Below the pieces are notes generated by a model that saw only the letters and a program-made list of their open reading frames with translations, was not told the DNA's origin and did not search any database. 39,221 bases of DNA from Gammaproteobacteria bacterium (GTDB lineage: Bacteria > Pseudomonadota > Gammaproteobacteria > Ga0077536): NCBI GenBank assembly GCA_030429865.1, contig JAUIFX010000019.1, positions 1 through 39,221 of the forward strand, written 5' to 3'. A program made the position numbers and the translations under genes. Below, one piece after another: positions 1 to 39,221 of this stretch (positions are counted from its first letter, which is position 1; each line of letters starts with the position of its first letter).

Positions 1-32
1 GCGAGCTTAAGGAGGGTGGAGTACCGGACCAT
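1..32 (-). CDS. 5' fragment of a cassette gene cut by the window edge
   Basis: Reading leftward from an ATG at 32-30, ten codons stay open to the window edge (MVRYSTLLKL). A GGAG ribosome-binding motif lies about 8 nt upstream of the ATG. The ATG lies about 20 bp beyond the core end of the neighbouring attC, which is where a cassette gene is expected to start. The fragment is too short to assign a function. It is reported because its position, start and RBS fit the next (third) cassette of the array. It could also be chance. Confidence 0.3.
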   Translation of the reverse strand, partial: MVRYSTLLKL

Positions 33-48
33 CGGCGTTTCTCCGGCA

Positions 49-144
49 AGCTAACGCCGCGTTAACCCGCGCTTGACTGCGAGGAGTGAAGCGGCAGCGA
101 AACGACGCAGCAGTCAAGCGTCGGTGTTGAACGCGTTGTTAGGC
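49..144 (-). other. attC recombination site of the second cassette
   Basis: This is an imperfect inverted repeat of about 96 bp. Read on the minus strand it opens with GCCTAACAACGCG (R''/L'' side) and closes with GCGGCGTTAGC (L'/R' side). The arms pair through CGCTTGACTGC and GCAGTCAAGCG around a central hairpin. The outer core is a degenerate GTTRRRY box (GTTAGCT). Known attC sites begin CTAACAA and end GCGTTAG in the cassette direction, so this one points leftward, away from intI. It closes the cassette that carries the 98-residue gene. Confidence 0.85.
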
Positions 145-192
145 GCTCGGCGTTTGCTGGCCACCTTTTCTGATTACAGTTATTCAAGGGCA

Positions 193-489
193 TCACTCGA
201 TTGCTTTGTACATCTCTTCGAAAGCATCATCTGGAACCCAAGTCTCGTACTCTTGCTTCGTGCCAAATCTACGGATTGCGAGATATCCCGGAAAGATTCG
301 CTCGCTACTCGGCGGCCGCTTCATATTGCGGCTGTCTTTGAGCTTGTCGTATCGGTGTTGATATTCCCGGTTCGAAAGAGGAATCGCCCGAACTACAGCT
401 CCGTACCGGCGGCCGATATCCTTATCTATCGCGGCGAACTGGTCCATGGCCCACTTGTCCATGTACTTCTTACTAAAGTCGTAGCCCAT
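193..489 (-). CDS. Small hypothetical cassette protein (98 aa)
   Basis: This gene is oriented normally within the second cassette. It starts about 30 bp after the core site at 515-521 and ends about 50 bp before the attC at 49-144. I chose the ATG at 489, which has AGG about 10 nt upstream; an in-frame TTG at 495 would add two residues. The product begins MGYDFSKKYMDKWAMDQF, is soluble and charged, and has no signal peptide or membrane segment. A basic central part (about residues 33-66) is followed by an acidic C-terminus. I recognise no family. Base composition is clearly more AT-rich than the chromosomal genes here, as is usual for mobile cassette genes. A plus-strand reading frame over the same DNA runs into attC and is a shadow. 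Confidence 0.7.
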   Translation of the reverse strand: MGYDFSKKYMDKWAMDQFAAIDKDIGRRYGAVVRAIPLSNREYQHRYDKLKDSRNMKRPPSSERIFPGYLAIRRFGTKQEYETWVPDDAFEEMYKAIE

Positions 490-514
490 ACTCAAAGGCC
501 TGATTATGCGAGGC

Positions 515-625
515 GCCTAACGCTCGGTTGAGCGGCGCGTTACAGCGGGCCTTGCGGAGGCGAAAATGCGGAGCCGCTGGAGCAAGGCCTGCTGTAACGC
601 GTCCGACTCCAACCGATTGTTAGAC
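515..625 (-). other. attC recombination site of the first cassette
   Basis: This is an imperfect inverted repeat of 111 bp. On the minus strand it starts GTCTAACAATCGGTTGG (R''-L'') and ends CTCAACCGAGCGTTAGGC (L'-R'). Inner arms around GCGTTACAGC and GCTGTAACGC extend the stem toward an imperfect central hairpin. Both outer boxes match RYYYAAC and GTTRRRY. The CTAACAA start and GCGTTAG end fix the cassette direction as leftward. Recombination is expected inside GTTAGGC at 521-515. The site closes the first cassette (about 521-1490), so the PEP-CTERM gene inside that cassette is reversed. Confidence 0.92.
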
Positions 626-744
626 GTTTCTCTCTCGGCCTGCTCATCTATGGGGCGATTTTGCACATTTTTACTTTTCATGCGTAGGCGAGACTTACTG
701 CGATGGGTTTAATTGGGCCTCCTTACCGCTCTGAGCATCAAAGA

Positions 745-1431
745 ATGAAGAATCTGACCGCTTGCGGCTGCTTGGCTGCGCTTTTAGGTACCCCAGGCGT
801 TGCAATGGCAACTCTGTTCGGAGGCATAGACTTCCCCCAGGGAACGAGCAGCTTCGCAGATCAAGTTATTCGGTACGACCCGACCTATTCCGGCGGCACG
901 GTCCCGACATCGCCAGATTACAACGACCCACTCCAATCTTTGGGACCTCCGGACGAATCAGGAGGGATCGGGGCGGTAGCTCTCGGGGATGGGGGCCTGC
1001 TTGAACTGCTTTTTGTTGACAACCTTTTGACTAATAGTGGAAGCAACGCTTTCGACCTGCATGTTTTCGAGATCGGCACTGCGATAGAAAGTACTCTAGT
1101 TTCCGTTCGGCCTACAGCAGCGACTGCCGCGCTGCTTGGACCAGTGTTTGACCTCAATGGCGATGGATTCTATGAGGTTGGGGGTATATCAGGTGGTGTC
1201 GCTTCGATTGATATCGACGCGTTCTTTACCGGGTTCGCGGCTGGTGCCCTCCGCTTTGATGCTGTGCAGCTGGTGGACGATCCTAATCAGGGTCCTTCGG
1301 GCTCGGGCGATACCGTAGGTGCAGACATCGATGCAGTAGGTGCAATTAGCTCGGTGAAGGTTCCGGAACCGGCAACGGCACTCCTGATGTGCAGTGGACT
1401 GGTAGGCGCTTTTCAGAGGCGTCGGGGCTAG
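745..1431 (+). CDS. PEP-CTERM sorting-domain protein, reversed in an integron cassette
   Basis: This is a probable exported surface protein of 228 residues. It starts with a signal peptide (MKNLTACGCLAALLGTPGVA, cleavage near AMA-T). It ends with a PEP-CTERM sorting signal: VPEPATA, a short hydrophobic stretch and the basic tail FQRRRG. Such signals are recognised by exosortase, which cleaves the protein during delivery to the cell surface; no exosortase is present in this window. The middle (about residues 60-200) resembles the beta-rich domain of other PEP-CTERM proteins, with DNLLTNSG and DLHVFEIG motifs. An in-frame ATG at 703 would add 14 residues before the signal peptide. I prefer 745 because it gives a normal signal sequence, although neither start has a strong RBS. 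The gene reads against its own cassette, toward attI and intI. Confidence 0.8.
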   Translation: MKNLTACGCLAALLGTPGVAMATLFGGIDFPQGTSSFADQVIRYDPTYSGGTVPTSPDYNDPLQSLGPPDESGGIGAVALGDGGLLELLFVDNLLTNSGSNAFDLHVFEIGTAIESTLVSVRPTAATAALLGPVFDLNGDGFYEVGGISGGVASIDIDAFFTGFAAGALRFDAVQLVDDPNQGPSGSGDTVGADIDAVGAISSVKVPEPATALLMCSGLVGAFQRRRG

Positions 1432-1484
1432 CCGTTATCGTAGAGAGTTGGTAGTTCCGCGTACTCGCGGTGGCGGTTGGCAAC

Positions 1485-1560
1485 GTCTAACAGTTAAGTA
1501 GACGGAATCTCGTACCGGGGTAATAGGCAGAATCCGTATAGCTCATTTGATTGGGATTAT
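1485..1560 (-). other. Putative attI site beside the integrase gene
   Basis: A GTTAGAC core (GTTRRRY) lies on the minus strand at 1491-1485, with no attC-like inverted arm around it, between intI and the first cassette. This is where attI is expected. Cassettes 1 and 2 are both bounded by matching cores. The core is part of an imperfect palindrome at 1485-1503 (GTCTAACAGTTAAGTAGAC). The inner boundary toward intI is arbitrary, because attI sites are not conserved between integrons. Confidence 0.55.
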
Positions 1561-1587
1561 TTATAGTCGGGATTGGTGAGAGCTTAT

Positions 1588-1603
1588 CGCGGTTTGAACC
1601 GCG
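1588..1603. promoter_or_regulatory. Inverted repeat in the intI leader
   Basis: CGCGGTTTGAACCGCG has two 7-bp arms around a TG centre. It lies 33 bp before the intI start and about 20 bp downstream of a possible -10 box (TATAGT, 1562-1567) that has no convincing -35. It could be a repressor site or an RNA hairpin that controls integrase expression. No E. coli-type LexA box was found between the attI core and the intI start. Confidence 0.4.
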
Positions 1604-1636
1604 TGCCACCCCATGCCAGAACAGGGAGGTTCGGGA

Positions 1637-3049
1637 ATGGGCAGGAAGTATCGCAGCGACTCGCTGCTGCCTGACGATCGTTTCTGGGACAAGTTCATTG
1701 CGGCGGCCCGGCGCCATGTCTCCGATGCCTCGGAGCTGGCTTGGCTGGTGCGGCGCATGGAACGCTACCTCAAGGCGCATCCGGAGCTGCCGCTTGTGCG
1801 TCACCGGGACCACGATGTCTCGGCCTGGTTCACGCGCGCCGGGAGGGCGACGCGTGGTGGCGGACGGCAGTTCCGGCAAGCGGTGATGGCGCTGCGGATC
1901 TGCTTCGAGGAACTGCTCGCGCTCGAGTGGGCGGCCGATTTCGACTGGGAGTACTGGCTGGCCTCGGCGCGGACCTTGGATCGCACACATCCCACGGTTG
2001 CGCGCGATTACCAGACTGCTGGCCTGGTGTTGCCGTCACCCCGGGTTGGCCGCCGCATCAACACGCAGGTGATGAAGACCGCGCGTGTCAGGCATGCTAA
2101 GACCCTGCATGCGCTGGTGTCGGAGATCCGCCGACGGTCGTATTCGATTCGCACCGAGCAGGCCTACGAACAGTGGGTCTGTCGCTTCCTCCTTTACCAC
2201 GGCAATCGCGAGCCACGCGAGTTGGGTGCGGATCACGTGGTCGACTACCTCAACCATCTCGCCGCGGAACGCGTGGTTTCTGCCAGCACACAGAACCAGG
2301 CTTTGAATGCGCTGGCGTTTCTCTATACGCAGGTGCTGGACATCGAGCTGCCGGAGCTCACGGCCCTGGTCCGGGCTAAGTTGTCGAAACGTCTGCCGGT
2401 CGTGTTGTCACCCGACCAGATGCGGCTGCTGTTCAGCCATATGAGCGGGCGTCACCTGCTGATGGCGCGCTTGCTGTACGGCACGGGCATGCGCCTGATG
2501 GAGTGCGTGCGGCTGCGCGTGAAGGATATCGATTTCGACTATCGTCAGATCGTGGTGCGCGATGGCAAGGGCGCGAAGGACCGCGTCGTGCCTTTTCCGG
2601 ACGCGCTGCGAGCGCCCTTGCAGGCGCATCTCGACGAAGTACGCGATGTGTTTGCGCAGGACCGGGCGGATGGCGTTGGCGAGGTGTACCTTCCGCATGC
2701 GCTCGCGCGCAAGTATCCCTCGGCGCCGACAGAGTGGGTGTGGCAATACGCGTTTCCGAGCGGCCGGCTATCAGTCGATCCGCGCTCGAAGAAGACACGT
2801 CGCCACCACACGCACGAAAGCGGCCTGCAGAAGGCGGTGCGGCGCGCTGCCCGCGCGGCCGATCTGCCGAAGACCGTCACCTGCCACACGCTGCGCCATT
2901 CCTTTGCCACGCACCTGCTCGAAGCCGGCCAGGACATCCGCACGGTGCAGGAACTGCTTGGCCATGCGGACGTTTCGACGACGATGATCTATACCCACGT
3001 GCTCAATCGCGGCGGCAAGGGCGTGCTGAGTCCACTGGACCGCTTGTGA
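1637..3049 (+). CDS. intI: Integron integrase with extended N-terminus
   Basis: This is a tyrosine recombinase that inserts and excises cassettes by attI x attC recombination. The product is 470 aa; most IntI proteins are about 320-340 aa. The start at 1637 follows GGGAGG at a 7-nt spacing; an upstream in-frame ATG at 1613 lacks an RBS. The conventional core-binding domain spans about residues 150-235. The catalytic domain has Arg in GTGMRLME, Lys in GKGAKDR, the LRHSFATH box, LGHADV and the nucleophile Tyr in TTMIYTHV. The insertion unique to integron integrases is present ([21 protein letters not shown]), followed by [12 protein letters not shown] and the [12 protein letters not shown] ending. 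The extra first 140 residues look helical and resemble a second core-binding fold. The gene is divergent from the cassette array and appears intact. Confidence 0.95.
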
Positions 3050-3330
3050 TGATCCTTACTCACGGTCGACGGCAGTCTCATCCCGTGCGCCTTGGCTTGG
3101 CGAGTGCGCCCTTAGCAACGGCGCCTCCGGGCGCAGCGTGGCACGGTAAACACAGCGCTCGGGCCACGCAATGCGTTGCGCGACGCAACGGCGCGCGAAA
3201 CGTGGCGAGCCGTGCAGCATCTCGGTCGATGTCACGGGCCGTCGTGCCACTAGTCGCGCCCGGCCAAGCAGCAGACGACACGCGCAGTCATCTGCGCATG
3301 GCGCCCGCGGCGCACTGACATGTCAGAGCG
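3050..3330. other. Intergenic region between intI and purD, no gene seen
   Basis: These 281 bp separate the convergent ends of intI and purD. I see no credible coding sequence and no stem with a T-tract. Two small symmetric elements are present. One is CGTTGCG-CGA-CGCAACG at 3174-3190. The other is the perfect 12-bp palindrome CTGACATGTCAG at 3315-3326, five bases from the purD stop. Either could help separate convergent transcripts, but that is inference. Confidence 0.5.
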
Positions 3331-4617
3331 TTACGCGCCCCGCTCGCGGGCGACCGCACGGTAGCCGATGTCGCGACGGTAGAACATGCCGTCCCAGCTG
3401 ATCCGCGCGACCCGCGCGTAGGCCGCAGCCTGCGCGTCGCTGACGGTCTCGCCGAGACCTACCGCGCACAGGACGCGGCCGCCATTCGTCACGCAGGCGC
3501 CGTCGGCGAGCCGCGTGCCGGCGTGAAACACGTAGGTGTCCGGGAGGTCGTCGTCGAGACCCGAGATCGGTGCGCCCTTGGCGTAGCTCGCAGGGTATCC
3601 ACCGGCGGCGAGTACCACGCCGAGCGCTGCACGCGGATCCCATTCGAGATCGATGTCCTTGCCGTGCCCGTCGAGCATGGCGAGACAGGCGGCGACGAGA
3701 TCGGTCTTCAGACGCATCATGATCGGCTGCGTCTCGGGGTCGCCGAACCGGCAGTTGTATTCGAGCACGCGCGGCACGCCATCGCTGCCGATCATGAGGC
3801 CCGCGTAGAGGAAGCCGCGGTAGGGCCGGCCGTCGGCCTGCATGCCGGCGAGTGTCGGTTCGATCACCTCGCGCATGACGCGCGCTGCCATCGCCTCGTC
3901 GATCAGCGGCGCCGGCGAGTAGGCGCCCATGCCGCCGGTGTTGGGCCCGCGGTCGCCATCGTCGCGCGCCTTGTGATCCTGCGATGAGGCGAACGGGATC
4001 GCGATGTCGCCGTGACACATGCAGATGAAGCTCGCTTCCTCGCCATCGAGGAAGTCTTCGATGACGACCCGCGCGCCCGCCGCGCCGAACGCGCCTTCGC
4101 CGAGCATGCTGCGTGCTGCCGCCCTCGCCTCTTCGCGAGTCGCCGCCACCACCACGCCTTTGCCGGCGGCGAGGCCATCGGCCTTGACCACCATCGGTGC
4201 GTCGCGGCTGTCGATGTGCGCGAGCGCGTCATCGAGGACGTCGAAAACGGCGTAGCCCGCGGTCGGAATGCCATGGCGCGCGAGAAAGTCCTTGGTGTAG
4301 GACTTCGAGGCTTCGAGCACGGCCGCAGCCTTGGGTGGACCGAAGCATTTCAGGCCCGCGGCCTCGAACGCGTCGACCACGCCGGCGACCAGCGGCGCTT
4401 CGGGGCCGACGATCGTCAGGCCGACCCCTTCCTCCTGCGCGCAAGCGACGAGGGCGTCGATGTCCTCGGCCGCGATGTCGACGTTGCGTACGCGCGCTTC
4501 GCGCGCGGTGCCCGCATTACCGGGCGCGCACAGCACCTCGCTCGCAAGCGGTGACTGGGCGCACTTCCACGCGAGCGCGTGCTCGCGCCCGCCGCCGCCG
4601 ATGATGAGAACCTTCAT
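3331..4617 (-). CDS. purD: Phosphoribosylamine-glycine ligase
   Basis: PurD joins 5-phosphoribosylamine and glycine using ATP to give GAR, the second step of de novo purine synthesis, in the cytoplasm. The product is 428 aa, the usual length. The N-domain starts MKVLIIGGGGREHAL and includes GPEAPL at 71-76. The ATP-grasp part has KADGLAAGKGV at about 145-155, the HGDIAIPFASSQDHK and GPNTGGMGAYSPAP signatures, and EYNCRFGDPETQ near 285-296, which binds metal and ATP. It lies downstream of purH in the same direction. The 315-bp gap contains two palindromic repeats, so purD may be partly uncoupled from the fis-purH transcript. Confidence 0.98.
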   Translation of the reverse strand: MKVLIIGGGGREHALAWKCAQSPLASEVLCAPGNAGTAREARVRNVDIAAEDIDALVACAQEEGVGLTIVGPEAPLVAGVVDAFEAAGLKCFGPPKAAAVLEASKSYTKDFLARHGIPTAGYAVFDVLDDALAHIDSRDAPMVVKADGLAAGKGVVVAATREEARAAARSMLGEGAFGAAGARVVIEDFLDGEEASFICMCHGDIAIPFASSQDHKARDDGDRGPNTGGMGAYSPAPLIDEAMAARVMREVIEPTLAGMQADGRPYRGFLYAGLMIGSDGVPRVLEYNCRFGDPETQPIMMRLKTDLVAACLAMLDGHGKDIDLEWDPRAALGVVLAAGGYPASYAKGAPISGLDDDLPDTYVFHAGTRLADGACVTNGGRVLCAVGLGETVSDAQAAAYARVARISWDGMFYRRDIGYRAVARERGA

Positions 4618-4748
4618 GTGATGTCGTCCATTCGTTGGCTCGCGCGCGCCTCACACGCGCGGCTGGAAAGCCGGCCGCAGCGCTGCCGGGCCGCGCAGCG
4701 CTTCGACGCCGGCGGATGCGCTGCGCGATGACGCCGCGAGACCCGCTG

Positions 4749-4812
4749 CCTGACAAGGCAGTCTCATGCTGCGTTGCCAAAAGTGTCTGACACTTTTGCT
4801 CACTTTTTGCTC
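4749..4812. repeat. Palindromic intergenic repeat, copy 1
   Basis: The core AAAAGTGTCTGACACTTTT (4779-4797) has 9-bp arms around one base. It is flanked by CATGCTGCGTTGCC on the left and GCTCACTTTTTGCTC on the right. The whole block matches copy 2 at 4865-4927 with a few differences, and the unit begins CCTGACA in both. The pair occupies the 315-bp purH-purD gap, where no gene is seen. Confidence 0.8.
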
Positions 4813-4864
4813 ATGGGGTTCGATCTCGCGGGCGTGAAGCGCACGGGTGCGGCGCGGCTCCCGG

Positions 4865-4927
4865 CCTGACACGCGCGTGCCATGCTGCGCTGCCAAAAGT
4901 GTCTGACACTTTTGCTCGCTTTTGCTC
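4865..4927. repeat. Palindromic intergenic repeat, copy 2
   Basis: This copy has the same 19-bp palindrome (4895-4913), preceded by CATGCTGCGCTGCC and followed by GCTCGCTTTTGCTC. It ends five bases before the purH stop on the minus strand. In the purH transcript, copy 2 is read first and copy 1 next, ahead of purD. The stem-plus-T character could slow or end transcription or protect 3' ends. It may belong to a dispersed family in this genome, which this window cannot show. Confidence 0.8.
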
Positions 4928-4932
4928 GCCGC

Positions 4933-6519
4933 TCAGTGGCGGAAGTGGCGCTCGCCGGTGAACACCATGGCCATGCCGTGCTCGTCGGCCGCCGCGATCA
5001 CTTCTTCGTCGCGCATCGAGCCGCCCGGCTGGATGACGGCACGGATGCCGGCTTCGGCGGCCTGGTCGATGGTGTCGCGGAACGGGAAGAAGGCGTCGGA
5101 GGCCATCACCGAGCCGGGCACCTCGAGACCTTCGTCGGCCGCCTTGATGGCAGCGATGCGCGCGCTGTAGACGCGGCTCATCTGCCCGGCGCCGATACCG
5201 ATGGTGCGGCGGTCGCGCGCGTAGACGATGGCGTTCGACTTCACGCACGCGACGACGCGCCAGGCGAAGATCAGGTCGCGCAGTTCCTCCATGCTGGGGC
5301 TGCGCCGCGTGACCGGCTTGATCGATCCGGCCGCGGTGGTTTGCGCGGCAAAGTCGCGATCCTGCACGAGCAGGCCGCCCATGACGCGTTTGTATTCGAG
5401 CTGGCGCAAGGGCTCGGCTGGCCACTGGCCGCAGGCCAGCACGCGCACGTTGGTCTTGTGCGCGAGCGCTTCGAGTGCGGCGGGTTCGATTTCCGGCGCG
5501 ATGATCACTTCGACGAACTGGCGCTCGACGATGCTCGCGGCGAGCTTCGCGCCGAGCGGCCGGTTGAACGCGATGATGCCGCCGAAGGCCGAGGTCGGGT
5601 CGGTCGCGTAGGCGAGCTCGTAGGCGGTTTCGAGGTCGCGCGCCTCGGCCACGCCGCAGGGGTTGGCGTGCTTGACGATGCAGCACGCCGGCTCGCGGAA
5701 CGAACGCACGCAGTCGAGCGCGGCGTCGGTGTCGGCGATGTTGTTGTAGGACAGTTCCTTGCCCTGGAGCTGGCGCGCGCTCGCGATGGTGCCGGAGGGC
5801 GCGTCGGCATCGACGTAGAACGCCGCCTGCTGGTGCGGGTTCTCGCCGTAGCGCAGCGGCTGCTTGAGGCGCACCCGGATGTCGAGCTGGGCCGGGAAAG
5901 GTTCGGGTTCGCCGCCGGTGCGCGCACCGAGGAAGGTGCTGATGGCGTGATCGTAGTGCGCGGTGTGCGCGAAGGCCTTCGTCGCCAGGCGGTAGCGCGT
6001 CGCCGCGCTGACCATGGTCGAGCGGTCGATCTCTTCGAGCACCAGGCCGTAGTCGTCCGGGTCGCACACCACGGCAACGTGCGAGTGGTTCTTGGCCGCC
6101 GCGCGCAGCAGCGCGGGACCGCCGATGTCGATGTTTTCGATCGCCTCGTCCAGGGTGCAGTCGCGCCGCGCGATGGTCTGCTCGAACGGGTACAGGTTGA
6201 CCACCACGATGTCGATCGGCTCGATGCCGTGCTCGCTCATCACCGCGTCGTCGATGCCGCGCCGGGCGAGGATGCCGCCATGCACCTTGGGGTGCAGGGT
6301 CTTCACGCGCCCTTCCATCATCTCCGCAAAGCCGGTGTGCTCGGAGACGTCGCGCACGTCGACGCCGGCCTCGCGCAGCGCGCGTGCCGAGCCGCCGGTG
6401 GAGAGAATGCCGTAACCCGCACGCACCAGGCCGTGCGCGAGATCGGACAGCCCGCGCTTGTCGGAAACGCTGATCAGTGCCCAGGCGCGAACCGGGGTCT
6501 CGGATGGGGTGGTGCTCAT
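4933..6519 (-). CDS. purH: Bifunctional AICAR transformylase/IMP cyclohydrolase
   Basis: PurH catalyses the last two steps of de novo IMP synthesis: formylation of AICAR with 10-formyl-THF, then ring closure to IMP. The product is 528 aa, close to the E. coli length. The N-terminal MGS-like cyclohydrolase domain covers about 1-150, with [17 protein letters not shown] and [13 protein letters not shown]. The transformylase domain follows, with the KH of [18 protein letters not shown] and the ending [14 protein letters not shown]. The ATG at 6519 overlaps the fis stop (ATGA), which points to translational coupling. An apparent longer frame reaching 7026 is only open by chance through fis and dusB. 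Confidence 0.98.
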
Positions 6520-6779
6520 GATGCCTTGCCGTTGAGTCCGTACTTGTTCAGGCGCGTGCGCAGCGTCGCGCGGTTCATGCCGAGCAGCTCGGCGGCGCGC
6601 GAGATGTTGCCGCGCGTCTGGCGCATCACGATCTCGAACAACGGACGCTCGACCTGTGCGATGACGAGTTCGTGCAGGTCGGCCGGCTGCTGGCCGTTGA
6701 GGTCCTCGAAGTAGCGTTCGAGCGCGTCCGCGACGAGCTCGCACAGCGGCGGGTTCGGCTTCTTGCCCGGCTCGCTCAC
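6516..6779 (-). CDS. fis: Fis-family nucleoid protein
   Basis: Fis is a small DNA-bending, nucleoid-associated regulator that acts as a dimer. The product is 87 aa; E. coli Fis has 98, and the missing part is at the N-terminus. The C-terminal helix-turn-helix is clear ([20 protein letters not shown], then LNKYGL) and is preceded by the dimerisation helices. The start is GTG at 6779 and overlaps the dusB stop (GTGA). The stop overlaps the purH ATG (ATGA). Fis is therefore translated as the middle cistron of dusB-fis-purH. The dusB-fis order is a standard gammaproteobacterial feature. Confidence 0.95.
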
Positions 6780-7747
6780 GCTGCGAGCTCCCACGGCGCG
6801 GCGGCGAGCGCGTCGACGAAGTCGAGCTGCGCCTGCGTGCTCTCGAGCGCGTTGAACGCACGCCGTGTCTCGCGCGACAGTCCGAGGTCCTCGAAATACC
6901 AGCCGACGTGCTTGCGCGCGATGCGCACGCCGTGCGCGCCGTACAACGCGTGGATGCCGCACAGGTGCTCGCGCAGCACGGCGATCCGCGCGGCGGCGGC
7001 GGGGCGGGTATGGCACCGCCCGGCAAGGCCGGCGGCGAGCTCGGCGAACAGCCACGGCCGGCCGCGCGCGGCGCGCCCGATCATCAGGCCGTCACAGGCG
7101 GTGTGGGCGAGCACGTGGCGGGCCTCGGCGACGCTCGTGATATCGCCGTTGGCGATGACCGGGATGCGCACCGCGGCTTTCATCGCCGCGATGGTGTCGT
7201 ACTCGGCGTGGCCCTTGAACGCGCATTCGCGCGTGCGGCCATGCACGGTCAGTGCCGCGATGCCGGCATCCTCGGCGATGCGCGCGATGCGCACGCCGTT
7301 GCGCGCCGCGCGGCGCCAGCCGGTGCGCGTCTTCAGCGTGACCGGCACGTCGACCGCGGCCACGACCTCGTGCAGGATCGCGGCGACCAGGTTTTCGTCA
7401 CGCAGCAGCGCAGAGCCCGCCTGCTTGTCGAGCACCTTCTTTGCCGGACAGCCCATGTTGATGTCGACGATGTCTGCGCCGAGCGCGACCGCGGCACGCG
7501 CGGCGTCGGCCATCGGCGCGCCTTCGGCGCCGGCGATCTGCACGATGCGCGGCGACGGCTCGTCGTCCATCACGAGGCGCGTGCGGGTCTTCTTGCTCGA
7601 CCACAAGTGGGTCTGTGCGCAGACCATCTCGGTCACCGCGTAGGCCGCGCCGAAGCGCCGCGCGAGCTGGCGCATGGGCCGATCGCTCACCCCCGCCATC
7701 GGGGCCAGCACCAGCGGCTGGTCGAACTGGAAAGGGCCGATATGCAT
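6776..7747 (-). CDS. dusB: tRNA-dihydrouridine synthase
   Basis: This FMN-dependent enzyme reduces specific uridines in tRNA to dihydrouridine using NADPH. The product is 323 aa, full length. The TIM-barrel signatures include [14 protein letters not shown] (about 13-26) and [10 protein letters not shown] with the catalytic Cys near residue 100. [23 protein letters not shown] and IPVIANGDI follow, then [15 protein letters not shown] and the C-terminal helical domain. Assignment to the B subfamily rests on these motifs and on adjacency to fis. The 251 bp upstream contain no gene and probably hold the promoter of dusB-fis-purH; no clear -35/-10 pair was seen. Confidence 0.95.
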
Positions 7748-7998
7748 GTCGTGTGTCGTCGCCAGTGCTCGTCAACGGGAAGCGATCACGCCACAGCGCC
7801 GCGCGGCTGGCGCGGATGATCGTGCTCAGGGAAATCGTGGAGATGCGCCGGCTCGATGTCCCCCGGTGCCGGCGCAGGGGCCGATGATAGCCATTCTGCC
7901 GGAGCATCGGAAGGCCGGCGCGGGCGCGCCCCCGCTGACACGGCCTGGCGCGGCGCAGCACGGGACGTGGCGCGCCGCGCCGCCCGGCGCGGCCGGGC

Positions 7999-9012
7999 TC
8001 ACAGGAAACGGAACTCGAAACTCGTCGCCGCGGCGTCGGGCCCGGCCAGCTCGATGACCACGTAGACCGGCTGCCGCGGCGGCATGCCGGCCGCAACGGG
8101 CATGCTGTGGTCGAGGTACTCGGCAGGGTCGAAGCGCCGCGCGCCGACGGCACGCCCACCGGCATCGTGCAGCACGAGTTCGATGATCGGAAACGGGGCG
8201 CTCGTCGCGCCGTCGTTGACGAGCGTCGCGTTGACGAGCAGGGCGTGCTCGTATTGCGGATGCTCGCGCACGTCGCGGGCGAGGAGGCGCACGCCGCCGC
8301 GTCCGTCCGCGGCCAGTGGTGGACAGGGCAGCCTGGCGCACAGCCGTTCGAGCCACGGTGCGGCAGCCGGCACCGCCACCGCCAGCGCGGCCCGCTCGAC
8401 GACGGCGAACTGCACCAACAGAGCGCATCCGAGCAGCACGCAGGCCACCGCCCACCACGGGCGGCGCCGCGGCTGTCGCGCCTGCGCGCGCGCCAGCGCC
8501 GCGTATTCCTCGCGCAACAGGGCCGGCACATCGTCCGCGGGTGGCGCGCCGCCGGTGTCGACGCTCCGGCGCGCCGCGGTTTCGGCTTCGGCGGTTTCGG
8601 CTTCGGCGGTTTCGGCTTCGGCGGTTTCGGCTTCGGCGGTTTCGGCTTCGGCGGTTTCGGCTTCGGCGGTTTCGGCTTCGGCGGTTTCGGCCTCGGCGGT
8701 GTCGGCCTCGGCGGTGTCGGCCTCGGCGACTTCGGATTCGGCGACTTCGGATTCGGCTATATCGCCCTCGGCAGTTTCCGCCGCGGCTGTCTCGCTCTCG
8801 CTTGCCGCCGGGATCGCGGGCGCAGGCGCGGGATGCGTCGACGGTGCGTTCACGTCGAGGCGCGGCGCTGCCGCGGGCTCGTCGTCGACCAGCGTCGCGA
8901 GTGCGCTGAAGACGCGGTCGCAGGTGCCGCAGGTGACGCGACCGTGGGCGATGCTGAGCTGTTCGGCGCGCACGCGGAACCAGCTCTGGCAATATGGGCA
9001 ACGCGTCAGCAC
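7999..9012 (-). CDS. Zinc-ribbon and DUF3426 single-span membrane protein
   Basis: The function is unknown, but this is the usual neighbour between prmA and dusB. The product is 337 aa with a GTG start at 9012 and GGGAG upstream. Residues 1-35 form an MJ0042-type zinc ribbon (CPYC at 5-8, CGTC at 28-31). Residues about 50-150 are an Ala/Glu/Thr-rich linker built from repeats of five residues (AEAET-like), encoded by a 15-bp minisatellite. One membrane span lies near residues 187-206 (WWAVACVLLGCALLVQFAVV). The C-terminal half is DUF3426-like and beta-rich, ending FEFRFL. The predicted topology puts the zinc ribbon and the acidic linker in the cytoplasm and DUF3426 in the periplasm. The acidic linker is not typical of the family in my experience and its length may vary. 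Confidence 0.85.
   Translation of the reverse strand: MLTRCPYCQSWFRVRAEQLSIAHGRVTCGTCDRVFSALATLVDDEPAAAPRLDVNAPSTHPAPAPAIPAASESETAAAETAEGDIAESEVAESEVAEADTAEADTAEAETAEAETAEAETAEAETAEAETAEAETAEAETAEAETAARRSVDTGGAPPADDVPALLREEYAALARAQARQPRRRPWWAVACVLLGCALLVQFAVVERAALAVAVPAAAPWLERLCARLPCPPLAADGRGGVRLLARDVREHPQYEHALLVNATLVNDGATSAPFPIIELVLHDAGGRAVGARRFDPAEYLDHSMPVAAGMPPRQPVYVVIELAGPDAAATSFEFRFL
8581..8760. repeat. 15-bp minisatellite, 12 units, inside the DUF3426 gene
   Basis: There are twelve consecutive units of TTCGGCTTCGGCGGT or close variants. The first seven (8581-8685) are identical and the rest diverge progressively toward 8760, with two further degenerate units to 8790. Because the unit is 15 bp, gain or loss of copies keeps the frame and changes the protein linker by five residues (TAEAE) each time. 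The gradient from identical to degenerate units suggests recent expansion at the low-coordinate end, nearer the 3' end of the gene. Confidence 0.95.
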
Positions 9013-9150
9013 GGCGCGCGATCTCCCGGCAGGGGTGGGCGGCGTCGATCGCGGGGTGCGCCTCGCGGCCGGCGGGGCACACGGCGTTCGACCCGCGCAG
9101 TGTATACGCGATGCCGGCGCGGCGCAGGGCGCGCTGCCCGCGGGCAGCGC

Positions 9151-10044
9151 TCAGTCGGCGCGGCGCCGCCCGGCGACGAGAATCCACTCGCCGCGTGCCC
9201 GCGGCGGCGCGAGCTCGAACACCTCGCCGTAGGCCGCGGCGATGGCGTCGGCCTGCGCGGCGAGCAGACCGGTCAGCGCGAGCTGCCCGCCCGGGCGCAC
9301 CAGCGCGGCGAGGCGCGGGGCGAGCGCGAGCAGCGGTTCGAGCAGGATATTGGCGACGAGCAGGTCGGCCGGCGCCAGGATTGCGTCGTCGACGTGGGCG
9401 ATGGTGACCCGTCCCGCCGCACCGTTGTCGCGCACGTTGGCCCGGGCCGCGGCAACGGCGTCGGCATCGATGTCGACACCGGTGACGGTGTCGGCGCCGA
9501 GCGCGGCGGCGGCGAGCGCGAGCACGCCCGAGCCCGTGCCGTAGTCGATCACGCTGCGGCCGTCGAGCGGCGCCTGTTCGGCGAGCCAGTCGATGGCGAG
9601 CGCGGTGGTCTCGTGGGTGCCGGTGCCGAACGCCTGGCCGGGATCGAGGCGGATCACGTGGCGCGCTCCGGCCGGCGGCTCGAGCCAGCTCGGACACACG
9701 CAGATACCACCGGCGAAGCGCAGCGGCTGCCAGTGCGCTTTCCAGGCATCGGCCCAGGCGGTGTCGGCAATGCGCCGCACGCCGATCGGCGCCTGCCCGC
9801 CGAGCAGCGCACGCAACGCCTCGGTGAGGGCGTCGGCGTCGCAGGCGCCGTCGAACAAGGCCTCGACGGTGAAGTGCGACCAGTCGGCGTCGTTGCGCAC
9901 ACCGGGCTCGTCGAACAGCGCGTGGTCGCCGGCCGCCTGGGTGACCGCGGCGGCGCCGAGCTCCTCGAGCAGGGCCTCGAGCCGCGGCCAGGCCTCGCGT
10001 GACACCTCGACCGTCAGCTCGAGCCAGCCGGGCGCGTCGGTCAC
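9151..10044 (-). CDS. prmA: Ribosomal protein L11 methyltransferase
   Basis: PrmA trimethylates ribosomal protein L11 using S-adenosylmethionine. The product is 297 aa, the usual length, with a GTG start at 10044. The N-terminal substrate-recognition domain (about 1-100) contains WADAWKAHWQPLRF. The linker holds LDPGQAFGTGTHETT. The Rossmann methyltransferase fold follows, with the SAM motif DYGTGSGVLAL (about 168-178), GVDIDADAV, and the NILLEPL motif that corresponds to the family's NIL(A)xxL box. It lies 40 bp after accC, a conserved gammaproteobacterial arrangement. Confidence 0.97.
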   Translation of the reverse strand: MTDAPGWLELTVEVSREAWPRLEALLEELGAAAVTQAAGDHALFDEPGVRNDADWSHFTVEALFDGACDADALTEALRALLGGQAPIGVRRIADTAWADAWKAHWQPLRFAGGICVCPSWLEPPAGARHVIRLDPGQAFGTGTHETTALAIDWLAEQAPLDGRSVIDYGTGSGVLALAAAALGADTVTGVDIDADAVAAARANVRDNGAAGRVTIAHVDDAILAPADLLVANILLEPLLALAPRLAALVRPGGQLALTGLLAAQADAIAAAYGEVFELAPPRARGEWILVAGRRRAD

Positions 10045-10084
10045 GGCGCGGCGTCCGCCGGCGCGGGCCTGGCGGCAGGCGCGT

Positions 10085-11428
10085 TCAGGCCAGGCCCAAC
10101 CGGCGTTCGAGGAAGTGGATGTCGGTGCCGCCGGCGCGGAACGCAGCGTCGGAAACGAGATCGATGTGCAGCGGGATGTTGGTCTCGATGCCTTCGATGA
10201 CGAGCTCGGTGAGCGCGTTCTGCATGCGCGTCAGCGCCGCTTCGCGATTCTCGGCGTGGCAGATCAGCTTGCCGATCAGCGAATCGTAGTAAGGCGGTAC
10301 GACGTAGCCGTCGTAGATGTGCGAGTCGATGCGCACGCCCGGACCGCCGGCCGGATGGTAGACACCGATGCGCCCGGGCGAAGGCCGGAAGGTGTAGGCA
10401 TCCTCGGCGTTGATGCGGCACTCGACGGCGTGACCGAGGATCTTGATGTCCTCCTGGCGGATGTCGAGCGGCTCGCCGGCGGCCACGCGCAGCTGCTGCT
10501 TGACGAGATCGATACCGGTGATCTCTTCGGTCACCGGGTGCTCGACCTGGATGCGCGTGTTCATCTCGATGAAATAGAACTCGCCGTTCTCGTAGAGGAA
10601 CTCGAACGTGCCGGCACCGCGGTAGCCGATACGCTTGCAGGCCTCGACGCACAGCGCTCCCATGCGCTGGCGCGTCGCCTCGTCGATGCCGGGCGCCGGC
10701 GCCTCTTCGATGATCTTCTGGTGGCGGCGCTGCATCGAGCAATCGCGCTCACCGAGATGGATGCAGTTGCCGTGTGCATCGGCGAGCACCTGGAACTCGA
10801 CGTGGCGCGGACGTTCGAGAAACTTCTCGAGGTAGACGGCATCGTTCTGGAACGCGACCGCCGCCTCGCGCTTGGTCAGGCCGATGGCGTTGCGCAGGCC
10901 GGCTTCGCTGTGTACCACGCGCATGCCGCGCCCGCCGCCGCCGCCGGCGGCCTTGATGATGACCGGGTAGCCGATGGCCCGCGCGAGCGCGGCGTTCTCG
11001 CCGATGTCATCGCCGAGCGGCTTGCCCGACCCCGGCACGCAGGGCACGCCGGCCTCCTGCATGGCCTTGATGGCCGAGAGCTTGTCGCCCATCAGGCGCA
11101 TCGTCTCCGGGCGCGGGCCGATGAACACGAAGCCCGATTGTTCGACGCGTTCGGCGAAATCGGCATTCTCGGAGAGGAAGCCGTAGCCGGGATGGATGGC
11201 GACCGCGTCGACGACTTCGGCGGCGGCGATCACGGCGGGAATGTTGAGGTAGCTCTCGGTCGGCGAGGGCGGACCGATGCAGACCGATTCGTCGGCGAGC
11301 CGTACGTGCTTCAGATCGCGGTCGGCCGAGGAATGCACGGCGACCGTCTTGATGCCGAGATCGCGGCAGGCGCGCAGCACGCGCAGCGCGATCTCGCCGC
11401 GGTTGGCGATGACGACCTTATCGAACAT
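10085..11428 (-). CDS. accC: Biotin carboxylase subunit of acetyl-CoA carboxylase
   Basis: AccC carboxylates the biotin of AccB with bicarbonate and ATP, the first half-reaction of malonyl-CoA formation for fatty-acid synthesis. The product is 447 aa, matching the family. I chose the ATG at 11428 ([17 protein letters not shown]), which has GGAGAAG upstream; the longer open frame has no support. Motifs include the phosphate-binding GGGGGRGM (about 162-169), K116 and K159 of the ATP-grasp fold, [35 protein letters not shown] and the conserved C-terminal domain. It is in an operon behind accB. Confidence 0.98.
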
Positions 11429-11530
11429 GGAAATCTTCTCCGCGCGTACCGCCGGCAGCGGCATCGCGCATGGCGCGGGAACACGGCGCGCGCTCGCACG
11501 AGCGGCTCAGGATCGGCATGCGTACGCGCC

Positions 11531-11989
11531 TCAGGCGATGACGAACAGCGGCTGGCCGAATTCGACCGGGTGGCCGTTCTCGGCCAGGATGGCCGTGACC
11601 TTGCCGCCGATCTCGGCCTCGATCGGGTTCATGATCTTCATCGCCTCGATGATGCACAGGGTATCGCCGACGTTGACCGTCTGGCCGACGCTGACGAACG
11701 GTGCGGAGTCCGGCGACGGCGCGCCGTAGAACGTGCCGACCATGGGCGATTCGACCACCGTGCCTTCGGGCGCGGGCGGCGCGGCGGGCGTCTCGGCCGG
11801 CGCCTCGGGCGGCGGTGCGAGCGGGGCCGGGGCCGGCGCTGCCGGAGCGGCTGCCGGCGACGGCACGTACTGTACCGCGCTCGTGCCGCGGCTGATGCGA
11901 ACCGATTCCTCGCCTTCGCGGATCTCGATTTCGGCGACGCCCGATTCCTCGAGCAGCTCGATGAGTTTCTTGACCTTACGGATATCCAC
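11531..11989 (-). CDS. accB: Biotin carboxyl carrier protein of acetyl-CoA carboxylase
   Basis: AccB carries the biotin that shuttles CO2 from AccC to the carboxyltransferase. The product is 152 aa. The start is GTG at 11989 ([17 protein letters not shown]), preceded by AGGGGA at a 6-nt spacing; the upstream open codons are poor protein. The order is an N-terminal helical region (1-40), a Pro/Ala-rich flexible linker (about 45-80), then the biotinyl domain. The biotin lysine is in IIEAMKIMN at about residue 118, with the thumb sequence upstream. It is followed by accC after 102 bp. Confidence 0.97.
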
Positions 11990-12112
11990 CTGCAGTCCCC
12001 TGTGGGCGGCCGTTGCGCCCGCTGATTGGTTGGTTCGAGGAAACCGCCGCCTCGGCGCCGCGCGCTGCGGCGGGTCCGTGGGCGGTTTCACTCACGCTTG
12101 CGATGCCCCGGC

Positions 12113-12568
12113 TCAGGCGCGGCGGCGGTGCGCAGCGAGCACCTCGTCCGCCGCCGCCAGGGCGAGTTCGTAGCCGGCCAGGCCGAGCCCGGCGATCACG
12201 CCTACCGCCACGTCCGCCAGGTAGGAATGGCGCCGGAACGGCTCGCGCGCGTGCACGTTGGAGATGTGCACCTCGATGAACGGGATGGCGACGCCGAGCA
12301 GGGCATCGCGCAGCGCGACACTCGTGTGCGTGTAGGCGCCGGGGTTGATGACGATGAGTTCGACGCCTTCATCGGCAGCGGCATGGATGCGATCGACCAG
12401 CGCGCCCTCGCCGTTGGCCTGGAAGCAGCGCGCTTCGTGGCCGCGCTCCGCGGCCGCCGCGACGAGCCGCTCCTCGAGCTCGGGCAGGGTGGTGCGGCCG
12501 TAGATCCCGGGCTCGCGCCGGCCGAGCAGGTTGAGATTCGGGCCGTTGATGACGAGCAGCCTGGCCAC
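12113..12568 (-). CDS. aroQ: Type II 3-dehydroquinate dehydratase
   Basis: AroQ converts 3-dehydroquinate to 3-dehydroshikimate in the shikimate pathway. The type II enzyme is a small dodecameric protein. The product is 151 aa from a GTG at 12568, which has AAGGGGA about 9 nt upstream. An in-frame TTG at 12577 would sit directly against that RBS and is less likely. Motifs are [20 protein letters not shown] with the catalytic Arg and Tyr, [20 protein letters not shown] and [15 protein letters not shown] with the catalytic His. It precedes accB by 123 bp, as in many gammaproteobacteria. Confidence 0.96.
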
Positions 12569-12698
12569 AGCCGGCAATCCCCTTTACGCCGATGCGTTGA
12601 AACGAGCCGCGAAGCTATCACATCGGCACCGCCGGCGGAAACACGTTTTCCGATTTTCCCGGCAACTTATGCGCGTAAGGGCTCGCTTATCGGACCTT

Positions 12699-13286
12699 TC
12701 AGGAACCTTTCAGAAATCCGGCGAGGCGCTCGGCGGCCGCGTCGGCAGGCCATTCGCCCTGCTTGGTGAACAGCACCTCGCCGGCCGCATCGAGCACCAC
12801 GGTGTAGGGCAAGCCGCCGATCTCGTTGCCCAGGGTCTGCATCAGGCGCACGACGTCGTTGGCGCCGACCAGCACCGGGTAATTGACGCCTTTCTCGGCG
12901 ACGAAGTTGGCCACCGCCGCGGCTTCGTCGAGCGCGATGCCGATGAACTGCAGCCCGTCCGCGCCGTGCCTTTCCTGCAACGCGACGAACGCCGGGATCT
13001 CGCGCAGGCAGGGCGGGCACCACGTCGCCCAGAAATTGAGCACGGTAACGCGACCGGCGAGATCGCCCAGGCGCTGCTCCTCGCCAGCCGGCGTCGCGAG
13101 GCGCCAGTCGAGCGTGGCGTCGGCCGCGTTGCCGGCGCGCGCCACGCTCACTGCCGGGCTGACTGCCGGTCCGGCGACGGCCGCCGGCGGCGCGCTGACG
13201 TCCTGGCGCAGGGCGCGGTGGGTGACATAGCCCGCGCTGCCGGCGAGCAGGGCGAGCGCGACGAGAACGAGGTGAAAAGGGCGCAT
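12699..13286 (-). CDS. TlpA/ResA-like periplasmic thioredoxin
   Basis: This is a predicted membrane-anchored or exported thiol-disulfide protein of 195 aa. An N-terminal hydrophobic segment (about 5-22) is followed by a flexible Ala/Pro region and a thioredoxin-like domain. The active site WCPPC is at 89-93, and the cis-Pro loop is in GGLPYT. The ATG at 13286 abuts the dsbD stop (TGATG), so the two are co-translated. DsbD moves electrons to periplasmic thioredoxins, which suggests this protein is one of its reduced partners. The exact substrate is unknown; a CcmG-like or ResA-like role is possible. Confidence 0.9.
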   Translation of the reverse strand: MRPFHLVLVALALLAGSAGYVTHRALRQDVSAPPAAVAGPAVSPAVSVARAGNAADATLDWRLATPAGEEQRLGDLAGRVTVLNFWATWCPPCLREIPAFVALQERHGADGLQFIGIALDEAAAVANFVAEKGVNYPVLVGANDVVRLMQTLGNEIGGLPYTVVLDAAGEVLFTKQGEWPADAAAERLAGFLKGS

Positions 13287-15205
13287 CAGGGTGGGGCGAG
13301 TCCGTCGAGGTGATCGTGGAAGGTATCGGCATCGACGAAACCGACGAGGCGCTTGTCACGCAGCTCGGCGCCGTCGCGGAAGAACAGTACCGCCGGCGGG
13401 CCAAACAGTTCGTGGCGGGCGAGCAGCGCCTGGTCGCGGGCGTCGTTGGCGGTGACGTCCGCGCGCAGCAGGGTCAGGCCGGCGAGACGCCGGCTGACGG
13501 TGGGCGCGGCAAAGGTCTCGCGCTCGAGATGCTTGCACTCGATGCACCAGTCGGCGTAGACGTCGAGCATCACCGCGCGCCCCTCGGCGGCCGCGGCATC
13601 GACCGCGGCGGCGAGGTCCTCGGCGCTCTTGACCGCGCGGAAGGCCGGCATCGCCGCCGCCGGGCGCGTGCCGCCGGCGAGCGGCGCGAGCGGCGCCAGG
13701 GGATCGACCGCGCCGGCCGCGGCACCGACCACGAGCACGCCGCCGTAGAGGAGCAGCAGCAGGCCGAGCGCCTGGGCGAGGTGGGTGCGCGCGGGCGCGG
13801 CGCGTTCGGTGCGCGCGAGGGCGCCGAGCGCGACCGCGCTGCCCAACGCGAGCGCGGCCCACAGCACCAGCACCAGCGGACCCGGCAGCACGCGTTCGAG
13901 GAACCAGATGGCGACGCCCAGGAAGACCACGCCGAAAACCTGCTTGACGCGTTTCATCCAGGCCCCGGCGCGCGGCAGCAGGGCGCCGGCCGAGGCGCCG
14001 ACGGCGAGCAGCGGCGCGCCCATGCCGAGGCCGAGTGCGAACAGCGCGAGGCCGCCGGTCGTCGCCGAGCCGGTGGTACCGATGTAGGCGAGGGCGCCGG
14101 CGAGCGGCGGCGCGACGCAGGGGCCGACGATCACCGCCGAGAGCACGCCCATGACCGCGACGCCGACCAGCGAGCCGCTCTTCTGGCGCCGGCTGAGGCC
14201 GTCGAGGCGCGCCTGCAGCGCTGACGGCAGCTGCAGCTCGTAGAAGCCGAACATGGACAGGGCGAGGGCGACGAAGACGAGCGCGAAAGCGACGATCACG
14301 GCCGGCTGCTGGAACGCGGCCTGCAGGTTCTGCCCGGCGAGTCCGGCAGCGACCCCGGCCAGCGCATAGGTCGCGGCCATGGCGAGAACGTAGACGGCGG
14401 AGAGCGCGAGCGCGCGCGCGGTCGAGACCGGCTGGCGCTGGCCGACGATGATGCCCGACAGGATCGGGACCATCGGGAAGACGCAGGGCGTCAGCGCGAG
14501 GAGCAGGCCGAGACCGAGAAAAGTCGCCAGCGTGGCCCACAGTGAGCGCTCACCTAGCTCGCGCGCGATGCGGTCGCTGGCCGACAGCGCGGGGACGCCG
14601 CCGGGTGCCGGTGCGGCAGCGTCGAGTGACGGCATCGCCCGCTCGGCCGCGCTGCCCGTAGTGTTCCCCGGGGTGTTGCCCGGGGCGTTGCCCGGCGCGC
14701 CGCGCGCCGGCGTGAACGCGGGCGGCGCCACGGCCACCGTCTTCGTGATCGGCGGGTAGCAGATGCCATCCTCGGCGCAGCCCTGGTAGCGCACCTCGGC
14801 CTCGATCAGCGCGGCGTCGGCGCCTGCTTCGAGGATCGGCAGGCGCACCGTGATGTCGTGCTTGTAGACCTCGACGCGGCCGAACTCGGGGTCGTCCTTG
14901 GGCTCGCTCGGCGGCAGCTCGGCGGCGCCGAGGGCGACGTCGTCGCCGCGCGGCGTGAAGCGGAAACGGTCACGGTAGAGGTAGTAGCCGGGCTCGATGT
15001 CGAAGTCGAGCCGCAGCGCGCCGTCCGCGTCGAGCGATTCGGTCAGGCGGAAGGCCTCGTCGGGCGGCAGGAACTCGCGCTGGCCGGCGGCGTCGGCGCC
15101 GCCGAGGCGTTCGAGCGCGTCGAGCACGCCCGCGCCCGCCGGCCCGGCGACGGCAAGCACGAGCAGCGCGAGGCTGCTCAGGACGAGACGGCGGCGTCGA
15201 TCCAT
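13286..15205 (-). CDS. dsbD: Thiol:disulfide interchange protein DsbD
   Basis: DsbD transfers electrons from cytoplasmic thioredoxin across the inner membrane to periplasmic thiol proteins. The product is 639 aa. After a signal peptide (1-25) comes the alpha domain with the Cys pair in QGCAEDGICYPP. Next is an Ala/Pro/Gly linker with small PGN repeats. The eight-span beta domain contains the redox cysteines in TPCVFPMVP and VGPCVAPPLAG. The C-terminal gamma thioredoxin domain carries WCIECK. All six expected redox cysteines are present. The start overlaps the end of cutA by 28 nt and the stop overlaps the tlpA-like start by 1 nt. Confidence 0.96.
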   Translation of the reverse strand: MDRRRRLVLSSLALLVLAVAGPAGAGVLDALERLGGADAAGQREFLPPDEAFRLTESLDADGALRLDFDIEPGYYLYRDRFRFTPRGDDVALGAAELPPSEPKDDPEFGRVEVYKHDITVRLPILEAGADAALIEAEVRYQGCAEDGICYPPITKTVAVAPPAFTPARGAPGNAPGNTPGNTTGSAAERAMPSLDAAAPAPGGVPALSASDRIARELGERSLWATLATFLGLGLLLALTPCVFPMVPILSGIIVGQRQPVSTARALALSAVYVLAMAATYALAGVAAGLAGQNLQAAFQQPAVIVAFALVFVALALSMFGFYELQLPSALQARLDGLSRRQKSGSLVGVAVMGVLSAVIVGPCVAPPLAGALAYIGTTGSATTGGLALFALGLGMGAPLLAVGASAGALLPRAGAWMKRVKQVFGVVFLGVAIWFLERVLPGPLVLVLWAALALGSAVALGALARTERAAPARTHLAQALGLLLLLYGGVLVVGAAAGAVDPLAPLAPLAGGTRPAAAMPAFRAVKSAEDLAAAVDAAAAEGRAVMLDVYADWCIECKHLERETFAAPTVSRRLAGLTLLRADVTANDARDQALLARHELFGPPAVLFFRDGAELRDKRLVGFVDADTFHDHLDGLAPP

Positions 15206-15534
15206 GCGAGGTAGGGTCCGGAACCGTGTGTCACATCGACCGCGATGATCTCGGGGAGTTCATAGGGATGGGCGTCGCGCCAGGCCGCCTCGAGTGCGCC
15301 GAAGCCGGCCGCGGTGGTCTTGGCGACGAGCAGGATCTCGGCGTCCTCTTCGATGTTGCCCTGCCAGGCGTAGACCGAGGTCACGCCCTCGACGAGGTTG
15401 ACGCAGGCGGCGAGGCGCTGTTCAACGGCCGCGCGCGCGAGGCCGAGCGCGGTGGCGCGGTCGGGGCAGGTGCACAGCGCGACGACGGCCTGCGCGTGGG
15501 CGCCGGCGTGGCTGCTCGTGTCGGGGGCGCTCAT
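15178..15534 (-). CDS. cutA: CutA divalent-cation tolerance protein
   Basis: CutA is a small trimeric protein historically linked to copper tolerance; its biochemical role remains uncertain. The product is 118 aa from the ATG at 15534, which has AGGA upstream; a longer frame to 15693 has no protein-like character. Family features are ALCTCPDRATALGLARAAV, QRLAACVNLVEGVTSVYAWQG, EILLVAKTT and HPYELPEIIAVDVTHG. It is the first gene of the cutA-dsbD unit and is divergent from fxsA, an arrangement shared with Pseudomonas-type genomes. Confidence 0.95.
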   Translation of the reverse strand: MSAPDTSSHAGAHAQAVVALCTCPDRATALGLARAAVEQRLAACVNLVEGVTSVYAWQGNIEEDAEILLVAKTTAAGFGALEAAWRDAHPYELPEIIAVDVTHGSGPYLAWIDAAVSS

Positions 15535-15603
15535 GTCTCGTTCCTGGTCTGCTCGCGGGTCGGTGGCGGCGGCACGATACGGGCTGGCCGTTTCGACGTC
15601 CCG

Positions 15604-15632
15604 TTGGCCGCGCGCTTCGCCGCCCATGTTAT
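15604..15632 (+). promoter_or_regulatory. Possible sigma70 promoter of fxsA
   Basis: TTGGCC (15604-15609) and TGTTAT (15627-15632) are spaced by 17 bp, about 85 bp before the fxsA ATG in the cutA-fxsA divergent gap. The -35 is a fair match and the -10 moderate. No other candidate in this very GC-rich gap looks better. Confidence 0.4.
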
Positions 15633-15716
15633 CGTACGGGCCCGCCGCAGCGTGCCCCGGCGGCGGCGCCCGCCGCGTGCCGCACCACGCCAATTCAAGG
15701 TATCCGCCCCGAGTCC

Positions 15717-16217
15717 ATGCCGGTCTTCCTGCTGTTCGTCATCCTGCTCATCGGCATCCCGCTGACCGAGCTCTACGTGCTGATCAAGGTCGGCCGCGCC
15801 ATTGGCGCCGGCACCACCATCGGCCTCGTCATCCTCACCGCCGTGCTCGGCGCCTGGCTGCTGCGCCTGCAGGGCCTGGTCACGCTGGCGCGCGTGCGCG
15901 CCGCGCTCGAGGCCGGTGAGCTGCCCGCGATCGAACTCGTCGAGGGCCTGATCCTGCTGATCACCGCCGTGCTGCTGCTGACCCCCGGTTTCATCACCGA
16001 CGCCATCGGCTTCCTGGTCCTGCTGCCGGGTGTACGCCGCGCGCTCGCCAAGGGTCTCGCCGCGCAGCTCGTGGTGCGCAGCATCCAGCCGGGCGGGCGC
16101 GGACCGTGGCGCCCGGGCGCGCCGGGCGAGCGCGGCGGCGCGCACGGGACGCATACCTACGAAGGCGACTACCGCGTCGAGAACGACGACGACGAACCGC
16201 CGCGCCGCCTGCCCTGA
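15717..16217 (+). CDS. fxsA: FxsA membrane protein
   Basis: This is an inner-membrane protein of 166 aa. In E. coli, overproduction of FxsA relieves exclusion of phage T7 by the F plasmid; its normal role is unknown. Four hydrophobic stretches are visible: residues 2-24, 30-50, 76-93 and 96-108. The conserved motifs PLTELYVLIKVG, GAWLLRLQG and LLLTPGFITDAIGFLVLLP identify the family. The tail (about 120-166) is charged and disordered. The gene often lies beside groES, but here an aminotransferase gene converges on it instead. Confidence 0.93.
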   Translation: MPVFLLFVILLIGIPLTELYVLIKVGRAIGAGTTIGLVILTAVLGAWLLRLQGLVTLARVRAALEAGELPAIELVEGLILLITAVLLLTPGFITDAIGFLVLLPGVRRALAKGLAAQLVVRSIQPGGRGPWRPGAPGERGGAHGTHTYEGDYRVENDDDEPPRRLP

Positions 16218-16224
16218 CGGCACG

Positions 16225-16240
16225 CCGCGCGCCCGGGCGC
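16225..16240. terminator. GC palindrome between convergent fxsA and aminotransferase genes
   Basis: GCGCGCCCGGGCGCGC is a perfect 16-bp palindrome that fills most of the 25-bp gap between the two facing stop codons. It has no T-tract and no loop beyond the palindrome centre, so it is not a standard intrinsic terminator. It may still hinder convergent transcription. In DNA this GC-rich, chance is also plausible. Confidence 0.25.
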
Positions 16241-16242
16241 GC

Positions 16243-17403
16243 TCACAACGCGGCGAGTTTCGCCGCGGCCTCGTCCAGCGTCGCGTCCTCCTTGCAGAAA
16301 CAGAAGCGCACCACGCGCTCGCCGGGCGGCGCGGCGTAGAACACCGACATCGGGATCGCGGCGACGCCGACCTCGGTGGTCAGCCAGCGCACGAAGTCGC
16401 GGTCCGGCGTGTCGCTGATGGCGGCGTAGTCGGCGAGCTGGAAGAACGTGCCGGCGCTCGGCCGCAGGCGGAAGCGCGAGCCGGCGAGGGCCGCGTTGAA
16501 ACGGTCGCGCTTGGCCTGGTAGAAGGCCGGCAGCTCGTCGAGATGCTCGGGATGCGCGGCCATGAAATCGGCCAGCGCATGCTGCACCGGGGTGTTGGCG
16601 ACGAAGGCGACGAACTGGTGCACGCGGCGCAGTTCGGTCGTCAGCGCCGGCGGCGCCACGCAGTAGCCGGTCTTCCAGCCGGTGACGTGGTAGGTCTTGC
16701 CGAACGAGAACACGGCGAAACTGCGCGCGGCGAGCACCGGGTCGCGCAGCACGCTCTCGTGGCGGCGGCCGTCGAACACGAGGTGTTCGTAGACCTCGTC
16801 GGCGACGACGATGAGGTCGTGGCGCACGGCGAGTTCGCGCAAGGCCGCGATGTCCTCGGCTTCGAGCACGCTGCCGGTCGGGTTATGCGGTGAATTGACC
16901 ATGATCAGGCGCGTGCGCGGCGTGATCGCGCGCGCCACCGCGTCCCAGTCGATGCGGTAGCCGGGCGCGGCCAGCGTGAGATGCACCGGCACGCCGCCGG
17001 ACAGGCGCACGGCCGGGTCGTAGCAGTCGTAGACCGGGTCGAACAGGATCACTTCGTCACCGGGGCGGACCACCGCGGTGACGGCGCAGTAGATGGCCTC
17101 GGTCGCGCCCGGAGTCACCGTGACCTCGGTGTCGGCATCGATGTCGCGGCCATAGCAGCGCGCGACCTTGGCCGCAATCTGCGTGCGCAGCGCCGGCACG
17201 CCGGCCAGCGGTGCATACTGGTTGTAGCCGTTGCCGGCGTAATGCTGCAGGCGTTCGCGCAGCACGGCCGGCCCGTCGTAGTCGGGATAGCCCTGCGAGA
17301 GATTGATCGCACCGTGGTCGTGGGCCATCTGCGACATCACCGTGAAGATGGTGGTGCCGACGTCGGGCAGCTTGCTGTCGAGGCGGGGCGGGGGAACGGT
17401 CAT
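16243..17403 (-). CDS. Class I/II PLP aminotransferase, methionine aminotransferase-like
   Basis: This 386-aa PLP enzyme is closest in motif to YbdL/MtnE-type methionine and aromatic 2-oxoacid aminotransferases. Signatures are INLSQGYPDYDGP, YAPLAGVPALR, VTPGATEAIY, LFDPVYDCYDPAV and NSPHNPTGSV. ADEVYEHLVF and SFGKTYHVTGWKTGY follow, with the PLP lysine at about residue 237. The C-terminal Arg that binds the substrate carboxylate is in VVRFCFCK. It is divergent from glnE. It may serve methionine salvage or general keto-acid transamination; no methionine salvage genes are adjacent. Confidence 0.88.
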   Translation of the reverse strand: MTVPPPRLDSKLPDVGTTIFTVMSQMAHDHGAINLSQGYPDYDGPAVLRERLQHYAGNGYNQYAPLAGVPALRTQIAAKVARCYGRDIDADTEVTVTPGATEAIYCAVTAVVRPGDEVILFDPVYDCYDPAVRLSGGVPVHLTLAAPGYRIDWDAVARAITPRTRLIMVNSPHNPTGSVLEAEDIAALRELAVRHDLIVVADEVYEHLVFDGRRHESVLRDPVLAARSFAVFSFGKTYHVTGWKTGYCVAPPALTTELRRVHQFVAFVANTPVQHALADFMAAHPEHLDELPAFYQAKRDRFNAALAGSRFRLRPSAGTFFQLADYAAISDTPDRDFVRWLTTEVGVAAIPMSVFYAAPPGERVVRFCFCKEDATLDEAAAKLAAL

Positions 17404-17597
17404 GGTGGCTCGCGGAGCGGTTGCCGGAACGGGTCGCCGGGGCGCTGCAGTCTATACCGGATCGGCCGGCCGGCGCAGGGTGGCGCCCGCAGGCGGCGGG
17501 CTGCGAGTTCGGATCGTTTGTTGGACAATGGCGCGCAGGCGGCAACGCGAACGCCCGCCGCCCCCCGCAACCCGCGACGAAGCCGACGCCCCGCCCC

Positions 17598-20471
17598 ATG
17601 ACCGCTGCCGACACGACCGTCCCCGAGACCCTCCTGCCCCCCGGCCTGCCGGATTGCCTGCGCCCCGAGCTCGAGGTGCTCGCGGCGCGTTACCGCGAGG
17701 CCGCCGCGGCCTGCGGGACGGCGGCGCCGCTCGATACGGCGCTGCTGGCCGTGTTTGCACAAAGTCCCTTCGTCGCCGAGTTCGCGATCCGGCGTCCCGC
17801 CGACTTCGCCGTGCTCGTCGCCGATGCCGCGCCGCGCTCGCGGGCCGACTACGACACCCGCGTCGCCGCCGCGCTCGCCGACGCCGCCGACCAGGCCGCG
17901 GCCAAGGCCGCGCTGCGGCGCCTGCGCCAGGCCGAGATGGTGCGCATCGCCTGGCGCGACCTGCACGGCGGCGCCGATGTCGACGGCATCATGGGCGAGC
18001 TGTCGGATTTCGCCGACGCGGTCGTCGCGACCAGCGTCGCGTGGCTGCACGAGCGCCTCGAGGCGCGCTTCGGCCGCGCCTACGGCAGCGACGGCCGGCC
18101 GCTCGAACTGGCCGTCATCGGCATGGGCAAGCTCGGCGGCCACGAACTCAATTTCTCTTCCGACATCGACCTGCTGTTCGTCTACGGCGAGAACGGCGAG
18201 ACCCGCGGCGGGCGCCGCGAGCTGCCGCACCAGGAGTATTTCGACCGCGTCGGGCGCGAACTCATCGCGCTGCTGAACGAAACCACCGCCGAGGGCTTCG
18301 TGTTCCGCGTCGACATGCGCCTGCGCCCGTTCGGCGACGGCGGGCCGCTGTCGAGTTCGCTCGCCGCGCTCGAACACTACTACGCCGTGCACGGGCGCGA
18401 CTGGGAGCGCTACGCGCTGATCAAGGCGCGCGCGCTGTCCGGCGACGCCGCCACGGTGACACAGTTCGAAGCCACGGTGCGCCCGTTCGTGTTCCGCCGC
18501 TACCTCGATTTCGGCGCGCTCGACGCGCTGCGCGAGATGAAAGCGATGATCAACCGCGAGGCGAGTTCGGCCGAACTCGCGAGCGACGTCAAGCGCGGCA
18601 GCGGCGGTATCCGCGAGATCGAATTCACCGGGCAGCTGTTCCAGCTCACGCGCGGCGGCCGCGAGCCGCGCCTGCGCGATCGCTCGCTCGTGCGCACGCT
18701 CGACGCCTGTGCCGAACTCGGCTTTCTCGAACGCGAGGACGTCGCCACGCTGCTCGCCGCCTACCGTTACCTGCGCACCACCGAGCACCGCCTGCAGCAG
18801 GTCCGCGATCAACAGACCCATGCCCTGCCGGACGACGACTGCGCGCGCCGGCGCCTCGCCTTCGCCATGGGCAAGGCCGACTGGGACGCTTTCCGCGACG
18901 TGCTCGAATCCCATCGCGAGGCGACCCGCGCGCATTTCGCCGAGCTGCTCGAGGCGCCGGCCGGGGACAGCGAGGGCGCGGCGCCGTGGCGTGACATCTG
19001 GCGCTGCGAGGACGATGCCGACGGCCTCGCGACGCGCTTCGGCCAGCTCGGCCACGCGGCGAGCCGAACCCAGGTCGAGGTGCTGCTGGAACTCAAGTCC
19101 GAGCGTTTCCTGTCGCGCCTGAGCCGCCAGGGCCGCGAGCGGCTCGACCGCCTCATGCCGCTGCTGATCCGCGCAACCGCCGAGGGTGGGCTGTCCGATG
19201 CGGCGACGCGCCGCCTCGCCGACCTGCTGCACGCCATCGCGCGGCGCAGCGTCTACCTCGCGTTCCTTGCCGACAACGAGGGCGCGCTCGAGCGCCTCGC
19301 CCGGCTGTTCAAGGCGAGCCCGTGGATCGCGGACCAGATCATCGCCCACCCGCTGCTGCTCGACGAGCTGCTCGACCCGCGCGCGCTCTACCAGCCGCCC
19401 GACCGTGCCCGTCTCGACGAGTTCGTGCACCTGCAGGTGCGCGAAGACGACGGCCTCGAGCAGGCCATGGACGCGCTGCGCAGCTTCCGCAACCAGCAGG
19501 TGCTGCGCGTCGCCGCGAGCGACGTCACCGGCCACCTGCCGGTAGCGCGGGTCAGCGACCAGCTGACGTTCATTGCCGAGGCGTGCGTGACCAAGGGCCT
19601 GGAAATGGCCTGGCACGATCTCACGCGGCGCTTCGGCGCGCCGTGCTGCGACGACGATGGCGGCCGGCGCGAGGCGCGCTTCGCGGTCATCGCCTACGGC
19701 AAGCTGGGTGGCTGGGAACTCGGCTACGGCTCCGATCTCGACCTCGTCTTCCTGCACGACTCGCAGGGCGCCGCGCAGCACACGGCGGGACCGAAGGAGA
19801 TCGAGAACGATGTCTTCTTCGCACGCCTCGTGCAGCGCTTCATCCACGTTCTCTCGACCACCACCGGCGCCGGCGTCGCCTACGAGATCGACACCCGCCT
19901 GCGCCCCAGCGGCAACGCGGGACTGGTCGTCTCGCCGGTCGCGGCCTACGCCGACTACCTCGCCGAGAAGGCCTGGACCTGGGAGCTGCAGGCGCTGGTG
20001 CGCGCGCGCGCGGTGGCCGGCGATGCCGCGCTCATCGCGCGCTTCGACGCCGTGCGCCGCACCGCGCTGGCGCGGCCGCGCGATGCGGCCGGACTGGCCG
20101 AGGACATCACCACCATGCGCAGCCGCATGCGCGGCGAGCTCGACCGCAGCAACGACGCGCTGTTCGACCTCAAGCAGGGCCGCGGCGGTATGACGGATAT
20201 CGAATTTGTGGTGCAATACGCGGTCCTCAGATGGGCCTGCGAACATCCGCCCCTGCTCGTCTGGACGGACAACCTCCGGTTGCTCGAGACGATTGCCGAC
20301 CTGGGCCTGCTGCCGGCCGAGTCCTGCCGGCGCCTGCACGACGCCTACTTCGCCTACCGCGCCGACATCCACCGCTGCGCCCTGCAGCAGTCGGACGGGC
20401 TGGTCGAAGCCGGGCGTCACCGGGAACACCGCGGCCACGTCGTCGAGATCTGGGACTCTGTGTTTGCCTGA
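17598..20471 (+). CDS. glnE: Bifunctional glutamine synthetase adenylyltransferase/deadenylase
   Basis: GlnE adds AMP to and removes AMP from glutamine synthetase in response to PII and glutamine, tuning ammonium assimilation. The product is 957 aa, near the E. coli 946. I chose the ATG at 17598; an open frame continues upstream to 17421 but is not protein-like. There are two nucleotidyltransferase domains. The N-terminal removase has GMGKLGGHELNFSSDIDLLF at about 174-193, and the C-terminal transferase has AYGKLGGWELGYGSDLDLVF near 698-717. Each domain is followed by its helical GlnD-type regulatory part. The RBS is weak. The gene is followed by ilvE after 33 bp. Confidence 0.97.
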   Translation: MTAADTTVPETLLPPGLPDCLRPELEVLAARYREAAAACGTAAPLDTALLAVFAQSPFVAEFAIRRPADFAVLVADAAPRSRADYDTRVAAALADAADQAAAKAALRRLRQAEMVRIAWRDLHGGADVDGIMGELSDFADAVVATSVAWLHERLEARFGRAYGSDGRPLELAVIGMGKLGGHELNFSSDIDLLFVYGENGETRGGRRELPHQEYFDRVGRELIALLNETTAEGFVFRVDMRLRPFGDGGPLSSSLAALEHYYAVHGRDWERYALIKARALSGDAATVTQFEATVRPFVFRRYLDFGALDALREMKAMINREASSAELASDVKRGSGGIREIEFTGQLFQLTRGGREPRLRDRSLVRTLDACAELGFLEREDVATLLAAYRYLRTTEHRLQQVRDQQTHALPDDDCARRRLAFAMGKADWDAFRDVLESHREATRAHFAELLEAPAGDSEGAAPWRDIWRCEDDADGLATRFGQLGHAASRTQVEVLLELKSERFLSRLSRQGRERLDRLMPLLIRATAEGGLSDAATRRLADLLHAIARRSVYLAFLADNEGALERLARLFKASPWIADQIIAHPLLLDELLDPRALYQPPDRARLDEFVHLQVREDDGLEQAMDALRSFRNQQVLRVAASDVTGHLPVARVSDQLTFIAEACVTKGLEMAWHDLTRRFGAPCCDDDGGRREARFAVIAYGKLGGWELGYGSDLDLVFLHDSQGAAQHTAGPKEIENDVFFARLVQRFIHVLSTTTGAGVAYEIDTRLRPSGNAGLVVSPVAAYADYLAEKAWTWELQALVRARAVAGDAALIARFDAVRRTALARPRDAAGLAEDITTMRSRMRGELDRSNDALFDLKQGRGGMTDIEFVVQYAVLRWACEHPPLLVWTDNLRLLETIADLGLLPAESCRRLHDAYFAYRADIHRCALQQSDGLVEAGRHREHRGHVVEIWDSVFA

Positions 20472-20504
20472 CGCACGCTGACAGTTAACGAGGGAGCCGA
20501 GACG

Positions 20505-21425
20505 ATGAGTTACGCCGATCGCGACGGGGTGATCTGGATGGACGGGCAGACCGTGCCGTGGCGCGAAGCCAACGTGCACGTGCTCACCCACACGCTGCAT
20601 TACGGAGTAGGCGCGTTCGAGGGCATCCGTGCCTACGAGACCGAGCGCGGCACCGCCATCTTCCGCCTCGACGATCACGTGCGGCGCCTGTTCGACACCG
20701 CCAAGATCTTGGAGATGGACGTGCCGTTCAGCGTCGAGACGGTGCGCGACGCCTGCATCGACAACGTGCGCCAGAACAAGCTCGCCTCGGCCTACATCCG
20801 CCCGCTGGTCTACTACGGATCGGAAGGCATGGGCCTGCACGCGAACAACCTCTCGGTACACGTCGCCATCGCGTCGTGGTTCTGGGGCGCCTACCTCGGC
20901 GCCGATGCGCTCGAGAAAGGCATCCGCATCAAGACTTCCTCGTTCACGCGCGGCCTGGTCAACAGCGTGATGCCGCGCGCCAAGGCCTGCGGCAACTACA
21001 TCAATTCGATCCTCGCGTTGCAGGAAGCCGCACGCGACGGTTACGACGAGGCGCTGCTGCTCGACAACGAAGGCATGGTCGCCGAGGGCTCGGGCGAGAA
21101 CATCTTCGTCGTGCGCCGCGGCGTGCTCTATACGCCCGAACTCGCCTCGCTGCTCGAAGGCATCACCCGCGACACCATCCTCGGCCTCGCCCGCGAAGTC
21201 GGCATCGAGGTCGTCGAGAAGCGCATCACGCGCGACGAGATCTACATCGCCGACGAGTGCTTCTTCACCGGCACCGCGGCCGAGGTCACGCCGATCCGCG
21301 AACTCGACAACCGCCAGATCGGCGCCGGCCAGTGCGGGCCGGTGACGCGCAAGCTGCAGCAGGCCTATCTCGATCTCGTGATGGGCAAGCGCGATGCGCC
21401 GGCGGAGTGGCTGACGATCGTCTGA
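20505..21425 (+). CDS. ilvE: Branched-chain amino acid aminotransferase
   Basis: IlvE makes leucine, isoleucine and valine from their 2-oxo acids using glutamate and PLP. The product is 306 aa, typical of the fold-IV group. Motifs include THTLHYGVGAFEGIRAY, YIRPLVYYG, the PLP lysine in MPRAKACGNYINS (near 159), DEALLLDNEGMVAEGSGENI and EGITRDTIL. ECFFTGTAAEVTPI completes the signature. A GAGGGAG RBS lies upstream. The gene order glnE-ilvE-(LPS genes) occurs in Pseudomonas and relatives. Confidence 0.97.
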   Translation: MSYADRDGVIWMDGQTVPWREANVHVLTHTLHYGVGAFEGIRAYETERGTAIFRLDDHVRRLFDTAKILEMDVPFSVETVRDACIDNVRQNKLASAYIRPLVYYGSEGMGLHANNLSVHVAIASWFWGAYLGADALEKGIRIKTSSFTRGLVNSVMPRAKACGNYINSILALQEAARDGYDEALLLDNEGMVAEGSGENIFVVRRGVLYTPELASLLEGITRDTILGLAREVGIEVVEKRITRDEIYIADECFFTGTAAEVTPIRELDNRQIGAGQCGPVTRKLQQAYLDLVMGKRDAPAEWLTIV

Positions 21426-21459
21426 ACGCGCTGCGCGCCGCTCGCGGGTTGCCGGCACG

Positions 21460-22395
21460 GTGAGCCCGCGGCCGCTCGTCGCGTGGCAGCTCGCCGATGG
21501 CAAGCGCGGACACGAACGCCAGGCCGAAGGACTGCTCGGCGCGCTCGCCGCGCGCGTGCCGCTGGCCACGCACGTGGTCGCGATCACGCGCGGCCGCGCC
21601 GCGCAGCTCGGCGACTGGATCACGCGGCGCTTTCCGCCCGGCCGCGGCCTGCCCGCGCCGGACCTGCTCGTCGGCGCCGGCAGCGGCTGCGAACTCGCGC
21701 TGCTCGCCGCGCGCCGCGCGCGCGGCGGCCGTGCCGTGTACCTGATGCGCCCGAACCTGCCGCTGGCCTGTTTCGACGCCTGCATCGTGCCCCGCCATGA
21801 CGCTGTCGGTGGGCATGCCCGCGTGATCGAAAGCGAAGGCACGCTGAGCCCGATGCGCCCGGCGCCGCGGCGCGCGGACGATCTCGGCATCATCCTCCTC
21901 GGCGGGCCGTCGGCGCACCACGACTGGGACGATGCCGCGATCGTCGAACAGGTGCTCGCCATCGTCGGCGCCGCGCCGCGCCTGCGCTGGGAGATCGGCG
22001 ACTCGCGACGCACGCCGCCGACGCTGATGCCGGCCTTGCGCGAAGCCCTGGCAGCGCGCCGGCTGGAGCAGGTCGCGCTGGTGCCGTTCGCGAGCTCTGC
22101 CGCGGACTGGCTGCCGGCGACGCTGGCACGGGCGCAGGTCGCCTGGGTCACGGCCGACAGCGTCGCGATGCTCTACGAGGCACTCAGCGCCGGCGCCCGC
22201 CTCGGCGTCATCGCAGTGCGCGCGAAGCGCGCCGATCGCATCACCGCGATCGCGCCGGCGTTGATCGCACAGGGCCGTGCGGCCGCGGTCGGCAGCGAGC
22301 CGCCGGCCACGGCCACCCTGGCCGAAGCCGCGCGCTGCGCCGAAGCGCTGCTCGCGCGCTGGCCGGACCTCGCGGCGCGGGCACGGCAGGCATGA
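21460..22395 (+). CDS. ELM1/GtrOC1-family protein (DUF1022)
   Basis: This is a 311-aa cytoplasmic protein related to the family called mitochondrial fission ELM1, found in bacterial envelope-glycan clusters. Its biochemical activity is not settled; the fold resembles a GT-B glycosyltransferase. Family marks are LADGKRGHERQAEGLLGAL at the start, LVGAGSGCE, RPNLPLACFDACIVPRHD, LLGGPSAHHDWD, GDSRRTPP and TADSVAMLYEALSAG. The start is GTG at 21460. Its stop overlaps the next gene's ATG (ATGA), indicating coupled translation with the GT4 gene. A role in LPS-core or other glycan assembly is inferred from context. Confidence 0.85.
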   Translation: MSPRPLVAWQLADGKRGHERQAEGLLGALAARVPLATHVVAITRGRAAQLGDWITRRFPPGRGLPAPDLLVGAGSGCELALLAARRARGGRAVYLMRPNLPLACFDACIVPRHDAVGGHARVIESEGTLSPMRPAPRRADDLGIILLGGPSAHHDWDDAAIVEQVLAIVGAAPRLRWEIGDSRRTPPTLMPALREALAARRLEQVALVPFASSAADWLPATLARAQVAWVTADSVAMLYEALSAGARLGVIAVRAKRADRITAIAPALIAQGRAAAVGSEPPATATLAEAARCAEALLARWPDLAARARQA

Positions 22396-23519
22396 GCCGT
22401 GCCCTGACCGTCATGCAGGTGCTGCCCGAACTCGAGGTCGGCGGCGTCGAACGCGGCACGGTCGAGATCGCGCGCGCGCTCGTCGCGGCCGGCCACCGTG
22501 CGATCGTCGTCTCCGGCGGCGGCCGGCTGGTCGGCGAGCTGAACGCGCTCGGCGCCGAGCACGTCACGCTCGGCATCGGCGTGAAGCGGCCCTGGAGCCT
22601 GCGCCACGCGGCAACGCTCGCCCGCCTCATGCACGCACGCAACGTCGATGTCGTACACGCGCGCTCGCGCCTGCCGGCGTGGCTCGCCTGGTTCGCGCGC
22701 GGCCTGCTGCCGAAGACGCGGCGCCCGCGCTGGGTGACGACCGTGCACGGACCTTACACGGTCAACCGTTACAGCCGCATCATGGTCTCGGGCGAGCGCG
22801 TGATCGCCATCTCCGATTTCATCCGCGACTACGTCGCGCAGCATTATCCCGAGGTATCCCCCGCCGCCGTGACCGTGATCCCGCGCGGCGTCGACCGTGC
22901 CGCCTGGCCGTATGGCTACGTACCGCCGCGCAGCTGGCAGGATCGTTTCTTCGCCGAACACCCGGCGCTGCTCGAGCGCACGCTGCTCGCGATGCCGGCG
23001 CGGCTGACGCGCTGGAAAGGCCAGGCGGATTTTCTCGAACTCCTCGCGCGCCTGCGCGCGGCCGGCCGCGACGACGTGCACGGGCTGCTGATCGGCGGCG
23101 CCCATCCGCGCAAGCGCGCGTTCGAACAGGAACTCTATGCCCGCGCCAGCGCACTCGGCATCGACGACGCGGTGACCTTCCTCGGCCAGCGCAACGACCT
23201 GCGCGAACTGCTCGCCGTCGCGCACGTCGCCTACTCGTTGACCAACGTGCCCGAGGCGTTCGGCCGCACCACGGTCGAAGCGCTCAGCCTGGGCACGCCG
23301 GTGATCGGTTACGACCACGGCGGCACGGGCGAGATTCTCGCCCGCGTGTTACCGCGCGGCCGCGTCGCGGTGGGCGATGTCGACGGCGCGGTGGCGGCAA
23401 CGCTCGACCTGCTGGCCGACGAGCAGGCCGACGCGTGGCAGGTACCACGGACCCATCCCTACACGGTCGAAGCGATGCAGGCGGCGACGCTCGCGGTCTA
23501 CGAGTCGCTCGCGCGATGA
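22392..23519 (+). CDS. Glycosyltransferase family 4 protein
   Basis: This is a predicted 375-aa GT-B retaining glycosyltransferase acting at the cytoplasmic face of the membrane. The N-domain starts VMQVLPELEVGGVERGTVEI, with the sugar-acceptor Gly-Gly loop, and contains VVHARSRLPAW and TVHGPYTVNRYS. The C-domain has MPARLTRWKGQADFLEL, IGGAHPRKR, VTFLGQRNDLRELLA and the donor-binding PEAFGRTTVEALSLGTPVIG. It is coupled to the ELM1-family gene. The sugar and acceptor are unknown; a lipopolysaccharide-core or related glycan is likely. Confidence 0.92.
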   Translation: MSRALTVMQVLPELEVGGVERGTVEIARALVAAGHRAIVVSGGGRLVGELNALGAEHVTLGIGVKRPWSLRHAATLARLMHARNVDVVHARSRLPAWLAWFARGLLPKTRRPRWVTTVHGPYTVNRYSRIMVSGERVIAISDFIRDYVAQHYPEVSPAAVTVIPRGVDRAAWPYGYVPPRSWQDRFFAEHPALLERTLLAMPARLTRWKGQADFLELLARLRAAGRDDVHGLLIGGAHPRKRAFEQELYARASALGIDDAVTFLGQRNDLRELLAVAHVAYSLTNVPEAFGRTTVEALSLGTPVIGYDHGGTGEILARVLPRGRVAVGDVDGAVAATLDLLADEQADAWQVPRTHPYTVEAMQAATLAVYESLAR

Positions 23520-23530
23520 ACACCGGGATG

Positions 23531-24349
23531 TCAGTCCCAGTGCGCGTAGTCGTAGCCGAGCGAATGACGCAGGTGCGTGGCGCACGCGGCGCTGAGAAAC
23601 GCGCGGTCGTCGGCATCGAACTCGTCGAAGGGATTGGCCGCGGTGGCGCGCACCGCGCCCGGCGGGCGCGCCGGGTCGTCCTTCGCCGCCATTGCCTGCT
23701 TGCCCGAGACCGCGACACCGTGCGCGAGCGCAGCGGCATCGAGATCGAGCGCGAAGTGCGCGGCGACGCGCGCGAGCTCGCGCGCCGGGTCGGCGCGCAG
23801 GTCCTCGTAGCGCACCAGCAGCACGCGATCCGGCAGGCGCGCGAGGAGATCACCCCAGGCGTCGAGAAAGCGGATCGACCACCACAGGTCGCTGTTGTAG
23901 CGCTTGCCGCGCGGGTCGCCGCGCAGGTAGACGCTGAACGGCACGCCGTAACGCGCCGCCCACTTGGCGTAATTCGAGACCAGCGCCGCGCGGATGTCGC
24001 GCACGAGCACGACGTAGCGCGGCAGGCCGAGCAGCGCGTGCACGGCGCGCCAGCGCAACAGCGGATGCGGCATGCTGTGACTGGCCTTGAGCACGGGGAT
24101 CTGCGGGTAGCACACCGGGTCCTTCGGACCGCCGATGATGTCGTTGGCGTGGTTGTAGCGCGGCGGCGGAATGCCGTAGCGCTGCGCGAGCGCATTGGCC
24201 AGCATGAACTTGAGCCAGTGCGTGCCCGACTGGTGCATGCTGAGCAGCTGGCCGTCGCAGTGGCGCGACTTGAGCAGCGCGAAGTTGCCGAGGGCGCGGC
24301 GCCATGAGCGGCGCCGGAAAGCGCCGGGCGGGATGATCTGGGTGCTCAC
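23531..24349 (-). CDS. PAPS-dependent sulfotransferase
   Basis: This is a predicted 272-aa sulfotransferase that would move sulfate from PAPS to a hydroxyl, probably of a glycan or lipid. The 5'-phosphosulfate loop is MHQSGTHWLKFML (about 38-50), matching the family form PKSGTTWL. The 3'-phosphate motif is VLVRDIRAALVSNY. DRVLLVRYEDLRADPARELARVAAHFAL follows the family pattern of YEDL plus a helix. The start is GTG at 24349 with no good RBS. It is read against its two glycosyltransferase neighbours, in a gap between convergent and divergent genes. The substrate cannot be told from the sequence. Confidence 0.85.
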   Translation of the reverse strand: MSTQIIPPGAFRRRSWRRALGNFALLKSRHCDGQLLSMHQSGTHWLKFMLANALAQRYGIPPPRYNHANDIIGGPKDPVCYPQIPVLKASHSMPHPLLRWRAVHALLGLPRYVVLVRDIRAALVSNYAKWAARYGVPFSVYLRGDPRGKRYNSDLWWSIRFLDAWGDLLARLPDRVLLVRYEDLRADPARELARVAAHFALDLDAAALAHGVAVSGKQAMAAKDDPARPPGAVRATAANPFDEFDADDRAFLSAACATHLRHSLGYDYAHWD

Positions 24350-24421
24350 GCGACGATGCTCTGGTAACGGGAGGGTGTCCGCCGTGGTCTTCGTTCAGCG
24401 CACGACGAGCGCCTGATTCTC

Positions 24422-25399
24422 ATGGAGCGCATCCTCGTCATCAAGCTCGGCGCGCTCGGCGACGTCGTCATGGCGACGCCGCTCATCGATGCCATCGTGC
24501 GCCATCACGCCGCCGCCACGGTCACGCTGGTGACGACGCCGGCGTTCGCGCCGCTGTTCGCGCCGTGGCCGCGGCTCGCCGTGCATGCGACTCCGAGGCG
24601 CGGCGCGCGTGCCATGCTCGCCCTGCTGCGCTGGCTGCGCGCCGGCCGTTTCGATCGTATCTACGATCTGCAGGGCAACGATCGCACGGGCCTGCTGTGC
24701 CTGCTGGCCGGCGCGCGCGAACGCGTCGGCAACCATCCACGTTATCCGTACACCCACCATCCCGCCACGGCCTGGGCCGGACAGTCGCACATCTTCGAAC
24801 GCATGGTCGAGGTACTCGCGAGCGCCGGGGTGGTCGTCGACGGCAACACGCCGCTGCTGCCGGCCGGCACACGCGAGCGCGAGACCGTCGATGCCTGGCT
24901 CGCCGCCAACGGCGTGCGTGACCAGCGCCTGGTCCTGCTGCATGCTGGCGCGAGCGCCCAGCGGCCGGAGAAGCGCTGGCCGCATTTCGCCGCCCTCGCC
25001 GCCAGGCTGCGCGCCGCGGGCTGTACGCCGGTGTGGCTCGGCGCGGCCGCCGAACGCGACCTCAACGCGTCGCTCGCGGCGCCGGGCGATCTCGATGCGA
25101 GCGGCGCTTTCGACATCCTCGCGCTGGCCGAGGTCGGCCGCCGCGCAGCGTTCGCGGTGACCAACGATTCGGGGCCCATGCACGTGCTCGCTGCCGCGGG
25201 CATTGCGGTGTTCGGCCTGTTCGGTCCGAGCGACTGGCGGCGCAACCACGCACTCGGCCAGGAAGAGCACGTCATCGCCGGCGTCGAGCTGCTGGCGGAC
25301 TACCGTGGTCGGCGCACGGCCGATTGCCTGCACGCGCTCGACGTCGAGCAGGTGTGGGCGCGTATCCGCGCGGCCGGCGTACTCGCTCCGGAGACGTGA
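24422..25399 (+). CDS. Glycosyltransferase family 9 (heptosyltransferase-like)
   Basis: This 325-aa ADP-heptose:LPS heptosyltransferase-like protein belongs to GT9. The N-terminus ILVIKLGALGDVVMATPLI is the family hallmark. Other marks are DLQGNDRTGLLC, LLHAGASAQRPEKRWP, NDSGPMHVLAAAGI and FGLFGPSDWRRNHALG. Residues that bind the ADP moiety lie in the Ser/Asp-Ser-Gly-Pro loop. It is likely an inner-core LPS heptosyltransferase or a related sugar transferase; motifs alone cannot separate WaaC, WaaF and WaaQ. It is divergent from the sulfotransferase. Confidence 0.92.
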   Translation: MERILVIKLGALGDVVMATPLIDAIVRHHAAATVTLVTTPAFAPLFAPWPRLAVHATPRRGARAMLALLRWLRAGRFDRIYDLQGNDRTGLLCLLAGARERVGNHPRYPYTHHPATAWAGQSHIFERMVEVLASAGVVVDGNTPLLPAGTRERETVDAWLAANGVRDQRLVLLHAGASAQRPEKRWPHFAALAARLRAAGCTPVWLGAAAERDLNASLAAPGDLDASGAFDILALAEVGRRAAFAVTNDSGPMHVLAAAGIAVFGLFGPSDWRRNHALGQEEHVIAGVELLADYRGRRTADCLHALDVEQVWARIRAAGVLAPET

Positions 25400-25412
25400 A
25401 CTTGCGCGGCGC

Positions 25413-26465
25413 TCAGCGCGAACCCGTCGCGCCCGCCTCCCGGCCGAGCCGTTCGTACAACGCGAGGTATCGGTCGACGACGATCGCGGCCGCGTACTCG
25501 CCGCGGTAACGCGCGAGCGCCTGCGCGGCGTGTTCGCGCCCGGCGCCGTCCAGGCTCGCACGCATCGCCGCGGCAAGCGCGGCGGGCTCATCGGCATCGA
25601 CCAGTGTCGCGGCATCGTTAGCGAGGATCTCGAGCGGGCCCTGGGTGCGCGTGGCGACGATCGGCACACCGCACGCCATTGCTTCGAGCAAGACGATGCC
25701 AAACGGTTCGTCGCGCGACGGCAACACGAACAGCGCGGCGCCGTCGAGGAACGCGCGCGCATCGTCGATCCAGCCGCGCAGCGTGACCGCGGCCTCGAGA
25801 CCATGTCGCGCGATGTCGCGCTCGAGGCGTGCCCGTTCGGGACCGTCGCCCCCGATCTCGAGGGTCGCCGCGACGCCGCCGGCGCGCAGCAGGGCGAACG
25901 CTTCGAGCAGCGTATCGAAACCCTTCTTGGGAACGAAGCGGCCGAGCGCGGCAATGCGGAACGGCGGAGCGCCCGCGTGCGGCACGTGATCGACGGCCGG
26001 CACGCGGCTGAAGTTCGGAATGCGTTCGATGCTCTCGCGTGCGATGCCGCGTTCGAGGAGGTAGCGTTCCTGCGCGCGCGTCGTCGGCACCAGGCAATCG
26101 ATGTGCTGGTAGTACTTGAGGTTGACGAGGTTGTGCGTCTTGGCGAGCGTCGGGCGGCCGAGCGCGTGCGCCGCGCGCCCCGCCAGGTGCGCGGCGCGCG
26201 CGAGGTGGGCATGGACCACGAGCGGTTCGAAGCGGCTCATCTCGCGCCGCATGGCGTGTTCGGCGAGGCGGTCCCAGCTGCCATGACAGCGCAGCGCGAA
26301 GCGCGTCAGCGTCGGCGCATCGTCCAGCGCGTCGAGTGCGACGCCGCGCGCGTCACCGATCGCGAGGACTTCGATGCCGCGCGCGGCGAGTTCGTTGGTG
26401 AGGTCGACGAACGAGCGCTCGGCGCCGCCGAAACCCTTGGCCAGCATGACCTGCGCGATGCGCAT
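25413..26465 (-). CDS. Glycosyltransferase family 4 protein
   Basis: This 350-aa GT4 enzyme starts at the ATG at 26465 (MRIAQVMLAKGFGGAERSFVDL). Motifs include VVHAHLARAAHLAGRAA, KTHNLVNLKYY, RIAALGRFVPKKGFDTLLEA, IGGDGPERARLE, VTLRGWIDDARAFL and the nucleotide-sugar site DEPFGIVLLEAMACGVPIVA. The start abuts the stop of the upstream GT9 gene (TGATG), so they are co-translated. Sequence features match LPS-core or capsule GT4 enzymes; the donor sugar is not known. An open frame continuing to 27218 belongs to the neighbour's DNA and is not used. Confidence 0.92.
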   Translation of the reverse strand: MRIAQVMLAKGFGGAERSFVDLTNELAARGIEVLAIGDARGVALDALDDAPTLTRFALRCHGSWDRLAEHAMRREMSRFEPLVVHAHLARAAHLAGRAAHALGRPTLAKTHNLVNLKYYQHIDCLVPTTRAQERYLLERGIARESIERIPNFSRVPAVDHVPHAGAPPFRIAALGRFVPKKGFDTLLEAFALLRAGGVAATLEIGGDGPERARLERDIARHGLEAAVTLRGWIDDARAFLDGAALFVLPSRDEPFGIVLLEAMACGVPIVATRTQGPLEILANDAATLVDADEPAALAAAMRASLDGAGREHAAQALARYRGEYAAAIVVDRYLALYERLGREAGATGSR

Positions 26466-27376
26466 CAGGGCCGTTCCCCGAGCAGGGCAATCAGCGCGTC
26501 CGCGACCGGCTCGGGCGCCAGCCGCGCAAGATCGGCACCCGGCGCGAGCACGATGCGCGCGCGCGGTCCCCAGGGCCGGTAGCGCACCGGGCGGCCGGGG
26601 CCGAACACGGTCAGCGTCGGCACGCCGAGCGCCGCGGCGAGATGACCGAGGCCCGAGTCGTTGCCGACGAAGGCCGCGGCACGCGCGAGCACGGCCGCGG
26701 CGAGCGGCAGCGTGGTGCGGCCGGTCAGGTCGAGCCGCGGCAGGGCGACGCCAGCGAGTGCCGCCGCGGCCGCGGTATCGTCGGGCCCCCCGAGCACGAG
26801 CAGGCCGTCGAAACACGCCGCGACGCGCGACGCGAGCGCGGCGAAGGCGGCCGGTGGCCAGCGCTTGCCCGGCCAGTTGGCGCCCGGCGCGATGGCCAGC
26901 CAGCGGCCGGCCGGCAGCGTCCGGGTCAGGGCCGCGGCCTCGGCGCTCGCGGCGGCATCGAGATGCACCCGGCAGGGCGGCGGGGCGAGCGCCCCGACCA
27001 GCGGTTCGAGTACCGCGAAGTGTTCGACCACGGCATGCGTGTCCGGCAGTTCGCGTCCACGCTTGGTAAGACGTCGTTCGGCGTTCAACAGCCGGCCGAT
27101 GATCGGCGTACGCAGGTCGACAGCGAGCGCGTAACGTTGCCGGCGCAGCTCGCGGAGCTGGCGCCATTGCTGCGCGAGGCCGGCGCGCTTGTCGCGGTGA
27201 TGGATGGTGCCGAGCCACGGCGCGGCGGCAAACAGCGCCGAGGAGCGCCGGTCGGCGAGCAGGTCGATGCGGCGCTCGGGGTACCGTGCGGCGAGTGTCT
27301 CGAGCACCGGCGTGGTCATGATGGCATCACCGATGTTGCTGAGCGTGACGACGATGAGTGGCAGGCCCGGAGACAT
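26465..27376 (-). CDS. Glycosyltransferase family 9 (heptosyltransferase-like)
   Basis: This is a second GT9 protein of 303 aa from the ATG at 27376. Marks are IVVTLSNIGDAIMTTPVLE, IDLLADRRSS, AVDLRTPIIGRLL, IAPGANWPGKRWP, LVLGGPDD, FVGNDSGLGHLAAALGVPTL and FGPGRPVRYRPWG. It lies 10 bp after mnmE in the same direction and overlaps the GT4 gene behind it. The chain mnmE-GT9-GT4 could therefore be one transcript, so envelope-sugar genes would be expressed from the tRNA-modification gene. The open reading frame before 27376 runs into mnmE and is discarded. Confidence 0.92.
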   Translation of the reverse strand: MSPGLPLIVVTLSNIGDAIMTTPVLETLAARYPERRIDLLADRRSSALFAAAPWLGTIHHRDKRAGLAQQWRQLRELRRQRYALAVDLRTPIIGRLLNAERRLTKRGRELPDTHAVVEHFAVLEPLVGALAPPPCRVHLDAAASAEAAALTRTLPAGRWLAIAPGANWPGKRWPPAAFAALASRVAACFDGLLVLGGPDDTAAAAALAGVALPRLDLTGRTTLPLAAAVLARAAAFVGNDSGLGHLAAALGVPTLTVFGPGRPVRYRPWGPRARIVLAPGADLARLAPEPVADALIALLGERP

Positions 27377-27386
27377 CGCGTATCGC

Positions 27387-28718
27387 TCACTTGCCGATGC
27401 AGAAACGCGCGAAGATGTCGCCGAGCAGATCTTCGACGTCGTAGCGCCCGGTGATGCGCTCGAGCGCGGCGCTCGCCGCCCGGTAGCGCTCGGCGGCGAG
27501 CTCGGGCGCATCGGCGAGCGTCGCTGCGTCGATGGCCGCGAGTTCGTTGCGCGCAGCGCGCAGCGCGTCGACGTGGCGCGCACGCGCCGTGAACTCGCCT
27601 TCTGCCTCGGCGGCGACGCCGAGCGTCCGCTCGACCGTCTCGGCGAGCAGCTCTAGGCCCGCACCGGTGCGCGCGGAGAGATGCACGAGCGGCCCCTGCG
27701 GCGTGTTCTCGATCCGCGGCGCGGCGCGTTCGAGATCGATCTTGTTGCGCACGCGGATGCAAGGCGCTTGCAGCGTCGCGAGTTCGGGCAACGCGCCGGC
27801 AGCGATATCCGCAGCGCTGACGATGATGACGAGATCGGCGCGCGCGGCGGCGGCGTGCGAGCGGCGCATCCCTTCGCGTTCGATGACATCGTCGCTCTCA
27901 CGCAGCCCCGCCGTATCGACCAGGCGCACCGGCACGCTGCCGATGACGACATCGACGTCGACGAGGTCGCGCGTGGTGCCGGGGGTCGGCGTGACGATCG
28001 CGCGCTCCTCGCGGGCAAGCCGGTTGAGCAGCGAGGACTTGCCGACGTTGGGCGCGCCGATGATGGCGACGTTGGCGCCGCTGGCGAGCGTCGCGCCCTG
28101 GCGCGCGCGCGCAATGACGTCATCGAGGTCGCTACACAGTGCCGCGAGCATGCCGTGCTGCGCGGTGACGAGTTCGGCGCCATGCAGGTCGTCGGCGAAA
28201 TCGATGCTCGCTTCCAGTTCGGCGCGGGCCGTGCGGATGCGTGCGACGAGGTCATCGACGAGCCTTGCGAACTCGCCGTGCAGCGTGCGCAGGGCCGAGC
28301 GTGCGGCGCGCTCGGTCGCGCCCGCGATGAGGTCCGCGACCGCCTCGGCCTGGGCGAGATCGAGACGGCCGTTCAGGTAGGCCCGCTCGGTGAACTCGCC
28401 TGGGCGTGCACGGCGTGCGCCGAGAGCGCAGGCGCTCGCCACGAGGCGTTCGAGGATCAGCGGGTTGCCATGGCACTGCAGCTCAGCCATGTCTTCGCCG
28501 GTATAGGATGCCGGGGCCGCGTAGCGGATCACGACCGCGTCGTCGAGCGGCTCGCCGTGCTCATCGCGCAGGGTACGCAGGCTCGCGCGCCGTGCCGGCG
28601 GCACGTCACCGGCGAGGCGCGCGACGAGCGGCGTCGTGGCGGGACCCGACAGGCGCACGACGCCGATGGCGCCGCGTCCGGGCGGTGTCGCGACCGCGAC
28701 GATGGTATCGCTGGCCAT
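27387..28718 (-). CDS. mnmE: tRNA modification GTPase MnmE
   Basis: MnmE acts with MnmG to build cmnm5U at the wobble uridine of several tRNAs. The product is 443 aa. The N-domain starts DTIVAVATPPGRGAIGVVRLSG and has the formyl-THF site. The helical domain follows. The inserted Ras-like G domain has G1 GAPNVGKSS, G2 in TPTPGTTRD, G3 DTAG and G4 NKID. The C-terminal FCIGK carries the catalytic Cys. mnmG, which often follows, is not in this window; a GT9 gene lies 10 bp downstream instead. Confidence 0.97.
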   Translation of the reverse strand: MASDTIVAVATPPGRGAIGVVRLSGPATTPLVARLAGDVPPARRASLRTLRDEHGEPLDDAVVIRYAAPASYTGEDMAELQCHGNPLILERLVASACALGARRARPGEFTERAYLNGRLDLAQAEAVADLIAGATERAARSALRTLHGEFARLVDDLVARIRTARAELEASIDFADDLHGAELVTAQHGMLAALCSDLDDVIARARQGATLASGANVAIIGAPNVGKSSLLNRLAREERAIVTPTPGTTRDLVDVDVVIGSVPVRLVDTAGLRESDDVIEREGMRRSHAAAARADLVIIVSAADIAAGALPELATLQAPCIRVRNKIDLERAAPRIENTPQGPLVHLSARTGAGLELLAETVERTLGVAAEAEGEFTARARHVDALRAARNELAAIDAATLADAPELAAERYRAASAALERITGRYDVEDLLGDIFARFCIGK

Positions 28719-28842
28719 CGGGCGGTGCTGCAGCGTGCGCTCAGCGGCCGCGGCAGCCGCCGGTCCGGGGGTAAGGGACGCCCACGGCAGCGCCGGCGCA
28801 GCGGGAAGCTCGCGGCGACGCCGGCGCGGCCACGCGGCGCGC

Positions 28843-30486
28843 TCAGGCCTGCTCGATCGAGCGCGTGATGCTCCACTGCTGCACGATCGAGAGAATGTTG
28901 TTGACCAGCCAGTAGAGCACCAGGCCCGCCGGGAAGAAGGCGAAGAAGACGGTGAACACGAACGGCAGGATCTGCATCACCTTGGCCTGGGTCGGATCGA
29001 GCGGCGCGGGGTTCAGCTTCTGCTGCACGAACATGCTGATACCCATCAGCAGGGGCAGCACGAACAGCGGATCGCGCGTGGAGAGATCGGTGATCCACAG
29101 GATGAACGGCGCCTGGCGCATCTCGACGGTTTCGAGCAGCACCCAGTAGAGCGCGATGAACACCGGGATCTGGATCACGATCGGCAGACAGCCGCCGAGC
29201 GGATTGATCTTTTCGTCCTTGTAGAGCTGCATCATGGCCTGGTTGAGCTGCTGGCGATCGTCTTTGTAACGATCACGCAGTGCCAGCATGCGTGGCTGCA
29301 CGCGGCGCATGTTTGCCATCGAACGGTAGCCCTTGGCCGACAGCGGGTAGAAGAAGAGTTTCAGCAACACCGTCAGGATGATGATCGCCCAGCCCCAGTT
29401 GCCGGTGAGGTCGTGAATGAAGCGCAGCACGACGAACAGCGGCTTGGCGATGAACCACAGGATGCCGTAGTCGACGGTTAGCTCCAGCCCGGGCGCGAGG
29501 TCGGTGATGATGTCGTGCCGCTTGGGGCCGATGTAAACGGTGCTTCGGAGCGTTGCCGTCTCGCCGGCGCCGACGGTCGTCGCCGGGCTGAGGAACCCGA
29601 CCAGGTAGTGTTCGGGATCGAGCACCTTGGAGTAATACTGCACGGTCTGCTCGGCCGGCGGGATCAGCGCCGAGACGAAGTAGTGCTGCATGACCCCGAC
29701 CCAGCCGTTGGCGGCGGCGACGTCGAGCGGCGCGTCTTCGAGATCATCCAGGTCGAATTTCTCGTAGCGCTTCTCGGGCGTCGACAGCACCGGGCCGGTA
29801 AAGGTGTAGACCATGCCCTGGCGCGAAGACTCCTCGTTGCGCTTGAGCTGCTCGTAGTGGTGAATGCGCAGGGGCTCGTCACGGCCGTTGGTGACGACGT
29901 ACTCGACGCTGACGACGTAGCTGCCGCGGCGGAAGCGGTAACGTTTTTCGACCTCGACACCGCCGGCACCCTGCCAGCGCAGCGGTACGACGAGTTCGTC
30001 CTGACCATCGGCGAGGCGATAGCTCGCCGCGGCACTCGTGTAGGGCGCATGGTGCGTCGGCAGCGCCGGGTCGCCGGCGAGGCCGCCCTGGTAGACGTAG
30101 GTCTTGGGCGGCGCGACGCCGAGCAGCTCGACCGGCACCTCCGGCGCTTCCGGATCGATGGGGTATTCGCGCAGCGCGGCGCGCTCCATCGTCGCACCGG
30201 CAGTGGAGAGCGTGATCGCGAACAGGTCGGTCTCGACCTGCACGGGTACGGCCGTATCGGCACTCGCCGCGGCGCCAGCAGGCTCGACCGGGGCGGCGGC
30301 GGGTACGGCGGGTGGCGCGACGTCCGGTGCGTCGGCGGGCATCGCGGGTGATGACTGGCTGTCGGCAGCGGGCGCGGCGGCGCCGGCAGGCTCGGGACGC
30401 GGACCGTAATCCGCCTGCCAGGCTTCCCACAACATGAGGCCGAGGAAGGCCAGGGCCACGACCAGCATCAAGCGCACGTTTTCCAT
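28843..30486 (-). CDS. yidC: Membrane protein insertase YidC
   Basis: YidC inserts proteins into the inner membrane, alone or with SecYEG. The product is 547 aa. A first membrane span (about 5-21) is followed by a Pro/Ala-rich linker and the large periplasmic beta-sandwich domain (about 80-340). The conserved core of five spans follows, beginning around LTGNWGWAIIILTVLLKLFF, with MQLYKDEKINPLGGCLPIVIQ and ILPFVFTVFFAFFPAGLVLYW. The conserved groove Arg is in the TVLLKLFFYPL-to-RRVQPRM region by position. The start directly abuts the rnpA stop, with no yidD between them. Confidence 0.98.
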   Translation of the reverse strand: MENVRLMLVVALAFLGLMLWEAWQADYGPRPEPAGAAAPAADSQSSPAMPADAPDVAPPAVPAAAPVEPAGAAASADTAVPVQVETDLFAITLSTAGATMERAALREYPIDPEAPEVPVELLGVAPPKTYVYQGGLAGDPALPTHHAPYTSAAASYRLADGQDELVVPLRWQGAGGVEVEKRYRFRRGSYVVSVEYVVTNGRDEPLRIHHYEQLKRNEESSRQGMVYTFTGPVLSTPEKRYEKFDLDDLEDAPLDVAAANGWVGVMQHYFVSALIPPAEQTVQYYSKVLDPEHYLVGFLSPATTVGAGETATLRSTVYIGPKRHDIITDLAPGLELTVDYGILWFIAKPLFVVLRFIHDLTGNWGWAIIILTVLLKLFFYPLSAKGYRSMANMRRVQPRMLALRDRYKDDRQQLNQAMMQLYKDEKINPLGGCLPIVIQIPVFIALYWVLLETVEMRQAPFILWITDLSTRDPLFVLPLLMGISMFVQQKLNPAPLDPTQAKVMQILPFVFTVFFAFFPAGLVLYWLVNNILSIVQQWSITRSIEQA

Positions 30487-31035
30487 CTACGAGGTTTCCG
30501 GCGGTGGCGCACCGTCACTCGCGGTACGCACTGAAAGTTGTTCGAAAGCGGCGAGTAGCCCGGCGCGCAGCTCGGCGCGTCTCACGCTGGCGGCGGTGTG
30601 CCGGGCGACGACCACGAGGTCGACGGGCGGCAGTTCGGCGCTGCGCCGGCGGAAGCACTCACGCACGATGCGCTTGATCGTATTGCGCACGACCGCGTGG
30701 GGCGACACGCGACGGCTGACGGCGAGGCCGAGCCGGGCATGGCCGAGATCGTTGCCGCGATGATGGATGGTGCAGAGACGGTGGTGCAGGCGCCGGCCGC
30801 CACGCAGGGTGCGTTCGAATTCACTCGTACGCAGGATGCGCTGCGCACGGGTGAAACGCGTACCGCAAGGGGCGGTGACCTTACGCAGCCCTAGTCGGCC
30901 GCCAGCCGGGCGCGTCCGCGCGTGCGGCGCGCCTTGATGATCTTGCGGCCGCCGCGCGTCTTCATGCGGGCGCGAAAACCGTGCTTGCGGACGCGCTTCA
31001 GGCGGCCCGGTTGGAATGTGTGTTTCATGGTGCAA
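30487..31035 (-). CDS. rnpA: RNase P protein component, start codon unusual
   Basis: RnpA is the protein subunit of RNase P, which matures tRNA 5' ends. The conserved part ([46 protein letters not shown]) is intact and ends where yidC starts. No ATG, GTG or TTG occurs in frame between the rpmH stop (30891) and this conserved part. The only standard start is TTG at 31035, four bases ahead of the rpmH ATG, giving 182 aa with a Pro/Arg/His-rich extension and rpmH nested inside the gene. Thermus rnpA is known to enclose rpmH in this way. A non-standard CTG at 30888 (133 aa) is the main alternative. Gene identity is certain; the start is not. Confidence 0.85.
30891..31028 (-). CDS. rpmH: 50S ribosomal protein L34
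   Basis: L34 is a small, very basic protein of the large ribosomal subunit. The product is 45 aa: [20 protein letters not shown] then [19 protein letters not shown], the complete family pattern. The ATG at 31028 was chosen by homology; an open frame to 31073 lies upstream but is not needed. There is no clear Shine-Dalgarno motif, only GAG about 13 nt upstream. The gene is the first of the rpmH-rnpA-yidC unit and has a strong promoter just upstream. Its frame is nested within the extended rnpA frame. Confidence 0.97.
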
Positions 31036-31096
31036 CCAAACTCAACGGTGGAAGGGTAGCGAGGCCAGCGCACGGGCGCGCCCGCAAGGGGGCGCG

Positions 31097-31126
31097 ATAG
31101 TAGGCTGCCGCGAGCAAAAAAGTCAA
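31097..31126 (-). promoter_or_regulatory. Sigma70 promoter of rpmH-rnpA-yidC
   Basis: On the minus strand, TTGACT (31126-31121) and TACTAT (31102-31097) are separated by 18 bp. This is the best promoter match in the window. The -10 lies about 70 bp before the rpmH ATG. An AT-rich tract (31114-31150) extends upstream of the -35. Confidence 0.8.
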
Positions 31127-31160
31127 TATTTTCAGCTTTGTAATTCTGCTTCGGGTGCCG

Positions 31161-31169
31161 TGTGGATAA
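31161..31169. promoter_or_regulatory. DnaA box in the rpmH-dnaA gap
   Basis: TGTGGATAA, the reverse complement of the consensus TTATCCACA, is a perfect match 70 bp before dnaA. Just downstream is a possible -10 (TACACT, 31186-31191) for dnaA, so DnaA binding here could repress its own gene. An AT-rich stretch at 31114-31150 lies next to it. This gap is the usual oriC position in Pseudomonas, but only one box was found. Confidence 0.75.
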
Positions 31170-31238
31170 GTTGGGTCAAGGCGGTTACACTCGCCGCGGG
31201 TTCACCTTGACGGGACACGAGCGGGACGGCCGAAAGCG

Positions 31239-32597
31239 GTGCAGGACTCGATCTGGCAACAATGCCTGCGCAAGCTCGAGCGCGAGCTGTCGTCGCAGCA
31301 GTTCAACACCTGGATTCGCCCGCTGCAGGCGATCGAAGGTGACGAAGAGCTGGAAATCCTCGCCCCCAACCGTTTCGTGCTCGACTGGATCCGCGACAAG
31401 TACTGCGACCGGATCGGCGGCATCCTGACCGAACTGGCGCCCGAACGCGGCCTCGCGCTGAAGGTCAGCGTGGGCAGCGCACCCGGCCGCAGCGAAGCGG
31501 TCCGCACGGCGCCCGGCAGCGCTGCCGCCCCGGCGTCACCGCGGGTCGAGGTCGCTACCGAACCCGACGCCAAGCGCAGCACGGGCCTCAAGGCGGATTT
31601 CACTTTCGACGGTTTCGTCGAGGGCAAGTCGAACCAGCTGGCGCGCGCCGCGTCGCTGCAGGTCGCCGGCAACCCGGGCAAGGGCTACAACCCACTGTTC
31701 ATCTGCGGCGGGGTCGGGCTCGGCAAGACGCACCTGATGCAGGCCGTCGGCAACATGATCATGAGCCAGCGCAAGTCGGCGCACGTCGTCTACCTGCATT
31801 CGGAGCGCTTCGTCGCCGACATGGTCAAGGCGCTGCAGCACAACGTCATCAACGACTTCAAACGCTTCTACCGCTCGGTCGACGCGCTGCTCATCGACGA
31901 CATCCAGTTCTTCGCCGGCAAGGAACGCTCTCAGGAAGAATTCTTCCATACTTTCAACGCCTTGCTTGAAGGTCAGCAACAGATCGTGCTGACCTGCGAC
32001 CGTTACCCGAAGGAAGTGTCGGGGGTGGAAGAGCGCTTGAAATCGCGCTTCGGCTGGGGTCTGACCGTCGCCATCGAGCCGGCCGAACTCGAGACGCGTG
32101 TCGCGATCCTCATGAGCAAAGCGCAGCAGGCCGGCATCAAGCTGCCCGACGAAGTCGGCTTCTTCATCGGCAAGCGCTTCCGGTCGAATATCCGCGAGCT
32201 CGAGGGCGCACTGCATCGCGTGGTAGCGAACGCTCACTTCACGGGTCAGGCCATCACCCTCGAATTCGCCAAGGAAGCATTGCGTGACCTGCTCGCCCTG
32301 CAGGATCGGCTGATCACGATGGACAATATCCAGAAGACCGTGGCCGAGTATTACAAGATCCGGGTCGCTGACCTGCTGTCCAAGCGGCGCACTCGCTCCA
32401 TTGCGCGCCCGCGCCAGGTCGCGATGGCGCTGTCCAAGGAACTGACCAATCACAGCCTGCCGGAAATCGGCGACGCGTTCGGCGGGCGCGATCACACGAC
32501 GGTGATCCACGCCTGCCGCAAAGTCGCCGAACTGAAGGCGAGCGACGCGCGCATCCAGGAAGATTACGCCAATCTTGAAAGGATACTCACAACCTGA
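31239..32597 (+). CDS. dnaA: Chromosomal replication initiator DnaA
   Basis: DnaA is the AAA+ initiator that melts oriC and loads the helicase. The product is 452 aa with a GTG start at 31239 ([20 protein letters not shown]). Domain I covers about 1-85, followed by an Ala/Pro/Ser-rich domain II (about 86-120). Domain III has Walker [11 protein letters not shown], Walker [10 protein letters not shown], sensor 2 and the arginine finger in [11 protein letters not shown]. Domain IV carries the DNA-binding signature [14 protein letters not shown]. It heads dnaA-dnaN-recF-gyrB. Confidence 0.98.
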
Positions 32598-32775
32598 GGG
32601 TAGAAAGCAGCATTACCTGTGGATAAAAACGACGTGGCGAAACGGGCCAAAGCACCCCCAGTTTTTCCACAGGCAGACCCCGTTGGAATACGCTCCGAAG
32701 CGTTCTGCAAGGTATTGAGTATCAAGGGAAACCTGACTTCTCCCCAGAATTAGACCGGCTAATAGTAGACACAGC
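32598..32775. other. oriC: Candidate origin of replication (dnaA-dnaN gap)
   Basis: This gap holds two DnaA boxes in opposite orientation: TGTGGATAA (32618-32626) and TTTTCCACA (32663-32671). A small inverted repeat ACGCTCCGAAGCGT (32690-32703) follows, with moderately AT-rich sequence up to dnaN. The window as a whole switches coding strand near rpmH-dnaA. The boxes are fewer than in a typical oriC. The 210-bp rpmH-dnaA gap, with one box and a better AT-rich tract, is an equal candidate. Confidence 0.4.
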
Positions 32776-33876
32776 ATGAAGATCAAGATCTCAAGAGAAA
32801 TGTTATTGCCTGTGCTACAGGCCGCGAACAACGTCGTCGAACGGCGTCAGACCTTGCCGATCCTGAGCAACCTGCTGTTCCAGGTGGAAGGTCCGCGAAT
32901 CACCGTCACGGCAACGGACATGGAAGTGGAGCTGGTGTGCGAGATCGAGCACCAGGCCGGCAGCGACGGTGCCGTTGCCTTGCCAGCGCGCAAGCTGCTC
33001 GATATCTGCCGCGCATTACCGGCGGAGGCCGAGCTGACCATCGAGGCCGGCACCGGCAAGGCCAAGATCGCATCCGGGCGCAGCCGGTTCTCGCTCGCCA
33101 GCATGAAGGCGGACGAATTCCCGTCCATCGGCAGCTTCGAGGTCGGCATCGAATTCGAGCTGCCGAAGGAGATGCTGACCGATTTGATCGAGAGCACCCA
33201 CTTCGCGATGGCGCACCAGGACGTGCGCTATTACCTGAACGGCCTGTTGTTCGAGATGGACAACAACCGGCTGCGCGCGGTCGCGACCGACGGCCACCGG
33301 CTCGCACTGACTGACAAGACGCTGGAACTCGACGTCGACGGTGTGCGCCAGCTGATCGTCCCGCGCAAGGGCGTACTCGAAATAGCACGGTTGCTGAACG
33401 GGGCCGGGGACACGGTCACGATCAGCATCGGCGAGAATCATCTGCGGGTCAGCGGCGGCGCGCAGTCGCTGACGACGAAACTGGTCGACGGACGCTTCCC
33501 GGATTACGAGCGCGTGATCCCGCCGGAGAGCCCGAATTCGCTGATTGCCGATCGTGAATTGCTGCGGGCGGGACTGAGCCGGGCGTCGATCCTTTCCAAC
33601 GAGAAGTTCCGTGGTATCCGCCTGATTCTGAAGAACGACCTCCTGGTCGCCGTCGCGCACAACCCGGAACAGGAGGAGGCCGAAGAGGAAATCGAGGTCA
33701 CCTACGCGGGCGAGCAGATGGAAGTCGGCTTCAATGTCTCGTACCTGCTGGACGTACTCGGCGTGATGCGCAGCGAGTCGGTGCGCATCGATTTGATTGA
33801 TGCCAACAGCAGTTGCCTGCTGCGGATGCCGGAAGACGCGAGTTCACGGTACGTCGTCATGCCGATGCGTCTGTGA
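32776..33876 (+). CDS. dnaN: DNA polymerase III beta sliding clamp
   Basis: DnaN forms the dimeric ring that holds DNA polymerase III on the template and recruits other factors. The product is 366 aa, the standard length, starting MKIKISREMLLPVLQAANNVVERRQ. The three repeated clamp domains span about 1-120, 125-245 and 250-366. The C-terminal strand YVVMPMRL forms part of the peptide-binding pocket. It follows dnaA after 178 bp and precedes recF after 54 bp. Confidence 0.98.
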   Translation: MKIKISREMLLPVLQAANNVVERRQTLPILSNLLFQVEGPRITVTATDMEVELVCEIEHQAGSDGAVALPARKLLDICRALPAEAELTIEAGTGKAKIASGRSRFSLASMKADEFPSIGSFEVGIEFELPKEMLTDLIESTHFAMAHQDVRYYLNGLLFEMDNNRLRAVATDGHRLALTDKTLELDVDGVRQLIVPRKGVLEIARLLNGAGDTVTISIGENHLRVSGGAQSLTTKLVDGRFPDYERVIPPESPNSLIADRELLRAGLSRASILSNEKFRGIRLILKNDLLVAVAHNPEQEEAEEEIEVTYAGEQMEVGFNVSYLLDVLGVMRSESVRIDLIDANSSCLLRMPEDASSRYVVMPMRL

Positions 33877-33930
33877 CGCGGTCAAGGCCACGATGGCCGG
33901 CAGCGGGGCCGTGACGGCCGCGCGTCCGCA

Positions 33931-35010
33931 ATGCATTTCGAATTTCTCTCGGTTGCCAATCTCCGCTGTCTGGCACTGACGGAATACGCGCCCGGCCCGG
34001 GTGTCAATCTCGTATGCGGGGCAAACGGCAGCGGCAAGACTAGCCTGCTGGAAGGTTTTGCCATGGCGAGCCTGGGGCGCTCGTTCCTCTCAAATACGCT
34101 GAGCGATATCGTGCGGCATGGGTCGGGCGGGCTTTCGGTGCGCGCGCGCATCCAGGATCCCGGCGCTGGACGCAGCATGACGGTGCAGGTGCGCAAGGTT
34201 CGCGGTGAGACGGAGATCAGCATGGACGGGGAGAGTGTCCCGTCGGCGTCGACACTCGCGCGGGCGGTGCCTACGCTGGTGATGAATTCCAAGGCAGCCG
34301 ACATGCTCACGGAGAATCCGAGCAATCGGCGTGCGCTCATTGATCGCACGATGTTCCACGTGGAACGTCGCTACGTGGAGCATTGGAAGGCCTACCGCCA
34401 GGCGTTGCGACAACGCAATGAACTCTTGCGCCAGGGTGCGCCGTCGAGGGACGTGGTTTTCTGGGACGAACGGCTCGCGACGCTCGGTGAAGCGATTGAT
34501 GCGGATCGGTCCCGCGTTGTCGACGCGATGAGCGACATGCTGGCGGGCAGCGCGCTGAATGACATCCTCGGCACGCTGTCGATCCGCTACAGTCCGGGCT
34601 GGGACCGCGAGATGGGCTATCGGGAACAATTGCGTTCCAGTTGGCAACGTGATTCCCAGGCGGGTTACACGACCGTTGGCATCCATCGAGCGGATCTCGC
34701 GATTCGCTGTGAGGGGAGGGCGGTAGCGCGACGCATCTCGCGCGGCCAGGGGAAACTGCTGGTGGCAACCCTGTACGCCGGGCTCGCGAAATTCATCGCG
34801 GGTGAGACCGGCCGCACGCCGGTCTTCCTGGTCGACGATCTCCACGCCGAGCTTGATGATAAACTGTGCAGCCAGGCTGTGGACATCATCACGTCGCGTG
34901 GGGGTCAATGCATCTTCACGGCCATCAGGCCATCCGACCTCCCCGCAGTCACCGAACGGACCGACGATGTGTTCCACGTGGAACATCACCGAGCCGCGAG
35001 CCCTGCCTGA
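33931..35010 (+). CDS. recF: Recombination and repair protein RecF
   Basis: RecF is an SMC-like ABC ATPase that helps load RecA at gapped DNA. The product is 359 aa. Walker A is GANGSGKTSLLEG at about 30-42, the signature motif is ISRGQGKLL and Walker B is FLVDDLHAELD; all are intact. The conserved FHVE motifs near residues 141-146 and at the C-terminus are each encoded by a parS-like palindrome (34352-34367 and 34970-34985). The RBS is weak. The stop lies 15 bp before the gyrB start. Confidence 0.97.
   Translation: MHFEFLSVANLRCLALTEYAPGPGVNLVCGANGSGKTSLLEGFAMASLGRSFLSNTLSDIVRHGSGGLSVRARIQDPGAGRSMTVQVRKVRGETEISMDGESVPSASTLARAVPTLVMNSKAADMLTENPSNRRALIDRTMFHVERRYVEHWKAYRQALRQRNELLRQGAPSRDVVFWDERLATLGEAIDADRSRVVDAMSDMLAGSALNDILGTLSIRYSPGWDREMGYREQLRSSWQRDSQAGYTTVGIHRADLAIRCEGRAVARRISRGQGKLLVATLYAGLAKFIAGETGRTPVFLVDDLHAELDDKLCSQAVDIITSRGGQCIFTAIRPSDLPAVTERTDDVFHVEHHRAASPA
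34352..34367. promoter_or_regulatory. parS: parS-like ParB binding site, copy 1
   Basis: TGTTCCACGTGGAACG matches 15 of 16 bases of the palindromic gammaproteobacterial parS TGTTCCACGTGGAACA. It lies within recF and encodes part of MFHVER. ParB loads at parS sites near oriC and spreads to organise chromosome segregation. parA and parB themselves are not in this window. Confidence 0.8.
34970..34985. promoter_or_regulatory. parS: parS-like ParB binding site, copy 2
   Basis: TGTTCCACGTGGAACA is a perfect 16-bp palindrome identical to parS sites known in Pseudomonas. It falls in the last codons of recF (VFHVEH), 618 bp after copy 1 and about 3.8 kb from the rpmH-dnaA gap. The distance to the origin is what is expected for functional parS. 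Confidence 0.88.
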
Positions 35011-37422
<2,412 letters not shown>

Positions 37423-37443
37423 GGCAGGCGCACCGCGGTCACC

Positions 37444-38085
37444 TCACGGGCCGCCACGGCGGTTGTCGGTAACGGCAAGCGCGACCAGCGTGACCCGCGC
37501 CGCGCCGCCGTGACGCAGCGCGCGGGCCAGCGCCGCTGCCGTCGCGCCGGTCGTGACGACGTCGTCGACGATCGCGACATGCTCGCCATCCACGCGCTCG
37601 ACGAGCGCGAATGCGTCGGCCAGGTTGCGCCGGCGTGCGGCCCGTGACAGGCGCGACTGCTGCTCGCTGCCGCCGATCCGGCGCACGCCGTCCGCGGCAA
37701 GCGGGATGCCGCTCACCGCGCCCAGTGCGTGCGCCAGGAGCGCGGCCTGGTTGAAGCTCCGCGCGAGGTAGCGACCCCGCGCGAGCGGTACCGGGACGAG
37801 CCGGTCGATTGATTGTAAGTGATTGCTTACATTCGATGTAAATATCATGGCAAGGGCATGCCCGGCCGCAAGGTCGCGATGAAACTTGAACGCGCGCACG
37901 AGCACGTCGAGCGGATAGGCATAGCGGTACGGGATCTGCACCGCATCGATGCCACGGATCCGGTGCGCGACCGGTGGTTGCGCCGCGCGTGGCAGATCGG
38001 CCTCACACCCCGTGCAGATCCCGGCCGCCGCCGGCCCGCTGCACAGTACGCAGGTCCACGACCCGGCGCCGCTTTGCGTACACAT
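37444..38085 (-). CDS. comF: ComF-family phosphoribosyltransferase-like protein
   Basis: The ComF family is linked to DNA uptake or use of imported DNA; its enzymatic role is unresolved. The product is 213 aa. The N-terminal zinc-binding part has CVLCSG then ICTGC (four Cys within about 12-27). Next come [34 protein letters not shown] and the PRPP-binding loop [20 protein letters not shown]. It converges with gyrB across a 21-bp gap and is divergent from bioB, a frequent gammaproteobacterial arrangement. An AT-rich palindromic patch lies within the gene (37813-37841). Confidence 0.93.
37813..37841. promoter_or_regulatory. Two overlapping AT-rich inverted repeats inside comF
   Basis: TGTAAG-TGATTG-CTTACA (37814-37831) and TTACAT-TCG-ATGTAA (37827-37841) overlap in an AT-rich island within GC-rich coding DNA. 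They could be an operator. The half-sites resemble, but are spaced differently from, known BirA sites, and the distance to the bioB promoter is about 270 bp. The role is unknown. Confidence 0.3.
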
Positions 38086-38103
38086 CCCTGTATTCCCCAG
38101 AAG

Positions 38104-38131
38104 TTGACGGGCGTCCGATCACCGCCATAAT
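38104..38131 (+). promoter_or_regulatory. Sigma70 promoter of bioB
   Basis: TTGACG (38104-38109) and CATAAT (38126-38131) are separated by 16 bp, about 60 bp before the bioB ATG in the comF-bioB gap. No BirA-type operator (TTGTAAACC with an inverted partner 14-16 bp away) is visible over it. Confidence 0.65.
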
Positions 38132-38192
38132 GCACGCTGCGCGAGCTTACCGGCTCGCACCCCACCAGCCAGCCCAGCGGGAACACCGGACC

Positions 38193-39185
38193 ATGCACGC
38201 GACCAATGTACACCCCATCGACACCGCCGCCACGATGCGCCACGACTGGCGTGCGAGCGAGGTCGAAGCGCTCTTCGCACTGCCCTTCAACGATCTCCTG
38301 TTCCGCGCGCACTGCGTTCACCGCGAGCATTTCGATCCGAACGCGGTCCAGCTCAGCACGCTGTTGAACATCAAGACCGGCGGCTGCCCGGAAGACTGCG
38401 CCTACTGCCCGCAGAGCGCGCGCTTCGACACCGACGTCGAGGCATCCGCCGTGCTCGACGTCGATGCCGTGCTGCAGTCCGCGCGCGCCGCCAAGGCCGC
38501 CGGTGCAACCCGCTTCTGCATGGGCGCGGCGTGGCGCTCACCCAAGGACCGCGATCTCGACAAGGTCGTTCCCCTCATCGAGGCCGTGCGCGATCTCGGC
38601 ATGGAATCCTGCGTGACCCTCGGCATGCTGAACGCCGCGCAGGCGCAGCGCCTGAAGGACGCCGGCCTCGACTACTACAATCACAACCTCGATACCTCGC
38701 CCGATTTCTACGGCGACATCATCTCGACGCGCACCTACCAGGACCGCCTCGATACGCTGCAGAACGTGCGCGACGCCGACATCAACGTCTGCTGTGGCGG
38801 CATCGTCGGTCTCGGCGAGTCGGTGCGCGACCGCAGCGAGCTGCTGCGCACCCTCGCGACCATGCCGACCCACCCGGAGTCGGTGCCGATCAACCTGCTC
38901 GTCCGCGTCGAGGGCACGCCGCTCGCCGACACCGCGCCGGTCCACCCGATCGATTTCGTGCGCACCATCGCCGTGGCGCGCATCCTCATGCCCGCTTCCC
39001 ACGTGCGCCTGTCGGCCGGCCGTACCGGCATGACCGACGAGCTCCAGGCGCTGTGCTTCTTCGCCGGCGCCAACTCGATCTTCTACGGCGAAAAACTGCT
39101 GACCACGGCCAATCCCGAGGTACTCGCCGACCAGGCGCTGTTCGAGCGGCTCGGTATCAGCGCCGCGCCGGCGCACCACGCCTGA
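38193..39185 (+). CDS. bioB: Biotin synthase
   Basis: BioB is a radical-SAM enzyme that inserts sulfur into dethiobiotin to give biotin. The product is 330 aa from the ATG at 38193; the open frame continues upstream to 37974 through comF DNA and is not protein-like there. The radical-SAM cluster motif is [10 protein letters not shown] (about 69-78). [50 protein letters not shown] and [10 protein letters not shown] complete the family pattern, including residues of the [2Fe-2S] site. It has its own promoter upstream. Other bio genes would be expected next but are outside the window. Confidence 0.97.
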
Positions 39186-39221
39186 CGCACCGCCTCTTGC
39201 CGCTAGCCTACCGCCAGCGCC

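Follow-up and report, generated by a model that had tools for sequence, protein, structure and literature searches.

The window, the whole stretch of 39,221 nucleotides that was analyzed, begins at base 1 of contig 248 of a gammaproteobacterial MAG (4.6 Mb in 291 contigs). An integron lies close to that contig end. Leftward from the integrase gene, intI, come attI and two cassettes directed on the minus strand, after which the contig ends inside the array, cutting it so that only two cassettes are visible. The integrase gene itself, attI beside it, and attC ends with an imperfect hairpin are all found; an Rfam search of the window returned no match. The intI gene (1637 to 3049, plus strand) is identified by its relatives and by model TIGR02249 (468 bits, cut-off 265). 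Its reading frame opens at 1613, but the start at 1637, behind GGGAGG, is likelier. About 150 residues extend the integrase at its N-terminus (window 1637 to 2110), an extension also present in genomes G001, G014, G016, G020, and G050, and many integrases of the class occupy open frames of 430 to 560 residues. The order of intI and purD is retained in a genome of the same genus, which places the integron in the chromosome. Between purD and purH, a palindrome, CAAAAGTGTCTGACACTTTTG, occurs twice (4778 to 4798 and 4894 to 4914); similar stretches number in the dozens in the same-genus genome and resemble a REP-like dispersed repeat.

The attI region (1491 to 1575, minus strand, its outer limit approximate) is conserved with G014, G016, G020, and G001. 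The first three of these related genomes have CTAACAGTTRANTAGA before intI in common, and the shared sequence extends to CTAAC and then diverges; this conservation up to attI, with variation on the cassette side, defines the boundary, and the crossover falls at 1490/1491. The first cassette, 970 bp in length, runs from 521 to 1490 with its direction on the minus strand. Its attC site, attC1 (515 to 625, minus strand), has R'' GTCTAAC at 619 to 625 and R' GTTAGGC at 515 to 521. R'' is exactly complementary to the cassette start on the attI side (GTTAGAC, 1485 to 1491), and in a reconstruction of the circle the excised cassette would regain a 10-bp terminal stem. The attI-side end and attC1 are therefore parts of a single 970-bp cassette. 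Either strand of attC1 folds far better than shuffled sequence, with z about -7, and the site has the expected RYYYAAC / GTTRRRY ends and folds into an imperfect hairpin whose unpaired bases are confined to one arm. A second site, attC2 (about 46 to 148, minus strand), was identified by attC scan and a hairpin with z about -3. No extra copies of attC1 above chance were found elsewhere in the genome.

The initial annotation had judged cassette direction from the end sequences of attC. Core boxes of the form RYYYAAC...GTTRRRY read the same on both strands and so cannot by themselves fix an orientation. The direction that the annotation reached nevertheless stands. Canonical attC sites carry their unpaired bases on the R'' arm, and when both strands of attC1 are folded, the minus-strand reading places all three unpaired bases (G, T, and A) there, assigning the cassette to the minus strand. 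The position of attI and intI gives the same answer, as does the forward gene of the second cassette (193 to 495, minus strand, 100 residues). That gene has a relative with 45% identity immediately before intI in genome G047 (locus L103), and probably belongs to a shared cassette family. Read from its sequence, the array is a sedentary chromosomal integron with a reversed gene in its first cassette; the placement of that cassette as the first, proposed at the outset, is borne out by attC folding, by the complementary ends, and by the attI shared with related genomes.

The gene in the first cassette (745 to 1431, plus strand, 228 residues) faces attI and intI, against the direction of the cassette. 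The reversed frame, 242 residues long and ending at 1431, compares with forward frames of at most 79 residues, and a minus-strand gene was rejected as a candidate because its longest frame, at 79 residues, lacks support. From the ATG at 745, the protein aligns over its full length with relatives that are 50 to 58% identical, and 23 alignment columns are invariant across 52 relatives, so the reversed gene first seen in the raw sequence proves to be the correct reading. Reversal alone is not rare, since 6 of 71 classified cassettes are reversed, about 8% by this crude estimate.

The product starts with a signal-peptide-like region, MKNLTACGCLAALLGTPGVAMA (745 to 810, plus strand), a hydrophobic N-terminus ending in AMA that was read from the sequence by eye; relatives are hydrophobic at the same N-terminal place. 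Its last 22 residues, PEPATALLMCSGLVGAFQRRR (1360 to 1425, plus strand), match the PEP-CTERM sorting tail, with modest scores that clear the thresholds of both PF07589 (22.6 bits, cut-off 20.7) and TIGR02595 (19.1 bits, cut-off 16), and contain the C-terminal PEP, hydrophobic stretch, and basic end. These matches and the N-terminal region agree with the description of the product as an exported PEP-CTERM protein. The genome, moreover, encodes exosortase A (XrtA), found by TIGR03109 with 311.7 bits (cut-off 208), an enzyme for which the initial annotation had proposed a check. About 17 PEP-CTERM tails score above cut-off in the same genome, and with XrtA and this set of proteins present, processing of the cassette protein is plausible.

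Between these two ends, the protein body (817 to 1359, plus strand) matches no family model, in Pfam or otherwise. Its AlphaFold2 model, with pLDDT 91, is a beta-sandwich that VIA-align superposes on PAPP-A, F-lectin, CBM32, muskelin, and SUN domains (Z 8.7 to 10.3 over 119 to 147 residues). The structural matches are concentrated in one superfamily, with Foldseek E-values that are weak (best 5e-3), and the model suggests a galactose-binding-like fold, for which the ligand is perhaps a carbohydrate. Relatives of the protein form a domain family with no Pfam model (window 745 to 1359, loci L008 to L087), found in about ten phyla, marked by an invariant ADIDAVGAI motif, and carrying sorting tails of at least four kinds. 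Tails among the relatives include PEP-CTERM, VPDSG-CTERM, VPLPA-CTERM, PEPxxWA-CTERM, and one weak MYXO-CTERM, and two planctomycete relatives have a dockerin-like end, as judged by eye. Such differing tails indicate a surface domain that has been joined to different sorting tails across lineages.

Several results point to a foreign source for the gene. Its G+C content is 56.2% and its GC3 53%, whereas the remainder of the window has a G+C of 69.5% and purD a GC3 of 85%. The gene was not found in 57 related genomes, and of 397 genomes sampled from the phylum, only 9 contain the family. In the phylogenetic tree, its sister is a planctomycete protein (support 97/84), within a group drawn from Pseudomonadota, Planctomycetota, and Thermodesulfobacteriota; the nearest relatives in general are scattered across several phyla. 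Searches of plasmid, phage, and viral collections found no relatives. Deviant composition, absence from related genomes, and scattered relatives favor the view of a horizontally acquired gene carried by a cassette, and horizontal origin is likely.

Exosortase systems pair a tail with an enzyme, leading to export, cleavage, and release at the surface. We consider it quite probable that the first cassette feeds such a system. The integrase would have inserted the cassette at attI in normal attC orientation, with the foreign gene inside it already reversed. Lying backwards in its cassette, the gene cannot use the usual cassette promoter, Pc, and expression would come from its own promoter or from plus-strand read-through. 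Sec would then export the protein, and the tail would serve as its inner-membrane anchor until cleavage by XrtA at PEP-CTERM. The freed galactose-binding-like domain would reach the cell surface or the exopolysaccharide, and probably bind carbohydrate there.

Expression is the step at which other readings enter. About 120 bp separate attC1 from the ATG at 745, and upstream of that codon we recognized neither a sigma-70 promoter consensus nor a clear ribosome-binding site, so the reversed gene may be silent. It could then be a passenger that is not expressed, a PEP-CTERM gene of chromosomal origin captured in reverse between attC sites and not yet lost, an explanation we regard as possible but doubtful. 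The gene's opposition to Pc fits that explanation, as does the failure to find another PEP-CTERM cassette in 100 integron-adjacent stretches (described below). However, the reading frame is unbroken and preserves every residue that is invariant in the family, including those of the tail, suggesting selection at least until recently. On the downstream side, the gene and intI are co-directional and only 205 bp apart, with no terminator recognized between them, and read-through into intI is possible from this arrangement. Transcription passing through attI into intI, or colliding with transcripts from Pc, might thereby regulate the integrase; a Vibrio cassette that carries an antisense promoter is reported to silence its neighbor (PMC11014356). 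With no promoter recognized, and with the arrangement seen in one genome only, such regulation is unlikely.

An assembly of 291 contigs with a contig end nearby could also, in principle, have produced a misleading picture, in which an ordinary chromosomal gene lies beside a chimeric join or a hairpin that arose by chance and is not in a first cassette at all. This is highly improbable: R'' pairs exactly with the cassette start and over 10 bp in the circle, a second attC and second cassette follow, attI is conserved, and the base composition of the gene is foreign. An exported, exosortase-processed cassette protein remains our preferred reading of the locus.

The reversed PEP-CTERM cassette is a single copy in one MAG, and its wider distribution was examined in a sample of the class. 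The 100 integron-adjacent stretches, many of them short because contigs break within the array, yielded no further PEP-CTERM cassette; two matches to a PEP-CTERM regular expression have no attC site nearby and appear fortuitous. Nor did close relatives prove to be carried as cassettes: no intI and no clustering of attC-like sites was seen at L008 to L015 or, the window's own locus aside, at the family loci from the 397 sampled genomes. Lone attC-like matches, which arise about once per 30 kb, were counted as chance. One relative, in Thiorhodococcus drewsii (locus L060, 4938 to 5657), does lie in an integron array, in forward orientation, and its C-terminal tail is not PEP-CTERM. The right attC of its cassette folds with z -6 on the bottom strand; the left attC folds poorly (z -0.3), leaving the left end of the cassette uncertain. 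The same array encodes two more proteins (6242 to 6952 and 8358 to 9014) that differ from it and from each other in their N-terminal parts, and all three have a common C-terminal tail of about 55 residues, with pattern GR..xD..n.LYIC..xGW and no Pfam model, perhaps a sorting or assembly tail specific to cassettes. The broader proposal that PEP-CTERM cassettes let surface proteins move horizontally is not supported, with no second example in the 100 stretches or in the Thiorhodococcus relative. We would place only slight belief in its fullest form, that integrons spread exosortase substrates as interchangeable lectins of the cell surface with a tail to fit the host, and that transcription from a reversed first cassette sets the level of integrase.

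What the locus offers is a specific example of a surface protein, predicted to be sorted by exosortase, on an integron cassette, joining two systems whose pairing was not found in our literature search; a full-text search on integrons with PEP-CTERM found no report of a PEP-CTERM cassette. Cassette proteins are often exported, but the means by which they are retained at the surface has seldom been established. In this case, with both the sorting tail and a matching host enzyme present, the idea of surface retention becomes testable, and any influence of the reversed first cassette on intI can be tested directly.

Each part of this element is of a known kind, and the novelty, seen once, is an exosortase tail on a cassette protein. 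Several surveys find signal peptides in 11 to 14% of cassette ORFs (PMC10963911, PMC9668308), and the cassettes of sedentary chromosomal integrons that encode them resemble this one in having attI, intI, a cassette bounded by attC, and an exported product (predicted in our case); they differ in that the gene here is reversed and its product bears a PEP-CTERM sorting tail. Promoter and antisense cassettes of the Vibrio superintegron similarly show transcription within a cassette that is independent of Pc and can oppose it (PMC11014356), but those cassettes are gene-less, whereas this one holds a full reversed gene for which no promoter was recognized. Galactose-binding-like domains such as CBM32, F-lectin, discoidin, and PAPP-A may share the fold predicted here, at the Z scores given above, while the cassette protein, with its invariant ADIDAVGAI motif, has no Pfam match outside its tail. 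Known XrtA substrates share with it the signal-peptide-like start, the short C-terminal tail of PEP, hydrophobic stretch, and Arg, and the presence of XrtA in the genome; this substrate, in contrast, rides on an integron cassette.
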